From: Actinomycetota bacterium
GTDB taxonomy: Bacteria > Actinomycetota > Thermoleophilia > RBG-16-64-13
Reading direction: 5' to 3'
Assembly (NCBI GenBank): GCA_018830645.1
Contig: JAHJSA010000013.1
Span: 124,001-188,000, forward strand
DNA: 64,000 nucleotides
The translations under genes and the position numbers were made by a program. Positions 1-64,000 of this stretch are shown here, piece by piece. Numbering within the stretch: position 1 is the stretch's first letter; each line of letters begins with the position of its first letter. The notes beneath the pieces are model-generated. The model had not been told where the DNA came from. It searched no databases and saw only the letters and a program-made list of their open reading frames with translations.

Positions 1-885
1 GATGGGCGAGTCCAGCAGGTCGAAGCCCTCGTCGGCCACGATGGCGGCGATCTCTCCGCCGAACCCTCCGGTCCGCACCGCCTCGTGCACGATTACGAGC
101 CGATGCGTGTTGGCCACAGACTCGAGGATGGCCTCCTTGTCGAGAGGCACGATCGTGCGCAGGTCGATGACCTCCACGCTGACCCCTTGTTCGGCCAGTA
201 GCTCGGCCGCCCGTTCTGCCTGGGGGACCATGGCCGACCACGTGACCAACGTGACGTCATCACCCTCCCGCTTGACCGCCGCCTTGCCGATAGGCACGAT
301 GTACTCGCCCTCCGGCACGTCCCCCGCTATTCCGAGCAGGATTTTGTGCTCAAGGAAGACCACGGGGTTGTTGTCGCGGATGGCGGCGATGATCAGGCCC
401 TTCGCGTCCGCCGGTGTGCTCGGGGCGACCGTCTTGAGGCCCGGCACGTGCGCGCACCAGGCCTCCAGAGACTGCGAGTGTTGCGCCGCGGCTCTGATGC
501 CGGCGCCGCACGAGGCTCTGAGGACCATGGGGATCTTGACCTTGCCGCCGAACATGTAGCGGGCCTTGGCTGCCTGGTTCCCGAGCTCATCCATGACGAT
601 CCCGAGGAAGTCGTCGAACATGATCTCGGCCACCGGTCGCAGGCCGGCCGCCGCCGCGCCCACGGCGTGGCCCACGATCGCCGTCTCCGAGAGCGGCGTA
701 TCGCGCACTCTCCTCGGACCGAACTCGTCGAGAAGGCCCAGGGTCACACCGAGGCCTCCACCGAACATGCCCACGTCCTCACCCACCACGTAGACGTCGG
801 GATCGCGCCGCATCTCGACGGCGATGCCGTCGCAGATCGCCTGGGCGTAGGTCATGGTCTTGGTCGAAACGGTGTCAGTTCCCAT
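1..885 (-). CDS. 2-oxoacid (acetoin/pyruvate-type) dehydrogenase E1 component, beta subunit, partial
   Basis: The reading frame starts at ATG 885 and is still open at the left edge, so the carboxyl end is missing. The visible 295 residues match the transketolase-like beta subunit of thiamine-diphosphate dehydrogenase complexes: VGEDVG near residue 34, the segment RDTPLSE, then AEIMFDDF and the start of the C-terminal domain. It would pair with the alpha subunit encoded 12 bp upstream to decarboxylate a 2-oxoacid or acetoin and pass the acyl group to a lipoyl-E2. The E2 and E3 genes probably lie beyond the left edge. Substrate cannot be read from the sequence; the alpha subunit looks most like acetoin dehydrogenase AcoA. 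Confidence 0.9.
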   Translation of the reverse strand, partial: MGTDTVSTKTMTYAQAICDGIAVEMRRDPDVYVVGEDVGMFGGGLGVTLGLLDEFGPRRVRDTPLSETAIVGHAVGAAAAGLRPVAEIMFDDFLGIVMDELGNQAAKARYMFGGKVKIPMVLRASCGAGIRAAAQHSQSLEAWCAHVPGLKTVAPSTPADAKGLIIAAIRDNNPVVFLEHKILLGIAGDVPEGEYIVPIGKAAVKREGDDVTLVTWSAMVPQAERAAELLAEQGVSVEVIDLRTIVPLDKEAILESVANTHRLVIVHEAVRTGGFGGEIAAIVADEGFDLLDSPI

Positions 886-897
886 GCGCCGTCCCCC

Positions 898-1860
898 TCA
901 CTCGCTGTAGACGTCGGTGAGCAGGTCCGCCTCGTCCGGCCACGGGCTCGAGCGGCCGAACTCGATGGCTTCCTCGATCTCCGCCTTGATCTCGGAGGTG
1001 AGGCGCGCGATGGCCTCTTCTGTGGCGAGGCCTTGCTCGATCAGCAATCGAGTTCCGCGCAGGATGGGGTCTTTCGCCATCCACTCCTCGTGCTCGCTTG
1101 GGTCCCGATAGGCGCAGGGGTCGCCGACGAAATGCCCTTGATGTCTCCACGTCTTGCACTCCAGGAGGGTCGGACCGGCGCCTTGCCGCGCCAATGAGAC
1201 GGCCGTCACAGCGGCTTCGTAGACCGCCTCCACGTCGTTGCCATCGACCACGACTCCCGGGATACCGTACGCTGCCCCCCGTTCGGCGACATCGGTGATC
1301 CTCATGTGATCTCGCTGGCAGGTGGAGACGCCGTAGAGGTTATTCTCGCAGACGAAGATGACCGGAAGATCCCACACGGCCGCCATGTTGACGGCCTCGT
1401 GGAACGTGCCTCGATTCGAGGCGGCGTCGCCGAAGAAGCTGACAACCACGCTGTCGGTGCCTCGGTACTGGCACGCCAGGGCGGCGCCGGTGGCGATCGG
1501 GATGCCGCCGCCCACGATGCCGTTGGCGCCCAAGATGCCGAGATCGAGGTCGGCGATGTGCATGGAGCCGCCTTTGCCCCTGCAGTAGCCCGTCGAGCGT
1601 CCGAAGATCTCGGCCATCATCAGACGGATATCGCCGCCCTTCGCGATCAGGTGGCCGTGGCCCCTGTGGGAACTGGCTACCCAGTCGTCGGCGCGAAGCG
1701 CCGCCGTGACCCCCGCCGCGATGGCCTCCTCGCCGAGGTAGAGGTGGAGGAAGCCCGGGAGTTCACCCGCGAGGAACACCTCGTGGGCGCGGTTCTCGAA
1801 CTCGCGGATCTTGACCATGCAGCGGAACACCTGGAGTAGTTGCTCCTGGCTCATCGACAT
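898..1860 (-). CDS. 2-oxoacid/acetoin dehydrogenase E1 component, alpha subunit
   Basis: This is a 320-residue thiamine-diphosphate-dependent alpha subunit. The cofactor motif is visible as GDA at residues 144-146 followed by ENN at 172-174, with SSHRGHGH near residue 65 and the phosphorylation-loop-like segment YRDPSEHEE near 265. The length fits the AcoA/PdhA family. The start codon overlaps the end of the RutB-like gene by 10 bp, and the beta subunit follows after 12 bp, so translation is probably coupled. The short amino terminus without targeting extension and the presence of reductase genes upstream favour acetoin or a related diketone as substrate, but pyruvate or branched-chain acids cannot be excluded. 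Confidence 0.9.
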   Translation of the reverse strand: MSMSQEQLLQVFRCMVKIREFENRAHEVFLAGELPGFLHLYLGEEAIAAGVTAALRADDWVASSHRGHGHLIAKGGDIRLMMAEIFGRSTGYCRGKGGSMHIADLDLGILGANGIVGGGIPIATGAALACQYRGTDSVVVSFFGDAASNRGTFHEAVNMAAVWDLPVIFVCENNLYGVSTCQRDHMRITDVAERGAAYGIPGVVVDGNDVEAVYEAAVTAVSLARQGAGPTLLECKTWRHQGHFVGDPCAYRDPSEHEEWMAKDPILRGTRLLIEQGLATEEAIARLTSEIKAEIEEAIEFGRSSPWPDEADLLTDVYSE

Positions 1861-2555
1861 GCGTGTCCTCCTTCGTGTTCGGTCCTCGCTGAGAGGGCCT
1901 CCAGCAGCGGTTCGCTGGTGGTGACCCAGCCAAAGAACGTGCTCACGTTGAAGATGGTGGCGTCATGCGCCGTGGGCGGTCCGGCCTGCATGCACGCGTC
2001 GCTGACGAGCAAGGGCCAGTATTCGAGGAAGTAGGCGTCGCGCAGCGTCGACTCGACGCAGACGTTCGTTGCGATGCCGGTGAAGATCAGGTGGCGCTTG
2101 TTTCGCACGCGGAGCAGTTGGTCGAGGTTGGTGCCGGCGAAGCCGCTGTAGCGGGTCTTGTACACCACGAGGTCGCCCGGTTCCGGCTTCAACCGATCCA
2201 CCACCTCGAAATCCCAGGTTCCGTAGGTGAGGACCTTCCCGCGCAGCTCAGGCCGAGCCCGCATCAAGCACAGCGCAAGCTCCTTCATGGGATTCGGCGA
2301 TGCGGGGCCGCCGGCGTTGGTCTGCTCGGCGTCATAGCCTATCTGCAGGAAGACCACGTCGATGCCCGCGGCTCGGGCCGCAGCGAGGACCCGGTGGTTC
2401 ACCTCGACAACCTCGTCCGCGCCGGTGATGTCCATGCCCGCCAGTTCGAGCATCCCGCCCTTGCTGGCGAAGGCGTTCTGCATGTCTACCACGATCACGG
2501 CGGTGCGCGCCGGATCGATGTCTAGAGATTCAGGTTCGGCAGGTACACGGATCAC
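1851..2555 (-). CDS. RutB-like isochorismatase-family amidohydrolase (ureidoacrylate/peroxyureidoacrylate type)
   Basis: This 234-residue cysteine hydrolase has the triad Asp24 (VVDMQNAF), Lys133 (VYKTRYSGF) and Cys166 (GIATNVCVEST), the same residue numbers as in E. coli RutB. The segments around them are unusually close to RutB, including TRYSGF, FTGIATNVCVESTLRD and FFGWV. In E. coli the enzyme releases carbamate from a pyrimidine ring-opening product. No other rut genes are present. Here the gene sits between an SDR and an E1 alpha gene, so the natural substrate may be a different amide. The GTG start lies 3 bp after the SDR stop codon. Confidence 0.8.
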   Translation of the reverse strand: MIRVPAEPESLDIDPARTAVIVVDMQNAFASKGGMLELAGMDITGADEVVEVNHRVLAAARAAGIDVVFLQIGYDAEQTNAGGPASPNPMKELALCLMRARPELRGKVLTYGTWDFEVVDRLKPEPGDLVVYKTRYSGFAGTNLDQLLRVRNKRHLIFTGIATNVCVESTLRDAYFLEYWPLLVSDACMQAGPPTAHDATIFNVSTFFGWVTTSEPLLEALSARTEHEGGHACR

Positions 2556-2558
2556 GCG

Positions 2559-3353
2559 TCAGCCTGAGAACTCGGCCATGCCCAGATCAACGATACAGGC
2601 GCCGCCGTCCACCGGGATGGTGGCTCCAGTGACGAAAGACGCGTCATCGGATACGAGGAACTCGATGACACTCGCCACCTCTGACGGCTCCGCGGTGCGG
2701 CGGAGCGGATAGTTCCGGGTGGCTCGGAGCGCCGCCTCTTCGAGAGTCAGCCCTACCTGTCCGCCCATCGCTTCCAGGGCTCTGTCGCCCATCTCGGTGC
2801 GCGTGAAGGCGGGGCAGACCGCGTTGACCCGGATGCCCTCGGGTCCGTAGTCCACGGCCAGGGAGCGCATCAGTCCGATGACCGCATGCTTGCTGGTCAC
2901 GTAGGAGACGAACGAGGGCACCCCGAACAACGACGCCACCGAGCCCATCACTACGATGGCTCCGCCACCTCGTTTTCGCATGGGCCCAAGTGCGGAGCGC
3001 GCCGAGAACAGCACGCCATCCAAGTTGACGCGGAGCACCTCGCGCCACTGGTCGAGGTCCACATCGACGGCGGAGCCGAAGAGCTCCACTCCGGCGTTCG
3101 CCACCAGGATGTCGAGGCCGCCGTAGGTGTCCACCGCCAACGCCGCGAGCGCGTCGCAGTGTGCCGCGTCGCTCACGTCGCCCGCCAGCGCGATCCCCCC
3201 CACTTCTCGAGCTACTGCCTCGATGGGTTCGAGCCGACGCCCGGTGACCACGACCTTCGCTCCCGCGGCGGCGAACCTGCGCGCTGTGGCCGCTCCGATA
3301 CCGGTGCCCCCACCCGTGATGACAGCCACCTTGTCCTGCAACCGTCCGCTCAT
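2559..3353 (-). CDS. short-chain dehydrogenase/reductase
   Basis: This is a classical SDR of 264 residues. It has the nucleotide-binding GGGTGIG at 14-20, NAG at 86-88, catalytic Ser138, Tyr151 and Lys155 (YVTSK), and a C-terminal VDGG. I chose ATG 3353 because the family's first strand follows directly; the open frame continues upstream to 3815 without family similarity and would overlap lipB. It is the first gene of the operon SDR - rutB-like - E1 alpha - E1 beta. Reduction of a ketone or diketone such as acetoin fits that context but is inferred. A related but distinct SDR lies at 5473-6237. Confidence 0.88.
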   Translation of the reverse strand: MSGRLQDKVAVITGGGTGIGAATARRFAAAGAKVVVTGRRLEPIEAVAREVGGIALAGDVSDAAHCDALAALAVDTYGGLDILVANAGVELFGSAVDVDLDQWREVLRVNLDGVLFSARSALGPMRKRGGGAIVVMGSVASLFGVPSFVSYVTSKHAVIGLMRSLAVDYGPEGIRVNAVCPAFTRTEMGDRALEAMGGQVGLTLEEAALRATRNYPLRRTAEPSEVASVIEFLVSDDASFVTGATIPVDGGACIVDLGMAEFSG

Positions 3354-3374
3354 GTGTCCCCCCGTCCACTGCGA

Positions 3375-3425
3375 GTCCTGCAAGGTGCCCCAAACTACCA
3401 CCGTGTGTGGGGCAGTGCAAGGACT
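3375..3425. promoter_or_regulatory. interrupted dyad in the SDR/lipB divergent region
   Basis: Between the divergent SDR and lipB genes, TGCCCCA and TGTGGGGCA face each other across about 13 bp. Flanking them, GTCCTGCA and TGCAAGGAC extend the symmetry. The dyad lies within 75 bp of the SDR start, where an operator for the SDR-rutB-E1 operon or a leader RNA structure would be expected. No regulator is encoded next to it. Confidence 0.4.
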
Positions 3426-3508
3426 GACGTCTGAGTACAGTTTGCGCCCATCGCGGCCGGTCTTGTCCTGGTGGTCGGCGAATCGGAAGGCGCGGGGGAG
3501 GGCGTGTT

Positions 3509-3536
3509 TTGAGTTCGCCGCGCTGTCTGCTACGTT
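3509..3536 (+). promoter_or_regulatory. possible lipB promoter
   Basis: TTGAGT (3509-3514) and TACGTT (3531-3536) are spaced by 16 bp and would place transcription start about 16 nt before the lipB GTG. The -10 box is a weak match, so this is a candidate only. Confidence 0.35.
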
Positions 3537-3558
3537 GTACCCCGACCTGGGGGACGAA

Positions 3559-4233
3559 GTGGCGAGGATCAAGCGGCGCGAAGCGCTGTGGGTGGACAAG
3601 GGCAGGTTGGGATTCGAGGAAGCCAACCGGCTCCAACTCGAGCTGGCTGCGCGCCGACGTGTTGGTGAGATCCCCGACATAGCGATGCTGGTGGAGCACG
3701 ACCCGTGCTTCACGCTGGGCCGCGCAGCGAAGGCGGAGCACGTCCTCGTGGATGCCGACGGATTGGCCGCGGCGGGGATCGCCGTGCACAAGGCTGATCG
3801 CGGCGGCGACGTCACCTACCATGGGTGGGGTCAACTCGTGTGCTACGCGATCGTGGATCTCGCCGGGTATGGGCGGGATGTTCACGCTCACGCACGCCGT
3901 CTTGAGGAGATCATGATCCGCGCCGCCTGCGCGATCGGGGTGCCTGCGTACCGAGACCCTGACTATCCAGGGGTGTGGTGTTCTCAAGGCAAGCTCGGCG
4001 CGATCGGGCTCGGGGTGCGGCGTTGGGTGACCATGCACGGCGCTTCTCTCAACGTGAGCCCGTACATGCCGCACTACGATCTGATCGTGCCCTGCGGGAT
4101 CCACGGGCGGGCGGTGACCTCGCTCGAACGGGCTTCGGGCCGGACGATCACCCTGGAACAGGTGGGCCGGGAACTCAGACGGGCGTTCGGGGCGGTGTTC
4201 GAGACGGAACTGAAGAGCGAAAGGGGAGTGTGA
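3559..4233 (+). CDS. lipB: octanoyl-[acyl carrier protein]:protein octanoyltransferase LipB
   Basis: LipB moves octanoyl groups from acyl carrier protein to lipoyl domains, the first step of lipoate synthesis. The 224-residue protein has RGGDVTYHGWGQLV at 81-94, the catalytic lysine at about 145 (GKLGAIG) and the nucleophile Cys179 (VPCGI), with HGASLNV between them. GTG 3559 is chosen as start: it follows a purine-rich GGGGGACGAA and gives the usual family length, whereas the open frame reaching back to 3127 has no family similarity and overlaps the SDR gene. Lipoate is the cofactor of the dehydrogenase complex encoded divergently, a functional link. A lipA gene is not in the window. Confidence 0.92.
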   Translation: MARIKRREALWVDKGRLGFEEANRLQLELAARRRVGEIPDIAMLVEHDPCFTLGRAAKAEHVLVDADGLAAAGIAVHKADRGGDVTYHGWGQLVCYAIVDLAGYGRDVHAHARRLEEIMIRAACAIGVPAYRDPDYPGVWCSQGKLGAIGLGVRRWVTMHGASLNVSPYMPHYDLIVPCGIHGRAVTSLERASGRTITLEQVGRELRRAFGAVFETELKSERGV

Positions 4234-4235
4234 CC

Positions 4236-5426
4236 ATGACGCTGAAGGTGATGCTGGCTCCGGGCCGGTACGTTCAAGGACCCGGCGCTCTCGACCATAT
4301 GGGGGAACAACTGGAGATCCTTGGCCTCCGGAACCCTCTCATCCTCGTCTCGCCGAGCGCGAAGAAGGCCGTGGGAGCGGCTATCACGCGGAGCCTTGAG
4401 GCGAGGGGGCTCGCCCACGCCTTCGTGGACTTCGGGGGTGAGTGCACCCGCGTGGAGATCGAGCGGATCAAGAACGTCTGTATCCAGGGCGGACACGACG
4501 CGATCATCAACTGCGGGGGCGGCAAGGTCCTGGACGCGGGTCGGGCGGCCGCCACGAGATCGGCCTTGAACGTAGAGATGGTGCCGCCGGAGCACATCCC
4601 CGACCTCGGGGCGGGAGTCGCGTGCATCAACGTCCCCACCGTCGCGGCCAGTGACGCATCCACATCATCGGTATCCCTGGTCTACACGGACGACCACGTG
4701 GTTGAAGCCACCATGCTCTTCCCCTCCAGCCCGGCGATGGTCTTCGTGGACACTACCGTCATCGCCGCGTCTCCGGTGCGCCTCTTGGTGGCGGGCATGG
4801 GCGACGCCCTGGCCACCTACTTCGAGGCGGACATGTGCCTCCGCACCGGCTCACCGGCGGTAGTCACCCGCTCCCACAGCACACGCGCCGCACAAGCCCT
4901 CGCCCGGCTGTGCTTCGACCTACTGATGACCTACGGAGTCCAGGCCAAACGTGAGGCGGACGCGGGGGTGGCGGGTCCCGGCCTTGAAGCGGTCGTAGAG
5001 GCCAACATCCTTCTGAGCGGGCTCGGCTTCGAGAGTGGCGGCATCTCCGGCTCTCACGCGGTGGGCCACGGCTTCTACCACGTCGCTGAGTTCTTCGCCT
5101 CGCCCCGATACCACGGCGAAGTGGTGGCGTACGGCACGCTCACACAGTTGATGCTCGAAGGACGGCCGCCCGAGTTCCTCAAGACGGTGTTCGACTTCTG
5201 CCGCGCGGTAGGCCTTCCCACCACCCTCGAGGAGCTTACGCTCACCGACACCTCGGACGAGGTGATAGAGCGGGTGGCGCTCGCCGCGGCGCGCGACGTC
5301 GTGCTGATCAGTTCCATGGCCGGAGCGTCCTCGCAGCCCGACGAGCTCGGCAGGTACTACGACCACCGGGTCATCTTCAACGCGATCAAGGCGGTCGACG
5401 TCTTCGGCCGGGAGTACGGCGCCTGA
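4236..5426 (+). CDS. iron/zinc-dependent polyol dehydrogenase, glycerol dehydrogenase (GldA) family
   Basis: The 396-residue protein follows GldA along its whole length: PGRYVQG at 9-15, GGGK (94-97) in the NAD-binding part, and likely metal ligands Asp190 (GMGD), His274 (SHAVGHG) and His293 (RYHGE). Compared with E. coli GldA there is an insertion of roughly 15 residues around 112-127, before PTVAASDA. ATG 4236 lies 2 bp after the lipB stop with AAGGGGAG upstream, so the two genes form an operon. It should oxidise glycerol or a vicinal diol with NAD, or reduce the ketone. Together with neighbouring SDRs and an acetoin-type dehydrogenase, a butanediol/acetoin role is attractive but unproven. 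Confidence 0.87.
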   Translation: MTLKVMLAPGRYVQGPGALDHMGEQLEILGLRNPLILVSPSAKKAVGAAITRSLEARGLAHAFVDFGGECTRVEIERIKNVCIQGGHDAIINCGGGKVLDAGRAAATRSALNVEMVPPEHIPDLGAGVACINVPTVAASDASTSSVSLVYTDDHVVEATMLFPSSPAMVFVDTTVIAASPVRLLVAGMGDALATYFEADMCLRTGSPAVVTRSHSTRAAQALARLCFDLLMTYGVQAKREADAGVAGPGLEAVVEANILLSGLGFESGGISGSHAVGHGFYHVAEFFASPRYHGEVVAYGTLTQLMLEGRPPEFLKTVFDFCRAVGLPTTLEELTLTDTSDEVIERVALAAARDVVLISSMAGASSQPDELGRYYDHRVIFNAIKAVDVFGREYGA

Positions 5427-5472
5427 CGCCAAGCACCCGACTCCGGGCGCCCGGCGCCTGACGCCTGACGCC

Positions 5473-6237
5473 TCAAGCCATGTGCATACCGCCGTCGATC
5501 ATGTAGATCCCGCCGGTGCAGAAACCGCTCTCGTCGGAGGCGAGGAAGAGCATGAGTTCGGCTACCTCTTCCGGGGCGGCATAGCGCTTGAGAGGGATCC
5601 CATCCTGGATCAGCGCCTGAGCCCCCGCGGGGCGTTCAGGGCTGATCCCCTGCTCGAGCAGCCTGGTGAACGGGGTCTCGGTGGGCCCTGGGTTCACCGT
5701 GTTGACGCGGATCCCGGCCGCTGCGTACTCGACGGCGGCGACGCGCATGAGGCCGATGAGCGCGGTCTTGCTCACGCTGTAGGCGACGTTCCCCGGGTTG
5801 CCCATCATCCCCGTGACCGACGACGTGATGACGATGCTGCCCCCGCCCCGAGTCTTCATGTGAGGGACGGCGTACTTCAGCGTGAGGAACGCGCCGGTGA
5901 CGTTGACCTCGAGCACCTCGGCGAAGGTCTCATCCGGATAGGAGTCCAGCGCGGACGTCGTGCCCCACACGGCCGCGTTGGCCAGGACGATGTCGATGCC
6001 ACCGAAGCGTTCGGCTGCCGCGGCCATGGCGTCTTCTACCTCTTCCGGGCGGCGCACGTCGGCCGCGTACGGACTCGCCGCGTCGCCGATCGCGGCTGCG
6101 ACCCGGTCGGCTGCCGCCTCGTCTCGATCGACCACCAGGACGCTCGCTCCCTCGCCGGCGAAGCGCTTTGCCGCCGCCAAGCCGATTCCCGAACCCGCTC
6201 CCGTAATCACTGCCACCTTGTCGGTCAGTCTGCCCAT
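5473..6237 (-). CDS. short-chain dehydrogenase/reductase
   Basis: This 254-residue SDR has GAGSGIG at 13-19, NAA at 87-89, Tyr153 and Lys157 (YSVSK), and a C-terminal MIDGGMHMA. ATG 6237 has GAGGGGGAC directly upstream. It converges on the glycerol-dehydrogenase-like gene and diverges from the sensor kinase at 6345, so it seems to be transcribed alone. Its substrate is not evident. The 46 bp behind it hold a self-complementary CCGGGCGCCCGG (5443-5454) and short repeats of CCTGACG, which may act as a shared terminator. Confidence 0.87.
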   Translation of the reverse strand: MGRLTDKVAVITGAGSGIGLAAAKRFAGEGASVLVVDRDEAAADRVAAAIGDAASPYAADVRRPEEVEDAMAAAAERFGGIDIVLANAAVWGTTSALDSYPDETFAEVLEVNVTGAFLTLKYAVPHMKTRGGGSIVITSSVTGMMGNPGNVAYSVSKTALIGLMRVAAVEYAAAGIRVNTVNPGPTETPFTRLLEQGISPERPAGAQALIQDGIPLKRYAAPEEVAELMLFLASDESGFCTGGIYMIDGGMHMA

Positions 6238-6344
6238 GTCCCCCTCTTGGGTCCGCGTCTTGTGCGCCCGCGCCTCGGGTGTCCCGCCCTGTCGCCGGGC
6301 ACGTCCGATTCCAGATGCTACTCTACAGAGGTCCGTGGCGACAG

Positions 6345-9071
6345 ATGACGGGTGACCGGGGGGCGCTTGTGGGTCGATACCTCGAAGTAGGTTCTGCCGC
6401 CGCTTCGGGCACCGATGCGGCGACGGTCGCGGCCCAAGCGGCTCAACTCTGCATGAGCCGGCTCCGGGTCTTCCGGCCTTCTCTCGTGACCGTGTTCGCA
6501 TCTGCTCGGTTCGACCCGGAAGCGGTCGCGAGCGGCGTGGCTGCTGTCGTGGGTGACTACCCGATGATCGGTGCGTCCAGCGCCGGCGAGATCTGCGGCG
6601 CCCCCCTCGCGGACTCGATCGTGGTGAGCATCCTCGCGTCTCCACACCTGAGCGCGGAAGTGGGAGTGGGCGAGGGCGTCTCGGGCGATTGGCAGGCGGC
6701 GACGCGGGCCGCGCTTCCCCGGGGTCGATCAGCCGCGTACTTCCGCGATGGGCCGAAGGTCGGCCGACCGTTCTACTTCGCACACCCCGCCTCCGGGCTC
6801 TCGCCGCTGTTCGTGATGCTCTTCTCGCCGGGCAAGACGCTCGACCAGCCTTCGCTCGGCCACGAGATCCAGGGGTTCCTGAAACGCGGCACACTCGGGC
6901 GAGTGCCCATCGTGGGCGGGAACTCGAGCACGCCCGACCTTGCCGTGAGCAACTTCCAGATCGCTAACGGCCAGGCCTACCGCGATGCCGTCGTCTTGGC
7001 CGTGGTGGAGTCCGATCTCTTGTTCGGGGTGGGAGTCGCTCATGGGTTCAGGCCGACGAAGCGGCGCGCTGTGGTCACCCGCGCGGAGGGCCATGTGGTG
7101 CACGAGATCGACGATCGGCCCGCCGCCGACGTCTGCGCCGACCTGATGGGAGTGGATTCCATCGGAGTCGACGACCAGAGCACCGATTTCTCGCGCACGC
7201 CCTTCGGCGCCGCCGACGTCTACGGCGAGCATCACCTTCTCGTTCTCGAGAGAGCCCTGGGAGACGGCTCCGTTCAGTTCGGCCCGAACATGCAGGGCAT
7301 GCAGGCCATCACCGTGATGGAGATGGACCTGGAGAAGCAGCAGTCGGCGGCCTCCGACGCCGTCTCAAAAGCCATCGACATCGGTCACGTGCGGGACCCG
7401 GCGGCGGTGTTCCTGTTCGCATGCTCGCTGTTGTTCGGCAACAACGAGCGGGAACCTCGGGTCGATGAGCGGTTCCTGCGCCGAGTCACGGGTGGAGCCG
7501 CGGTCGCCGGCTTTCAGACGGCCGGGGAGTACGGTCTGAGCGACGAGGGCCTGCCCATCTACTGCAATCAGTCGGTCGTCGCCTTGGTGATCGGCGACAA
7601 ACTCGATCCCCTGGCGGCGGCGACGCGTCGCAACGCGAACGCCCTCAAGGAGATAGAAGCCGAGCTGGAGGGGCGCACCCGGGAGCTGGCGGCCGTACGA
7701 GCTGCCAACGCGATTGTGCTGGACAAGGACAACTGGCCCGACCGCCTCGGTCGCTACGAGCGCATCATCGGCGAGCTGACGGGCGCGTCGCGTGCGCGGT
7801 TCCACGTTGATGTGATGGGAGCCACCGGCCGCGAACGGCTCGCGACTCCCCCGCGGGGCCGCGCCGGCAGCTCCGTGCTACCCCTCATGAGCATGGGGCG
7901 GCCCCTGGGCTTCTTGGAACTCGAGGCCGGCGAGCCTCTGCTCAGTATGGAGGTGGCGGCCAGCATCTGCGACCTGGTGGCCCGTGCGGTCCACCGGGTC
8001 ATCATGGAGCGCACCATCGAGGAACAGGCACGCGAGATCGAGACGGTGAATGTGATCGCCCGGGAGATCGTCACTGCAGACGACAACCGCGCGGCGTTGA
8101 CCAACATCGCCACCGTCATCGAACGGCACATGGGCGCCCACGGCTTCTCGCTGTGGTTGAACGGGGAAGCCCCCGAGCTAGTGGGTAGGGACGGTGGGGC
8201 GGAAGAACTCGTGATCGAGGCCCGGCTCGCGGCCCGCGCAATGGAGTCTCGGGTGATCGAGCGGAGCGTCGACGTCGACGCAGTACGGATCGTCGCCCCA
8301 GTACGGATCGTCGCCCCCCTGCTCCTCAAAGACCGGGCCAACGGTGCGCTGGTATTGAGATTCGCAACGGACGCCGTTCCCCGGGGCATGGCATTCTTGA
8401 ACTACCTCTCGATGCCCCTTGCCGTCATGGCCGAGATGTACGTGCGGTATCGTGAATCCAACGTGGCCCGCGAGATGCACCATCGGGTGAAGAACAACCT
8501 GCAGATCATTGCCAGTCTGCTGAATCTGCAGCTGCGTCGCTTGGGCGACCCGTCGGCCAAGGAGGCTCTCGAGAGTAGTATTCGGCGTATTCTGAGCATC
8601 GCCGTCGTCCATGAGGTGCTTTCGGAGAGGCATTCTGGGTTGGTCGATCCGGTGTCCATCGTGCAGAACGTGTCCGATTTCGTGCTCCGGGCGATGTCCG
8701 GGCCGAATCAAGAGATAGCGGTGTCCGTCGAGGGTCAACCGGGCCTCGCGTTGAACTCACAACAAGCCACGAACGTGGCGGTCGTGGTGAGCGAACTCCT
8801 GGGGAACGCGCTCAAGCATGGATTCCGAGACCGCACCGAGGGCACGATCACGGTCCGCTTGGGTCAGGAGAACGGAGCGGTTACGCTTGTCGTGAGAGAC
8901 GACGGCGACGGCCCTCCCGTGGGCTTCGATCTCGCACGTGACCAAGGTCTCGGGCTGCAACTCATCGGGACTATCGTCGGGGGTGAGCTTCGTGGGAACT
9001 TCGCCGTGTGCCGGGCGGAACCCGGAATGGAAGCCCGGATCACCTTCCCTGGGGACCCGGTGCAAGTCTAG
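6345..9071 (+). CDS. FIST-domain sensor histidine kinase of the HisKA_2 type
   Basis: This is a roughly 908-residue kinase. Residues about 25-400 match the FIST_N and FIST_C sensor domains, which are thought to bind small ligands such as amino acids. A coiled coil follows, then two GAF-like domains (about 465-560 and 575-690), the dimerisation/phosphoacceptor helix with HHRVKNNLQ (His712 the likely phosphorylation site), and an HATPase_c domain with NALKHGF and DDGDGPP. It has no membrane segment, so it should act in the cytosol. The ANTAR regulator gene starts at the next base after its stop. ATG 6345 is the first start near the FIST domain, but upstream in-frame starts at 6279 and 6315 are possible. 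A perfect 18-bp tandem duplication encodes two copies of VRIVAP near residue 650. Confidence 0.88.
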   Translation: MTGDRGALVGRYLEVGSAAASGTDAATVAAQAAQLCMSRLRVFRPSLVTVFASARFDPEAVASGVAAVVGDYPMIGASSAGEICGAPLADSIVVSILASPHLSAEVGVGEGVSGDWQAATRAALPRGRSAAYFRDGPKVGRPFYFAHPASGLSPLFVMLFSPGKTLDQPSLGHEIQGFLKRGTLGRVPIVGGNSSTPDLAVSNFQIANGQAYRDAVVLAVVESDLLFGVGVAHGFRPTKRRAVVTRAEGHVVHEIDDRPAADVCADLMGVDSIGVDDQSTDFSRTPFGAADVYGEHHLLVLERALGDGSVQFGPNMQGMQAITVMEMDLEKQQSAASDAVSKAIDIGHVRDPAAVFLFACSLLFGNNEREPRVDERFLRRVTGGAAVAGFQTAGEYGLSDEGLPIYCNQSVVALVIGDKLDPLAAATRRNANALKEIEAELEGRTRELAAVRAANAIVLDKDNWPDRLGRYERIIGELTGASRARFHVDVMGATGRERLATPPRGRAGSSVLPLMSMGRPLGFLELEAGEPLLSMEVAASICDLVARAVHRVIMERTIEEQAREIETVNVIAREIVTADDNRAALTNIATVIERHMGAHGFSLWLNGEAPELVGRDGGAEELVIEARLAARAMESRVIERSVDVDAVRIVAPVRIVAPLLLKDRANGALVLRFATDAVPRGMAFLNYLSMPLAVMAEMYVRYRESNVAREMHHRVKNNLQIIASLLNLQLRRLGDPSAKEALESSIRRILSIAVVHEVLSERHSGLVDPVSIVQNVSDFVLRAMSGPNQEIAVSVEGQPGLALNSQQATNVAVVVSELLGNALKHGFRDRTEGTITVRLGQENGAVTLVVRDDGDGPPVGFDLARDQGLGLQLIGTIVGGELRGNFAVCRAEPGMEARITFPGDPVQV

Positions 9072-9671
9072 GTGGACGGTCAGGTGCAGATGCTGCGGAT
9101 CTTGATAGCCGACGACGAATCCATCATCCGCATGGATCTTCGCGAGATGCTCGAAGGCCTGGGGCACGAGGTGGTGGGCGAAGCCGGCGACGGCGACGAG
9201 GCCGTGCGTCTGGCGCGCAGCCTCGATCCCGACCTCGTCTTCCTTGACGTCAAGATGCCCCGTACGGATGGACTCGAGGCGCTACGTCTCATGAACTGTG
9301 AGCGGATCCGACCCGTGGTGATCCTCACGGCTTTCAGCGAGAGGTCCGTCATTGAACGGGCGATCGAACTCGGGGCGAAAGCCTACCTCGTGAAGCCGTT
9401 CGATTCGATCAACCTGCTGCCCGCCCTACACCTGGCGATGGCCCATTCCGCGGAGCTGCGCACGTTGCGCGACGAGAATGAGTCGCTCAAGGAGACCATC
9501 CGCGCCAGCAAGCTGGTCAATCGCGCGAAAGCCCTGCTCGCGGCGCATGAAGGGCTGAGTGAGGCGGAGGCGTTCAGGCGTATCCAGAAGCTCAGCATGG
9601 ACAAGAACAAGAAGATGGCGGACATCGCAGAGGCGGTGATCACGTTGCTCGCGAAGACCCCGGCTTCGTAG
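9072..9671 (+). CDS. ANTAR-domain response regulator (PdtaR/EutV-like)
   Basis: The 199-residue protein has a receiver domain with acidic residues Asp14-Asp15, phosphoacceptor Asp59 (FLDVKMP) and a late Lys in YLVKPFD. A helix of about 20 residues precedes a C-terminal ANTAR domain (about 140-192) with the family's AKALLAAHEGLSEAEAF and KKMADIAEAVI. ANTAR proteins bind paired hairpins in mRNA leaders and prevent termination. The GTG start directly abuts the kinase stop codon, so the two proteins form a cognate pair, the kinase probably phosphorylating Asp59. The next operon has a leader with suitable paired hairpins at 9757-9810, the likely target. Confidence 0.92.
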   Translation: MDGQVQMLRILIADDESIIRMDLREMLEGLGHEVVGEAGDGDEAVRLARSLDPDLVFLDVKMPRTDGLEALRLMNCERIRPVVILTAFSERSVIERAIELGAKAYLVKPFDSINLLPALHLAMAHSAELRTLRDENESLKETIRASKLVNRAKALLAAHEGLSEAEAFRRIQKLSMDKNKKMADIAEAVITLLAKTPAS

Positions 9672-9720
9672 CGCGGCCGCGACCGCCACCTTCGTAACGC
9701 GGCTGCAGGCGCCGGGTTCC

Positions 9721-9749
9721 TTGACACCCTCCATGGCGGGTTGTATCGT
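9721..9749 (+). promoter_or_regulatory. sigma-70-type promoter of the aldehyde oxidoreductase operon
   Basis: A perfect -35 TTGACA (9721-9726) and a -10 TATCGT (9744-9749) are separated by 17 bp. Transcription should start near 9756, just before the first leader hairpin. This is one of the two best promoter matches in the window. Confidence 0.7.
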
Positions 9750-9756
9750 CTATCGC

Positions 9757-9795
9757 GGAAGTGAAGGCGCTTCCCGACGCGGAGATGGAGCCGCG
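9757..9795 (+). promoter_or_regulatory. tandem hairpins, candidate ANTAR antiterminator RNA
   Basis: Two adjacent hairpins begin at the expected transcript start. Hairpin 1 (9757-9774) pairs GGAAGT with GCTTCC around GAAGGC. Hairpin 2 (9778-9795) pairs CGCGG with CCGCG around AGATGGAG, closed by an A-G mismatch if the loop is read as GATGGA. The two 8-nt loop regions fit one pattern, NGANGGNG, and the linker is 3 nt. ANTAR target RNAs are known as two small hairpins with hexanucleotide loops carrying conserved A1 and G4. Here position 4 is G in both loops, but position 1 is G, so the match is partial. The 3' arm of hairpin 1 is also the 5' arm of the terminator at 9767-9810. Confidence 0.6.
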
Positions 9796-9810
9796 CGGGG
9801 GGTGCTTTTT
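9767..9810 (+). terminator. leader terminator, mutually exclusive with antiterminator hairpin 1
   Basis: GCGCTTCCCG (9767-9776) pairs with CGGGGGGTGC (9796-9805), allowing three G-T pairs. Hairpin 2 stays nested inside, and five T residues follow (9806-9810). Bases 9769-9774 are needed both here and for hairpin 1, so only one of the two can form. This is the expected layout for attenuation relieved by an RNA-binding antiterminator. Confidence 0.65.
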
Positions 9811-9866
9811 CTGTTTGCCGAGACTGGTCGGGGCACTGGGTCAAGGGCACAAAGGGAGGGAGTCTC

Positions 9867-11741
9867 ATGTTGCAGGGGGGATACACTGGGAAGATCCTGC
9901 GGGTTGATCTTTCCCGCAAAGAGGCGCACACCGAGGAACTCTCTCCTGAGTTCGCGAAGGGCTATATCGGTGGCGCGGGATTCGGCATCAAGACGCTCTA
10001 TGATGAGGTGCCCGCGGGCGCGGATCCGCTGGGGCCGGACAACAAGCTCATCTTCGCATCGGGGCCGCTTTCGGGCAGCGACACACCCTGCGCCAGTCGG
10101 ATGGCCGTCACCTCCAAGAGCCCGCTGACGGGGGCTGTGGGCATGGCCACCACCGGAGGCTTCTTCCCAGCGGAGCTCAAGTTCGCGGGGTACGACGCCC
10201 TTATCGTGGAGGGCACAGCCGCCTCGCCCATGTACGTGACCATCAACGACGGCGACGTGCAGTTCAGGGACGCGGCGGGGTTGTGGGGCACGCACACGTC
10301 CGACTGTCAGCAGATGATCAAGGACTCGCTGAAAGACCAGGGATACCGGATCGCGTGTATCGGGCCGGCGGGCGAGAACCTGAGTCGCTTGGCGTGCATC
10401 ATCAACGAGCGCCGGGCCGCGGGCCGCAAAGGTTTGGGGGCCGTCATGGGCTCCAAGAACCTGAAGGCCATCGCTGTGCGCGGTCATGGGGAGATCGCGG
10501 TCGCCGACCCCGATGCCTACAAGACCGCCCGTTCCTCCTTCCGCGAACACATGCGGGAGAGTCCCGTCCTGTACTCTGCGTTCGCGAAGATCGGTACGCC
10601 GATGGTGGTGGATGTTCTGGGTGCCATGGGGATGCTGGCCGCCAAGAACTGGCAGGCTACGGGCGAGTTCGTCCCGGTGGACGAATTGGGCACCGAGGCA
10701 GGCAAGGCCGTCACCGTGGGCAGGAATCCGTGTCAGGGTTGTCCTGTCGCGTGTAGCCAGTTGAAGCTGGCCCGGAACGCGCCCTATACCGGCATCATGG
10801 CCGAGGGCCCCGAGTTCGAGAGTCTCTACTCCCTTGGCACTCAGTGCGGAGTGGACAACATGGACGCCATCATCGCCGCGGACCGTCTCTGCGACGAACT
10901 CGGCCTCGATACGATGTCCGCCGGCGTCACGATAGGCTTCGCCATGGAACTCTCCGAGCGGGGCGCGCTCTCCGCCATCGACAGCGGCGACCTCGACATC
11001 TCCTTCGGCAACGACCGCGCGATGATGGCGCTTCTCGAGAAGATGGCGTACAGGGACGGCATCGGCGACCTGCTGGCCGATGGGGTGAAGGAAGCCGCCG
11101 AGCGCATCGGCGGTGACGCGGCCTACTACGCGATGCACGTGAAGGGCCTCGAGTTGCCCGCCTATGACGTGCGTGGGGCGAAAGCCCACGGGCTGAACTA
11201 CGCCACCTCGTACACCGGAGCAGATCACAACCGCGGGTACGCCTTCCAGGAGATCTTCGGCATCCCGATACCCAAGGAAGTGGATCGCTTCGCCCTCGAG
11301 GGTAAGGGGGAGCTCTGCAAGTGGAATCAGGACATGCGCACGGCCACGTGCGATTGCCCGACCATGTGTGCCTTCCTCCTCGACATGGCGGTTCCCGCCG
11401 TCGCGGCCGAGAACGCCGCGGCGCTGCTCACCTCGCTCACCGGCGTCAGCTTCACGGCCGAGGAGGTGTTCCAGGTGGGCGAGCGCGTCAACAACCTCGC
11501 TCGAGCCTTCAACGCGCGTGAGGGGTTCTCGCGCAAGGACGACACGCTGCCCGACCGGCTCATGAACGAGCCCCTGCTCGTTGGTGGGTCCAAAGGGCAT
11601 CACATTCCCCAGGAGGACCTGGACCTCATGCTCGACGACTACTACACGGCCCGTGGCTGGGATGTGGCCACCGGCACGCCCACGCGGGCGAAGCTTGAGG
11701 AACTCGGGTTGGCCTCCGTCGCGGACGACCTGGGTGTGTAG
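9867..11741 (+). CDS. aldehyde:ferredoxin oxidoreductase (tungsten/molybdopterin enzyme)
   Basis: The 624-residue protein matches AOR-family enzymes over its full length. It opens with GGYTGKILRVDLS and has an N-terminal domain with FASGPLSG and GGFFPAELKFAGYDA. The [4Fe-4S] ligands are Cys289, Cys292 and Cys296 (CQGCPVAC), with a fourth probably at Cys497 or Cys501. The pterin-contact motif LGLDTMSAG lies at about 346-354 and YDVRGAKAHGL near 433. The enzyme oxidises aldehydes to acids with ferredoxin, or reduces acids when reductant is plentiful. AAAGGGAGGG precedes ATG 9867. A MoaD-like gene and an alcohol dehydrogenase follow in the same operon, which suggests an acid-aldehyde-alcohol conversion module. 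Confidence 0.93.
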   Translation: MLQGGYTGKILRVDLSRKEAHTEELSPEFAKGYIGGAGFGIKTLYDEVPAGADPLGPDNKLIFASGPLSGSDTPCASRMAVTSKSPLTGAVGMATTGGFFPAELKFAGYDALIVEGTAASPMYVTINDGDVQFRDAAGLWGTHTSDCQQMIKDSLKDQGYRIACIGPAGENLSRLACIINERRAAGRKGLGAVMGSKNLKAIAVRGHGEIAVADPDAYKTARSSFREHMRESPVLYSAFAKIGTPMVVDVLGAMGMLAAKNWQATGEFVPVDELGTEAGKAVTVGRNPCQGCPVACSQLKLARNAPYTGIMAEGPEFESLYSLGTQCGVDNMDAIIAADRLCDELGLDTMSAGVTIGFAMELSERGALSAIDSGDLDISFGNDRAMMALLEKMAYRDGIGDLLADGVKEAAERIGGDAAYYAMHVKGLELPAYDVRGAKAHGLNYATSYTGADHNRGYAFQEIFGIPIPKEVDRFALEGKGELCKWNQDMRTATCDCPTMCAFLLDMAVPAVAAENAAALLTSLTGVSFTAEEVFQVGERVNNLARAFNAREGFSRKDDTLPDRLMNEPLLVGGSKGHHIPQEDLDLMLDDYYTARGWDVATGTPTRAKLEELGLASVADDLGV

Positions 11742-11756
11742 CAGCCGAGCGGTGGC

Positions 11757-12047
11757 GTGATGCGGATCACGGCGCGCACGGTCATGCACCTTGCGTCGCT
11801 TCTCGGAAGCCGGGAAGTCGAGTTGGAGCTGCCGGCGGGCAGTCGCGTGCTGGATGTGCTCGTGCGCATGGCCGATCTGATGGGAGACCAGGCGGTTCCG
11901 GCGCTTCTCCGGCCCGAGGACCGTAGGCCGCAGGGTCACCTGCGGATCATGCTGAACGGGCGGGACATCGGCGTCCTTGAGGGGGTAGAGACCGTCGTGC
12001 AGGATGGTGACGAAGTCCTGGTGGTACCGCCTGCCGGAGGAGGATAG
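11757..12047 (+). CDS. MoaD/ThiS-family sulfur carrier protein
   Basis: This 96-residue protein has the beta-grasp pattern of MoaD/ThiS (ELELPAGSRVLDVL, LNGRDI, DGDEVLVVPPAGGG) and ends in the diglycine needed for thiocarboxylation. It lies 15 bp behind the aldehyde oxidoreductase gene, the usual position of a carrier dedicated to that enzyme's tungstopterin or molybdopterin. Start is GTG 11757 or the next codon, ATG 11760. A MoaE partner is not encoded nearby. Confidence 0.85.
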   Translation: MMRITARTVMHLASLLGSREVELELPAGSRVLDVLVRMADLMGDQAVPALLRPEDRRPQGHLRIMLNGRDIGVLEGVETVVQDGDEVLVVPPAGGG

Positions 12048-12099
12048 GCGCTCGCGATTCGTCGCAGAAGCGAAGGTCCAGTCGAGTGGAGGAGAGACA

Positions 12100-13203
12100 A
12101 TGAAGACCATCGCCGCCGTCGTTCACGAAGCGGGCGGGCCGTTCTCGCTCGAAGACGTGGTCCTTGACGAGCCCCGCGCGGACGAAGTGCTGGTGCGGAT
12201 GGTGGCCACCGGCCTCTGCCACACCGATCTCTCGGTTCGAGCCGGCTATATCCCGTTCCCGCTCCCGGGCGTGATGGGGCATGAAGGCGCTGGGGTCGTG
12301 GAGGCGGTGGGTTCCGCGGTGAAGCGTGTCGCTCCTGGCGATCACGTGCTGGCCACCTTCACTTCGTGCGGGCAGTGCGCCAATTGCACGGGCGGCGAAC
12401 CGGCGTACTGTCACACGTTCATACCCTCGAATCTCATCGGCGGCACGCGTTCGGACGGCAGCTACACCATCCATCAGGGCGGCGCCCCCATCAACGCGCA
12501 CTTCTTCGGCCAGTCCACGCTGGCGCGGCATGCCCTGATCGATGAGCGGAGTCTGGTGAAGGTCGCCCACGACGCTCCTCTGGCGACGCTCGCACCCTTG
12601 GGTTGCGGCATCCAGACAGGTGTTGGGACGGTGCTCAACGTACTGTGCCCCGAGCCCGGTAGCTCTGTCGTGGTCTTCGGCGTCGGAGGGGTGGGGCTCG
12701 CGGCGATCATGGGGGCGGCCCTGACGGGCGCCGTTCAGATCATCGCGGTCGACGTGGTCCCCTCCCGTCTTGAACTCGCTCTGGAGTTGGGGGCCACTCA
12801 TGTCGTCGACGCGCGAGATGCCTCTGTGGTGGAGGCCGTGCGCGAGTTGAGCGCGGGGCAGGGTGTGAACTACACTATCGAGTGCACGGGCATCATCGAG
12901 GTCGCCGGCCAAGCGGTGCAGGTGCTCGCGCCGCTTGGAACGTGTGCTCTGGTGGGGGCCCCGCCGACGGGGTCGACCCTCCCGATAGATGTGCAGTTCA
13001 TGCTCGACGGCCGGCGCGTGGTGGGCGTCACCGAGGGAGCGAGCACGCCGGAGTCCTTCATCCCCGCGCTCGTAGATCTGCACGGGCAAGGCAAGCTGCC
13101 GCTCGAGCGCCTGATCCGCTGCTATCCGTTCGAAGACATCGAGCAGGCCGCGGCGGATGCCTCTTCGGGCGCGACCATCAAGCCGGTCCTGGTATTCGAT
13201 TGA
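12100..13203 (+). CDS. zinc-dependent alcohol dehydrogenase (medium-chain family)
   Basis: The 367-residue enzyme has catalytic zinc ligands Cys40, His61 (GHEGAG) and Cys169, structural zinc cysteines 90, 93, 96 and 104, and the NAD-binding GVGGVG near 200. The pattern PLGCGIQTG is typical of aryl- or long-chain alcohol dehydrogenases. ATG 12100 follows GGAGGAGA. It closes the operon after AOR and the MoaD-like gene and would interconvert the aldehyde handled by AOR with its alcohol using NAD(H). Confidence 0.9.
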   Translation: MKTIAAVVHEAGGPFSLEDVVLDEPRADEVLVRMVATGLCHTDLSVRAGYIPFPLPGVMGHEGAGVVEAVGSAVKRVAPGDHVLATFTSCGQCANCTGGEPAYCHTFIPSNLIGGTRSDGSYTIHQGGAPINAHFFGQSTLARHALIDERSLVKVAHDAPLATLAPLGCGIQTGVGTVLNVLCPEPGSSVVVFGVGGVGLAAIMGAALTGAVQIIAVDVVPSRLELALELGATHVVDARDASVVEAVRELSAGQGVNYTIECTGIIEVAGQAVQVLAPLGTCALVGAPPTGSTLPIDVQFMLDGRRVVGVTEGASTPESFIPALVDLHGQGKLPLERLIRCYPFEDIEQAAADASSGATIKPVLVFD

Positions 13204-13216
13204 TCCTACCTTGACG

Positions 13217-13254
13217 CTCGACCGTCGGTCCGGTGGTTCCGGCCGACGGTCGAG
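13217..13254. terminator. bidirectional terminator between convergent genes
   Basis: CTCGACCGTCGG (13217-13228) and CCGACGGTCGAG (13243-13254) form a perfect 12-bp stem around a 14-nt loop. It lies between the ends of the alcohol dehydrogenase and epimerase-like genes. There is no strong T-run on either side. Confidence 0.6.
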
Positions 13255-13272
13255 GCGAACGCAGCGAGGGTC

Positions 13273-14238
13273 CTAGGGCTGCACGAGCGGCAGCCCCGCT
13301 TCTTGGCGCGCATCGTTGATGTGGATCAACACGGCTTCCTCGATAGGCATGACCGAGAAGCCGAAGTCCTCTTTGGCCCGGGCACAGCTCACCAGATACG
13401 GCAGTTCCTCGCGCCCTTGTTCGTCGCCGAATGTGATCCGCGCATCGGGAAGGTAGGAACGCACGACATCCGCTAGGTCGCGCAGAGTCATGGGAGGTCC
13501 CCCGAGGTTGTACACGGGATGTGGCGACGACTCGGCATGCAGGAGGATCCGCGTGAACTCCCCGATGTCGTCCGGACACAGAAGCGACCACAGGCTCTTG
13601 CCGTTGATGTCGTAGTGCAGCGGCTCGCCGACGGCCGGTACCGAGACCATGTCTGAGAACCACTTGACCACGAACGGCGCGTAGGCTCCGTGACCGAACA
13701 CTATGCACGGGCGCAGGCCGGTGCACTCGAGACCATATACCTGTGAGTACTCGTCGGCCATGATCTCGGCGAGGCGCTTGGCGTACGCGTAGAAGTGGCC
13801 GGGTCCCATGTACAGCCGGTCGTCTTCGACCACCTCTCGGTCACCGTAGTCGTCCTGGCTCCCGTACACGGTCTCCGAACTCGCGTATACCACGCGCGTG
13901 ATCCCGGTGAGGCGGGCCGCTTCGAAGACGTTGCACATGCCGAGGATCCCGACCTTCGTGTTGAGTCTCGGCAGCGGGTCGAGCGACATCACCATGGCCC
14001 AGTTCACCAGCCGATCGATGTCGTAGCGGCGGATGATGTCGAGTATGTCCTCGAGTTGGGAGATGTCGCCCCGGGCGAAGCGGAACTTGTCCTGATGGTC
14101 CGCGATGGACTCCATGAACCAGCCGGCCGGTGGATTCAGGTCCATCGAGACCACCTGATCGACTTTCGGATCCGCCACTAGGCGGGCCACTGTCTTGCGG
14201 CCGAACTGCCCGCTGCCTCCGATGACCAACACTCTCAC
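13273..14238 (-). CDS. NAD-dependent epimerase/dehydratase family protein (extended SDR)
   Basis: The 321-residue protein starts with the Rossmann motif GGSGQFG at 8-14. It has Ser-Ser in VVYASSETVYG near 125 and the catalytic Tyr-x-x-x-Lys pair in FYAYAKRLAE near 155. The C-terminal half is typical of nucleotide-sugar epimerases, with VYNLGG and FGHGAYAPF. Sugar or side-chain substrate is not apparent, and no sugar-nucleotide genes adjoin it. It converges on the alcohol dehydrogenase across a shared terminator and follows the zinc-ribbon membrane protein on the same strand after about 70 bp. Confidence 0.85.
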   Translation of the reverse strand: MRVLVIGGSGQFGRKTVARLVADPKVDQVVSMDLNPPAGWFMESIADHQDKFRFARGDISQLEDILDIIRRYDIDRLVNWAMVMSLDPLPRLNTKVGILGMCNVFEAARLTGITRVVYASSETVYGSQDDYGDREVVEDDRLYMGPGHFYAYAKRLAEIMADEYSQVYGLECTGLRPCIVFGHGAYAPFVVKWFSDMVSVPAVGEPLHYDINGKSLWSLLCPDDIGEFTRILLHAESSPHPVYNLGGPPMTLRDLADVVRSYLPDARITFGDEQGREELPYLVSCARAKEDFGFSVMPIEEAVLIHINDARQEAGLPLVQP

Positions 14239-14308
14239 GTGAGTCCTCCCCTGCCCTGGGCGCGTACCGTCGAGGTCTGACGTCTGTCAGTAGGTCAGCC
14301 TACCACGC

Positions 14309-15718
14309 CTAGCGGCTTCTCCGCTCGAAGATGTGCGGCTGTCCGTCGTCGTCGACGTATGCCATGTGGCGCGTGGCCACAGATATGGCGCTACCGAACC
14401 AGGGTGGTGTGGTCTGCTGTCCCACCACCTGCTCGGAGCCGTCGGCCAACCCGAGGGTGACGATGTCCCACGCGGAGGTGTCGGTGCGCGTCGAGGGCCG
14501 CAGGTACGTAACGTACGACTCGGCGAGCGCGGGCCAGTCGCCCTCGGCATCGAGGAGGCGCACCTCGTCGGTCTCCAGGTCGCGCAGGTAGAGACCGTCG
14601 CCGTCCCAATAGGCGACGTGCGCGCCGGCCACCGAAGGTCGCCAGGCATCCAGGCCCAAGTACGTCTCTTCGCCTGAGCGGAGGTCCCGGACGTACGATC
14701 CGTATGCGGCACCGCTGCGCTCATCGTGGTTCTCCCACGCGAGGTGGGTGGGGGAGAGGTCGTATATCCACGTCGAGTCCCCCAGGACGAATCCTGTGGG
14801 CGCAGGCACGAGGAGTTCTGCCTTACCTTTGGGGCGACCGGTTGGATTGACGCGGATCCCGTAGATGGGGAACTCCCAGATCTCGTCGGGCGCGTACGTG
14901 GAGGGGCGCGCTTGGGTCCAGGTGAGGCGACTTCCGGCCACGAGTGGGAATCCGGGCGAATGCTCCGTGCCGACGAGTTCAACGCGTGGGCCCGAGGGGA
15001 GGCGGTACGCGAAGACGGCCTGCTCCGCCCACTCTTCGACCGTGGCGCTATACGTTCCCTCCCACCAGACCAGCTGATCTCCATCGATATCGGCCGAGCC
15101 GACTGTCTCCAGTTGGGTGGGGATCTTCTGAAGTCGATTGCTCGCGAACTCAAGCGCGAAGAGGGCACCTTCCTTCTGGAAGATAGCGGCGTTGTCAGAG
15201 ACCGCGACGAAGTAGGCGTCTCCAGGAGGGGTGGCCACGGTCATCTCGACCCATTCGCCCCCCGCGTAGTCGTCGCCGGAGGTGGCACGCGTGGTGGGTG
15301 TCGTGGCGGACGTGGTGCTCTCGGTGGTCGTGGAAGGTGGTTCCGCCGGCGCGGTAACATCGGTGGCCGTGGGTCCGCCGCCCCCGCTGTCGCGTCCCAT
15401 CATCAGCACCGCCACAGCTGCCGAGGCGAGCGGGAGCAGCACGATCAGCCCGATGATCACGCCGATCAGAAGGCCTCGGCCGCCGCCTCGGGGAGGAGGA
15501 GACGCCGTCGCGTGTGGGGGCTCAGGTGAATAGGGAGGAGTGTACTGAGGCTGCTCCGCCGGCGGCGTGGCAGGGGGCTGTTCGGCGGCAGGGGGCTGTT
15601 GGGCCTCGGTGGGCCACGTCCCGTCGCTTCCAGCTTCGGCGGGTGCGAACCGCCAACCGCAGTGCCGGCAGAACGACGCAGTGTCTGAGACTTCACGGGT
15701 GCAGCTCGGGCATTGCAT
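14309..15718 (-). CDS. membrane-anchored zinc-ribbon protein with extracytoplasmic beta-propeller-like domain
   Basis: I do not recognise a named family for the whole protein. The first 23 residues form a zinc ribbon with CPSC and CRHC. A Pro/Gln/Glu-rich linker leads to one hydrophobic segment of about 26 residues near 85-110, then a Ser/Thr-rich stretch, then about 300 residues with repeated Trp/Asp-containing units such as GDQLVWWEG, SRLTWTQA and AHVAYWDGD, which resemble TolB/WD-type blades. The ribbon should face the cytosol and the propeller the outside. ATG 15718 is preferred because GGGAGG lies 9 bp before it. Such ribbon-plus-membrane layouts are common in actinobacteria, usually without known function. 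Confidence 0.75.
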   Translation of the reverse strand: MQCPSCTREVSDTASFCRHCGWRFAPAEAGSDGTWPTEAQQPPAAEQPPATPPAEQPQYTPPYSPEPPHATASPPPRGGGRGLLIGVIIGLIVLLPLASAAVAVLMMGRDSGGGGPTATDVTAPAEPPSTTTESTTSATTPTTRATSGDDYAGGEWVEMTVATPPGDAYFVAVSDNAAIFQKEGALFALEFASNRLQKIPTQLETVGSADIDGDQLVWWEGTYSATVEEWAEQAVFAYRLPSGPRVELVGTEHSPGFPLVAGSRLTWTQARPSTYAPDEIWEFPIYGIRVNPTGRPKGKAELLVPAPTGFVLGDSTWIYDLSPTHLAWENHDERSGAAYGSYVRDLRSGEETYLGLDAWRPSVAGAHVAYWDGDGLYLRDLETDEVRLLDAEGDWPALAESYVTYLRPSTRTDTSAWDIVTLGLADGSEQVVGQQTTPPWFGSAISVATRHMAYVDDDGQPHIFERRSR

Positions 15719-15934
15719 CGTTCGCACCTCCCTGATGTGACAGCTATCCGTCCGCGGCGCCCTTCGAGGGGCGCAGCCCTGCGACTCTCGGTGATCGCCA
15801 ATCAGCTTGGTCTACCCGCGCGCGAGCGCGGCCATGCGTGAAGCAGGTGATCGGCAGCAGACCAAGTCACTTCCCCGGCTCAGGTAGGCCGACCGTGCGT
15901 CGTCGGCCGAGGCCGCTGCGATAGTCCGGCTGAT
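15719..15934. other. intergenic stretch without recognised features
   Basis: Between the two minus-strand membrane protein genes I see the ribosome binding site of the zinc-ribbon gene and no convincing further gene, repeat or terminator. Confidence 0.5.
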
Positions 15935-16315
15935 CTAGTAGCGCCGGAGGGCCAGCAGCCCGCCGAGTCCGAGGAGCCAGAGATCCATGATCGTGGTGGT
16001 CAGCCGGTCGCTCGGGGTGCGGTCGAAGCCGATGCTCACCTCGAAACCGAAGTCGTAGAGGGCGAGGAAGACCAGGGCGCCGGCCGCGAGGAGCGACAGC
16101 GTCCGCCCGCTCGGCTTCTCCCTGAGCAGCTGGATGGCGGCACCCAGCAGGACGCCCGCTAAGACGATGTCGGGCGCCACGAAGGCGTGCTCATGCGCGA
16201 GGAACCACGATGATCCGTCGGGGGAGGACATCGCCCCCGCGAAGAAGAGCACCCAGAACCCCAGGATCCCTGCCGCAGTGGCCAGTTCGAGATACGCGAC
16301 TGCTCTCGTATGCAT
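15935..16315 (-). CDS. small four-helix membrane protein, unknown function
   Basis: The 126-residue protein is mostly hydrophobic, with about four predicted membrane segments (about 5-28, 48-65, 73-90 and 108-124) and a short charged C-terminus LRRY. ATG 16315 follows GGGGGTGAAGG. I recognise no family; the plan resembles small DoxX-like or DUF membrane proteins. It appears to be a single-gene unit diverging from the subtilase. Confidence 0.65.
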   Translation of the reverse strand: MHTRAVAYLELATAAGILGFWVLFFAGAMSSPDGSSWFLAHEHAFVAPDIVLAGVLLGAAIQLLREKPSGRTLSLLAAGALVFLALYDFGFEVSIGFDRTPSDRLTTTIMDLWLLGLGGLLALRRY

Positions 16316-16534
16316 GGCCTTCACCCCCGTCCCCCGCCGGCATCGCTCGATCGCGAACCATCCTAGCCGAGAGGGAGGTGGCACCACAAGCTGACGGTCC
16401 GCGGGGGTAGGCGCTCGTATCCGTCGGGGCGCCGTAGGCCGCGCCCCCGTATGGGCCGGTGCTGTCGTCTACTGTTTGAACGGGGGGGCGGATGGGAACA
16501 CGATCCGATATCATTTGTCACATTGAGGTGGGTG

Positions 16535-16562
16535 AGCTGCGTGCGGGCAGCTGCGTGCGGGC
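16535..16562 (+). repeat. perfect 14-bp tandem duplication upstream of the subtilase gene
   Basis: AGCTGCGTGCGGGC occurs twice head to tail, 55 bp before the subtilase start. It lies in the 5' untranslated or promoter region. Confidence 0.8.
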
Positions 16563-16616
16563 GCCGGGCGCTCGTGCTTCTGAGCCCGTCCGCTTGGAAG
16601 GATGGAGGTGCTCGAG

Positions 16617-17972
16617 ATGTTCCGTTCCGAGCCTCGACCGGGTCCGCGACGCGATTGGATTCCGTGGCGGCTGTCGTCCCGTTCCGTGTTGTCCGCACCT
16701 CGTGCGCTCTTGGTCGCCCTCTCTTTGATCCTGGTCTTCGGCGTGGCGGCCGCTGTGGGTCTGGCGGCGCCGCCATTGTCCGGACCCGGCGGTACCGATC
16801 ATTCGGGGCAAGTACGGGTCATTGTTGCCTTCGACGACTCCACGTTCGGGAGCCCTAGGATGGATCGGGAACTTGCGGCGATCGGCGCCGGTGTACTCAA
16901 GCAGATAGCGGGGGCGCGGGTGGCGGTAGTGACCCTTCCCTCGCGGGCCGCCGCCGCGGCGCTCGCCGCGAGAGCGGGTGTGAAGCGCGTAGAGGTCGAT
17001 AGCAGAGTCCGTGCGACAGCCAAGCCGGACCGTTCGGGCAAACCCACCACCACTACCGTGCCACCTCAGGCGCAGACGGTGCCTTGGGGCGTGACGCGCG
17101 TGGGCGCGCCGGGAGTGTGGGCCGCGGTGTTCGCGGCACCGGCAGGCGCTCGCGGCGACGGCGTGAACGTGGCCGTCATCGACACGGGGATCGACCTCGA
17201 CCATCCTGATCTTGCGGTCAACATCGAAGGCGGATACATGGCGATTGCAGCCACCGGCAAGTATCGCAAGAACCGCTCCTACGACGACGACAACGGTCAC
17301 GGCTCGCACGTGGCCGGCATCGTGGCGGCTGCCGACAACGTTCAGGGTGTCGTCGGGGTGGCTCCCGGGGCCGACCTCTACGCCGTGAAGGCGCTCGACA
17401 ATAACGGTTCCGGCTGGACCAGCGACATCGTAGATGCGGTCTATTGGGCCATCGGCACCCATGCCGACCGCGATTCCGCGGGCAGCCTCACCCCCGGCAA
17501 CGACATTCAGGTGATCAACATGAGCCTGGGATCGGACTACACGTCCGCTACTCTCGCGCAGGCTGTGAAAGACGCGTTCGCGGCCGGGATCCTCGTGGTG
17601 GCGGCGGCAGGTAATGACGGCGGGGCGGTGGACTACCCGAGCGCGTACCCCGAGGCGCTGGCAGTCGCGGCGACAGACGCTTCCGACACGGTTCCCTGGT
17701 GGTCGAGTCGCGGTCCCGAGGTGGACCTGGCGGCGCCGGGTGTCGGCGTGTACTCCACCTACAGGGGTGGCGCCTACGATAGCCTGAGCGGCACGTCGAT
17801 GGCCGCGCCGCACGTGAGCGGTTCCGTCGCCTTGGTCTGGGGAGCCAATCCAGGATGGTCGGCCTCCGCCGTGCGCGCAGCGCTGGAGAACTCCGCGCTG
17901 CCCCTAGGCGCCGTGCCGAACGACCTCACGGGCCACGGTCTGGTCAGGCCCGACCTGGCGCTCGGGCTGTAG
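16617..17972 (+). CDS. secreted subtilisin-like serine protease (S8 family)
   Basis: The 451-residue precursor has one hydrophobic signal or anchor segment at about 30-52, an inhibitor-I9-like propeptide (about 66-135), then the S8 catalytic domain. Catalytic residues are Asp189 (VIDTGID), His228 (NGHGSHVAG) and Ser394 (GTSMAAPHVSG), with the oxyanion Asn333 (AAGND). ATG 16617 is preferred over ATG 16602 because GGAGGTG sits 6 bp before it, overlapping the upstream ATG. No cell-wall anchor or extra C-terminal domain is present, so the mature protease should be released or loosely attached. It converges on the trp operon end with only 17 bp between. Confidence 0.93.
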   Translation: MFRSEPRPGPRRDWIPWRLSSRSVLSAPRALLVALSLILVFGVAAAVGLAAPPLSGPGGTDHSGQVRVIVAFDDSTFGSPRMDRELAAIGAGVLKQIAGARVAVVTLPSRAAAAALAARAGVKRVEVDSRVRATAKPDRSGKPTTTTVPPQAQTVPWGVTRVGAPGVWAAVFAAPAGARGDGVNVAVIDTGIDLDHPDLAVNIEGGYMAIAATGKYRKNRSYDDDNGHGSHVAGIVAAADNVQGVVGVAPGADLYAVKALDNNGSGWTSDIVDAVYWAIGTHADRDSAGSLTPGNDIQVINMSLGSDYTSATLAQAVKDAFAAGILVVAAAGNDGGAVDYPSAYPEALAVAATDASDTVPWWSSRGPEVDLAAPGVGVYSTYRGGAYDSLSGTSMAAPHVSGSVALVWGANPGWSASAVRAALENSALPLGAVPNDLTGHGLVRPDLALGL

Positions 17973-17989
17973 GTGGTCGGAGCGGCGGG

Positions 17990-19561
17990 CTAGGATGTCG
18001 CCCGCCTGATCTCGCGGAGGAAGTCCCCGACGGCGGGGACGGCAGACGCTCCGCGGTTCTCGTCTATGCGTTCGAGGACCGCGGTCCCGACTATCACTCC
18101 ATCCGCTACGGCGGCGACCTTTCGCGCCGTGTCTGGCCCGGTGACGCCGAAGCCCACGAGTGCGGGAAGGTCGCTGTGGCGTCGGACCCGCTCGACGATC
18201 TTCTCGGCCGTCGAAGCCGAGGCCGTATCTCCGCCGGTGCCGCCCTCGACGGACACGCAGTAGACGAAACCACGTGCCCCTCGGAGGAGGGTCCGGTACC
18301 GCCGCTGAGAGGTGGTGGGGCCTACGAGGACCACGGTCTCCAATGTGCAGTCGCGTAGGTGGGATGGGCGGGCGTTCGCGTCCGGTCTCTCGGGGTCGAC
18401 GATCAGAAGGCCGTCGACCCCACTCCCGGCGGCCTCGGTCGCCAGTCTCGCCCCGGCGGCCCGGGCGAAATGGTCCGTGTACGCCATGAGTGCGACGGGG
18501 ACTGTGAGCCCCCGGCTCCTCGCCAGGGCGATATCCGCGAGGACGTCGTATGGGGTGGTCCCTCGGGCGAGGGTCTCCCGGACTGCGCGACGTATGACGG
18601 GTCCGTCCAAGACCTGGTCCGGAGAGGGCAACCCGACCTCGATCGCCTCGACGCCCGTTCTTTGGGTCTCAAGGAGCAATTCGCCGAAGGTCTCGCGGTC
18701 GGGGTATCCGCCCACGAAAAAGGGGACGACAGACTTCCCTCCCCCCGCGCGGCGGGCGCGCAGAGCCGCTTCGAGTCGACCGAAGGCTCCACCGGCCCGC
18801 TCGGCCACGTCGGCCACGAAGACCCGACCCCATTCCTCAGAGGCGTGAACCGGTTCCCCGCCTGGGCACGTCGCGGCAGCTTCGCCCAGTGGTGGGGCTG
18901 CTGGTTCTTCGAGTTCGGCCCCGGCTCTCTTCGCCTGCCCGATGAACGACCGCAGCTTGTCGGGGTCCTTGCGACCAGGCCGGCTTTCGGTGCCCGATGC
19001 CACGTCGACCGCCCAGGGGCGGGCCACCCGCACCGCTTGGGCGACGTTTTCGGGCCGGAGGCCGCCGCTCAAGACGATCCGCGCGAATCGGCGTGCCGAG
19101 GCGGCCCAAGCCCAGTCGAAGGTGGTGCCGGTTCCGCCCGTGACAGTGCGCCGTCGACCGTCCTCCGCCGATTCCACGACGGCCGAATCGAGGAGGACTA
19201 CGCCGAGCGAGCGATATCCCGCAAGCGAACGGAGGTCGTCGGGGCCGAGTAGCCCCACTGCCTTGAGAACGGGGAGGGCCAGGCCCTCCATGTAGGCGGC
19301 ATTCTCCGCCCCGTGGAGTTGTGCAACGTCGAGGCCGCAGTGGAGCATGGTGCCGCGGACCACCTCGAGAGGCTGGTCCTGGAAGACCCCCACTGTGGTC
19401 ACCGTGGAGGGGAGTTCCGCGACGATGCGCGCGACCATGGCGGGGTCGGCCTTCCTTCGACTGCGCAGGGCGAACACGAAACCCAGCGCGTCCGCTCCGG
19501 CCTCCACCGCCCTCAGGGCGTCGTCTCGCCGGGTCAGGCCGCAGATCTTGACCCGGGTCAC
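17990..19561 (-). CDS. fusion of phosphoribosylanthranilate isomerase (TrpF) and tryptophan synthase alpha chain (TrpA)
   Basis: One 523-residue frame carries two trp enzymes. Residues 1-208 are TrpF: Cys7 in KICGLT, Asp125 in LLDSAV, LSGGLRPENV near 164 and ESRPGRKD near 192. A linker of about 45 residues rich in Ala, Glu and Pro leads to TrpA (about 262-523) with catalytic Glu308 and Asp319 (EVGLPSPDQVLDGP) and phosphate-site GFGVTGPDTA. The trpB gene that normally lies between trpF and trpA is absent. The GTG start overlaps the trpC stop by GTGA, so it is the last gene of the trp operon. TrpA needs a TrpB partner, which must be encoded elsewhere. Confidence 0.92.
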   Translation of the reverse strand: MTRVKICGLTRRDDALRAVEAGADALGFVFALRSRRKADPAMVARIVAELPSTVTTVGVFQDQPLEVVRGTMLHCGLDVAQLHGAENAAYMEGLALPVLKAVGLLGPDDLRSLAGYRSLGVVLLDSAVVESAEDGRRRTVTGGTGTTFDWAWAASARRFARIVLSGGLRPENVAQAVRVARPWAVDVASGTESRPGRKDPDKLRSFIGQAKRAGAELEEPAAPPLGEAAATCPGGEPVHASEEWGRVFVADVAERAGGAFGRLEAALRARRAGGGKSVVPFFVGGYPDRETFGELLLETQRTGVEAIEVGLPSPDQVLDGPVIRRAVRETLARGTTPYDVLADIALARSRGLTVPVALMAYTDHFARAAGARLATEAAGSGVDGLLIVDPERPDANARPSHLRDCTLETVVLVGPTTSQRRYRTLLRGARGFVYCVSVEGGTGGDTASASTAEKIVERVRRHSDLPALVGFGVTGPDTARKVAAVADGVIVGTAVLERIDENRGASAVPAVGDFLREIRRATS

Positions 19562-20439
19562 GTGGCGCTCCCGCCGGACACTGCCCGATACGGTGATGGT
19601 GGGGCGGTCCGTCCACGGTTCGGGGCATCAACGCGAACGAGCCCGCGCAGGGCGTCTTCCGGATCGGATGCGGTCACCAGAGCCTCGCCGACGAGGAAGG
19701 CGCGGGCGCCGTGGCGGGCGAGATCGTCAAGGTCCGCTGCACTCTTGAGACCGCTCTCCGCCACCGAGAGGACCTCGGTGGGGATGCGAGGCAGCAGACT
19801 CCTGCAGACATCGAGATCGACGCGCAGCGTGTGCAGATCTCTGTTGTTGACGCCTACGAGCCTGGACCCGGCAGCGAGCGCGATGTCGAGTTCGGCGCCT
19901 GTGTGCACCTCGACAAGGGGTTCCAAGCCGGCGCGACGCGCCAGCGTGATGAAGCGTTCGGTCTCCCGACCGAGCACCGCGACCATGAGCAGCACCAGAT
20001 CGGCGCCGGCGGCGCGGGCTCGGAGTATCTGATACGGGTCCACCACGAAGTCCTTGCAGAGGACCGGTAGGTGCACCGCCCGCCTGACAGCGGCCAGGTC
20101 TTCGAACGATCCGCCGAAGTAGTCGGGTTCGGTGAGCACCGAGATGGCGCAGGCTCCGGCCAGCTCGTATGCGAGTGCCAGCGACACCGGATCGAGACCG
20201 GGGCGCAGATCGCCCCGTGAAGGGCTGCGCCGCTTGACCTCGGCGATCACCGCCCGGCCTCGGGGAGGTTGCGACGGGTCGGTCGTGTCGACGGGAGCAT
20301 CTGGGTCGAGCCTACCGAGGAAGTGCGCAGCCCGCCCTGCGGCGTGAGGCGCGGGCGGCCTCTCCGCGTGGGGGTCTCGGGCCTTGTCGAGATCCACCCG
20401 CCTGCGTCGGTCTCGCACGATCTCCTGAAGTGTGCTCAT
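19558..20439 (-). CDS. trpC: indole-3-glycerol phosphate synthase
   Basis: The 293-residue barrel enzyme shows the family's EVKRRSPSRGDL near 65-80, VLTEPDYFGG, LCKDFVVDPYQI, GVNNRDLHTL and VAESGL. It closes the indole ring of carboxyphenylamino-deoxyribulose phosphate. The start overlaps the trpD stop by ATGA and its own stop overlaps the next start by GTGA, so translation is coupled. At about 290 residues it is slightly longer than usual because of a C-terminal tail of about 25 residues. Confidence 0.94.
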   Translation of the reverse strand: MSTLQEIVRDRRRRVDLDKARDPHAERPPAPHAAGRAAHFLGRLDPDAPVDTTDPSQPPRGRAVIAEVKRRSPSRGDLRPGLDPVSLALAYELAGACAISVLTEPDYFGGSFEDLAAVRRAVHLPVLCKDFVVDPYQILRARAAGADLVLLMVAVLGRETERFITLARRAGLEPLVEVHTGAELDIALAAGSRLVGVNNRDLHTLRVDLDVCRSLLPRIPTEVLSVAESGLKSAADLDDLARHGARAFLVGEALVTASDPEDALRGLVRVDAPNRGRTAPPSPYRAVSGGSAT

Positions 20440-21470
20440 AGCGCGGCATCCACGAGTCCGGCCCGCTCCGTCGCCTCCACGAGACCTGTCAAGGCAGAGA
20501 GGGCGCGACCCGAATCGATCGAGTCGGCAGCCATCCCGGCGCCTTCGCGCATGTCTCGAGCCGCGCCGGATAAGCGGAGGGCGACCCCCGCGTTCAGCAG
20601 GACCACGTCCCGCGGCGGGCCGGGCTCCCCCGTTAGGATGCGCCTTACGATGGCGGCGTTGGCAGGCGCGTCGCCACCGCGGATGGACTCGAGCGGAGCG
20701 CGCGCGATGCCCGCCTCCTCGGGTGTGATCATGTACTCTGTGACCGCTCCGTCCCTCACCTCCGCGACGAGAGTCGGCCCAGCCAGGCTGACCTCATCGA
20801 GGCCCTCGCATCCGTGCACGACCATGGCCCGGGGGGTCCCCAGCCGAAGCAATGCCTCGGCCAGCAATCGGGTGTGGTCGGGGCGAGAGACTCCCACTAC
20901 CTGATGGACCACGCCGGCAGGGTTTGTCAGCGGCCCGAGCAGGTTGAACACGGTACGGATTCCCAGGTCGCGGCGGATGGGTGCGACGTGACGCATGGCC
21001 GAATGCAGGAGCGGCGCGTACAGGAACCCCACTCCGATCTCCTCGACGCAGGTGCACACCGTGTCGGGGTGCACCTCTATGCGGACGCCGAGCGCCTCCA
21101 ACACGTCTGCGCTGCCACAACAACTGGACACGGCTCGGTTACCGTGTTTCGCCACGTGCCTGCCCGCACCGGCCAGCACGAAGGCGCTCGCCGTGGAGAT
21201 GTTGAAGGTGTGGGAGGCATCTCCACCTGTGCCGCAGGTGTCCACCAGATCGGCCACCCGAGGGCGGATCGCGGTGGCGTGACGGCGCATGACCCGTGCC
21301 GCCCCCACGATCTCGTCGACGGTCTCTCCCTTGAGCCGCATGGCGGCGAGGAAGGCTCCCACCTGCCCTTCTGAAGCACGCCCGCACATGATGTGCTCCA
21401 TGGCTTCCATGACGTCGACCTCGGTGAGATCGATGCCCTCGGCCAACTTGGCGATCAGCGGCTTGAGCAT
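20436..21470 (-). CDS. trpD: anthranilate phosphoribosyltransferase
   Basis: The 344-residue protein has the PRPP-binding CGTGGDASHTFN near 80-91, KHGNRAVSS near 107-115 and RTVFNLLGPLTNPA near 163-176. It joins anthranilate to phosphoribosyl pyrophosphate. Its start lies inside the end of trpG (16-bp overlap) and its stop overlaps trpC. It is separate from the TrpG glutaminase, unlike the enteric TrpGD fusion. Confidence 0.94.
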   Translation of the reverse strand: MLKPLIAKLAEGIDLTEVDVMEAMEHIMCGRASEGQVGAFLAAMRLKGETVDEIVGAARVMRRHATAIRPRVADLVDTCGTGGDASHTFNISTASAFVLAGAGRHVAKHGNRAVSSCCGSADVLEALGVRIEVHPDTVCTCVEEIGVGFLYAPLLHSAMRHVAPIRRDLGIRTVFNLLGPLTNPAGVVHQVVGVSRPDHTRLLAEALLRLGTPRAMVVHGCEGLDEVSLAGPTLVAEVRDGAVTEYMITPEEAGIARAPLESIRGGDAPANAAIVRRILTGEPGPPRDVVLLNAGVALRLSGAARDMREGAGMAADSIDSGRALSALTGLVEATERAGLVDAAL

Positions 21471-22147
21471 GACGCCTCCTCTGCGTGCGCTCGCTCCGGG
21501 TGGGGCGAGTGGGTGGTGATGTCCTTGGGCGACGAACCGACCGTTCGTTCCAAGGCCGGGGCGGTGGTGATATCCAAGAAGTTCCGCAGCACGTCCATGC
21601 CTGCGAGCGTCAGGATGGATTCAGGGTGATACTGGAGCCCGTAGAGACCTCGGTCGTCGTCTGCGATGGCCATGACCGCGCCGTCGTCGCGGGCGCGGGC
21701 CGTGACCCGGAAGCCGGCCGGAAGGGTGTCCTCGCGCACGACGAGCGAGTGGTAGCGAGTGGCTGGGAAACCTTGCGGTATCCCGGAGTGGAGTCCCGCA
21801 CCGTCGTGCTGCACCGACGAGGTCTTGCCGTGCATGATGCGGCATGCTCTGACCACGTCGCCGCCGAAAGCGTGGGCCAGACACTGGTGTCCAAGGCAGA
21901 CGCCGAGCACCGGGATCCGTCTTGAGAGGCGGCGGACGAGGTCGGCGCAGATGCCGGCACTGGAGGGATGGCCCGGCCCGGGCGAGATGACCACCCTTCG
22001 CGGACGCATCGTCTCCACATCTTCGACTGTGATCTGGTCGTTCCTGATCACGGTCACGTCCTGTCCCAACATCCAGAAGCACTGGGCCAGGTTGTGCGTG
22101 AACGAGTCATAGTTGTCGATGAGCAGGAGCGGGGGAGGCGTGCTCAT
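21455..22147 (-). CDS. trpG: anthranilate synthase glutamine amidotransferase subunit
   Basis: The 230-residue class I amidotransferase has IDNYDSFTHNL at the start, nucleophile Cys in GVCLGHQ near residue 80, and the His-Glu pair in YHPES near 173. The tail after about 195 is longer than usual, rich in charged residues, and overlaps trpD. It supplies ammonia to TrpE. ATG 22147 overlaps the trpE stop by ATGA. Confidence 0.93.
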   Translation of the reverse strand: MSTPPPLLLIDNYDSFTHNLAQCFWMLGQDVTVIRNDQITVEDVETMRPRRVVISPGPGHPSSAGICADLVRRLSRRIPVLGVCLGHQCLAHAFGGDVVRACRIMHGKTSSVQHDGAGLHSGIPQGFPATRYHSLVVREDTLPAGFRVTARARDDGAVMAIADDDRGLYGLQYHPESILTLAGMDVLRNFLDITTAPALERTVGSSPKDITTHSPHPERAHAEEASCSSR

Positions 22148-23688
22148 GGGGCGACCTTCCTTGTCGGTCGGGGGTGAGGCGGCCGGGTGGTGTCGTACGC
22201 GCGCTCCGAGCGCTCGGAGGTGAGGCCGGAGCCACCGGAGGCCAGGATGAGGGCTTGGCGTAGTGCCTCCCCTTTGTGCAGTGTCTCCTCGTACTCGCGG
22301 GCGGCGATGGAGTCGGCTACGATCCCGGCCCCCGCCTGGTAGGTGACCATCCCTTCGGCGAACACCAGAGTGCGTATGGCGATGCAGGTATCGAGCGACC
22401 CGTCGAAACCCAGGTAGCCAACCGCGCCGGCGTACGGCCCGCGCTCGTGCGGCTCGAGGGAGGCGATGATCTCGAGCGCGCGCACTTTCGGGGCGCCGGA
22501 GACCGTGCCGGCGGGAAATGTCGCAGCCAGGACGTCCAGGGCGTCGGTGTGGGCGCGCAGCTTTGCGGAGACCGTGGAGGTCAAGTGCATGACGTGTGAG
22601 TAGCGCTCGACCTCGAATGATCGGTCGACGCTCACGCCGCCGGGCTCCGCGACCCTCCCCAGGTCGTTGCGTCCCAGATCGAGCAGCATGACGTGCTCCG
22701 CCCGCTCCTTGTCGTCGCAGACGAGCTCTTCCTCCAGCGCGAGGTCTTGCGCCGGTGTGGCGCCTCTCGGGCGCGTGCCGGCGATCGGCCTGACAAGCGC
22801 ACGTCCATCTTCCACCCGCACCATGACCTCGGGGCTGGCTCCGACCAAGGTCTCGTCGCCCAGGGCGAGGTGGAACAGGTAGGGGCTGGGGTTGAGCACC
22901 CTCAAGGCGCGGTAGACGGCGAAGGGATCGAGGTCGGTGGGCCCGGAGAACGATTGCGAGAGTACCACCTGCACGACCTCACCGGAGTGCACCGCTTCCT
23001 TGGCCGTCTCAACCATCGCTTCGAAGCGTCCGCGCGGGATGGTGGGGCGGATCACAGGGGGTCGGCCGAGCTGCGGGTCGCGCACGGATGGAGGCAGAGG
23101 ACGGGCCAGGCGTTCGAGTACGCGCTCGATCTGCTCTTGAGCGTCGTCGTATCCACCGGGCCCGTCACCCGCGTGCGCCGGCACTATCACGGTGAGCGAG
23201 GAGTCGAGGTTGTCGAAGGCGAGGATGGTCCGCGGAGCGAACATCCGGATGTCGGGGAGCGCAGAGGTAGCCGGCTGAGGTTCGGGCAGTCGTTCGAACA
23301 GTCGGGCGCAACCAAACCCGAGGTATCCGACCAGGCCCCCGTTCAAGCGGGGGAGACCGGGCAACGCGGGCATCTGGTGCTCGGCCGCGATGTGGCGCAA
23401 CGCCGCCATGGGGTCGTCGTATCGGCGGACCGCACCGTCCCCCGTGACAGTCAGTTCGCGACCCCGCGCCTCCACAGTCAGGAAGGGATCGCAGCCTACG
23501 AGGGAGTAGCGGGCCCAATGCGCGCCGCCCTCGACGCTCTCGAGTAGGAACGACCACGGGCCGGCGGCCACCTTGAGGTAGGCGCTCACCGGTGTCTCCG
23601 TGTCGGCCGACACTGTGCGGGTCACGGGTACCAGGGGGTAGTGGCGGGCGAGCCGGGCGAACCCCGGTCTGTCTGTGTGGTGGAACAT
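22144..23688 (-). CDS. trpE: anthranilate synthase component I
   Basis: The 514-residue chorismate-binding enzyme has the N-terminal regulatory domain (with LLESVEGG, where tryptophan normally binds) and catalytic motifs RPIAGTRPRG, LGRNDLGRV and FPAGTVSGAPK. It converts chorismate and ammonia to anthranilate, with TrpG. It is the first structural gene of the operon. GAGGAGG lies before ATG 23688, and the trpL attenuator region lies upstream. Confidence 0.94.
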   Translation of the reverse strand: MFHHTDRPGFARLARHYPLVPVTRTVSADTETPVSAYLKVAAGPWSFLLESVEGGAHWARYSLVGCDPFLTVEARGRELTVTGDGAVRRYDDPMAALRHIAAEHQMPALPGLPRLNGGLVGYLGFGCARLFERLPEPQPATSALPDIRMFAPRTILAFDNLDSSLTVIVPAHAGDGPGGYDDAQEQIERVLERLARPLPPSVRDPQLGRPPVIRPTIPRGRFEAMVETAKEAVHSGEVVQVVLSQSFSGPTDLDPFAVYRALRVLNPSPYLFHLALGDETLVGASPEVMVRVEDGRALVRPIAGTRPRGATPAQDLALEEELVCDDKERAEHVMLLDLGRNDLGRVAEPGGVSVDRSFEVERYSHVMHLTSTVSAKLRAHTDALDVLAATFPAGTVSGAPKVRALEIIASLEPHERGPYAGAVGYLGFDGSLDTCIAIRTLVFAEGMVTYQAGAGIVADSIAAREYEETLHKGEALRQALILASGGSGLTSERSERAYDTTRPPHPRPTRKVAP

Positions 23689-23721
23689 GTGCGTCCTCCT
23701 CTTGGCGCGGCCGCGGAATGC

Positions 23722-23753
23722 AGAAGAGCCGCGGAGTACTCCGCGGCTCTTCT
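23722..23753 (-). promoter_or_regulatory. trp leader hairpin B, perfect 14-bp stem
   Basis: AGAAGAGCCGCGGA and TCCGCGGCTCTTCT form a perfect stem around GTAC, 35 bp before trpE. No U-run follows in the trpE direction. It could shape ribosome access or serve as a second attenuation element. Confidence 0.55.
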
Positions 23754-23771
23754 CTGGTCGTACAACTAGAA

Positions 23772-23807
23772 ACGCCGCGGACGGTCCCTGGGGACCGTCC
23801 GCGGCGT
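23772..23807 (-). terminator. trp leader hairpin A, candidate attenuator terminator
   Basis: A perfect 16-bp GC-rich stem (ACGCCGCGGACGGTCC with its complement) closes a 4-nt loop. In the trpE direction UUUCUAGUUGU follows, a weak U-tract. The hairpin begins 33 nt after the trpL stop codon. It is the best candidate for the terminator controlled by translation of the Trp codons. Confidence 0.6.
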
Positions 23808-23839
23808 CTAAGTTCCTATGTCAAGAAACGTGCCGGCGC

Positions 23840-23926
23840 TCAGCCCCGTGTATCAGGCCAGCGCCACCACGAGCCCAGCGAGTTATCGCGGGTGTGGGCG
23901 ACGAGTGTTCGATCGACGGCAGTCAT
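23840..23926 (-). CDS. trpL: trp operon leader peptide
   Basis: A 28-codon frame from ATG 23926 ends with ...GSWWRWPDTRG, giving three Trp codons in four positions. It lies 150 bp before trpE. A cluster of Trp codons in a short leader frame, followed by strong hairpins, is the classical attenuation arrangement: when charged tRNA-Trp is scarce the ribosome stalls and the terminator does not form. Bases of the Trp-codon region (GTGGCGCT) can pair with AGCGCC/GGCAC just behind the stop codon, which would be the stem 1:2 structure. The exact antiterminator pairing is not resolved. Confidence 0.85.
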   Translation of the reverse strand: MTAVDRTLVAHTRDNSLGSWWRWPDTRG

Positions 23927-24101
23927 GAAAACCACTCTACCACGGCCCGGTCGCCCGTGCCAGGTATTGAACGGCGGCGATGCTCTGCCGGTCGGCGGGT
24001 CGATGCGGAATCCAGGGCGCCGCGTAGGGCGCACGGGGGGCCCATCGTGGCGCCCCGCCGCGTGCAGCGTTCCGTCCCAGTGCCGGCGCCCCGAACGGCT
24101 C

Positions 24102-25355
24102 CTACCGTCTGCGCCCGGAGCGCCCCGCGCCGCCCTGCCGGCTTCGGTGACGGTTGCCGCCACCACTACCGCCGCCGTAACCACCGCCACTGCCTTTCGG
24201 CCCGCGCACCTGCCGGGCCGGGTCGGGCACCACGCGCGCGCCGTAGGCGAAGCCTTCCAGGTCGTGGCAGGGGATGGTCATGCCCAGAGCCTGCTCGATC
24301 TCGGCCAGCCGTTCGAGTTCTTCGATCGCCAGGAAGCTCACGGCGCTGCCTTCGGCGCCCGCGCGCGCGGTACGGCCGATGCGGTGCACGTAGTCCTCTG
24401 GGGTGTTCGGCATGTCGTAGTTCACCACGTGGCTGATGTTGTCCACGTCGATGCCGCGGGCGACCACGTCGGTGGCCACCAGGATGTGCGACTGACCCGC
24501 GCGGAACGCGCCGAGAGCCCGCTGGCGCTGAGCTTGTGAGCGCCCGCCATGGATGGCGGCGCTGCCCAGGCCGTGCTTCTCGAGCTGTCGGCTCAACTTG
24601 TCGGCCCCGTGCTTGGTGCGGGTGAACACCAGGGTGCGCCGGTGACCGCCGCCCTGGAGCAGTCGAACGAGGAGCTCGGTCTTCTGATGCCGCCCTACGG
24701 GATAGACGGTCTGATCGACCTGCTCCACAGGCGTGGTGACGGGCGATGTCTCCACGCGCACCGGATCGTGCAGGGTGGACTGCACCACTCTCAGCACTTC
24801 AGCCGACATGGTGGCGGAGAACAGCAGGTTCTGGCGCTTCGCGGGCAGCAGGCCGAGGATGCGGCTGACGTCGGGCCAGAAGCCCATGTCGAGCATGCGG
24901 TCGGCTTCGTCGAGCACGAGGGTCTCGACACGCGAGAGGTCGAGGATGCGTCGCGAATGGATATCGAGCAGCCTGCCGGGGCACGCCACCACGATGTCCA
25001 CGCCGCGTCGCACGCGGTCGATCTGAGGGTACATGCCCACTCCGCCGATGATGACGGCCGTGCGGTGCCGCGTGTGCTTTGCAGCGGTGCGGATCACCTC
25101 GTCGATCTGGAGCGCCAGTTCGCGGGTGGGGGTGACGATCAAAGCGCGCACGCCCTGCTTGATCGGGGTGCGCTGCAGCATTGGCAGCACGAATGCGGCG
25201 GTCTTGCCGGTGCCGGTCTGGGCGGCTCCCACTACGTCGGACCCGCGGAGGATGTGGGGGATGGCCTCTCGTTGGATAGCCGTGGGCTCGGTGTATCCCA
25301 TGGCGGCCACGCCCTGGAGCAGGCGCGGCTCGAGGCCGAGTGATTCAAATGACAT
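24102..25355 (-). CDS. DEAD-box ATP-dependent RNA helicase (RhlE-like)
   Basis: The 417-residue protein carries the Q motif (GYTEPTAIQ), motif I AQTGTGKT, Ib TPTRELALQ, II DEAD, III SAT, V VATDVVARGID and VI HRIGRTARAG. The C-terminus is a short Gly/Arg-rich tail (about 390-417) that probably binds RNA. ATG 25355 follows AGGAGAG. The family remodels ribosome assembly intermediates and structured mRNA, often in the cold. Another Gly-rich RNA-binding protein is encoded at 60152. Confidence 0.93.
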   Translation of the reverse strand: MSFESLGLEPRLLQGVAAMGYTEPTAIQREAIPHILRGSDVVGAAQTGTGKTAAFVLPMLQRTPIKQGVRALIVTPTRELALQIDEVIRTAAKHTRHRTAVIIGGVGMYPQIDRVRRGVDIVVACPGRLLDIHSRRILDLSRVETLVLDEADRMLDMGFWPDVSRILGLLPAKRQNLLFSATMSAEVLRVVQSTLHDPVRVETSPVTTPVEQVDQTVYPVGRHQKTELLVRLLQGGGHRRTLVFTRTKHGADKLSRQLEKHGLGSAAIHGGRSQAQRQRALGAFRAGQSHILVATDVVARGIDVDNISHVVNYDMPNTPEDYVHRIGRTARAGAEGSAVSFLAIEELERLAEIEQALGMTIPCHDLEGFAYGARVVPDPARQVRGPKGSGGGYGGGSGGGNRHRSRQGGAGRSGRRR

Positions 25356-25568
25356 GTCTCTCCTGTACTGTGCGCCGCTGGTGGGTCGCACTGCGTTGTA
25401 GACGCAGTGGTCCGGGATGGCGGCATTTTGGGCAGCACAGGACGACCGAGTCTTGAATGGATACCGAAGGAGTGTAGCACAGGGCCGCCGAGCCCATCGT
25501 CGGTGCGTCCGGAGCCGCCTCACTCTTCGGGCGGCTTCCTTCGTGTACTCCGAAGCCCATTCGGGAAG

Positions 25569-26921
25569 ATGACATCGATGGATGCACCTTCAACCCCAGA
25601 CGTCGAGGCCTCTTCAGGCGACGGATCGACCTCATCCGATGGCTACACTCCGCGGCGGGTGGTCGTGGCCTACCTCATGGTCTCGACACTCTTCACCCTC
25701 GCGTCGGCGTTGATCTGGCCCATCAACTCCATCTTCCTGCTTCGCGAAGGCGGGCTGACGCTGCTCGGGGTCATGGTGGTGAATGCGGTGTTCACCTTGG
25801 GCTCGATGGTCTTCGAGGTGCCCACGGGAGTCGTCGCCGACACGGTCGGCAGGAAGGCGTCCCTGCTCATGGGGATGTTCACGCTCGTGGTCTCCACACT
25901 GCTCTACGTCGCGACCCCGCGCTGGGGCATCGGGATATGGGGGTTCATCGGCGCCAGCGTGATCCTGGGGATCGGGTTCACCTTCCAGACCGGGGCCCTC
26001 GAGGCGTGGCTCGTGGACGCCCTCGACGCCACCGGCTGGGACTCGCCGAAGGAACGCGTGTTCGCCTGGGGTCAGATGGCATCGGGCGGGGGCATGCTGA
26101 CAGGTTCGTTGTTGGGGGGCCTGCTGGCGCAGGTGGGCCTATCGATGCCCTACATAGTCAGGGCGGTCTTGCTCACCGTCGCGTTCGTCGCAGTGGCGGT
26201 GCTCATGCGCGATCTCGGCTTCCAGGCGCGTTCGCTGCGGCTCGCCACGTTCGGGGCCGAGACGCGGCGCATCTTCGACGCTGGGGTCACTTTCGGCTGG
26301 CGCAGCCCGGTGGTGCGTCCGCTGCTCTGGAGTTCGGCGGCGGCCGGGGTGTTCTTCATGTTCGCCTGGTATGCCTGGCAGCCGTACATCCTCGAACTGC
26401 TCGCCCGAGACTACGTGTGGTTGCTGGGAGTGGTGACGGCCGCCTTCTCGCTCGCCGGGATAGTGGGCAACTCGCTGGTGGGGCGCATCATGGGGAATGG
26501 CGCGGGTCGACGGGACTCCTGGAGAGTCCTGGCGTTCTGCGGATGGATGTATCTGGCGCTTTCCGTGGGTATCGCAGCCGTAGGGCTGTCCGGGGTCGCA
26601 CCCGGGTTGGCGCCGGCAGGTATCGCCATCGCCCTCTGGTTGACGTTCGGATTGGTGTTCGGCATATCGGGGCCGGTGCGCATGGCTTACATCAACACCC
26701 ACATCCCGTCCGCTCAGCGTGCGACGGTGCTGTCGCTCGACGCCTTCTTCGCCGATGGAGGCGGAGCCGCGGGGCAGCCCGCGCTCGGCTGGTTGTCGGA
26801 GCGGGCGACCATACCCATCGCGTGGGTCACCGGAGCGCTGTTCCTCGTGGCCCCTCCGCTGCTCTACCGGGCGTCGGGGAAGGCGGCCGAGCGTGCGGAG
26901 AAGAGCTCACCCACCCCTTGA
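25569..26921 (+). CDS. major facilitator superfamily transporter
   Basis: The 450-residue protein has a polar N-terminal stretch of about 28 residues followed by about 12 hydrophobic segments. The MFS loop motif between helices 2 and 3 is visible as DTVGRKASL. It resembles drug or metabolite efflux carriers; substrate is unknown. ATG 25569 is chosen, with ATG 25578 as alternative. It diverges from the RNA helicase across 213 bp and converges on the pirin gene with 7 bp between. Confidence 0.85.
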   Translation: MTSMDAPSTPDVEASSGDGSTSSDGYTPRRVVVAYLMVSTLFTLASALIWPINSIFLLREGGLTLLGVMVVNAVFTLGSMVFEVPTGVVADTVGRKASLLMGMFTLVVSTLLYVATPRWGIGIWGFIGASVILGIGFTFQTGALEAWLVDALDATGWDSPKERVFAWGQMASGGGMLTGSLLGGLLAQVGLSMPYIVRAVLLTVAFVAVAVLMRDLGFQARSLRLATFGAETRRIFDAGVTFGWRSPVVRPLLWSSAAAGVFFMFAWYAWQPYILELLARDYVWLLGVVTAAFSLAGIVGNSLVGRIMGNGAGRRDSWRVLAFCGWMYLALSVGIAAVGLSGVAPGLAPAGIAIALWLTFGLVFGISGPVRMAYINTHIPSAQRATVLSLDAFFADGGGAAGQPALGWLSERATIPIAWVTGALFLVAPPLLYRASGKAAERAEKSSPTP

Positions 26922-26928
26922 ACTGAGC

Positions 26929-27840
26929 TCACTCGCCTCGTGGACTGAGCTCACCCCCTCGTGAACCGTGGCGGGCGAAGGTGCCGTCCCGATAGTCGCG
27001 GAAGGCCGTGCGCAACTCTTCGTCGGTGTTCATGACGATCGGGCCCTGCCACGCGATCGGCTCGTGGAGTGGGCGACCCGAGACCAGGAGGAACCGGGCC
27101 TCGCCTCCCCGCGCGACGCCGTCGGCATCGGCGCTTCGGGCCACGACCGTGTCGCCGTCGGTGAACAGGGCCGTGGAGAGAGCGGGCACGCGTGTGCCGC
27201 CGTCTTCCTCTCCGAAGAACACGTCGCCCGACACCACGTAGGCGAACACCGTGTGGCCGGGCGTGGTGGGGTGCAACCATGCGCCGTCGCTCATGAGGGT
27301 CACGTCGAGGTACTCGGGCTCGATAACCACCTCGCGCACCGGACCCTCGACGTCTCCTACCCGACCGGCCACGATGCGCACCTTGGCCACCCCGTCTTCG
27401 ACCACCGGCATGTCGCAGGCGTCCACGCCGCGATAGCGGGCATCCATCATCTTGCTGACGGCCGGGAGGTTCGCCCAGAGCTGGAAACCGCCCATGCGGC
27501 CGCTCTGCTCGCCCGCGGGCATCTCTTGGTGGATCACGCCGCTCCCGGCGGTCATCCATTGGACGTCGCCCGCGCCGATGACGCCCCGGTTGCCCATGGA
27601 GTCTCCGTGCTCGCACGAGCCCTCGATCATGTAGGTGATGGTCTCCATGCCTCGGTGCGGGTGCCAGGGGAAACCCGCCTCGTAGTCGGCCGGGGTCTCG
27701 CCACGGAAGTCGTCGAGCATGAGGAAGGGGTCGAAGCGCGGCACCTCGGCGTGGCCGAACGCCCGCCGCAGCCGCACTCCGGCGCCTTCCAGCGTGGGCC
27801 TACTCTGGAACACTTCTTCGATGTGTCGGGTAGCGGACAT
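26929..27840 (-). CDS. pirin-family bicupin protein
   Basis: The 303-residue protein has the pirin metal site: HPHRGMETITY (two histidines near 56-58) and HQEMP (His and Glu near 101-103), plus PFLMLDDF at about 39-46. Bacterial pirins act as quercetin dioxygenases or as redox modulators of other enzymes. The C-terminal tail after about 285 carries a short tandem duplication (RGGELSPRGE), encoded by repeats of GTGAGCTCAGTC. ATG 27840 follows GGAGA. Confidence 0.9.
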   Translation of the reverse strand: MSATRHIEEVFQSRPTLEGAGVRLRRAFGHAEVPRFDPFLMLDDFRGETPADYEAGFPWHPHRGMETITYMIEGSCEHGDSMGNRGVIGAGDVQWMTAGSGVIHQEMPAGEQSGRMGGFQLWANLPAVSKMMDARYRGVDACDMPVVEDGVAKVRIVAGRVGDVEGPVREVVIEPEYLDVTLMSDGAWLHPTTPGHTVFAYVVSGDVFFGEEDGGTRVPALSTALFTDGDTVVARSADADGVARGGEARFLLVSGRPLHEPIAWQGPIVMNTDEELRTAFRDYRDGTFARHGSRGGELSPRGE

Positions 27841-28072
27841 GTTGTATTCTCCAATCGCCGGGGGTGGCGCAGTCAGATCGGCCAGAGTCGCGGCGTGGTG
27901 GCTTCTCCTTCGACTCGTATCTACCCTCTGTGGCACCTAGGGAAGCGCCCGCCGCGTAGCATGACGTGCTAGCATCTTGCGCAGCCCGGCGCGGGGCGCG
28001 TTGGCGATGGGGGTGCCCTGGGCTCCAATGGTCGCCGCTGAGAGGCTCGCGGCGATCGATACGGGAGGACTG

Positions 28073-28729
28073 GTGGCCGTTCCGTCGGACGAGATCTCGA
28101 GCAGACGCCCCTACACCCTCGGTGAGGAGATCGCCAACAGCGTGACCCACGGCCTCGGGCTTGGCTTGAGTGCGGCCGCGCTCGCGCTCCTGATCGTGTT
28201 CGCGGTCGATGGCGGCGGCGGTGTGAAGCTTGCGAGCGCCATCGTCTATGGCACGACTCTCGTGCTCTGTTTCATGGCCTCCACCTTGTACCACAGCTTC
28301 CCCCAACCCAAGGTGAAGCACGTCTTCAAGGTGCTCGATCACGCCGGCATCTATCTGCTGATCGCGGGCACATACACGCCGTTCATGTTGGTGGCGCTGC
28401 GCGGGCAGGGGTGGTGGATGTTCGTGCTCGTGTGGAGCCTGGCCGTCATCGGGATCGCGACCGAGGCGTTCTGGGTCTACCGGCCCCGGTGGGTGTCTGC
28501 GGCGGCGTACCTCGGGATGGGATGGATCGCGGTCGCTGCCCTCGGCCCTTTGCGGGACGCGCTTGCCCCGGCCGGCGTCTGGCTCCTGGCCGCGGGCGGC
28601 CTCGCGTACACGTTCGGTACGATCTTCTACGTGCTGAAGCGAGTGCCCTACATGCATGCCGTGTGGCATCTGTTCGTGCTGGGCGGCGCGGCGTGCCACT
28701 TCCTCGCTGTCGCGCTCTTCGTGTTCTGA
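28073..28729 (+). CDS. hemolysin III / PAQR-family membrane protein
   Basis: This is about 218 residues with seven hydrophobic segments. The family motifs are EEIANSVTHGLG near the start, STLYHS, DHAGIYLLIAGTYTP and the C-terminal HAVWHLFVLGGAACHF, whose histidines are the presumed zinc site. GTG 28073 is preferred because GGGAGG lies just before it and the product has the usual length; an upstream in-frame ATG at 28028 remains possible. Bacterial members have been linked to membrane fluidity and hydrolase activity; the role here is unknown. Confidence 0.87.
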   Translation: MAVPSDEISSRRPYTLGEEIANSVTHGLGLGLSAAALALLIVFAVDGGGGVKLASAIVYGTTLVLCFMASTLYHSFPQPKVKHVFKVLDHAGIYLLIAGTYTPFMLVALRGQGWWMFVLVWSLAVIGIATEAFWVYRPRWVSAAAYLGMGWIAVAALGPLRDALAPAGVWLLAAGGLAYTFGTIFYVLKRVPYMHAVWHLFVLGGAACHFLAVALFVF

Positions 28730-28747
28730 TGGGAACTAGCGCGAACC

Positions 28748-30208
28748 CTAGCCGAGGAACCTCCGCCTGAGCGCCGCCCGCAGGATCAGATCGGTGAGCT
28801 GGGTCTGCTCTCCGCGATCCAGCGCCTCACGTATGCGGCGCACGATCTCGAGGTGCTCGGCATCCGGTTCCCAGGAGTAGCCGGCGTTCAGGATGGCGGC
28901 GCGCAGTTCGGGCGTCAACAGCGGGCTCTTTGGGTCGGCATAGGTGAGGGCGTCGGCGATCTTCGCGTCGAACGAGGAGTGCACTTCTCGCACGAAAGCC
29001 AGGTCGCCCGCCTCGAGCGCTTCGAGCGCCAGAAGCTCGGGGGGTAGCCCTGCCGAGTACATCGCGCAGGTGAACGAGATGGCGCGGGGGAGGGTGACCC
29101 CCTCTATCTGGCGGGCGTAGCCGAAGAGCCCCACGTGGAGTTTACGGGCGCGCCGCGACGGCACGAACCGGGCGAGGAAGTTCACGGTGTCTGTGAGATC
29201 GAGGAGTTGACGTCGATAGAGCTCGCTGTAGCGCTCCATGATCGGGGTGGCGCGTTCGACGTCGATGGGCACGGCCGGGCCGATCTCCCTCCGCTCCAGG
29301 TAGTCGATGGCCGGGCGCACCTCGTCGGCCGGGTAGTCGTACTTGAAGGCCGACTGGATGGTGAACGTGACGCAGCTCGGGTACTCGGCGCCCACGCGTT
29401 CGACCGTGCGGGGAGTGAGCCCGCCGCGGAAGGGGGCCGAGCCCATCCCCAGTATGGGGTGCAGGCGCACGCCGCGTCTCTCGGCGAGCCGGTCCAGATT
29501 CCACAAGGCGATCTTGTTCGAAAGTGCCGCTGTCACCAGGCCGTAGTTCATGGCGGTGTCCGAGCGGGCGAGGAACACTCGCTGGTCGGTGACGTCCTTG
29601 TCGGCCAGGTACTCCTCGACCACGTCGGCGGCGGCCAACATACTCTCCAGATCTTCGAACAGGGGGATCACCTGGATGCGCTCGGGGCGGAACTCGCCGA
29701 TCCATTCGGCGATGGTGAGGTCGTCGTCGCGGAAGCGCAGGTTCTGGCGCCCGACGATGAAGTCGGCGTAGTACCGATAGATGCGGTCGATGCAGCGGGC
29801 GGAGGTCGTCATAGGGAGGATGACCTCGAAGATGGGGCTCACGTCGTCGTCGTAGAAGAGGCGTGCCGCGTCGTACGAGCGTGGGATTGACTCCAGCGTC
29901 TCGAGGAGGATCTTGGCTTCAGCCGTTTCGACGGTGGGGTTGGGCACGCGCAACGTCAGACGCACGTCTTCTCCGAGTCGGTTGTCGCGGAAGTACTGCT
30001 CGTAGTTCGTGAGCAGCTTCTTGACGACGAAGGTGTCGATCTCCTTGCCTTCGCAGTCCCACATCTGCTCGTCGCATCCGAGGTGTGAGTAGGCGTAGTA
30101 GGCCTCGCGGATCTCGTCTTCGCCGGCGAGGACCGGCGACGCCGCGAAGAAGGGCACCGAGGCGTTGTCGGGGTGCTGGGTGCTCATGCAGCGGGGGATG
30201 CTGTTCAA
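28748..30208 (-). CDS. ppcA: phosphoenolpyruvate carboxylase, archaeal type
   Basis: The 486-residue protein begins with the diagnostic MSTQHPDN motif at residues 8-15. It is about half the size of the common bacterial enzyme, and has LARSDTAMNYG and MGSAPFRGG, typical of the archaeal-type family. It fixes bicarbonate onto phosphoenolpyruvate to give oxaloacetate for the citric acid cycle. Archaeal-type PEP carboxylase is rare in bacteria. It is transcribed from a good promoter at 30331-30359 with a leader of about 115 nt, in which I see no recognised riboswitch. Confidence 0.92.
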   Translation of the reverse strand: MNSIPRCMSTQHPDNASVPFFAASPVLAGEDEIREAYYAYSHLGCDEQMWDCEGKEIDTFVVKKLLTNYEQYFRDNRLGEDVRLTLRVPNPTVETAEAKILLETLESIPRSYDAARLFYDDDVSPIFEVILPMTTSARCIDRIYRYYADFIVGRQNLRFRDDDLTIAEWIGEFRPERIQVIPLFEDLESMLAAADVVEEYLADKDVTDQRVFLARSDTAMNYGLVTAALSNKIALWNLDRLAERRGVRLHPILGMGSAPFRGGLTPRTVERVGAEYPSCVTFTIQSAFKYDYPADEVRPAIDYLERREIGPAVPIDVERATPIMERYSELYRRQLLDLTDTVNFLARFVPSRRARKLHVGLFGYARQIEGVTLPRAISFTCAMYSAGLPPELLALEALEAGDLAFVREVHSSFDAKIADALTYADPKSPLLTPELRAAILNAGYSWEPDAEHLEIVRRIREALDRGEQTQLTDLILRAALRRRFLG

Positions 30209-30330
30209 CTGACTACCTCCATGGGGTGCTCGGGGCCCGTGAGTGGATCGGAGGACAACCGCGGGCTTCGAGGGCTGCGCGATGCGAGCCTGGCCGGACG
30301 CTGTCGCCCGTGACCTTCGGCGTTACAGGG

Positions 30331-30359
30331 ACAATAGAGCTACCGGGGTGGCGTGTCAA
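30331..30359 (-). promoter_or_regulatory. sigma-70-type promoter of ppcA
   Basis: On the minus strand a perfect -35 TTGACA (30359-30354), 17-bp spacer and -10 TATTGT (30336-30331) predict transcription start near 30324, about 115 nt before ppcA. Confidence 0.65.
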
Positions 30360-30455
30360 AGCGCGTGCCGTGCGTGCCGGGGGCGGTCGCTGTGCGTGCC
30401 GAGGGCGGTGCTACACTTGCGGCCGCATGTGGACTTTCGGACGCACGTATCCTTC

Positions 30456-31331
30456 ATGACCGTTCTCCGCACGTATGTCTCCCGGCTACGCGATCTCGTG
30501 TCCGCCGGTAAGCCTCGAGTCGTCCTGCTCTTCCTGTTCACCGCGTGGGCGGTATCGGTGCTGTCTTCGGGGCGCCTGTGGTCCGAGCAGACTCCGGCGA
30601 CATTGGTGGGCCTCGGCCTAGCGGTGGGTGGTGCCGGCGCGCTCAACCAGTACCTCGAGCGCGACCGCGATCGGCTGATGGCCCGCACCCGGCTCCGTGC
30701 TCTCCCGCAGGACCGCTTACCCGCGTGGTCTGTGTTGGGTTCGGGTGCCGTCGCGTGCATCTCCGGCGTGGTGCTTCTTGGGGTGGCGGTGCGCCCCCTG
30801 TGCGCCGTTCTTGCCGCTGCGGGCGCCGCCTACTACCTGCTGGTGTACACGATCCTGCTCAAGCCTCACTCCCCGTGGAGCGCTGTGTCCGGCGGGCCGG
30901 CCGGTGTGTTCCCACCCCTGGTAGGCTGGGCTGCAGCGGGCGGCCCCTTCACGCTGGTCACACTCTACGTGTGCGCGCTGGTGTTCCTCTGGTCGCCCGC
31001 GCACTTCTGGGCCCTCGCCGTCGCCCACGGGGACGAGTATGCGGTGGCCGGCATCCCGACCCCGGTTTCCGCATGGGGAAAGGGGTATGCGGGGCTCCTG
31101 GTGCTCCTGTACACGGTTGCTACGGTCGCCGTGTCCTTGCTTCCGGCAGCGGGTGGACACTTCGGCGGCCTCTATCTGGGCGTTGCGGTCGCCGCAGGGG
31201 TGGCTCTCGGCGTGGCGGCCGTCCGAATGTGGCGCACCCCCGTCGCTCCGCGTGCTCGGCTCCTCCACAGAGCGAGCGGGGCGTACCTCGCTGTGATCCT
31301 CGCGGCCATGGTCGTTGACCGCGTGGTTTGA
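30456..31331 (+). CDS. ctaB: protoheme IX farnesyltransferase (heme O synthase), UbiA family
   Basis: The 291-residue membrane protein has about eight hydrophobic segments. The prenyl-diphosphate motif is NQYLERDRDRLMARTRLRAL near residue 68. GGPAGVFPPLVGW and FLWSPAHFWALAVAHGDEY are specific for heme O synthases among UbiA proteins. It attaches a farnesyl group to heme B for heme-copper oxidases. No oxidase genes are nearby. ATG 30456 has no obvious Shine-Dalgarno sequence, so an upstream start such as GTG 30429 cannot be excluded. Confidence 0.88.
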   Translation: MTVLRTYVSRLRDLVSAGKPRVVLLFLFTAWAVSVLSSGRLWSEQTPATLVGLGLAVGGAGALNQYLERDRDRLMARTRLRALPQDRLPAWSVLGSGAVACISGVVLLGVAVRPLCAVLAAAGAAYYLLVYTILLKPHSPWSAVSGGPAGVFPPLVGWAAAGGPFTLVTLYVCALVFLWSPAHFWALAVAHGDEYAVAGIPTPVSAWGKGYAGLLVLLYTVATVAVSLLPAAGGHFGGLYLGVAVAAGVALGVAAVRMWRTPVAPRARLLHRASGAYLAVILAAMVVDRVV

Positions 31332-31446
31332 GTCCAGGTACGGGGTCGGAGTCGTGCGGCGTGGTTCAAGGAATAGCTGCGGGAGGTACGTTCGCAGGAT
31401 GGCGGGATGGCGCAGTACGGCTGGTGGTCGAGGTGGAGGGCGCGCC

Positions 31447-32526
31447 GTGGCAGAAGCGATCACTCTGACGGTCGGCGGACGGGAGGTCCGTCTCGGTCAC
31501 CCGGACAAGGTGCTCTTCCCCGAGCGGGGGTGGACCAAGCTCGATGTGGCCGAGCACTATGTGGCCTGCGCCGGGGGAGCCTTGCGGGGGGTCATCGGCC
31601 GCCCGACGGTGCTGAAGCGGTGGCCGAAAGGCGTCTCCGCGAAGCCCTTCTTCCAGAAGCGGGCGCCCAAACCGAAGGACGGCCCCCTGCACGAGTACGC
31701 CACGGTGCGGTTCCCGTCGGGACGTTTCGCCGATCTTCTCGTGCCTCGCCATGCGGCCGACATCATCTGGATGGCCCACCTCGACTGTCTCGACCTGAAC
31801 CCCTGGCCTGTTCGCGCGGATGACGTCGACCGGCCCGACGAGCTTCGACTCGACCTCGACCCCGAGCCCGATGTGCCGTTCTCGGCGGTGCAGACGGTGG
31901 CGCTCCGCTGCCGTGAGGTGCTCGAGGAGCAAGGTCTGGTGGGGTGGCCGAAGACGTCAGGTTCCAGGGGCATCCACGTGTCGGTGCGCATCGCTCCCGA
32001 CTGGCCCTTCACAGAAGTGCGCCGCGCCGCGCTGGCGCTTGCGCGGGAGGTCGAGCGACGGGAGCCGAAGCTCGCCACCAGCTCGTGGTGGAAGGAAGAG
32101 CGCCTCGGCGTCTTCATCGACTACAACCAGAACGCGCGCGACCGCACGGTGGCGAGTGCATACAGCGTGCGCCCTACGGGGTTCGTCTCCGCCCCGTTGA
32201 CCTGGGACGAAGTGCCCGACGCGGAGGTAGCCGACTTCCCACTCGACACCTTCGCACGTGATCGGTACGCGCGGGTTGGCGACCTCACGGCGGGCATCGA
32301 CGATGCGGTGGGCGATCTGGGGAGTCTACTCGAACTCTCAAAGCGTGACGCCGAGGAGGGTCTGGGCGACGCTCCCTGGCCGCCCCACTTCCCAAAGCAG
32401 CCGGACGAACCCCCGCGCGTGCAGCCCTCGCGCCGTCGCGTGTTGGACGCCGGGGGCTCCGGCGTGGGCGGCGATGATGCGGGATCTAGCGCGGCCGGCG
32501 CCGGTCTGGGGGTGGTCGGGTCGTAG
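31447..32526 (+). CDS. LigD-type end-joining polymerase/primase domain protein
   Basis: The protein of about 359 residues matches the polymerase (archaeo-eukaryotic primase) domain of bacterial LigD: DKVLFPERGWTK near the start, the catalytic acidic pair in LRLDLDPEPD near 135, KTSGSRGIHV near 165 and DYNQNARDRT near 215. It fills gaps and adds nucleotides at double-strand break ends. In LigD it is usually fused to ligase and nuclease domains; here it stands alone and converges on a separate ligase gene. GTG 31447 after GGTGGAGGG is preferred; ATG 31399 is an alternative. The last 50 residues are low-complexity. Confidence 0.88.
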   Translation: MAEAITLTVGGREVRLGHPDKVLFPERGWTKLDVAEHYVACAGGALRGVIGRPTVLKRWPKGVSAKPFFQKRAPKPKDGPLHEYATVRFPSGRFADLLVPRHAADIIWMAHLDCLDLNPWPVRADDVDRPDELRLDLDPEPDVPFSAVQTVALRCREVLEEQGLVGWPKTSGSRGIHVSVRIAPDWPFTEVRRAALALAREVERREPKLATSSWWKEERLGVFIDYNQNARDRTVASAYSVRPTGFVSAPLTWDEVPDAEVADFPLDTFARDRYARVGDLTAGIDDAVGDLGSLLELSKRDAEEGLGDAPWPPHFPKQPDEPPRVQPSRRRVLDAGGSGVGGDDAGSSAAGAGLGVVGS

Positions 32527-32573
32527 GTTGACTCGGGCGATGCACCCGCGCTGGAGGAGGTTCCGACGGCGGG

Positions 32574-33635
32574 CTACGGGACGGCCGACACCACGTCGGC
32601 GAAGCCGAAGCCGCTTGGGCGCTCGAGCTGGTCCATCGTGCAGTCGCGGGGGTCCTTGTCCGGGCGCCAGCGCTCGAGGCGGGTGGCATGACGGAAGCGG
32701 CCGCCGGTGAGTTGGTCGTAGCTCACCTCGGCGACGAGTTCCGGGGCCAGGGGTTCCCAATCCAGGTTTCGGTCGCCGGTCCAGCGGCTTTCCGCCCCCG
32801 GGCGGCGGGCGTCGGCGCCGAACGATTCTTCCGACCGCAGCTCTTCCAGGTGCGGTAGCAGCTCTTGGGCTTCGCGATCGCTGAAGCTCGAGGTGTGCCT
32901 GATGAAATGCAGCGCGCCCTGCTTGTCGTAAAGGCCGAGCAGCAGAGAACCCACCCGGTCTCCCTCGGCCTGCACGCGGTAGCCTCCGATCACCACATCG
33001 ATCGTCCGCCGGTGCTTGACCTTCACCATCTCGCGCTTGCCCTCGATGTAGGGGCGGTCGAGCGCCTTTGCCACGATGCCGTCGCATCCGGCGGCTTCGA
33101 AGTCCACGAACCAGCGTCGAGCTGTTTCGACGTCTGTCGTCGATGGCGTCAGGTGCCAGGGAGCTTCGAGCTTCGCCATGAGGGTCTCAAGTCGGGCGCG
33201 TCGGTCCGCGAACGGTAGCCCGCGCAGGTCCTCGCCCTCGAGTGCGAGGAGATCGAACGCCACCAGCTGTGCCGGCGTCTCCTTGGCGAGGCGGATGATA
33301 CGGCTCTCTGCCGGATGGATGCGGTTCTGCAATACGTCGAACGCGAGTACTCCGTCCCGCACCACGACAACCTCGCCGTCGACCACAGTCCCCTGGGAAA
33401 GCGCGCTGAGCGCGGGCGCGAGCTCGGGGAAGTAGCGCAGGAGAGGCTTTCCGTTGCGGCTGTCCAGGCTCGGAAGATCTCCGCTCCACGCGAGGGCTCT
33501 AAACCCGTCCCACTTCGGTTCGTAGGCCCAACCGGGTGGCGCGGGAAGCTCGGTTCGGGTAACGGCCTCCATGGGCTTGATCGGCGGGCCGAAGGGCCGG
33601 CCGGATGAGGCGGCGGGTTTGTCGTCTGCCTTCAT
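32574..33635 (-). CDS. ATP-dependent DNA ligase (LigD-ligase/LigC type)
   Basis: The 353-residue protein has the nucleotidyl-transfer lysine in EPKWDGFRA (Lys near 42), then LDSRNGKPLLRYFPEL, DGEVVV, FDLLAL, EGIVAK-like DGIVAK and VKVKHRR, followed by an OB-fold domain. ATG 33635 is used because the open frame beyond it lacks similarity. With the facing polymerase-domain gene it would make a split end-joining pair. No Ku gene is in the window. Confidence 0.88.
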   Translation of the reverse strand: MKADDKPAASSGRPFGPPIKPMEAVTRTELPAPPGWAYEPKWDGFRALAWSGDLPSLDSRNGKPLLRYFPELAPALSALSQGTVVDGEVVVVRDGVLAFDVLQNRIHPAESRIIRLAKETPAQLVAFDLLALEGEDLRGLPFADRRARLETLMAKLEAPWHLTPSTTDVETARRWFVDFEAAGCDGIVAKALDRPYIEGKREMVKVKHRRTIDVVIGGYRVQAEGDRVGSLLLGLYDKQGALHFIRHTSSFSDREAQELLPHLEELRSEESFGADARRPGAESRWTGDRNLDWEPLAPELVAEVSYDQLTGGRFRHATRLERWRPDKDPRDCTMDQLERPSGFGFADVVSAVP

Positions 33636-33824
33636 GGTTCCGACATGGTGCCCCGGAATCGATTCTTCCAGTCGAGCGGAGCGCGCGGCGGAACAGGTAA
33701 CGGCGGGTTGAGGAGGCTTGCGTCGGGCTCCGTGCGGGCACATAGCCGGCGTAGGGGCGTGGCGCCCAAGGATCGAGCCGATGAGGATCGATGCGTGAAG
33801 ACAGAGCCTAGGACGATAGGACGC

Positions 33825-35018
33825 ATGAAGCGCGGGCGTATATGGAGAGGGGTGCTTCAGTCGGGCATCGCGGCCGTCCTGCTGGTTGGTGCGATCGCCT
33901 TGGCCGCGTTCGCCCAGGGGTGTTCGGGCTCGGAGCCGACCGATTCGTCGCCTGACTCCCCGTCGGTCTCGGAGACGACCGGGCCGGGGGATGCAGCCGG
34001 AGAGGCCGACCTGACCGTGGAAGTCGTGGCCCAGAGTCTCACCGTTCCCTGGGAGATCCGCTTCTTTCCCGACGGTGCCCTTCTCGTGACCGAGCGCACC
34101 GGTCGTGTCCTTCGGATCGACGCGGCGACCGGCGCGGTCAGCGAACTCGGCAGACTGCCGGTGGCCTCAGAGGGGGAGGGAGGACTCCTCGGCGCGGCCC
34201 TCGACCCGGGATTCCCAACCCAGCCCTACCTCTATGTCGCGTACACGTATCGGGACGGCGCGAGCGGTGGCCTCGCCAACAGAGTCAGCCGGCTCACGCT
34301 GAACGGCGACGCGGTCGGTGAAGAGAAGGTGCTTGTCGACGGGATCCCCGGAGCGGGGAATCACAACGGCAGCCGGGTGGCGTTCGGCCCCGAGGGCGAT
34401 CTCTGGGTCACCACCGGCGACGCCTCCAAGGCCGAGCTGGCTCAGGAACTCGGTTCGCTCGCCGGGAAGGTGCTGCGCATGGACCGCGAGGGACGCCCCG
34501 CCGCCGCCAACCCGTTCGGCGATTCCCTGGTGTACTCGTACGGGCACCGGAACCCCCAAGGTCTCGCCTGGCTCGCGGGCGACCCCGATCCTTTCGTGAC
34601 CGAGCACGGTCCGAACGAGAACGACGAGGTGAACCACCTCCAGGCAGGCGGCAACTACGGCTGGCCCCAGGTCGGGGGGACGGGAGGCGGACCCGAGTTC
34701 GTGGGCGCCATCCACGCGTGGACGCCCACGATAGCCCCGGCAGGAGCCGTCTTCTACGAGGCCGACGCTATCCGGGGCTGGCGCGGGTCACTCCTCTTCG
34801 TCACGCTCAAGGAGTCCGATCTGCGCCGGCTGGTCCCCACCGACTCGTCCTTCTCGGCGGTCGCCGAGGAACACATACTCTTCGACGAGCGCTTCGGCCG
34901 CCTGCGCTCCATCGCTGTCGGCCCCGACGGCGCCCTCTACCTGGGCACGAGCAACCGCGACGGCCGCGGGGACGAGAACGAGGATGACGACAAGATTCTG
35001 CGGATCACCGTGAGGTGA
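33825..35018 (+). CDS. PQQ-type glucose/sorbosone dehydrogenase family lipoprotein
   Basis: The 397-residue protein has a signal segment at about 12-30 ending in AFAQGC, a likely lipobox with Cys33, and a Ser/Thr/Asp-rich spacer to about 60. A six-bladed propeller of the soluble glucose dehydrogenase/sorbosone dehydrogenase family follows: LTVPWEIRFFPDG, LLVTERTGR, EGGLLGAALDP, NHNGSRVAFGPEGDLWV, GHRNPQGLAW and EHGPNENDEVN. The family oxidises sugars outside the cytoplasmic membrane, usually with PQQ, though many members are uncharacterised. No PQQ synthesis genes are seen. Confidence 0.87.
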   Translation: MKRGRIWRGVLQSGIAAVLLVGAIALAAFAQGCSGSEPTDSSPDSPSVSETTGPGDAAGEADLTVEVVAQSLTVPWEIRFFPDGALLVTERTGRVLRIDAATGAVSELGRLPVASEGEGGLLGAALDPGFPTQPYLYVAYTYRDGASGGLANRVSRLTLNGDAVGEEKVLVDGIPGAGNHNGSRVAFGPEGDLWVTTGDASKAELAQELGSLAGKVLRMDREGRPAAANPFGDSLVYSYGHRNPQGLAWLAGDPDPFVTEHGPNENDEVNHLQAGGNYGWPQVGGTGGGPEFVGAIHAWTPTIAPAGAVFYEADAIRGWRGSLLFVTLKESDLRRLVPTDSSFSAVAEEHILFDERFGRLRSIAVGPDGALYLGTSNRDGRGDENEDDDKILRITVR

Positions 35019-35222
35019 CGGCGTGACCAAGACGCGTGACAGCGACCGGGAAGCCGGCCGCCACGAGGACCGTACCGAGGGCGGTGTCGGCGGGCCCGGC
35101 AGACTCGACGTCGAGACGCGCGAGCACGTGCCGTCCTGTCGCGCACAGCAGGCGTGTCGACGCCGTTCGGGATCCTGCTGTCGCCCCAGGGGCCGACCAC
35201 CCTCAGTGCGCCCCTACGCACC
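35019..35222. other. intergenic stretch without recognised features
   Basis: Between the sugar dehydrogenase and the HEPN gene, about 200 bp hold no convincing gene, repeat or terminator. Confidence 0.45.
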
Positions 35223-35609
35223 CTACGCTCCTACCGAGTCGAGATACCTCCGTGCCGCCGCGAGAAACGCGCCGGCTCGACGGATCTGCTCCTCGGCGTT
35301 CTCCTGAGGCATCTCTGGTCCGAAATCGTAGTCTCCGAAGTGTCGCGCCTCCTGAGCTTCGAGTAGGTAGCGATGAAAGTGCGGGGGCAACACCCCGGTA
35401 GCGGCGAATCGAACGCCGTATGCAGCGTGCACAGCTGAGTGCTTGGAGAACGCGAGACCCAAGGACTGGAGAAGCACCTCGGCGGCGTAGAACATCGCGT
35501 GGTAGGCCCGCGATGCGGCGAAACCGTAGAAGCCCTCTTGCGCCAACACTTGCGCCCCGGCCAAGCTTTGCTCAGCCTTGCGGAGCATCGCCTGCTGATC
35601 GGGAGTCAA
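35223..35609 (-). CDS. HEPN-domain protein of an MNT/HEPN pair
   Basis: The 128-residue protein matches the HEPN partner of minimal nucleotidyltransferases: KAEQSLAGAQVLAQEGFYGFA, SRAYHAMFYAAEVLL and the later RHFGDYDF. The classical RNase motif Arg-x4-6-His is not evident, as in some MNT-paired HEPN proteins. TTG 35609 is proposed as start: its codon overlaps the stop of the MNT gene as TTGA, and the product then has the usual length. The pair is a type VII-like toxin-antitoxin module. Unlike the second pair at 49703-50252 it appears complete. Confidence 0.78.
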   Translation of the reverse strand: MTPDQQAMLRKAEQSLAGAQVLAQEGFYGFAASRAYHAMFYAAEVLLQSLGLAFSKHSAVHAAYGVRFAATGVLPPHFHRYLLEAQEARHFGDYDFGPEMPQENAEEQIRRAGAFLAAARRYLDSVGA

Positions 35610-35926
35610 ACCAGCACCCCTTCCCGGCGGACGTTCATCAGCAGTGGGGTCTGCTCGACTCCATACCGGTCGAGCGAAACGAACACGCACGAAACAACCA
35701 CTTCATGTCGCAGGGATAGCTCAGCCACGATCTCCCCCGTGCGGGAAATCTCTTCCCACGGACGGACCAGCCCACGGAGGACCACCAGCACATCGATATC
35801 CGATCCCTCCTCGGCGTCGCCACGGGCCTGGGATCCAAACAGCACCACTTCGACCAGACGCTCGTCGTAGACGACTTCCAGCCTCCCGCGTAGCTCAGAT
35901 GCGATTCGGAGGATCCGCGCTTCCAT
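35606..35926 (-). CDS. minimal nucleotidyltransferase (MNT-domain antitoxin)
   Basis: The 106-residue protein has the nucleotidyltransferase signature GSQARGDAEEGSDID, i.e. GS and DxD at the family spacing. In MNT/HEPN systems this protein modifies and silences the HEPN toxin. ATG 35926 is preceded by AGGAG, and its stop overlaps the HEPN start. Confidence 0.86.
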   Translation of the reverse strand: MEARILRIASELRGRLEVVYDERLVEVVLFGSQARGDAEEGSDIDVLVVLRGLVRPWEEISRTGEIVAELSLRHEVVVSCVFVSLDRYGVEQTPLLMNVRREGVLV

Positions 35927-36045
35927 GAACTCGACTCCTGCACCAGACGCGGCAAGATTGCGCTCTCGAGATCATTGTAGATGGCCTCTGCCCGGAGCAG
36001 GGCCCACCGCCTGCTCGTACGCGATGGTGGCGGGCGGGCTCAGGC

Positions 36046-36975
36046 TCACAGCACCGGCCGGGGCCTCTCCAGACACAGGTCCACCAACTCGTCGATGACC
36101 GCCGTGCCGGCGCACATCACCGTGTCGGCTCCGCCCCAGTAGATCTTCACCGTTCCGTCGTCCTCGGGTATCGCGCCGCAGGTGAAGACCACGTTCGGCA
36201 CGTAGCCCACTCGCTCCCAGGGTTCCTCGGGCTCAAGGATCCACTCGTCGGCCACCCCCAGCAACAGGGCCGGGTCGGCGAGGTCGTGGAGGGCTGCCCC
36301 CAGCCGGTAGACGGCGCCGGCCATGGTGGGGTAGACGCCGTGGTAGAGGTGGAGCCAACCCCGCGGCGTCTTGATGGGCGTCGCGCCGGGGCCGATCTTC
36401 TGCTCGTCCCAGTGGTAGGGGACCGGCTTCATCACCACCCGCGAGTCGCCCCAGTGGATCAGATCTGTGGAGTAGGTGATCCAGATGCTCCACGGCGAGA
36501 TCTCGGAGTGCGGTCGGTCGAGGCGCACGTACCGGCCGCCGATCTTCTCCGGGAAGATCACCACGTTGCGGCTGTCCGCCGGGGTGATGAGCGCCACCCG
36601 CTCTACCGAGCGGAAGTCGGCCGTCTTGGCCAGTGCGACCCGCACCCCGTGCCGGGAGTAGGCGCTGTAGGTGAGCAGGTACTCGCCGTCCAGAGGGCAC
36701 ACGCGCACGTCCTCCACGCCCCACTCCTCGTACTCGGCGAAGACCCCTTCGGTGGCGGGCACGAGGAAGGGCTCGGGACGTACGGTGAAACGGAAGCCGT
36801 CGTCGCCCTCGGCCAGGCCGATGATCGAGCGACCGTTGCGGCGGTGGGAGCGGAAGAGGAGCAGGTAGCGGCCCTCGTGCTTGACCGCTCCGGCGTTGTG
36901 CACCGTCGCCACCGGGTAGGGAACGTCGGCCTTGGTGAGGATGGGGTTACCGGGATGGCGTTGGACCAGGGTCAT
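36046..36975 (-). CDS. GH130-family glycosidase/phosphorylase (first copy)
   Basis: The 309-residue five-bladed propeller protein matches GH130 (mannosyl-oligosaccharide phosphorylase/hydrolase): HPGNPILTKADVPYP at the start, the family's EDVRV near 93 (probable catalytic Asp), RNVVIFPEKI, KIGPGATPI and GWLHLYHGV. Whether it phosphorylyses or hydrolyses beta-mannosides is not clear. It lies 3 bp behind the AAA ATPase gene, and its ribosome binding site AAGGAACG is inside that gene. A paralogue lies at 56509, on the other side of the defence island. Confidence 0.88.
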   Translation of the reverse strand: MTLVQRHPGNPILTKADVPYPVATVHNAGAVKHEGRYLLLFRSHRRNGRSIIGLAEGDDGFRFTVRPEPFLVPATEGVFAEYEEWGVEDVRVCPLDGEYLLTYSAYSRHGVRVALAKTADFRSVERVALITPADSRNVVIFPEKIGGRYVRLDRPHSEISPWSIWITYSTDLIHWGDSRVVMKPVPYHWDEQKIGPGATPIKTPRGWLHLYHGVYPTMAGAVYRLGAALHDLADPALLLGVADEWILEPEEPWERVGYVPNVVFTCGAIPEDDGTVKIYWGGADTVMCAGTAVIDELVDLCLERPRPVL

Positions 36976-36978
36976 CGA

Positions 36979-38160
36979 TCACGTTCCTTCTTCGGCTATG
37001 AGGGCGGCCAGTTCATCCAGAGGGATGGCGGTGATATCCGCTGCTAGTGGGTACACTTCCTGCCCCGGGTACACCACGAACCGCCTCTCGGGGCCGAGGT
37101 CGGCACAGGCGGCGTGGAATCCACGCTCGGGTCGGGGCGCGAGGCTGCGCTTGATCTCCACCGCCCACACCCGACCATCGGGCCAGGCCAGCAGTAGGTC
37201 TATCTCGGCGCCACCGCTCGTGCGATAGAAGTAGCCTTGGACGCCCCGTGGCGCTGAGGCCAGCAGGTTCTCGATGACGAAGCCCTCCCAGCCGGCGCCG
37301 ACCACGGGGTGGCCGAATAGGGTGTCCATGTCGCCGATGCTCAGCAGCGCGTGCAGAAGACCGCTGTCGCGCACATAGACTTTGGGCGACCTAACCAGCC
37401 TCTTTCCCAGGTTGGCGTGCCAGGCCGGCAAGCGCCGCACCAGCAACAGGTCGGAGAGCAGGTCGATGTAGACGGCCGCCGTCTTGCCGTCTACACCCAA
37501 GTTGCGCGCCAACTGGGCCACGTTGAGCAGGCCGCCTTGATGGTGGGCGAGCATGGTCCAGAAGCGGCGCAGGGTCTCGGCGGCGATCCGCGGACCGAAC
37601 TGAGGGATATCGCGCTCGAGATAGGTGCGTATGAAATCCTCGCGCCAGCGGAGGCTTTCGGCGTCATCCGTGGCGAGGAAGCTCTCCGGAAAGCCGCCAC
37701 GCAACCAGAGTCGGGCGACCGGCATGTCGATCGGCTGCCTGCGCACCTCGAGCACGGAGAAGGGGCTCAGTTCCAGATAGCTGATGCGCCCGGCCAAAGT
37801 CTCGCCGGACTGCTTGAGCAGGTCCAACGTTGCCGAACCCAGCAGCAGATACATCCCGTTGCGATGACCGGCGCGGCGGGCCCGGTCGATCAGACCGCGC
37901 AGCGACGGGAAGAGGTTGGGAGCGCGGTGCACCTCATCGAGGATCACCAGCCGCCCGAGATGATCGCCAAGATACAGTTCGGGCTCGCTGAGCTTGGCGC
38001 GATCGCGCTCGGATTCGAGATCGAGATAGAGAGCCTGATGCGCCTCGCCCTCGGCCAGAGCCAGCGTCGTCTTGCCGGCCTGGTGCGGTCCAAGCAAGGC
38101 CACGGCGGGCGCCTGTTGAAGGCGTCGATGGAGTTCGGAGGCCAGCCTGCGCTCAATCAT
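36979..38160 (-). CDS. AAA-family ATPase with DUF4143 domain
   Basis: The 393-residue protein has a Walker A motif GPHQAGKTT near 24-32, Walker B VILDEVHRAP near 72-81, and a C-terminal DUF4143 region with VYVRDSGLLHALL, GAGWEGFVIENLL and the nuclease-like EIDLLLAW...VEIKRS. Such orphan ATPases are common in accessory regions and often linked to plasmid maintenance or defence; their biochemical role is not settled. It lies 63 bp behind hsdR on the same strand and marks the downstream edge of the island. Confidence 0.85.
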   Translation of the reverse strand: MIERRLASELHRRLQQAPAVALLGPHQAGKTTLALAEGEAHQALYLDLESERDRAKLSEPELYLGDHLGRLVILDEVHRAPNLFPSLRGLIDRARRAGHRNGMYLLLGSATLDLLKQSGETLAGRISYLELSPFSVLEVRRQPIDMPVARLWLRGGFPESFLATDDAESLRWREDFIRTYLERDIPQFGPRIAAETLRRFWTMLAHHQGGLLNVAQLARNLGVDGKTAAVYIDLLSDLLLVRRLPAWHANLGKRLVRSPKVYVRDSGLLHALLSIGDMDTLFGHPVVGAGWEGFVIENLLASAPRGVQGYFYRTSGGAEIDLLLAWPDGRVWAVEIKRSLAPRPERGFHAACADLGPERRFVVYPGQEVYPLAADITAIPLDELAALIAEEGT

Positions 38161-38223
38161 GTATGCAAGTATGGAGTCGCGCTACGTGATTTGCAAGGTT
38201 AGAGCGCCGACTCATCCTGCCCT

Positions 38224-41172
38224 CTACGCGGCGGTCGAGCTTTCGTACGTTAGTCCGAACACCGTGTCGGTCAGCCAGCGCCTGAACGACTCGTTGTCCA
38301 CGAACTGCTTGAAGAGCTCGGTGTCATCCTTGAGCACGGCGGTCATCACGCGCTGGAGGGCCTTGTCGTGCTCGATGCGGGCGTTCTGCTTGTCCGAGTT
38401 CTTCTGCGCGTTCTGGTAGGCGGAGTCGGCGGCGACGCGCGCCGGGATGTCCTCGGTAATGAGTTTGTGCACCCGGTCGGCGTCGGTCCAGGGGATGTTG
38501 CCGAACTGGTCGTTGAAGGCCTTGATGATGTTGGAGAGGCGGTCCAGCTCGGGCTCCGGTTTCCTCCCCGCGCCCGCGGACGGCACGGGGCCGATCTCGG
38601 TGTCCTCATCGTGGAGCTGGATCCTCATCACGGCCTTCTTCTCGACCCGGTAGCTATCCATGTCGATGGACTCGAGGATGCCTTTCGACAGGTCCTCCTC
38701 CATAGGCGCCGGCAACTTCGGCACGAGGAAGTCCAGGAAGATCGAGAGCTTCTCCCACTCGGCGTTGGTGTAGGGCAGGATCGAAGCCAGGAACCCGTAG
38801 GTTCGTGTGAAGGCCTTGGCTTTGCTCTTGAAGTCCACCTGCCCGTCTTCGCCGAGCTCGGCGTTGTAGACGGCGACGCAGCCGTCGAGGATCGGGTCGA
38901 GGCGATCGCGGTCGGCCCCGCCCAGGTAGAGCCTCACAAGCTCCTCGATCTCGGCGTGGCCGTAGACCTGGTATCCGTCGAGTGCTGCTTTGAGGTCGTG
39001 GAGCTTGTTGGGATCGGTCTCCTCGCTGAGGATCGTAGTGCGGTAGTAGTCGGCGAAGGCCGTCTCGATGGTGTCGGCGCTGTTCAGGAAGTCGAGCACG
39101 AACACATCGTGCTTCCTCGGATGCGCACGGTTGAGACGCGACAGCGTCTGCACGGTCTTGATCCCCGAGAGCACCTTATCCACGTACATGGTGTGCAGGA
39201 GAGGCTCGTCGTAGCCCGTTTGGAACTTGTCCGCGCAGATCAGGAAGCGGTAGGGGTCCACCTGGATGCGGTCTGGGATCGCGCTGGTGGGGAAGCCGTT
39301 CAGCGAGGCCTCCGTCACCTTCGCGCCGCCGAACTCGTGCTCGCCGGAGAAGGCCACGATGGCCCGATGTGGACTCTTGCGCTCGATGAGGTAGCCGCTG
39401 ATCGCACGGTAGTACTGGATGGCCCGCTCGATGCCGCTCGTGACCACCATGGCCCGCGCCTGTCCGCCGACCTTGTTCAGAGCAAGTACCTGTTCGTGAA
39501 AGTGATCCACCATGATCTCGGCCTTGAGGCGGATGGCGTGGTCGTGGCTCTCGACGTAGCGCCGCAGCTTCTTCCGGGCCCGCTTGGTGTCGAACTCCGG
39601 GTCGCCTTCCACCATCTTGATGAGCCGGTAGTAGCTCTCGACCGGGGTGTAGTTGCGGAGCACGTCAAGGATGAATCCCTCCTGGACGGCCTGCTTCATG
39701 GTGTAGCTGTGGAACGGGCGGTGCTTGGTCTGTTCGCCGACCTCGAAGGGCCCGCCGAAGACCTCGAGCGTCTTGTTCTTGGGCGTAGCCGTGAAGGCGA
39801 AGTAGCTCGCGTTCGGCAGAAGCTTGCGCGCTTCCATGATGCGGTTGATAGTGTCCTCGGCGGTCTCGTCGTCCTCCTCGGCGCCGGCCACTGAGAGGGC
39901 CATGGAGACCGCCGCCGAGGTCTTGCCGCCCTGGCTCGAATGCGCCTCGTCGATGATGATCGCGAAGCGCCGGCCGCGCTGTTCGTTGCCGATCTCGTCG
40001 AGGATGAACGGGAACTTCTGAACCGTGCTGATGATGATCCTCTTGCCGCTCTCGATGAACTTCCTCAGATCGCCGGACGCGTCCGCGTGGCCCACCGTCG
40101 CGCCCACCTGGGCGAACTGTTTGATGGTGTCCTTGATCTGCTTGTCGAGGATCCTGCGATCGGTCACCACGATGATGGAATCGAAGATCGGCGCGTCGGC
40201 CGTGGCGCTCCGCAACCCGATAAGCTGATGAGCGAGCCAGGCGATGGAGTTCGACTTGCCGCTCCCCGCCGAGTGCTGGATGAGATAGCGTCTGCCCACC
40301 CCCTGCTCCGCGGCGTCGGCCAGCAGCCGGCGAACAACGTCAAGCTGGTGAAAGCGCGGCCAGATCTGCGTCGCCTTCTTCTTGCCGGTTTTCTCGTCCT
40401 TCGTCTCGACGATCTGGGCGTAGTTCTCCAGGATGTCGGTCAGGCGCTCGCGGGTGAGGATGCTCTTCCAGAGGTAGTCGGTCTTGAGGCCGGCTGGGTT
40501 GGGCGGGTTGCCCGCGCCGTCGTTCCAGCCACGGTTGAAGGGGAGGAACCAGGAGATCTTGCCCTGGAGGTGGGTACAGAAGCGCACCTCCTGGTCGTCC
40601 ACGGCGAAGTGCACCACGCAGCGCCCGAACTCGAAGAGCCGTTCGCGCGGGTCGCGATCGCGCTTGTACTGTTGGACGGCGTCCGCGACCGTCTGCTTGG
40701 TGAGGCTGTTCTTCAGCTCGAAGGTGGCCACCGGCAGGCCGTTGATAAAGAGTCCGAGGTCGAGCGCGAGCTGAGTCTCGTCGCGGCTGTAGCGGAGCTG
40801 GCGGGAGACGCTGAAGCGGTTCTGGGTGTAGCGAAGGGCGGCCGCCGGGTTCCCGGGCGAGGGAGTGCCGTAGAAGAGGTCCAGATGGTGCGCCCCGTGC
40901 TTGATCCCGTGCCGCAGCACGTCGATGGTGCCACGCTTGGTGATCTCGCCCTGCAGGCGGGCGAGGAACGTGCGCCTGTTGGGGCCGTCCTCGCCGAGAT
41001 TGAGGGCTTCGGCGGCCTCGGGCTGCGTCTCTCGCAGAAAGTCGGCGAGCTGGGGGAGGTCGACGGCGTATTCTCGGTCGTAGGCGGCGGGGTCGCCGCG
41101 GAGCCAGCCGCGCTCCTGCATGTCGCGGACGATGAGGGTCTCGAGGTTTTTCTCGCTGGTGTCGGTGGTCAC
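38224..41172 (-). CDS. hsdR: type I restriction enzyme R subunit
   Basis: The 982-residue subunit has the N-terminal PD-ExK-type nuclease region (TFELKNSL near 150), Walker A HSAGSGKSNS near 303, DEAHSS near 409 and a helicase C-terminal domain with ICADKFQTGYDEP. It is full length and has no visible frameshift. It translocates DNA and cuts when HsdS reports unmethylated sites. It is the last R-M gene in the direction of transcription and lies about 12 kb downstream of hsdM, an unusually long split. The start is GTG 41172. Confidence 0.94.
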   Translation of the reverse strand: MTTDTSEKNLETLIVRDMQERGWLRGDPAAYDREYAVDLPQLADFLRETQPEAAEALNLGEDGPNRRTFLARLQGEITKRGTIDVLRHGIKHGAHHLDLFYGTPSPGNPAAALRYTQNRFSVSRQLRYSRDETQLALDLGLFINGLPVATFELKNSLTKQTVADAVQQYKRDRDPRERLFEFGRCVVHFAVDDQEVRFCTHLQGKISWFLPFNRGWNDGAGNPPNPAGLKTDYLWKSILTRERLTDILENYAQIVETKDEKTGKKKATQIWPRFHQLDVVRRLLADAAEQGVGRRYLIQHSAGSGKSNSIAWLAHQLIGLRSATADAPIFDSIIVVTDRRILDKQIKDTIKQFAQVGATVGHADASGDLRKFIESGKRIIISTVQKFPFILDEIGNEQRGRRFAIIIDEAHSSQGGKTSAAVSMALSVAGAEEDDETAEDTINRIMEARKLLPNASYFAFTATPKNKTLEVFGGPFEVGEQTKHRPFHSYTMKQAVQEGFILDVLRNYTPVESYYRLIKMVEGDPEFDTKRARKKLRRYVESHDHAIRLKAEIMVDHFHEQVLALNKVGGQARAMVVTSGIERAIQYYRAISGYLIERKSPHRAIVAFSGEHEFGGAKVTEASLNGFPTSAIPDRIQVDPYRFLICADKFQTGYDEPLLHTMYVDKVLSGIKTVQTLSRLNRAHPRKHDVFVLDFLNSADTIETAFADYYRTTILSEETDPNKLHDLKAALDGYQVYGHAEIEELVRLYLGGADRDRLDPILDGCVAVYNAELGEDGQVDFKSKAKAFTRTYGFLASILPYTNAEWEKLSIFLDFLVPKLPAPMEEDLSKGILESIDMDSYRVEKKAVMRIQLHDEDTEIGPVPSAGAGRKPEPELDRLSNIIKAFNDQFGNIPWTDADRVHKLITEDIPARVAADSAYQNAQKNSDKQNARIEHDKALQRVMTAVLKDDTELFKQFVDNESFRRWLTDTVFGLTYESSTAA

Positions 41173-41207
41173 TCCGAAGCCTCGCCGAGGCAGTCAGGCG
41201 TCCCGCC

Positions 41208-41318
41208 GATCAAGTACCCATCAAGTACGCGAAGGCTTCGCAATGCTTAGTGAATCCCATTACTTACGAGAATGAAAGACTCCTCAGACAGGCCGCCCAT
41301 CAAGTACCCATCAAGTAC
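41208..41318. repeat. two copies of a 21-bp composite repeat upstream of hsdR
   Basis: ATCAAGTACCCATCAAGTACG occurs at about 41209-41229 and again at about 41299-41319. Each copy contains ATCAAGTACC twice. A distant relative (CCGTCAAACAA in tandem) lies at 45293-45316, behind darG. They look like duplicated gene ends or insertion scars. Confidence 0.65.
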
Positions 41319-41323
41319 GGCGC

Positions 41324-41815
41324 TCACGGATGTCCCTCTCTACTCTCCTGGGCAGCCCACCAGGGGGCATATCTCATCAGCTTTGGCGCCGCCGCCGCCT
41401 CGTCCGGGACGATCGCGCCTGCTTCGACGGCCTCGCGAATCAACCGCGAGACGCTCGAGCGATTGCGGTCTTCGATCCCGAACCGCGCACGAAGCGACGT
41501 GTTGGTCAGGAAGCTGCGCGTCATGTATCGCAGGCAGGCGTGCAGGTAGCATGCTCGTATGCGGTCTTGCCTGTCCATGTCCTTCAGGTCTTTATACGCG
41601 AACAGGACGGTCCTCGTGAACCCATCCGGCTTCTCGAACAGCGGCGCCGGCAACTGGAATAGCTCCACCTGGAAGACGACCTTGTCGATGCCACTCCCTC
41701 GTTCCTCGCAGATGCGGGCGCGACGCATCTTCCTTCCTCGTGGCTGGCGACCCCACGACGGTACCCCTTTGCTAATTCCTTTGCTAGGACATAGGTATCC
41801 GTCACAGCCTAGCAA
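41324..41815 (-). pseudogene. C-terminal remnant of an AlbA_2/RecG-C-like ATP-binding regulator
   Basis: The frame encodes only the carboxyl end of the family: RRARICEERGSGIDKVV, the ELFQLPAPLF segment and a winged-helix tail with RARFGIEDRNRSSVSRLI and APWWA. The AlbA_2 domain and most of the ATPase-like part are missing, and the first 35 residues have no similarity. A full-length relative lies just upstream at 41894. It is probably a leftover of an older copy. Confidence 0.75.
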
Positions 41816-41893
41816 AGGCGTAGCCCCTTTCCGCCTAGGACTTGTTGGGCCTTACCCACAACCCTCGTTCGCTTCCGAAGCGGATTGCTTTGC

Positions 41894-43567
41894 TTAGTCA
41901 TCAGGCGCTTTCGACAGGACCCACTCGGGATGCGATCGCGTACCACGATTGACGATGTCGCCGCAGAGCCGGAGCTCTTGCAGCAGGTTGTGGACCTTCC
42001 GCCGTTTCTGTTCGTGGGTAAGCCGGTCAGGTAGTTTCGCCAACAGCGCATCGTCGACCTCCTTACGACCCACCGGCTCATGCTCGTGTACCAGCGCCAG
42101 GATGAGGTCCAGGTAGTACTGCTTGTCAAACCCACGCTCCCGGATGTGCCGCCCCGTCTCGCCGGTGGCTCTTGCGATCGCACCTGCCACGATCAGATTT
42201 GGATATCGGCCCTCGACCAAGCCGGCGGCTTTCAGGCGACGGTGCTCGTCCCGGCCCATTCGGTGCCTCTTCTGAACCCGGTCGAGCTGCATGACCTGCC
42301 ATAGATCGAGATCGGTTCGCTCCATCAAGAGCCGTGTGTATCGTTCGTCGAGGATTCGGCCACTGATCGTAACCGCAACGCGCCCCGGCTCGGACAGGTC
42401 GTAGTCGGGCAAGGGGAACGAGCGCCGCCGTTGCGTCTCGAACATGCGCTTGATCCCGCCACCCTGCGTATCGATCAAGTTCAACTCGACCATAGCATCC
42501 GCGAGGAAGGGGTTACGGTAGATGGCCTGCGGAGCATCCTGGCGAATCACCGTCTCAACATCACCCGGCAGGAAATCGCCAACGTTGGCCAAGAGAATCC
42601 GGTCGGGGAACTCGACCACGACGACACGCCCGTGCAGGCCGTAGTCCTGGTGCGCGACGCAGTTGTGCAGAGCCTCACGGATGACCCACGGGTCGTATTG
42701 TGTAATCTCGTGCGGGAACAACGTCCCACTGGGCAGGGCGCGCACAATCAGGTTGCGGATACGCTTCTGCAGACGATCGCCTGCAAGCAAGAAGGGCGGG
42801 CCGAAGTGCTCGTAGTCGAGTTCACGGTTGTCGGCTTCCTTCAACACCCATGAGATCTTGGCGACTGCAGGCGAAAGCAGAGCGGCCGACTCCGGGCGGC
42901 CGAGCAGGAGCAGGGCAGAGTGAGTCACTGCCCCGTGCTTCATGAGCCTTGCCTTGTTGAGAAAGGTGATGTCGTCCCAGTCGGCTACTTCACCCGCCTG
43001 CCCCGGATGCTTGACTGAAAACTGCTCACGAGCCTTGCTCAGCGCCTCGGGATCCAAGTCTGCTACCGTGGCGGCGTCGCATACGTCCGCCGACCAGTCA
43101 CGCCGCCGCGTCCAGATCGCCCGCGCCTTCTCGGGGTGCTTGGCCAGTTCGGTCTTGCTCGAGCCCACACGGATGTACGGCGTTCCGTAGAAGCTGACAG
43201 GCTGATCGCGTGCCGGGCAAACCTCAAGCACGAGGACGTGGCCATCGGGATGCTCGACGACGAGCACCTCGAAGCCCGGGTTCGGACGGAGTCCTGCCGC
43301 AAGCCAGGGAAGCAGATCCTGGTTGCCCTTGCCCTTCGTCGCATAGGGATCGAAGCTCGTGCCGACTACTTCGTGCGTGGAGTTGTCGACGCCGAAAACC
43401 AGATAGCCACGCGATTCGCCCGCCAGGCACGCGGCGTTGGCGAGAGCTGATAGGTACTCACCGAGAAGCTGGGCTTCAACGTGATTGGCCTTGAACTCCA
43501 GCCACTCGGTCTCCCTGGGTCGGGCGCGAAGGCGGTCGACGAGTCCGATGTCTCCGCTGCCGGTCAT
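41894..43567 (-). CDS. AlbA_2 (Schlafen-like) domain ATP-binding protein, putative regulator or defence factor
   Basis: The 557-residue protein opens with the AlbA_2 domain (ETEWLEFKAN, AYIVFGVD-like GYLVFGVDNS, YIRVGSSKTEL). A GHKL-like central part follows (VIREALHNCVAHQDYGLHGRVVV) and then winged-helix segments. Such proteins are frequent in type I R-M and other defence loci, with unproven function. Its ATG overlaps the stop of the upstream XRE-HsdS chimera as ATGA, so it belongs to the island's transcript. Confidence 0.82.
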   Translation of the reverse strand: MTGSGDIGLVDRLRARPRETEWLEFKANHVEAQLLGEYLSALANAACLAGESRGYLVFGVDNSTHEVVGTSFDPYATKGKGNQDLLPWLAAGLRPNPGFEVLVVEHPDGHVLVLEVCPARDQPVSFYGTPYIRVGSSKTELAKHPEKARAIWTRRRDWSADVCDAATVADLDPEALSKAREQFSVKHPGQAGEVADWDDITFLNKARLMKHGAVTHSALLLLGRPESAALLSPAVAKISWVLKEADNRELDYEHFGPPFLLAGDRLQKRIRNLIVRALPSGTLFPHEITQYDPWVIREALHNCVAHQDYGLHGRVVVVEFPDRILLANVGDFLPGDVETVIRQDAPQAIYRNPFLADAMVELNLIDTQGGGIKRMFETQRRRSFPLPDYDLSEPGRVAVTISGRILDERYTRLLMERTDLDLWQVMQLDRVQKRHRMGRDEHRRLKAAGLVEGRYPNLIVAGAIARATGETGRHIRERGFDKQYYLDLILALVHEHEPVGRKEVDDALLAKLPDRLTHEQKRRKVHNLLQELRLCGDIVNRGTRSHPEWVLSKAPDD

Positions 43568-44100
43568 GCCTCGACTTCCGCGAAGGCGCCGTCGAGATCT
43601 TCGGCCACCTCATCCCCAACCTCGTTGGGAATGGAGGCCTCGTCGAGGGGCTCGGGCTCGTAAGCCTCGTCTTGCAGGCGCGTCGCCGCGTCGCGCACAT
43701 CCAGCTTGCCGGTGACTACGTCAGCGATCAGGCGGGTGCGGTATTCGCGGAGGAGGCTCGAGCTTCGGCTCGCCGCATCAATGGCGCTCTGAAGTTTTGC
43801 TGCCTCAACCCCCACAGCCGCGAGAATCGCGTCCTGTTCGTCAAGACGTGGAACGCCAAGCCACAGACGGCCAAGAATCTGCATGTTGAGGCCCTGGGGA
43901 GTCGCAAAGCACAGATAGCCGAACGGCGTGTGGGTCGCCTTTGCCACCTTCTCCGCCTGGCCGAATCCCAGCCTGCCGGTGCGCTCCCACTCGAGGACCC
44001 GTTCGGGCTTCGCTCCGACCTTCTTCGCTAGAGCGTCTTCGCTTAGCCCGGCACGCTCGCGGGCCCAGCGGAGTAGGGAAGGTTCAAGGGCAACATTCAC
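43564..44100 (-). CDS. chimeric protein: XRE-type helix-turn-helix joined to an HsdS carboxyl end
   Basis: Residues 1-67 match the helix-turn-helix part of XRE/ImmA-type regulators (LLRWARERAGLSEDALAKK, ATHTPFGYL). From about residue 72 the protein is the carboxyl end of an HsdS subunit ([31 protein letters not shown]). The same HsdS ending occurs in the full hsdS gene at 46902. The join lies where the metallopeptidase part of an ImmA protein would begin. A GTG start at 44100 has no clear ribosome binding site. It is most likely a recombination product and may not function. Confidence 0.7.
   Translation of the reverse strand: MNVALEPSLLRWARERAGLSEDALAKKVGAKPERVLEWERTGRLGFGQAEKVAKATHTPFGYLCFATPQGLNMQILGRLWLGVPRLDEQDAILAAVGVEAAKLQSAIDAASRSSSLLREYRTRLIADVVTGKLDVRDAATRLQDEAYEPEPLDEASIPNEVGDEVAEDLDGAFAEVEA
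43720..43755. repeat. hsdS 3'-end repeat, copy 1 (second copy 47062-47097)
   Basis: About 36 bp (key bases GATCAGGCGGGTGCGGTATT) are nearly identical between the chimeric gene and the true hsdS end. Such repeats allow recombination between the two. Confidence 0.8.
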
Positions 44101-44208
44101 GGCACACCGCGCTGCACAGATGGGGCGATTGGTCTAACTCACGTTCCGGAGATGATCTTATCGCTTCTCTCGGACAACAGTGGCGGTGCTATGTGGTGGT
44201 GTCGGTGG

Positions 44209-45195
44209 TCATGCCCGGCTCGGTTCGCAGAGAAAATGGGTCACGATGCGCACGAGTACGTCTTTCTCTTCGGGACGGCTTTCGGCGATCATCAGGGTCG
44301 TGGAAACCAGAGCGGCATCCGAGATCAAGTGCTCACCGGCGGGAGTGGTCAGAACGCCGTTTCGCTCCAGGAACCAGAGAAAGAGCGCAGCGGCGATGCG
44401 CTTGTTGCCGTCCACGAAAGCATGGTTCTTGACGAGGAAGTAGAGCAGGTGGGCGGCCTTCTGCTCGAGGCTTGGATAGACGTCCGCGCCGCCGCCGGTC
44501 TGCATGACCGCACCCAAGGCGCTCGCCAGCCCTTTGTCCTTCTCCACCCCGAAGACGGCGGACTCGCCGAAACGCCCGCGCAATTGAGCGACGATACGCA
44601 GGGCTTCCTCGTAGCTCATCATGTGAACGACCTTGCCTGTGGCGGCCGGCGCGTCCACGCGCTGATGGTCGTAGTCGTCGAGCAGGTCTAGGGCGTGGCT
44701 GTATTCGCCGACTACCCGCAACAACGCTTTCGCCTCGTCGCCGGACAGGTCGCGCCGGTTCACCGTATCGGCGATGAGCCGCACGGCCTGATTCAGGTCG
44801 CGCAGGCGGTTCTGGTTGACCGAGTAGCCCTTGAGGATATGGTCCTTCAGGACGTTCGTCGCCCAGATCCGAAACTGGGTGCCGCGCCTGGAATTGACGC
44901 GATAACCAACGGAGATGATGGCGTCCAGGTTGAAGAACTCCACCCGGTACGTCTTGCCATCTGCGGCAGTTGTTGCATTTTTTGCAACAACTGCTTCCCG
45001 CTCCAGCTCTCCTTCCCGAAAGACGTTGCGAAGATGGCGGGAGATCACGGACTTGTCCCGGTCGAATAGCGAGGCCATCTGGTCGAGGCTCAGCCAGAGG
45101 GTCTCCCGCTCCAGCCGGACATCCAGTTCGACCGTGCCGTTCGGGGCCTGATAGAGGACTACATCCCCGCGAAAGTCATCGCTCTGGCTCGTCAT
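44209..45195 (-). CDS. RhuM-Fic/Doc fusion protein
   Basis: The 328-residue protein starts with the RhuM virulence-protein domain (DVRLERETLWLSLDQMASLF, then SVISRHLRNVF). Residues about 190-328 form a Fic/Doc domain with the active-site motif HAFVDGNKRIAAAL. Fic proteins transfer AMP or phosphate to target proteins; Doc is a phage-encoded toxin that phosphorylates EF-Tu. The inhibitory helix motif is not obvious. ATG 45195 follows GAGGAGG and overlaps the stop of a 26-codon frame. Target and antitoxin are unknown. Confidence 0.85.
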   Translation of the reverse strand: MTSQSDDFRGDVVLYQAPNGTVELDVRLERETLWLSLDQMASLFDRDKSVISRHLRNVFREGELEREAVVAKNATTAADGKTYRVEFFNLDAIISVGYRVNSRRGTQFRIWATNVLKDHILKGYSVNQNRLRDLNQAVRLIADTVNRRDLSGDEAKALLRVVGEYSHALDLLDDYDHQRVDAPAATGKVVHMMSYEEALRIVAQLRGRFGESAVFGVEKDKGLASALGAVMQTGGGADVYPSLEQKAAHLLYFLVKNHAFVDGNKRIAAALFLWFLERNGVLTTPAGEHLISDAALVSTTLMIAESRPEEKDVLVRIVTHFLCEPSRA

Positions 45196-45272
45196 TCCAA
45201 GACCTCCTCGGGGGCCACGCGGCTGTCGCCCACATCTTCGTGGGCGTCGGTCGGGGTGGGGGTGGTGGTCAC
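45192..45272 (-). CDS. possible 26-residue peptide upstream of rhuM-fic
   Basis: A GTG frame with GGAGGG six bases upstream encodes 26 residues rich in Thr, Pro and acidic residues, and its TGA overlaps the rhuM-fic ATG. It may be a tiny antitoxin, a translational coupling frame or the remnant start of an hsd gene. No similarity supports any of these. Confidence 0.3.
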   Translation of the reverse strand: MTTTPTPTDAHEDVGDSRVAPEEVLE

Positions 45273-45307
45273 AGGGCGCCCTCCATCAATTGCCCGTCAA
45301 ACAACCG

Positions 45308-46405
45308 TCAAACAAACGCGGCCACAGCGGCCGGCAGCTGTGGCCGGCAGTCGTCAGCAGACCACATCATGCTCAAGCAGGCCTTCAGTTCGGAGCCGGT
45401 CGGCAGCAAGGCTGATCTGGGCGGGGTGAAACGCCTCTTGCGCTCGTCCCAGGCGTATGTGGCCTGTTCTATGCTGCTCTGATCGTGAGAGTGCTCCATG
45501 CTCGCCACCCAGTGAACGGTGGCGAGCAACTCCAGACCGAAGGGCGTCTCGAATCCCTCAACCAGCCTCGCCACGTGGCTGAAATGGGCCTGGGTCGTGG
45601 GGTGAGCCGCGAGGAAGGTGTCCGCGTCTTTGACCGCCCCGGGCACCAGCGTCAGCTGTTTGTCCGGCGCATCGCCCCCATTGGCGTAGCCTGAAACCAG
45701 ATGCCCTTCGATCGCGTGCAGCACATGGCGTAGGTTCTCGGCGTAGGGCCCGTATGGGCCCTTGACAAAGCGCAGGCGAAGCGGCTCACCGGAGACCTGC
45801 AGGAAGTACATCAGCTTGTGCACCTCCAACAATGAGATGGAGGTGTCCATCAGCGCACCCAGATATCTGTCCATGAGGCCGACCAGGGCCGCCCGCCCCG
45901 CTGTCATCCGAGGCACGTTGGTCGAGCGATTGGCCCGCGCTCCAGCCGGTGCAGTACTCGGCTCGAACACCAGAACGTTCACATCGGCGAGCGCGCCTAG
46001 CGCGCCCTCGATCAGCGGACGTACGTCACGCCAATCCAGTCCGCCGAGTCCGCTCCCGAGAGGGGGTATCGCGATGGAACGAATGCCGCGAGCTTGGACT
46101 TCGGCCACAAGGGCCTCGAGCCCGTCGCGGATATCTTCGATCCGGCTCTTCCCCCGCCAGTGGCGCTTGGTCGGGAAGTTGATGATGTATCGTGGCCAAG
46201 TCAGTTCCCCCGTGTCGAACACGAACATCCGGCCCGGCTGCACCTCCCCTCTCCGGCAGGCTGCGGCATAGGCCTTGAAGTTGGCCGGATAGGCCTGCTT
46301 GAACTGCAGCGCGACGCCTCGCCCCATCACGCCCACGCAATTGACGGAGTTCACGAGGGCCTCGCATTCGGCCCGCAGTATGTCACCTCGTGCGAATGTG
46401 ATCAC
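45308..46405 (-). CDS. darG: DarG-like macrodomain antitoxin
   Basis: The 365-residue protein has an N-terminal macrodomain (VNSVNCVGVMGRGVALQFK, PPLGSGLGGLDW) that in DarG removes ADP-ribose from thymidine in DNA. The C-terminal domain (KLMYFLQVSGEPL, FVKGPYGPYAENL, LELLATVHWV) is that of DarG and binds DarT. GTG 46405 after GAAGGAGGATGCC is the likely start. The upstream darT is broken, so this antitoxin stands without an active cognate toxin, at least at this locus. Confidence 0.88.
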   Translation of the reverse strand: MITFARGDILRAECEALVNSVNCVGVMGRGVALQFKQAYPANFKAYAAACRRGEVQPGRMFVFDTGELTWPRYIINFPTKRHWRGKSRIEDIRDGLEALVAEVQARGIRSIAIPPLGSGLGGLDWRDVRPLIEGALGALADVNVLVFEPSTAPAGARANRSTNVPRMTAGRAALVGLMDRYLGALMDTSISLLEVHKLMYFLQVSGEPLRLRFVKGPYGPYAENLRHVLHAIEGHLVSGYANGGDAPDKQLTLVPGAVKDADTFLAAHPTTQAHFSHVARLVEGFETPFGLELLATVHWVASMEHSHDQSSIEQATYAWDERKRRFTPPRSALLPTGSELKACLSMMWSADDCRPQLPAAVAAFV

Positions 46406-46419
46406 GGCATCCTCCTTCG

Positions 46420-46905
46420 TCAAAAGTACCATTCGGGGAGGACAGCAACTACCGGCTTGCGCCCGGCGAAGTTCAGTGCGCGCAGCACCGTCGCGCGCGT
46501 GCCGGCAGATCGGACGCCGATGCGCCTCACAAGATGTCGGGGGAAGAGGCCGTGCACCAGGAACTCCGCCTGCGTGCCTTCCTGGACCTGCTTGTCGCGG
46601 AAATCCGTGCCCTCGATCGCCGTCCAGTCCAGCTCACCGAGCTGGTCCAGCCGGCTCCGGAACTCAGTGTAGGCCGCTCCCGCGTTGGAGAGGGCACGTA
46701 GTCACCAACGGAGTCGCCCGGATGGCACCTCACCGGCAGGGCGAGACGCCTCTCCTTGATGGTGCCCATGCCGATCACCGTCGCTGGACCACCGCGTTCG
46801 GCCATTGCCGAGTCTGACAAAACGCCGCCGTTCGCGAGGATCGACGGTAGGTTCTCAACGTGTGTGATGTGGTAGATGCGGGGGCCGGGAAGGGGGCGGA
46901 GTCAT
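46420..46905 (-). pseudogene. darT: darT, inactivated DNA ADP-ribosyltransferase toxin
   Basis: The original start ATG (46905-46903) overlaps the hsdS stop as ATGA. From it the frame runs off: removing one C from the run at 46880-46884 would join MTPPPSRP to RIYHITHVENLPSIL, the DarT start. The frame continues to GDYVP near 46695, then jumps by frame and by content to NAGAAYTEFRS...TQAEFLVHGLFP, the DarT carboxyl end. Roughly 50 residues of the middle are missing. So the gene carries a frameshift in a homopolymer and an internal deletion. DarT modifies single-stranded DNA; this copy should be inactive. Confidence 0.82.
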
Positions 46906-48359
46906 GCTTCGACCTCCTCGAGGGCACCGTCGAGGACGGCGTCGCCGCCCACCTCATTGTCATCCGGGGGCCCATCGGCATCGTCCAACTGTTCCGGCTC
47001 ATCGACTTCATCCGGCAGTAGCGCCGCCGCTTCGCGCACGTCGAGCTTGCCGGTGACCACGTCTGCGATCAGGCGGGTGCGGTATTCGCGGAGGAGGGCG
47101 ATCTCTCTGGTGGTCCGATGCGCCGCAATGTCTAACAAGTTAGTCTCGTGAGCAAGGTAATCGAGGATCTCACGTTGCTCCTTCAGCCCTGGCGCCAACA
47201 CCCAGAATTCAACTGCGTGCGCTATATTGAACTGCTTTTGCGCCGCTCCGTACTTGACTGCGTCAATCTGACGCCTCATCACGGGAGAGTTGAACAGGTG
47301 TTCGACCCATCGAGGCTCCACCTCTCGCCCACGACGCACAATTACCATCGAAGCGCAGTTGCACGCATCCAGTTCATCGGGCACCATTGCTGCCACGCCA
47401 GGCGCACCAACGCGAACGACAACGACATCACCCGCATGCAGTTGGCTCTTCCGAAGCATGCGATTGCTCTCAGGGCTAATCATGCGGACGTTATCCAACC
47501 TGAAGCGTCCCGGCAGTACGTTATTCCCGAGAAGCATTGGTATACCGGCGTCCACGAAGTAGGAGGAAGGGTTCACCACAACGCCAACGGTGATCTCCGG
47601 TGATACGTACTTGAGCCGCTTCACCTCCCAATGCTCCGGCACGTCCCCCAGCCACGCCACGCCGGATGGCTTGAGTCGCACGCCGGGATCGAGGCCGCGG
47701 GTGACGGCGCGGTGGATGATAGCCTGCTTCTGCTCCTCCAGCAGCTCGATCAGCTTCTGCTTGGCGCGGATGTAGCGGTGGATGCGGCGGTCGGCGTAGT
47801 CGAGGAAGCGGACGATGACGGCTTGTTCGGGGAGGGGTGGGACCGCCAGAGTAAGCCGTTTCAGTTGAGCGGCGTAGATGTGGATCACAGTGAACCCCCG
47901 TCCCATGCACGCCTTCTGAAGGATCGATGGGGGCGAATCAGCAGCGTAGCCAAGGAATCTGGGCACTGTCTCACCGTTAGGACGGAAGACGATCACGTCA
48001 CCACCGCAGCGTGCGCCGGACTCAATGAGGTTGACTGCGGACTTGCCAATCTCACCAACGGTCTCACCACTAGCCGCGAAGAGAACATCGCCGTACAGAA
48101 TCGGGGTGTAGTGGGCAGCCCGTTCTGGCGTTACGAATGAGTCGCAGCTTCGGATGAAGAACTCACGCCGCGTATAGAGACTGCCGTACCTGACGCACGG
48201 CACTCCGGCGGGCACCTCGTCCTCCTTGCTGCCCCCGTTCCCCTTGAACAGCTGACCCATGCGGCCAATCGGCACCACTTCCCAATGCTCCGGCACCTCC
48301 CCCAGCCACGGCACGCCGGAGTCCTTCATCGCGGGATAGGACTTGAGAGCCTGAGTCAA
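46902..48359 (-). CDS. hsdS: type I restriction enzyme specificity subunit
   Basis: The roughly 485-residue protein has two target recognition domains, each opened by the same motif: [14 protein letters not shown] near residue 15 and [14 protein letters not shown] near 233. Conserved helices follow each ([15 protein letters not shown] and [14 protein letters not shown]). The likely start is TTG 48359, which overlaps the Abi stop as TTGA and has GGAGGTGG before it; ATG 48377 is an alternative. It is the only complete hsdS in the window. Its 5' end, centre and 3' end all recur elsewhere in the island. Confidence 0.88.
47627..47675. repeat. hsdS conserved-motif repeat, central copy
   Basis: The second TRD of hsdS begins with a 49-bp version of the repeat found at 48281, 49459 and 50428, lacking the GAGTCCTTCATCGCGGGAT-like part. 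Confidence 0.75.
48281..48347. repeat. hsdS 5'-end repeat, copy a (functional hsdS)
   Basis: A 67-bp segment (beginning CCCAATGCTCCGGCACCTCC, ending ACTTGAG) encodes [23 protein letters not shown]. It matches copy b with 4 mismatches and copy c with 3. Confidence 0.88.
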
Positions 48360-49267
48360 CGGGCCACCTCCTGCCATATGGGCATCCGCTCCCATGCGGC
48401 GGGGAAGTCCATCGCTGCTACCTGAATTCCGTGCCGTGACAGTAAGGCTTTCAGGCGGGCGCGCCAGTGGTGATGTGGGGCGATCACGTCCATGCAGTGG
48501 AGCAGGATGACGAGGGTGTTGTGGAGCCTGCGCGAGCCGACGCGGCACTGGGCCGCAAGCCCAGCCGGCTTGTGACGTGGCAGCAGTGGCGTGATGGTGA
48601 ATTCCCGATTCCACAGCCGACTGTGATGGGCGCAGAAGTTCCGCACGTGCGTAAGGTGATGCAGCCAGGATTGCAGCACCCGTTGATCCACATCGTACGC
48701 ACCTGCAATCGACCGCCGGGCGGGCATGGGTCGGAGGTTGCCGTACCATCGGGAGAGTTGGCCCAGCGACATCACCTCGCACACAGCCCACACAGGTGGT
48801 AGTGCCTCGGCATAGGTGTATTTCAAGTGGCGGATGAAGGTCTCGTCGGAGCGGTTCACCTCTTTTATGAGAGCAGCCAGGTTCTGCTCCCAGTGGTGGC
48901 GATTGGACGCCAGACTGGAATCCAGATGCGCGTGGGGCCCGTGCTGGTGGGCCATCTGGTAGGCCCATTGACTGCGCGCCGACACTTCTACTCGCTCGAT
49001 GGCATCCAGCATCAGGAGGCGCAGCTCACGGTCGAAGACATAGAGGTTCAGGACATCGGAAAAGCGTGTGCCAGGTACGAACCGGTGCGTGACATGATCG
49101 GCTTCGAACGGGAGCCAGTAGGCGCTGAGCCGGTAGTAGCTGAGGTGTTGTAAGTAGAACTGCGCGGTGGCTGCGTCTTCGATGATCATGCCGCGCTGCC
49201 GGAGTAGCTCAACTTGCTGGTCGTAAGTAGTGGGCGGCTTGCGGAAGGGTTGTTTCACCGACCACAC
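48356..49267 (-). CDS. Abi-family (AbiD/AbiF-like, Abi_2) abortive infection protein
   Basis: The 303-residue protein matches Abi_2: [47 protein letters not shown] and, near 212, [13 protein letters not shown], which fits the HEPN RNase motif Arg-x4-His. Such proteins stop phage growth, probably by RNA cleavage. Start may be GTG 49267 or GTG 49258; neither has a clear ribosome binding site. Its stop overlaps the hsdS start, so the two are translated together. A remnant of another Abi carboxyl end lies at 49534. Confidence 0.85.
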
Positions 49268-49280
49268 CCGGAAAAGAAGT

Positions 49281-49327
49281 AACCCGCCGGTTTGAGGATA
49301 CTCCGAGGAGCATAGCCTTGGCGGGTT
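49281..49327. terminator. inverted repeat, terminator-like, between hsdS fragment b and Abi
   Basis: AACCCGCC (49281-49288) and GGCGGGTT (49320-49327) enclose 31 nt with an inner palindrome CTCCGAGGAG. On the plus strand TTGTT follows. It could be a terminator or a recombination site marking a cassette boundary. Confidence 0.4.
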
Positions 49328-49330
49328 TTG

Positions 49331-49537
49331 TTAATCACCATGATACTCGCTCCCAGGGCCGAAGCCAACGACCGCCCGCAAGAAATGACCGGCCCGCAAT
49401 TCACTACCCCAGACTGCGTTGATGCAGCCATCGACCGAATCGCCCAACCGCCGCACCTCCCAATGCTCCGGCACCTCGCCCAGCCATGGCACGCCGGAGT
49501 CCTTCATCGCCGGATAGGGCTTGAGACTGTGAATCAC
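49331..49537 (-). pseudogene. hsdS amino-terminal fragment b
   Basis: A 68-codon frame from GTG 49537 encodes the HsdS start ([24 protein letters not shown]) and the beginning of a different recognition domain (RRLGDSVDGCINAVWGSE), then stops. The GTG overlaps the stop of the Abi remnant as GTGA, the same junction seen between the intact Abi and hsdS. Confidence 0.82.
49459..49525. repeat. hsdS 5'-end repeat, copy b
   Basis: A 67-bp segment with 4 mismatches to copy a. It is part of hsdS fragment b. Confidence 0.88.
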
Positions 49538-49690
49538 AGCGCCACCGTCCGCCATATGGGCATCCTCTCTCCCTTGCCGGGGGACACTCACCACGGCTGC
49601 TTCGATGCCGTGCCATGCCGAGAGGTCTTTCACGCGGGCGTACCAACGGTGCCTGGGGCGACCACGTCCGTGCGGTGGAGCAGGATCACG
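49534..49690 (-). pseudogene. Abi-family carboxyl-terminal remnant
   Basis: About 50 codons resemble the end of the Abi protein at 48356: AIWAVILLHRTDVVAP in one frame, then HGIEAAVVSVP and finally RMPIWRTVAL before the stop, with frame changes between. It abuts the truncated HEPN gene on one side and hsdS fragment b on the other. Confidence 0.7.
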
Positions 49691-49702
49691 GCCCAAATAG
49701 CG

Positions 49703-49915
49703 CTAGGCAGCGGAGCTACCCACGAGCACCGAGATCCGATCGTACACCTCGCGGGCGACAGATAGGGACTTCTCGGCGGCCTGCTGAGCGTGAAAGGCCG
49801 CATCCTCGGCCAACGGGGGTACCGCCGCCAGGTCGACATCCGCCGCCCTCAAGTCCTGCGCGGCCTTGGCCAGCCAGGCATATGCCTCGCCGGCCCTCGC
49901 AGGATCAAGCGGCAT
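49703..49915 (-). pseudogene. HEPN toxin gene with internal deletion
   Basis: The 70-residue frame has the HEPN start (ARAGEAYAWLAKAAQDLRAA, AFHAQQAAEKSL) and the family's last helix (VAREVYDRI), but the roughly 50-60 residues between them are missing. ATG 49915 overlaps the end of the MNT gene by 11 bp. The deletion removes most of the helical bundle, so activity is unlikely. Confidence 0.75.
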
Positions 49916-50252
49916 GGAGCAAACGCCCTTCCCGGAGAACCGTTCCCGGCAACGAGCTGCGCAGGTGACTAGATCGGGCGAACTGACCCTCAGTCCACAC
50001 CAGAATGTCGCCGGCAGATCTGAGCCCCCACAAGACCTGGTACGCAAGACGACTCCGTCGCTGGGCAGTTGGGGCGGAGTCGGGCACGACGACCATGATG
50101 TCGTAATCGCTGTCCGGTCCAAAATCCCCGCGGGCGCGTGAACCAAATAGGTACACGCGTAATGGGTTGTACGCATCGACGAGCCGGCGAACGATCTCCG
50201 CCAGCAACTCGTCCTGCTCGATCAAGGCAACAACTTGGTCGGATGAGCGCAT
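49905..50252 (-). CDS. minimal nucleotidyltransferase (MNT antitoxin), second pair
   Basis: The 115-residue protein has GSRARGDFGPDSDYD, the GS and DxD nucleotidyltransferase signature, near residues 41-55, and a complete C-terminal half. ATG 50252 is preceded by GGAGGTGG. It would neutralise the HEPN partner encoded downstream, which is truncated. It is only distantly similar to the MNT protein at 35606. Confidence 0.85.
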   Translation of the reverse strand: MRSSDQVVALIEQDELLAEIVRRLVDAYNPLRVYLFGSRARGDFGPDSDYDIMVVVPDSAPTAQRRSRLAYQVLWGLRSAGDILVWTEGQFARSSHLRSSLPGTVLREGRLLHAA

Positions 50253-50326
50253 AGAGTGACCACCTCCGCGGCCTGAACGGCTCCTTAGGTACGTGCGGCC
50301 CGCGTCCGTCCCACAACGTGCGTCTA

Positions 50327-50506
50327 TCATATAACCGCGAGTGGAGCGTCACGGGTGCGCCCCGGGGTCCTTTGTTCTGTCGCAAGGTGTGGCGATTGGC
50401 GCAAGTGAGTCCTGGCCCGCTTGGCCTCCCAATGCTCCGGTACGTCCCCCAGCCACGGCACGCCGGAGTCCTTCATCGCGGGATAGGGCTTGAGGTCGGC
50501 GGTCAT
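50327..50506 (-). pseudogene. hsdS amino-terminal fragment c
   Basis: A 59-codon frame from ATG 50506 encodes [20 protein letters not shown] and DVPEHWEAKRA, then about 28 unrelated residues to a stop. It lies directly behind the broken DUF1016 gene and before the MNT/HEPN pair. Confidence 0.8.
50428..50494. repeat. hsdS 5'-end repeat, copy c
   Basis: A 67-bp segment with 3 mismatches to copy a, inside hsdS fragment c. Confidence 0.88.
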
Positions 50507-51150
50507 GCTCGCTGTCTTTCCGCTTGGGGCGGCCGGTCTCCAGCGGTTCGTTCATAGCGTAGAACTCGTAGAGCTTCGCCGCGAGCAGTTTCTTGTCAGG
50601 CAACTGCGTCTGGTACTCCGCGATCAGCGCTGGAGAAAGCGAGCGGCTGAGAGCGTGTTCCACCGAACCGACGAAACAGAAATCACGGCCCAGCTCGGCA
50701 AGAAATCGCCCCAGGTTGCGCAGCAGGGCTGAATGCAGGTCGGCCTCCGAATGCGCGGCGGGAATGCTCAGGAATTCGAGCGAATACGCGTCCTGAAGCA
50801 ATCCTGAGCCTGCGGATGCAGTTCTCTCAGGGTTGTTGAGAGCATTGGTGGGTTCAGCACGGTGCGCTCGAAAAGGACCGCAGTCATCTGGCGCTCAAGC
50901 TCCCGGACCGGCCACCAGTTGGCGCCGGCCACGCACAGATAGAAGTCCCGCTCTTCGACGCTCTTGGCACGGCCTATGATAAGCAGATGACTGGACCAGG
51001 GAACTTCTCTCAACAGCGTTGAGAGTTTTGGGCAGTCGTGCCACGTCTCGAAGAACTGCCTATTCGCCATAGATTCTGAGGGGAAAAGCCCCGAACTCCG
51101 GGCTGCTTCCGCTGAACATGGGCGGAGAGGGCTTCCGCTGTCCCGTGCCC
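50500..51150 (-). pseudogene. DUF1016 (YhcG-like PDDEXK nuclease family) remnant
   Basis: Pieces of one DUF1016 protein lie in three frames: RGFSPQNLW, then RQFFETWHDCPKLSTLLREV and SVEERDFYLCVAGANWWPVR, then LQDAYSLEFLSI and LLRNLGRFLAELGRDFCFVG. Frame changes occur near 51066 and 50800. After CFVG the text jumps to SVEHALSRSLSPALIAEYQTQL, so the nuclease core is deleted as well. The first 50 or so residues are also missing. DUF1016 genes are often found within type I R-M loci. Confidence 0.78.
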
Positions 51151-51205
51151 CCAGCCATGGCACGCCCGTGTGCTTGTAGTCCGGATAGGGTTTGAGCCGC
51201 CGATC
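51140..51205 (-). pseudogene. hsdS amino-terminal fragment d
   Basis: About 20 codons (RRLKPYPDYKHTGVPWLGA) of an hsdS start follow the DUF262 stop in the same frame, without a start codon, and run into the DUF1016 remnant. This copy is the most divergent (DYKHT in place of AMKDS). Confidence 0.72.
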
Positions 51206-51208
51206 ATC

Positions 51209-53005
51209 TCAGAGTGCCTCGAACCAGGCCTTGATCTTCTGCGCCATGAGCTTGCGACGCTCGTCCAGGAAGTCATCGTAGGCGGGGATCTCGCCGTCGA
51301 GCAGCGGCTCCGGAAGGCAGCTCATGCGCAGGTTGGCACGCAGCTCGTCGCGGTTGGTGATGCCACCATACTTCTTGTCGGCACCGGCGCACTGCTCGGC
51401 CAATTCCGCGAAATATTGCTCAGGCGGCTTGTCGCCGATGGCGATGTTGATCTCGCTCTGGGCCAGAACGAAGTTGGCGATCTGGTTGTAGCGGCCGCGA
51501 GGCAGGCCCTGCTTCTTGAGGTGGTTTCGCGGATAGACATGGTGCACGTCGCTGCGGTTCATCAGCAGGTCAAGCACCGTAATGTCCCTCGAGAGAAAGC
51601 CCTTGTCGCCGAGCTTCACCTGCGCGGCCTTGTAGGCCAGGAAATAGGGGCTCTGCGCCGATGATGTGTCCATGAGCTGTGGGAGCATCCCGGTCCAGAA
51701 GCTCTCGGGCAGCTCCGTCTGGATGACCGTCTCAGCATGGGCCACGAGCCCGTGCGACTCAACCTGCCGGATGTCGAGGTCAAAGGCCGTCTCTGGACTC
51801 CCTGTGTACCGCCCGCGCAGCACTGCCATCGCGTACCACCGCCGTACCAGCCGTTCGAGGTCCGCGGGTGGCAGGTTCTCAGCACGGCCGCGGAGGAAGA
51901 GGATGTAGGCGAAGTTGACGGCGTTCCGGCCGCCGATCATGTCGTTCGTTACAAAACCCGCCGACCGCAGAATCATCGTGATGCGGTCGAAATGGGTCTT
52001 GTTGATGAAGCGTAGAATGCCCCGCTTCAGACGTTCGAACGACTCCTCCGCGATGGCCTCTTCGTACTGCTTGGTCTCGAAGTTGCGACCGGAGAGCAGC
52101 GCCACGAGGTCTGCTAGCTTTCCGCGCCGGAACTCCGACGTGAACGCCACGCGCAGCATGTCGGTGTACGTGGGATCGTAGATGTCGTCGTTGACGTCTT
52201 TGAGCCACCGCATCTGGGCGAAGAACTCAGACGATGCAAATGTAGGGTCATTCTTCTCGACACGCGCGAAGAATTCCGGCGCAACGGCGAGGTGACAGAA
52301 ATAGTCGATCGCCTTGCGTAACGCGTTTCCACTATACGTCTCATTGGCGGCGATCTTGGACATCGCGAAGTCTGCCTGGCTGAGCGTCGCTCCGGCCGAG
52401 TTCACGCGGATGAAGATCTCCGTCACTGTCTCGATATCCAGCTCGGGGGCAAGGTCGATAATGCCAACTTGGTTGTTCTTGATCCCGCGCAATCGCTCGA
52501 GCGCGGAGAAAATACTGTTCTCATCCATGCCGGCGTTCGCGGCCACGTAGGCCCGCGTTAGTTCGAGCAACTTGGCCTGTGCAGAGAAGAGCTCCGCAAC
52601 GTCAGCGAACCACGCCTTGTTCTTGAGAATTGCCGGGTTGGAAACCTCGAACCGCTCTTCCTGTGGATTGAAGGCGATCCGAATACGTGTGGTTTCGTAG
52701 TCCTTGGTCAGGACCTCCTGACCAAGGATCGCCGCCATCAATGCGGTGACTCTCTGCTGGCCGTCAATGAGGATCCGTTTTCCCGCGGAGAAGCTGCCAT
52801 CTTTGAGCTTTACTGTGGGGTTCTGCCACGCAATAAGGTATCCAACGGGAAAGCCCTGGTAGAGCGAGTCCAGCAGGTTGCGAACTTTGGTGGCTTCCCA
52901 CACAAAGGGCCGCTGTATCTCCGGGATAGCGATCTGTCCGGCCTCCACCCAGGCCAAGATGGTTCCCACGGGGTGCGGTGTGACTGTGTAGCGCTGGGCG
53001 GACAT
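51209..53005 (-). CDS. DUF262-domain protein (GmrSD-like), probable defence nuclease
   Basis: The 598-residue protein has the DUF262 ParB-like motif [13 protein letters not shown] (Asp81-Arg85), with PEIQRPFVW near 28. In the C-terminal part it has an HNH-like site [15 protein letters not shown]. In GmrSD and related systems the DUF262 part senses or hydrolyses nucleotides and the HNH part cuts modified DNA. Start ATG 53005 lies 3 bp behind hsdM, so it is an integral member of the R-M operon, at the place where hsdS would be expected. Confidence 0.85.
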
Positions 53006-53008
53006 GAC

Positions 53009-54988
53009 TCAGACTCCTCCCCCGACAATCTCCCCGAGCAGCCCCTCCGTCTCCTTCTCCAGCGCCAGGATGTCCGCCCGGATCTCCTCCAGCGTGCGCA
53101 GCGGCTGCGGCTTGTAGAAGTAGCGGGTGAAGCTGATCTCGTAGCCGGTCTTGACGCTCTCCGGGATATACCACGCGTCGGCGGCGTTGGGCAGCACCTC
53201 GCGGCGCAGGAAGGCTTCGATGCCGCCCTCTTCCAGCAGCGCCACCTGCTCGGTGTCGCGCAGGTCGGGGTCGGGCTCGTACTCCACCACGGCGGGCTTG
53301 CCGGCGATGGTGGCCGGGAACAGCCCGCGCAGGGGGTCGGGGGCCGTGCCCTTCTTGTGGATCTTCTTGATGACCGGCGGGGCGTCGTCCGCACGCTCGG
53401 CGGTCTCCTTGAGCGCCTTGATCTCCTTGGCCGCGTAGGCGCGCTCGGGGTCGATGCTCTGCAGCCGGAGGGGCCGCTCCACCGTCACTTTCCAGTAGCC
53501 GAAGGCGGCGTTCGGGAAGATCTTTGACTGCTCGGTCTCCTCGAACGCGAGGAACGCGTCGCAGATACGGCTCATGTCCTCTTCCGACAGCTCGCAGTTC
53601 TTCTTGCCGAGGTTCTTGCGGAGCGGCTTGAACCACCGGGTGGCGTCGATCAGCTGCACTTTTCCGCGCCGGTGCTCGGGCTTGCGGTTGCTGAGCACCC
53701 AGATGTAGGTGGCGATGCCGGTGTTGTAGAACATGTTCAGCGGCAGGGCGACGATGGCCTCAAGCCAGTCGTTCTCGATGATCCAGCGGCGGATGTTGCT
53801 CTCACCCTGGCTGGCGTCACCGGTGAAGAGCGACGAGCCGTTGTGCACCTCGGCGATGCGGCTGCCGAGCTTGGTTGCGTGCTTCATCTTGCTGAGCATG
53901 TTGGCCAGGAAGAGCATCTGGCCGTCGGAGGAGCGGGTGATAAGCGAGTACTCGGGGTCGCCGGCGTGCTGAATGACGAAGCGCGGATCGCGGATGCCGC
54001 CCTTGCCGCCCATGCGCTCCAGGTCGCTCTTCCAGCTCTTGCCGTAGGGCGGATTGCTGAGCATGAAGTCGAACTCGCGCGAAGGGAAGGCGTCGTTGGC
54101 GAGGGTCGAGTACTCCGGTCCGCCCACGATGTTGTCCGCGGCCTCGCCCTCGCCCTTCAGGAGCAGATCGGCCTTGGCGATGGCGTAGGTCTCGGAGTTG
54201 ATCTCCTGGCCGTAGAGGTGCGTGGCCACCTGCTTGCCGTGCTCCGCGGCCAGTTCCTGCAGGGTCTCCTCGGCCACGGTCAGCATACCGCCGGTGCCGC
54301 AGACGCCGTCGTAGAGCAGGTAGGTGCCCGACTCGATCTCGTCGGCGATGGGGAGGAAGACGAGCTTCACCATGAGCTTGACGGCGTCGCGGGGGGTCCA
54401 GTGCTCACCCGCCTCTTCGTTGTTCTCCTCGTTGAAGCGGCGGACCAGCTCCTCGAAGATCGTGCCCATGGCGTGGTTGTCGAGGCCGGGGTGCTTCACC
54501 GAGCCATCGCCGTTCAGGACGGGGTGCGGGCTCAGGTTGACATCCGGCGAGCACAGTTTCTCGATGAGCGTGCCGAGCGCGTCGGCCTTCGAGAGGCGCG
54601 GTATCTGGTTGCGGAACTCGAACTTCTCTAGGATGTCCTGCACGTTGGGGGAGAAGCCGTCGAGGTAGGCTTCAAAATCGGCCTTGAGTTGGCTCTGGCT
54701 CGCACGCGCACGGAGATCGCGCATGGTGAACTTCGACGTGTTGTAGAAGGCCTGGCCGGCTTCTTGACGGAGGGCGGGGTCCTGGTGGATAACGCCGGCG
54801 GCGTCGAGCGCGTCCTTCAAGCGCAGCACGTTGCCTTTGGTGGACTCGAGCACGGCGTCGAGGCGGCGGAGGACCGTCATGGGCAGGATGACATCGCGGT
54901 ACTTGCCGCGAACGTAGAGGTCGCGGAGCACGTCGTCCGCGATGCCCCAGATGAAGTTCGCGATCCAGGTGACGTCACCGTTGGTCAC
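53009..54988 (-). CDS. hsdM: type I restriction enzyme M subunit (N6-adenine methyltransferase)
   Basis: The 659-residue protein has the HsdM N-terminal bundle (FIWGIADDVLRDLYVRGKYR), an AdoMet site with YDGVCGTGGML near 223 and the catalytic NPPY near 311, then a C-terminal helical part. It methylates adenine at the site chosen by HsdS. It is longer than classical HsdM (about 500) by a C-terminal extension of about 120 residues from about 535. The GTG start at 54988 marks the upstream end of the island's transcript. Confidence 0.94.
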   Translation of the reverse strand: MTNGDVTWIANFIWGIADDVLRDLYVRGKYRDVILPMTVLRRLDAVLESTKGNVLRLKDALDAAGVIHQDPALRQEAGQAFYNTSKFTMRDLRARASQSQLKADFEAYLDGFSPNVQDILEKFEFRNQIPRLSKADALGTLIEKLCSPDVNLSPHPVLNGDGSVKHPGLDNHAMGTIFEELVRRFNEENNEEAGEHWTPRDAVKLMVKLVFLPIADEIESGTYLLYDGVCGTGGMLTVAEETLQELAAEHGKQVATHLYGQEINSETYAIAKADLLLKGEGEAADNIVGGPEYSTLANDAFPSREFDFMLSNPPYGKSWKSDLERMGGKGGIRDPRFVIQHAGDPEYSLITRSSDGQMLFLANMLSKMKHATKLGSRIAEVHNGSSLFTGDASQGESNIRRWIIENDWLEAIVALPLNMFYNTGIATYIWVLSNRKPEHRRGKVQLIDATRWFKPLRKNLGKKNCELSEEDMSRICDAFLAFEETEQSKIFPNAAFGYWKVTVERPLRLQSIDPERAYAAKEIKALKETAERADDAPPVIKKIHKKGTAPDPLRGLFPATIAGKPAVVEYEPDPDLRDTEQVALLEEGGIEAFLRREVLPNAADAWYIPESVKTGYEISFTRYFYKPQPLRTLEEIRADILALEKETEGLLGEIVGGGV

Positions 54989-55130
54989 GCGTAGGGCCTC
55001 CTTGCGGCGTGGCGGACAACTATCCTACAACTGCGCACGGACAGACAGAAGCCTTCGTGGGTCCGAGCAGGGTCGCTGCAACTCCTGTAGGCTGTCATTC
55101 ACGAGGGCCGCGGCCGCGGAGCGCCCGGGC
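54989..55130. other. island boundary between glycan operon and hsdM
   Basis: The 142 bp contain AAGGAGG for hsdM and no gene. A promoter for hsdM is expected here, but I cannot identify one with confidence. Confidence 0.4.
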
Positions 55131-56501
55131 TCACGATCGCCCGAAGTCGTCTTCGAGGCGCTCGATGTCGTCTTCGCCGAAGTAGTCCCCGCGTTGCACC
55201 TCGATGAAGGTGAGGGGGTCCGTGCCCGGGTTTGCGACCCGGTGCGCGGCGCCCATCGGGATGTCCACCGACTGTCCGGCGCCGAGGGGCAGCTCTTCAC
55301 CGTCGCGGGTCACCACGGCCTGACCTGAGACCACATGCCAGTGCTCCGAACGGCGCCGGTGACGCTGAAGGCTCAGCCGCATGCCCGGCAGCACTACGAT
55401 GCGCTTGGTCTTGTTGTCGGGTTCGTCGCCGAGCACCGTGTAGTAGCCCCACGGTCGATGATCTTCCCGCCGTGACTGCTCCAGAACCCTCTGGTAGACC
55501 TCCAGGTAGCCATCCACCATGCGGTCCACCGTGAAGTGCTCCTCGACCCAGCGGCGGCAGGCCCGGCGGTCGAGGTCGGCCAAGGGACCATCGGCGCCCG
55601 CCGCTCCGATCGCGGCCACCGCTTCCTCGACCGAGTCCACCAGGAACCCTGTCTCGCCATCGGCGATCACCTCGCGCATGCTGCCCTTCTCAAAGGCCAC
55701 GACCGGCGTGCCGCAGGCCATGGCCTCCACCACCGAAAGGCCGAAAGGCTCCTCGAAGGCGATGGGGTGGAGCAGCGCCAGCGCGCCACCCAGTAGTTCA
55801 TCGCGGCGGGCCGGATCGGCGGAGCCCACATACGTCACCCGATCGCCGTCCAGATAGGGCTCTACGTCACTGCGGTAGTAGAACTCGTCCTGGATGACTC
55901 CGGCCATGATCAGTCTCCGGCCCGTCTGATGGGCGATCTGGATGGCCTCGTAGGCGCCCTTGTCCGGGTGGATGCGGCCGAAGAAGAGGAGGTACTCGCC
56001 CGGGTCCTCCCGGAAGGTGAAGCCCGAGAGGTCGATGCCGTGGTGCACCGTGGCCGCGTAGCGCAGGCCGGGGGCGCGATCGGCTTCGCTGATGGCCACG
56101 TAGTGGGCTGTCTGGTCGTACTTCTGATAGACGGGCAGGATGCGCTCCGAGGAGAACCCGTGGATGGTCACCACCAGAGGGGTGGTCGTGAGGCGCGAGT
56201 ACGTGAGAGGCAGGAAGTCGAAGTGGTTGTGGATGAGGTCGAACTCGTCCGCCCGCTCGAAGACGTGCGAGATGTGCAGTCCCTCCCAGACTTTGGCGTC
56301 GAGGGTGCGGTCTTCCTCGTAGCCGGTGGGGGAGACGGCCTGTAGACGGGCGCTCGTGAGGGAGTCTGCGGTGGCGAACAGCGTGACGTCGACCCCACGG
56401 CGCACCAGCCCTTCGGTCAGCAGAGACACCACCTGTTCCCACGGGCCGTAGTGACGGGGCGGCGTTCGCCACGCGATGGGAGCCAGCATGGCGACGCGCA
56501 T
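55131..56501 (-). CDS. family 4 glycosyltransferase fused to a mannose-6-phosphate-isomerase-type cupin
   Basis: Residues 1-345 form a GT4 (GT-B) glycosyltransferase: MLAPIAWRTPPRHYGPWE at the start, FFGRIHPDKG near 173 and the nucleotide-sugar motif FEEPFGLSVVEAMACGTPVV. Residues about 350-450 match the cupin of ManC/type II phosphomannose isomerases: RPWGYYTVL, LPGMRLSLQRHRRRSEHWHVV and VDIPMGAAHRVAN. The fusion suggests mannose handling or binding by the cupin. It is the last gene of the glycan operon, 7 bp behind GH130. Confidence 0.88.
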   Translation of the reverse strand: MRVAMLAPIAWRTPPRHYGPWEQVVSLLTEGLVRRGVDVTLFATADSLTSARLQAVSPTGYEEDRTLDAKVWEGLHISHVFERADEFDLIHNHFDFLPLTYSRLTTTPLVVTIHGFSSERILPVYQKYDQTAHYVAISEADRAPGLRYAATVHHGIDLSGFTFREDPGEYLLFFGRIHPDKGAYEAIQIAHQTGRRLIMAGVIQDEFYYRSDVEPYLDGDRVTYVGSADPARRDELLGGALALLHPIAFEEPFGLSVVEAMACGTPVVAFEKGSMREVIADGETGFLVDSVEEAVAAIGAAGADGPLADLDRRACRRWVEEHFTVDRMVDGYLEVYQRVLEQSRREDHRPWGYYTVLGDEPDNKTKRIVVLPGMRLSLQRHRRRSEHWHVVSGQAVVTRDGEELPLGAGQSVDIPMGAAHRVANPGTDPLTFIEVQRGDYFGEDDIERLEDDFGRS

Positions 56502-56508
56502 GGGCCTA

Positions 56509-57501
56509 CTACCCCCTGGCGGGGTCAGGCGGGGAATGCCGGCGAAGCCATTCCAGGACCTCCGAGACCCGAGCGGTGGCCAAAGCCATGCTGCTGTCGG
56601 CCGCGCCGTAGTAGAGGCGTAACTCGTCGCCTTCGGCTACCCAACCACAGGGGAAGACCACGTCGGCCACGTCGCCCTGCCGCTCGTAGGTCTCCTCGGG
56701 ACCGAAGACCCACTCGTCGGCTCGGCGGAGGACCCGTCGAGGGTCTTTCGCATCCAGGAGGGCCAGCCCCAGCCGGTAGATGCCCCCCGCGATCGTCTGC
56801 CGGACCCCATGGTACATGAGGAGCCAGCCCTCGTCGGTGAGAAGGGGCGGAGGCGAGAGTCCGATCTTGTTCGCGTCCCACCAGCCCCCCCTGCGGCAAG
56901 GGATCAAGATCTGGTGGTCTCCCCAGTGCAACAGGTCGGGGGAGAAGGAGAGCCAGATGTGCGCCCCTCCTATGTACGGGGTAGCAGACGGCCGGTGAAC
57001 CATCGCGTACCGTCCGTCAAAACGTACGGAGAAGACGGCCGCGTCCTTGTTCTCCGGATGCGTCACCGGACCCAAGCGGGTAAAGGTGGCGAAGTCGCGA
57101 GTGGTAGCCAGGGACACGAGCGGCCCACCGGCGGAGTAGGCCGTGTAAGCGATCACGTAGAGACCCAGGTCTTCGACCCAGGTGATGCGGGGGTCCTCGA
57201 TGCCCCAGAGTTCCTCTGGGTGACCAATGGGATCGGCCGGCATCGAAGGAGCCGGGTCTACGCGCCAGTCGCCGCGGCCGTCCTTGCTCCGGGCCACGGT
57301 CAGATGCGAGAGGCCGCGGCGGTCCTCCACGCGCAGCAGCAGAAGGGTCTCGCCGTCGACCAGGGCGGCGGCGGCGTTGAAGACCGAGTTGGCCGGGTAG
57401 GGAAGGTCGGCGGCGGTGAGGATGGGGTTGCCGGCGTAGCGGTGGAACGGTCCGTCCACAGTGTTCCTCTCTTCGCGGGCGCCATCCGGTCGCGGCGCCA
57501 T
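56509..57501 (-). CDS. GH130-family glycosidase/phosphorylase (second copy)
   Basis: The 330-residue propeller protein has the GH130 pattern: YAGNPILTAADLPYPANSV, IEDPRITWVED (probable catalytic Asp), KDAAVFSVRFDGRY, KIGLSPPPLLTDEGWLLMYHG and CGWV...YYGAADSS. Start ATG 57501 shares its A with the stop of the upstream glycosyltransferase gene (TGATG). It differs clearly from the copy at 36046, so the two are not a recent duplication. A mannan or mannoside substrate would agree with the neighbouring ManC-like cupin. Confidence 0.88.
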   Translation of the reverse strand: MAPRPDGAREERNTVDGPFHRYAGNPILTAADLPYPANSVFNAAAALVDGETLLLLRVEDRRGLSHLTVARSKDGRGDWRVDPAPSMPADPIGHPEELWGIEDPRITWVEDLGLYVIAYTAYSAGGPLVSLATTRDFATFTRLGPVTHPENKDAAVFSVRFDGRYAMVHRPSATPYIGGAHIWLSFSPDLLHWGDHQILIPCRRGGWWDANKIGLSPPPLLTDEGWLLMYHGVRQTIAGGIYRLGLALLDAKDPRRVLRRADEWVFGPEETYERQGDVADVVFPCGWVAEGDELRLYYGAADSSMALATARVSEVLEWLRRHSPPDPARG

Positions 57502-59846
57502 CAGGTGGCGCTCGCGATCGTGGCGCCCGCCACGGCTTCGAGTCGGGGAAGGTGATTCAGACTTCGGTCCGCCCGCAGCAGGTGCATCTGCACCAGCGAG
57601 AGCAGCCAGGCGAGCGTGGATTCCGCTCCCTGGTTCCGGTTGACACCATCGGGTTGGAGGCCGTCGAAGCAGCCGCCCCCGCGGAGATCGCCAAGGAAGG
57701 CCTTGAGATCGTTCTGGCCCAGGTACCACTGGAAGGCCAGCATGGCCGCCTCGACCCACTTCTCGTCACCGGTGATCGCATTTGCCGCTATGCAGGCGTC
57801 GATCATGGAGTGGGCTTCCAGCGGCTGTTGATCGAAGCGGGCCCGGTGGCCGCCGCGCACGTACCAGCCGTTGCTGCCCACGGGCACGAAGTAGCCGTTC
57901 TCGGTCTGCAGGTCCGCCAGCCACTCCAGCGCCCGCAGACCCACGTCTAGCATGTCGTCGCGTTCCATCGAGTGACCGGCCAACAGAAGCGCGTGCGGAA
58001 TCTTCCCGTTGTCGTAGGTGACGATGTCCTCAGGCCAAGGCCAGGCGGCCGTCGCGTGGTTGGTGAAGGCGCGCAGAAGTCGCTCGGCCAGAGATCCCCT
58101 CAGCCGTTTGGCTTCGCTATCGCCGGAGAAGCGCTGGAGATAGGCTTCGAGGCCGAGCAGAGCCATAGCCTGGGACCGGAGGTACTTAAGGTGCTCGGCG
58201 CTGGACATGGCTTGGTTGAAGAGCGACGTGGCCAAGCCGAGCTGGCCTGAGTCCGTGCTCTCGCGGATGGTGATGCCAAGGCCCCAGAGTGCCCGACCCT
58301 GGCTGTCCTCAGAGCCCACCGCCTCCACCCAATGTCGATCGTAGGGGAGGAAGTTGCGGAACCGCCCTGTCTCCTCGTCGAGGGCGTACTGCAGGAAGGC
58401 CAGGTACGTTCCCCGCAGGCGGCTGATGGCGGCGTCGGCCGGTAGCACCTTCTCGGCCAAAGCGGCGAGGATGAGAGCTCGGGCGTTGTCGTCGGTGCAG
58501 TAGCCGTGGCGTAGATCGGGCACGTTGAAGGTGGCGTGCTGCAAGATGCCGGTATGGTCGGTCAGCCGACGAAGATGGTCGAGTTTGAGCTCGGGCACGT
58601 CGGCGAACTCGGCCTTCAATGTGCGCAGGCTGAAAGCGTAGCCCGACTGGCGGGTACGTTCCTGCCTCGCCTCCTCGAACACCTGCAGGTATTGCCCTGC
58701 CACCTCGGGCCACGCCGCGTCGCGGGTGAACAGGTATGCACGTTTGCGCATGGCGCTGGCCTCGACTGCGTTGTCGAAGAGATCGAGCACCTGGGTGGAG
58801 ATGGCTTCGGGGTCGTTGAAGGGCACCAGGCGGCCCCGACCCTCGGCCAGCATTTCGGCGGCGTACCAGTACGGCGTGGAGACGATGGCCTTGCCGGCTC
58901 CCATGGCGTAGGCAAGCGTGCCGGAGGAGATCTGGGCCTCGTTGATGTACGGTGTGACGTACACGTCGGCGGCTCCCAGGGACTCCCTCAGCTCCTGAGG
59001 GTCGACGAAGCGGTTCTGGAAGATGAGGTTGTCGGCCACCCCCAGGCTCCCGGCAAGCTGCTGGAGCGACAGCCGGTAGGACTCGCCGTCGTGCCGCAGC
59101 ACGTGCGGGTGGGTCACGCCCAAGACGATATAGACGGTCTCAGGGTAGCGCTCCACGATCGCCGGGAGAGCCCGCACCATGTGCTCTATCCCCTTGTTGG
59201 GGGAGAGCAGGCCGAAGGTGAGGATGACCCGGCGTCCCTCCACCCCGAACTGGTCCTTGTAGTAGTTGGGATCGACGAAAGCCACATCGGGGATGCCGTG
59301 ATGGATGAAGGCGATCTTCTGCTCGGGGACGTGGTAGATATCCCGGAGGAAGTCTCCCGCCGTGTGGCTGAGCACGACGAGACGGTCCGAGAGGTCTGCC
59401 AGCTTGCGCAGGGTGTCCAGCTGCCCCGGGGTGGGGTCTTTCAGGACGGTGTGGAGGGTGGTGACCACCGGCATCCGCAGTTCGCCGATCAGGCGAAGGA
59501 TGTAGCGGCCGTCGTCGCCGCCGAAAATACCGTACTCGTGCTGCAGACAGGCGACGTCCACTTGGTTCATGTTGAGGAACTCGGCGGCCAGGCGATAGTC
59601 GGTGAGGCGGGACTCGCTCAGCTCGAAGCGCACCTGTGGCGGGTAGCTATAGCCACCGACGACATCGTTCATGACCACGGTCCAGAAGGCGGACTGAGGC
59701 GACTGCTCGGCGAGTGCCTCGGCGAGATCGGCTGTGAAGGTGGCGATGCCGCATTGGCGAGGCGTGTGGTTGCCGATGAGGGCCACCTTGTGGATGCCGG
59801 AGCGTGTGTGCACCGGCGACGTCGAGCGGCTCTTTCGGCCGCTCAA
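57501..59846 (-). CDS. GT4 glycosyltransferase fused to an alpha/alpha-toroid domain
   Basis: The 781-residue protein has a GT-B glycosyltransferase at about 18-400 (IGNHTPRQCGIATFTADL, LQHEYGIFGG, TFGLLSPNKGIEHM, EAQISSGTLAYAMGAGKAIV). From about 420 a helical-barrel part follows (LRRLTDHTGILQHATF, GYCTDDNARALI, VEAHSMIDACIA-like LEAHSMIDACIAA), resembling N-acylglucosamine 2-epimerase-like toroids. Start is TTG 59846 as drawn, but GTG 59813 is equally possible. Together with GH130 and GT4-cupin it would build or remodel a mannose-type glycan. Confidence 0.83.
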   Translation of the reverse strand: MSGRKSRSTSPVHTRSGIHKVALIGNHTPRQCGIATFTADLAEALAEQSPQSAFWTVVMNDVVGGYSYPPQVRFELSESRLTDYRLAAEFLNMNQVDVACLQHEYGIFGGDDGRYILRLIGELRMPVVTTLHTVLKDPTPGQLDTLRKLADLSDRLVVLSHTAGDFLRDIYHVPEQKIAFIHHGIPDVAFVDPNYYKDQFGVEGRRVILTFGLLSPNKGIEHMVRALPAIVERYPETVYIVLGVTHPHVLRHDGESYRLSLQQLAGSLGVADNLIFQNRFVDPQELRESLGAADVYVTPYINEAQISSGTLAYAMGAGKAIVSTPYWYAAEMLAEGRGRLVPFNDPEAISTQVLDLFDNAVEASAMRKRAYLFTRDAAWPEVAGQYLQVFEEARQERTRQSGYAFSLRTLKAEFADVPELKLDHLRRLTDHTGILQHATFNVPDLRHGYCTDDNARALILAALAEKVLPADAAISRLRGTYLAFLQYALDEETGRFRNFLPYDRHWVEAVGSEDSQGRALWGLGITIRESTDSGQLGLATSLFNQAMSSAEHLKYLRSQAMALLGLEAYLQRFSGDSEAKRLRGSLAERLLRAFTNHATAAWPWPEDIVTYDNGKIPHALLLAGHSMERDDMLDVGLRALEWLADLQTENGYFVPVGSNGWYVRGGHRARFDQQPLEAHSMIDACIAANAITGDEKWVEAAMLAFQWYLGQNDLKAFLGDLRGGGCFDGLQPDGVNRNQGAESTLAWLLSLVQMHLLRADRSLNHLPRLEAVAGATIASAT

Positions 59847-59859
59847 CGTGTCACTCTGC

Positions 59860-60051
59860 TCAACGGCTTGACAAAGGTCGGTGCTGCATGCCGCTGGGAT
59901 CGAGGCCTGTGATCGCGCTCACGGCCTGCTGCGCCTCTTCTTCGGTTGGCGACTGACCTTTCGCCACCAGGCGACTCTGCTCCCACACCCACCAGAGCCA
60001 AGGGTTGGGGGAGGGCTGCGCGGAGGCCGACAATCGAATCTCGGTCCTCAT
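59860..60051 (-). CDS. small conserved-looking protein of unknown function
   Basis: A 63-residue frame has an aromatic centre (PWLWWVWEQSRLVAKG) followed by an acidic helix (TEEEAQQAVSAI). GAGGAAGAAGG precedes ATG 60051, and the gene ends 13 bp before the large glycosyltransferase. I recognise no family; it may be the first gene of the glycan operon. Confidence 0.55.
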   Translation of the reverse strand: MRTEIRLSASAQPSPNPWLWWVWEQSRLVAKGQSPTEEEAQQAVSAITGLDPSGMQHRPLSSR

Positions 60052-60151
60052 GGGGCTACCTTCTTCCTCGGAGACCTCGGGGGCGCGGTAAGAGACACGA
60101 AGGCGCCGGGTTGCCCCGACGCCTTCGGATCCGCGCTACAGCGCTGAACGA

Positions 60152-60514
60152 CTACCAGCGATTGCCGCCGCCGCCGCCATAACCGCCGCCGCCGCCGCGA
60201 CTGCCGCCGCCGCCATAACCGCCGCCGCCGCCGCCGCCGCCGCGACTGCCGCCGGAGCGAGGTTCACGTTCTTTGGCGATGTCGACCTTGATCGCGCGGC
60301 CGCCCATGTCGGTCCCGTCAAGGGCCGTCTTTGCTGCCAACGCTTCTTCGTCCGAACCCATCTCGACGAAACCGAACCCCTTGGGGCGACCGGTGTCGCG
60401 ATCTGTGATCAGAGCGACCGAAGTCACCGATCCGTGGGCGGCGAACGCCGCCTCGATGGTGGTCTCGGTTGTGTCGTACGTGAGGTTGCCCACATACAGC
60501 TTCGACTGACTCAT
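60152..60514 (-). CDS. glycine-rich RNA-binding protein (single RRM)
   Basis: The 120-residue protein has an RRM with RNP2 LYVGNL near 6-11 and RNP1 KGFGFVEM near 45-52, then a tail from about 86 made almost only of Gly with Tyr, Ser and Arg. Such proteins act as RNA chaperones, often in the cold. The second ATG (60514) fits the ribosome binding site GGAGG better than the first (60517). The tail is encoded by repeated GCC/CCG units. Confidence 0.9.
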   Translation of the reverse strand: MSQSKLYVGNLTYDTTETTIEAAFAAHGSVTSVALITDRDTGRPKGFGFVEMGSDEEALAAKTALDGTDMGGRAIKVDIAKEREPRSGGSRGGGGGGGGYGGGGSRGGGGGYGGGGGNRW

Positions 60515-60517
60515 CAT

Positions 60518-60789
60518 TCCTCCGTTGCAGAGTTACCTTACGGCATTCGATTAGGGAAGACTGCAAACGGGCGAGGAGAACGGTGAGGAGCTCAGCGCGG
60601 CGCCTAGAGAAAGAACCTATCGGATGCTGAAGTCAACGATACCACATCTGGTCGTCCGGCATCCCGGCGGACTCACGCGGTCTCGGCACGGTTCAGAAGG
60701 CGCCCGCGGTGGGCATCAGGGGCAGTGGCGGCTGAGTGAACCTCTTCCGATCTTGGCTGATGCAGCCTATCACTGACAAGGAGACCCTG
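60518..60789. other. divergent intergenic region, RRM gene and flavoprotein gene
   Basis: About 270 bp without a gene. The part next to the RRM gene is AT-richer than its surroundings and would form a long 5' leader, as often seen for cold-inducible RNA-binding proteins. I see no defined structure. Confidence 0.4.
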
Positions 60790-62226
60790 GTGAATAGCGA
60801 CACGTCCCGAGGTGACACGTCTCACTCGTCCCGGTACGACGCAGTGGTGATCGGGGCCGGTCAGGGGGGCAGCCCCTTGGCGATCGCGCTGGCCGAGGCG
60901 GGCATGAAGACCGCCGTGATCGAACGGGAACACGTGGGCGGCACCTGCATCAACGTGGGCTGCACTCCCACCAAGACCATGGTGGCGAGCGCCCGCGCGG
61001 CGTACGGGGCGCGAAGGGCCTCGGAGTACGGCGTGAACGTGAGTGGAGTGTCGGTGGATATGGCCGCCGTGCGCCGTCGCAAGCAAGAGATCGTCGAAAG
61101 CTGGCGGGCCGGCGGGGAAGGTCGATTGGCCGCAGCAGCAGGTCTCGACCTTCTTCGTGGGGAGGCGGCCTTCTCGGGGCCGCATTCGCTGAAGGTGCGG
61201 ATGACATCGTCGAACTACCCGAACGCCGTTCGGTCGCTCGTCGCCGAGCGCATCTTCATCAACGTGGGTGCCCGGCCGTCCGTGCCCGCGCTCCCGGGCC
61301 TCGCGAGTGTGCCCTACCTGGACTCCACCAGCGTGATGGAACTCGACGTCGTGCCCGAGCACTTGCTGGTGTTGGGAGGTGGGTACGTTGGAGTGGAGTT
61401 CGGTCAGATGTTCCGCCGGTTCGGCAGCGAGGTCACCCTCATCCAGCGACGTGACGCGCTACTCGCCGGGGAAGACCCCGACGTGGCAGAGGCCGTGGCG
61501 GCCATCCTGCGAGGGGACGGTGTGGGTCTCGCCCTCGAGACGCGGCCCGTGCAGGTGGGGACCGACCCCGACGGACAGGTGACCGTGACCGCCGAAACGC
61601 CCCTCGGTCGAAAGACCTTCCGCGGGTCGCACCTGCTGGTGGCCGCCGGCCGCGTTCCCAACACCGACGCTCTCAACTTGTCGGCCGCCGGCATCGGCAC
61701 CGATGCCCGCGGCAACATCTTGGTCAACGATCGGCTCGAGACCGGCGTGTTCGGTGTGTATGCCATGGGGGACGTGAAGGGCGGCCCGGCGTTCACGCAC
61801 ATCTCATACGACGACTATCGCATCCTGCGCACCAACCTGCTGGAAGGCGGCACGGCGTCGACGAGGGACCGATTGGTGCCCTATGTAGTGTTCATGGACC
61901 CGCAACTCGGGCGGGTCGGTTTGACCGAGACCGAGGCCCGCGAGCGCTGCCTCGACATCCGCGTGGCAAAGATGCCAATGAGCTGGGTTGCTCGGGCGCT
62001 CGAGGTGGGAGAGTCACGGGGCCTGATGAAGGTGGTGGTGGACGCGCACACCGATCTGATACTGGGTGCCGCCGTACTGGGGATGGAGGGTGGCGAGATC
62101 GCGGCTCTGCTCCAGGTGGCGATGATGGGCGGCGTCACCGCGTCCGAACTGAGCGAGACCGTGTTCGCGCATCCGACCCTGGCGGAGTCTCTGAACAACC
62201 TCTTCAAGAACTGGGAGGAGCGGTGA
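60790..62226 (+). CDS. class I pyridine nucleotide-disulfide oxidoreductase (mercuric reductase/lipoamide dehydrogenase-like)
   Basis: The 478-residue flavoprotein has an FAD site VIGAGQGG near 20-27, redox cysteines in GGTCINVGCTPTK near 50-62, an NAD(P) site GGGYVGVEFG, the second FAD motif YAMGDVKGGPAFTH and the C-terminal HPTLAE. It resembles the FAD-dependent oxidoreductases between mercuric reductase and lipoamide dehydrogenase; the N-terminal metal-binding domain and C-terminal cysteine pair of MerA are absent. GTG 60790 after AAGGAG is preferred. It overlaps rpiB by GTGA. Confidence 0.88.
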   Translation: MNSDTSRGDTSHSSRYDAVVIGAGQGGSPLAIALAEAGMKTAVIEREHVGGTCINVGCTPTKTMVASARAAYGARRASEYGVNVSGVSVDMAAVRRRKQEIVESWRAGGEGRLAAAAGLDLLRGEAAFSGPHSLKVRMTSSNYPNAVRSLVAERIFINVGARPSVPALPGLASVPYLDSTSVMELDVVPEHLLVLGGGYVGVEFGQMFRRFGSEVTLIQRRDALLAGEDPDVAEAVAAILRGDGVGLALETRPVQVGTDPDGQVTVTAETPLGRKTFRGSHLLVAAGRVPNTDALNLSAAGIGTDARGNILVNDRLETGVFGVYAMGDVKGGPAFTHISYDDYRILRTNLLEGGTASTRDRLVPYVVFMDPQLGRVGLTETEARERCLDIRVAKMPMSWVARALEVGESRGLMKVVVDAHTDLILGAAVLGMEGGEIAALLQVAMMGGVTASELSETVFAHPTLAESLNNLFKNWEER

Positions 62227-62273
62227 GCGCCGCCATGGGTGTGAGCGCCGCCATGGGTGTGAGCGCCGCCATG
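62223..62273 (+). repeat. 18-bp tandem repeat, nearly three copies, at the start of rpiB
   Basis: GTGAGCGCCGCCATGGGT is repeated twice in full and a third time as GTGAGCGCCGCCATG. Each unit brings a GTG and an ATG in frame. Confidence 0.92.
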
Positions 62274-62720
62274 CGGGTGGGGGTCGCCGCCGACCACGGC
62301 GGTTTCGAACTCAAAGAGGAACTGGCGGCTGCCTTGCGGGAGCAGGGTCACGAGGTGGTGGACTTCGGCGCGGCGAGTCTCGATCCGGGCGACGACTATC
62401 CCGATTACGTCGTTCCTCTAGCCCGCGCGGTGGCGGCGGGGGAGGTCGATCGCGGACTCGCAGTGTGCGGCAGTGGGGTCGGCGCCTGCGTGGCCGCCAA
62501 CAAGGTCAAGGGCGCCAGGGCCGCTTTGGTCACGGAGTCGTTCTCGGCTCATCAGGGTGTCGAGGACGATGACATGAACACCATGTGCGTTGGCGGGCGG
62601 GTTCTGGCCTTCAACCTGGCTTGGGAGCTGGTGCAGTCGTTCCTGGGCGCCAGGTTCATAGGCGGCGAACGTCACGTGAGACGACTGGCCAAGGTGGCCG
62701 CATTGGAGGATACGCGATGA
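62223..62720 (+). CDS. rpiB: ribose-5-phosphate isomerase B
   Basis: RpiB/LacAB-family protein of 165 residues: VAADHGGFELKEEL, the catalytic cysteine region VCGSGVGACVAANKVKGARAAL and DMNTMCVGGRV. It interconverts ribose 5-phosphate and ribulose 5-phosphate. The first 16 residues are threefold MSAAMGV repeats, from an 18-bp tandem repeat that supplies several start codons. GTG 62223 has GGGAGGAG upstream; ATG 62271 would give the family's normal start. Confidence 0.9.
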   Translation: MSAAMGVSAAMGVSAAMRVGVAADHGGFELKEELAAALREQGHEVVDFGAASLDPGDDYPDYVVPLARAVAAGEVDRGLAVCGSGVGACVAANKVKGARAALVTESFSAHQGVEDDDMNTMCVGGRVLAFNLAWELVQSFLGARFIGGERHVRRLAKVAALEDTR

Positions 62721-63550
62721 AGCCGTCGTCGCCCGGCCCACATGGACCGCTCGACCCTCATGGACCGCTCGACCCAGATGGACCGCTCGACCCAGATGGT
62801 CTGTCGGACCACGCGCGGGTGAACCGCGGGAGCTGGAATGCCGACAGCGATCAGTACCAGACAGATCACGGACCGCAGTTGGCCACGTCCGGAGGCCTGG
62901 CGTGGGGCGTGTGGCAGATACCCGAGTCGGAACTCGGGGTGCTGGGTGACGTGCGCGGGCTCGACATCCTGGAATTCGGGTGCGGGGCCGCCCAGTGGTC
63001 CATCGCTCTCTGTGGGGAGGGCGCCAGGCCGGTGGGCCTCGACCTGTCCGAGGCGCAACTCGCTCACGCGCGGCGGCTGATGGCGGAAGCGGGGGTGGAC
63101 TTCCCCCTCGTGCACGCCAGCGCCGAGAGCATCCCACTCCCCGCGGAGAGCTTCGACATCGTGTTCTGCGACTACGGCGCCACCACATTCGCCGACCCGT
63201 ACCTGTGGGTGCCAGAGACCGCCCGACTGCTGCGTTCGGGTGGCTTGCTGGCCTTCAGTGGGGCGACTCCGCTGATCCAGATGTGCTATCCGGACGACAG
63301 CGACCACCCGGCCGACCGGCTGTTGCGCGACTACTTCGGCATGCACGATCTTCCGTACGAGGGGTTCGTGGACTTCATGCTGCCCTACGGAGAGTGGATC
63401 GCGCTCTTCCGCGCCAATGGGTTCGACATCGAAGGCCTGTTGGAGTTGCGCCCGCCCGCCGACGCGGTCAGCAGCTATCGTGACGCGACCGATCGGGAAT
63501 GGTCGCGGCGCTGGCCGGCTGAGCAGATCTGGCGGGTGCGGAGACGCTGA
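62717..63550 (+). CDS. SAM-dependent methyltransferase
   Basis: The 277-residue class I methyltransferase has the AdoMet motif ILEFGCGAAQWSIAL near 78-92, GLDLSEAQLAHA, and CDYGATTFADPY near 150. It resembles UbiE/COQ5-type enzymes, substrate unknown. The region from 6 to 32 is a tandem repeat (GPLDP units). ATG 62717 overlaps the rpiB stop as ATGA. Confidence 0.88.
   Translation: MKPSSPGPHGPLDPHGPLDPDGPLDPDGLSDHARVNRGSWNADSDQYQTDHGPQLATSGGLAWGVWQIPESELGVLGDVRGLDILEFGCGAAQWSIALCGEGARPVGLDLSEAQLAHARRLMAEAGVDFPLVHASAESIPLPAESFDIVFCDYGATTFADPYLWVPETARLLRSGGLLAFSGATPLIQMCYPDDSDHPADRLLRDYFGMHDLPYEGFVDFMLPYGEWIALFRANGFDIEGLLELRPPADAVSSYRDATDREWSRRWPAEQIWRVRRR
62736..62796 (+). repeat. 18-bp tandem repeat in the methyltransferase gene
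   Basis: Units of the type ATGGACCGCTCGACCCAG occur three times with one or two changes, encoding HGPLDP, HGPLDP-like and DGPLDP hexapeptides. Confidence 0.9.
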
Positions 63551-63573
63551 ACTTCACACTTCCGTCACATGAG

Positions 63574-63622
63574 CGGAGTAGGCTTGCAGCACAGGCTGCA
63601 CGATCGGAGTAGGCTGGTAGCA
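63574..63622 (+). repeat. direct repeat upstream of the last gene
   Basis: CGGAGTAGGCTTGCAGCA (63574-63591) recurs as CGGAGTAGGCTGGTAGCA (63605-63622), 31 bp apart. The spacing of about three helical turns would suit a dimeric regulator. Confidence 0.6.
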
Positions 63623-63722
63623 GGGTTACTTCACGACAGGAAGTGGAAGAGTAGAATGTACGGCAGCGCCCGCCGATGTGCGGCCGCGCGCGGACTGATA
63701 GTGGTAGGGAAGGGGTCGGAAC

Positions 63723-64000
63723 ATGCGTCGCAAGAGGTTCTTCATAGGGTCTTTGGTCGTGGCCTTCGCCGTTGTCCTGACGGTCGGCATCGCGGTGGCA
63801 AGCAGTCAGAGCGGCGGCGACCTGCCCGCGCTTACGCCTGCCGAGTTGCTCGTCAAGGTCGCAGAGGAGGCTCCCAATACCACGACCGTGAGCGGCGACA
63901 TCGCGTGGAACAACGACCTACTGGGGGTCGGGGCTGTCCAGCTGCCCGGAGACCAAGGAGCCCTCTTCTCCCTGCTCCTCGCGGGATCGGGGCGGTTCTG
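63723..64000 (+). CDS. secreted protein, possibly LolA/RseB-like, partial
   Basis: Only the first 92 residues are inside the window. A basic start (MRRKRF) and a hydrophobic stretch at about 7-26 form a signal peptide or anchor. Then SGGDLPALTPAELLVKVAEE and TTVSGDIAWNNDLLG follow, which resemble actinobacterial LolA-like/DUF2092 proteins that begin just so. GGGAAGGGG precedes ATG 63723. The assignment is tentative because the fold cannot be seen. Confidence 0.65.
   Translation, partial: MRRKRFFIGSLVVAFAVVLTVGIAVASSQSGGDLPALTPAELLVKVAEEAPNTTTVSGDIAWNNDLLGVGAVQLPGDQGALFSLLLAGSGRF

Follow-up and report, generated by a model that had tools for sequence, protein, structure and literature searches.

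A probable ANTAR-type attenuator in front of an aldehyde:ferredoxin oxidoreductase operon in Thermoleophilia

Introduction

What is the role of the short stretch of DNA that separates an ANTAR regulator gene from an aldehyde:ferredoxin oxidoreductase (AOR) gene? In the window analysed here, 64,000 nt of a contig from an actinobacterium of the class Thermoleophilia, this spacer carries a promoter, small hairpins and a terminator. The leader (9757-9810) probably attenuates transcription of the AOR-MoaD-ADH operon in the ANTAR manner, through predicted binding of the regulator. Since related bacteria show this arrangement too, we think it very probable that the switch is genuine and of a described type, its target being a gene not associated with that type before.

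Results

A FIST kinase and an ANTAR regulator precede the AOR operon

The genes on either side of the leader are the following:

6474-9071, plus strand: FIST-domain cytoplasmic histidine kinase, proposed sensor (Pfam FIST_N, FIST_C, HisKA_2, HATPase)
9072-9671, plus strand: REC-ANTAR response regulator, proposed RNA-binding antiterminator (Pfam PF03861, 68.1 bits; PF00072, 93.8 bits)
9867-11741, plus strand: aldehyde:ferredoxin oxidoreductase, AOR family (PF02730, PF01314)
11757-12047, plus strand: MoaD/SAMP-like (ThiS/MoaD-like) small protein (PF02597; NF041918 and TIGR01687 below cut-off)
12100-13203, plus strand: zinc-dependent alcohol dehydrogenase (PF08240, PF00107)

The kinase combines HisKA_2 (72.6 bits) with HATPase, and its gene adjoins that of the REC-ANTAR regulator, as in EutW/EutV-type pairs. 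Its FIST part (window 6474-7700) resembles NosP, a nitric-oxide sensor, weakly (NF041558; 59.7 bits against a cut-off of 450, E 2.6e-16). The regulator is the one ANTAR protein in the genome; its receiver and ANTAR domains both score over their cut-offs, and it aligns over its full length to EutV (6wsh) and Rv1626 (1s8n). Among the RNA-contact residues of EutV, read by hand from the alignment, Met172, Lys143, Lys149 and Glu160 are kept, Tyr164 is replaced by Phe, and Arg142, Arg168 and Arg175 are changed.

The leader can adopt two mutually exclusive structures

Between the stop of the ANTAR gene (9671) and the ATG of the AOR gene (9867) lie these elements:

9721-9749, plus strand: promoter TTGACA-17-TATCGT (TTGACA 9721-9726, TATCGT 9744-9749), hexamers identical in the sister species G001
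9735-9750, plus strand: possible upstream hairpin GGCGG[GUUGUA]UCGUC, -3.5 kcal/mol, in read-through transcripts only
9757-9774, plus strand: hairpin 1, the switching hairpin, GGAAGU[GAAGGC]GCUUCC, hexaloop 9763-9768 with G4 at 9766
9778-9795, plus strand: hairpin 2, CGCGG[AGAUGGAG]CCGCG, loop AGAUGGAG at 9783-9790, doubling as terminator apex
9763-9810, plus strand: intrinsic terminator, stem ~9763-9805 followed by the U tract TTTTT (9806-9810)

As the initial annotation had described, the spacer holds the promoter, a pair of neighbouring hairpins and a terminator that cannot form together with hairpin 1. Transcription is expected to start near 9756, which would place hairpin 1 at the extreme 5' end of the RNA; within 10.5 kb no other promoter-like site occurs, and chance alone would be expected to give one. 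The terminator is hairpin 2 extended by the loop and 3' arm of hairpin 1, paired against CGGGGGGUGC and followed by TTTTT. Hairpin 2 is compatible with this structure. Hairpin 1 is not, since its loop and 3' arm are also used by the terminator, as 5' arm. The folding energy of the leader is -38.4 kcal/mol, a value that 1 of 200 dinucleotide shuffles equalled (z = -3.25). In prefixes of increasing length hairpin 1 is predicted to form first, then both hairpins, with rearrangement to the terminator once the G-run has been made. A search of the leader against Rfam gave no family at gathering score; with the limit relaxed to E 5, the one match, to a CRISPR repeat, was spurious.

The hairpins are small and adjacent, with a linker of 3 nt, as is asked of ANTAR-target RNAs. 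In hairpin 1 the hexaloop GAAGGC is closed by U.G and may tighten to AAGG. The loop of hairpin 2 is strictly 8 nt long, and reading it as a hexaloop needs an A.G closing mismatch. A caution raised from the outset, that neither loop has the consensus A at position 1, is borne out: this base is G in both hairpins, and likewise in G001 and in G007, a genome of another genus. The loops nevertheless retain G at position 4 (9766 and 9787), which is kept in both relatives too, and in hexaloop numbering each reads G1-A2-N3-G4, A1 alone being missing. The loop of hairpin 2 also contains an ATG (9785-9787), from which a short frame overlaps the AOR start out of frame; it is open in G001 as well, and no ribosome-binding site was seen.

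The leader is conserved in a sister species

G001, an Actinomycetes MAG (record JAGXFW010000020.1), has the same gene set in the same order, with protein identities of 89-90% for the FIST kinase, 91% for the ANTAR regulator and 95% for AOR. The -35 element, the -10 element and hairpin 1 are identical (100%) to those of the window; the terminator is kept, one U-G pair having become U-A and the T tract being longer, and hairpin 2 has a 4-bp stem and the loop AGAUGAAG where the window has AGAUGGAG. What looked like a symmetric base-pair loss in this hairpin was dropped as a candidate, since only the C has been deleted; the base opposite it is substituted, and an A.C mismatch results. Conservation of hairpin 1 and its loop bases in relatives, on which the initial annotation had staked its proposal, is thus complete in G001, and the loop GAAGGC recurs in G007. 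The exact leader is shared by 2 species only, those of the window and G001.

The two loci also differ upstream of the kinase. The window carries a short-chain dehydrogenase gene on the minus strand (~5473-6246) between the Fe-ADH and FIST kinase genes, and the corresponding gap in G001 is only ~400 bp, so that this gene was probably inserted or lost recently.

A related element precedes an AOR gene in another genus

Descriptor R1, consisting of two hairpins with NGANGRNG loops and otherwise random stem bases, was built from the window and G001 only, with the G007 locus unseen. On the AOR loci of relatives, its best match besides these two was the leader of the G007 AOR gene (L150; 21.3 bits, E 0.0038 over 80 kb, the E-values being rough because R1-R3 are hand-made with randomised stems).

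The G007 operon runs MoaD-AOR-MoaD-FIST behind a TTGACG-17-TAGCCT promoter. Its leader comprises P1, CAGCCC[GAAGGC]GGGCUG, then 4 nt, then P2, GGGAGC[GAAGGC]GCUUUC, and then a terminator with P2 as its 5' arm. In a three-way alignment, hairpin 1 of the window is the homolog of G007 P2, and the window shows a gap where G007 has P1. The G007 AOR is a distant paralog (~40%), and the FIST gene is 45-48% identical over the FIST part. The contig ends within this gene, short of the kinase domain and of any ANTAR gene beyond it; a search of G007 for ANTAR proteins found none. A third hairpin in L150, TTGC[GACGGC]GCAA, is single and lies upstream of the likely promoter; it was not used.

The element accompanies the FIST gene

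Strong relatives of the FIST kinase occur in only three of 399 genomes of the class (G000, G001 and G007), and the leader is present in 3/3. The NGANGRNG octaloop pair, with stems of at least 4 bp, is found at 3 loci in 1.39 Mb on both strands, namely the window, its G001 ortholog and the G007 AOR leader; the first two served to choose the motif, so that the third alone counts as independent. It is absent from 40 upstream regions of other AOR genes (six genomes), none of which has a comparably strong terminator in place, unlike the three leaders; in L191 a hairpin of -31 kcal/mol lies 459 nt upstream of AOR. The canonical A1/G4 dual-hexaloop descriptor gave nothing significant in G000/G001 (E above 5) or before the 40 AOR genes. 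Second-best matches to the GANG descriptor in the two sister genomes lay inside the dnaE coding sequence and were dropped. In their first step the genome scans scored only 150 or 16 candidates per genome, so that further targets may have been missed.

In G005, the Fe-ADH, AOR, MoaD and ADH genes adjoin without kinase, ANTAR gene or leader. The regulator and leader therefore appear to have been gained or lost as a block, through insertion into a metabolic cluster or removal from one. The Fe-ADH gene of G005 stands immediately before AOR (L153, 5481-8594; compare window 4227-5426), and in the window the kinase, the regulator and the attenuator stand between the two.

Loops with G at position 1 occur in glnA leaders of a sister family

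The refined descriptor R3 was run class-wide. Besides the AOR leaders its matches lay nearly all in long open frames, as at chance level, with the exception of a glutamine synthetase leader in G206 (L230, 1501-1565). At the glnA loci sampled from f4, the sister family that includes G206 (L231-L260), a dual hairpin and a terminator stand at the same place in 30/30. P2 reads GAGGC[RANGNN]GCCUC, with A1 in 23 leaders and G1 in 7, and with A2 and G4 in all 30; the P1 loop has G1 in at least 24/28 and G4 in 26/28. Both-side changes occur at 7/8 pairs of P1 and at 7/12 pairs of the competing terminator, while P2 itself hardly varies. Covariation over P1 and P2 is 0.257 compared with 0.108 in shuffled alignments, no shuffle being as high and slid versions reaching at most 0.086. 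On this covariation we regard the 30 leaders as putative ANTAR-type attenuators. The f4 genomes G040, G050 and G060 carry both these leaders and ANTAR proteins; REC-ANTAR proteins of the family are ~50% identical to the window's and in G040 and G060 are encoded within ~11 kb of glnA. Glutamine synthesis genes are among the predicted ANTAR targets (PMC3369931).

From the exchange of A1 and G1 in these leaders it follows that G1 loops are natural in ANTAR-type leaders of this class. The loops GAAGGC and GAUGGA of the window fit the pattern R-A-N-G-R-N, and GAUGGA differs from the canonical-type AAUGGA of glnA P2 at position 1 only. EutV targets are impaired when A1 is mutated to U (PMC3369931); in the structure of EutV with RNA, A1 is not specifically contacted (PMC8934654). 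The G1 in both window loops stands as an observation, but the worry attached to it is largely removed by its presence in 7/30 glnA P2 and most P1 loops.

Discussion

How might the switch work? By default, the nascent RNA would fold into the intrinsic terminator, and transcription would stop before AOR. Stimulation of the cytoplasmic FIST kinase would lead to phosphorylation of the neighbouring REC-ANTAR regulator, which may then dimerise and hold hairpin 1 by its GAAGGC loop, probably together with hairpin 2. With hairpin 1 held, the 5' arm of the terminator would be sequestered, allowing polymerase to read into the genes for AOR, the MoaD-like protein and the alcohol dehydrogenase.

That the neighbouring ANTAR protein acts on this leader, as proposed in the initial annotation, is supported by the conservation of the element, its recurrence in G007 and the fact that the genome encodes no other ANTAR protein. 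Less secure is that hairpins 1 and 2 act as the pair, since in G007 the partner lies upstream. The partner of hairpin 1 may be hairpin 2, the upstream hairpin at 9735-9750, or none, the last being an option because work on EutV and its RNA reduced the minimal motif to one hexaloop (PMC8934654). Counting against an ANTAR-type attenuator are the G at loop position 1, the lack of a standard hexaloop in hairpin 2, the compatibility of that hairpin with the terminator, a hairpin order opposite to that in G007, glnA and eutP, the truncation of the G007 locus, and the presence of the exact leader in just two species. A bolder reading is that the attenuator has been rewired: a P2-like hairpin would now come first, at the transcription start, with the original P1 lost and a GANG motif gained by the terminator apex, so that the regulator would read the terminator-blocking loop and the terminator's own loop, and a FIST sensor, possibly NosP-like and responsive to heme or NO, would control aldehyde metabolism. 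We advance this fuller scenario tentatively, rating it somewhat below even.

Could the regulator instead read 9735-9750 (loop GUUGUA) together with hairpin 1, in the classical EutV order, on transcripts that read through from the kinase and regulator genes? The position and linker of 9735-9750 would match the order P1-P2 seen in glnA and G007, its loop has both G1 and G4, and its sequence is identical in G001. This hairpin, however, contains the -10 element, an overlap that makes it the less likely regulator-read element; it is also weak, with two G-U pairs, its loop lacks A2 and R5, and the three-way alignment leaves G007 P1 without a counterpart in the window. We hold this arrangement to be unlikely. 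Quite improbable, too, is that the hairpin is an ordinary terminator of the FIST-kinase/ANTAR operon, with AOR transcribed from elsewhere or by leaky, unregulated read-through. Its position, ~135 bp downstream of the ANTAR stop codon, would suit such a role, but the sole promoter-like site precedes it with hexamers conserved in G001, the G012 AOR ortholog has a TTGACA-17-TAGCGT promoter at the same place without any terminator, and the hairpin loops follow the ANTAR-type pattern. Moreover, the G007 element stands ahead of its AOR operon, in which the FIST gene comes last, and so cannot be that gene's terminator. Control of the attenuator by a Mo/W cofactor riboswitch or a leader peptide is very improbable: AOR depends on a pterin cofactor with tungsten or molybdenum, genes for enzymes with such cofactors are elsewhere preceded by Moco-type riboswitches and the ATG at 9785 opens a candidate frame, but no Rfam family matched, a start near 9756 would leave only ~10 nt ahead of the terminator stem, and the element tracks the FIST gene rather than AOR genes generally.

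The preferred reading, an ANTAR-type attenuator, has its closest described counterpart in the EutV/EutW system and eutP leader of Enterococcus faecalis (PMC3369931, PMC8934654). Both pair a HisKA-type kinase with a REC-ANTAR regulator, and both have, in the leader of a metabolic operon, small adjacent G4-loop hairpins exclusive with an intrinsic terminator. They differ in that the window loops have G1 and those of eutP A1, that the first hairpin of the window and the second of eutP overlaps the terminator base, and that a FIST-domain sensor and an AOR operon stand where EutV serves ethanolamine or other nitrogen genes. A further departure from EutV and NasR is that the second candidate hairpin coincides with the apex of the terminator. 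Actinobacterial ANTAR-target RNAs (PMC8164766) likewise have dual hairpins and a loose loop consensus, A1 and G4 being conserved in only >50%, but few of them sit on a terminator. The f4 glnA leaders share with the window the promoter, R-N-N-G-R-N loops (in P1 and P2), a terminator that overlaps one of the hairpins (P2) and REC-ANTAR homologs in their genomes; their target, in contrast, is nitrogen assimilation, their kinase lacks FIST, and they show the classical P1-P2 order. With the G007 leader the window has in common the GAAGGC loop, the GAAGGCGCUU-CCCGA terminator arm and a FIST gene and AOR in one operon, whereas G007 has two GAAGGC hairpins in EutV order and a terminator apex without the motif.

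The type of system is thus known; the AOR target, the FIST sensor, the G1 loops and the hairpin order are new. The main text of PMC8164766 mentions neither AOR nor aldehyde nor oxidoreductase, and that of the 2012 survey (PMC3369931) neither aldehyde nor oxidoreductase. We found no report of an ANTAR-AOR link in the literature searched, where papers combining the two word-starts seem from their titles to be on other subjects, ANTAR there probably arising from words such as Antarctic.

What does this mean for ANTAR regulation? Antitermination by these proteins has so far been tied mainly to nitrogen metabolism, and here a FIST-kinase/ANTAR pair would act on an AOR operon. Across the 30 glnA leaders A1 and G1 replace each other naturally and A2 and G4 never change; this loosens the loop consensus as published and should make overlooked targets in GC-rich actinobacteria easier to find. 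Finally, the layout seen in the window makes it possible to test directly if a single hexaloop is enough for an ANTAR protein to bind, as had been proposed from the EutV-RNA structure.
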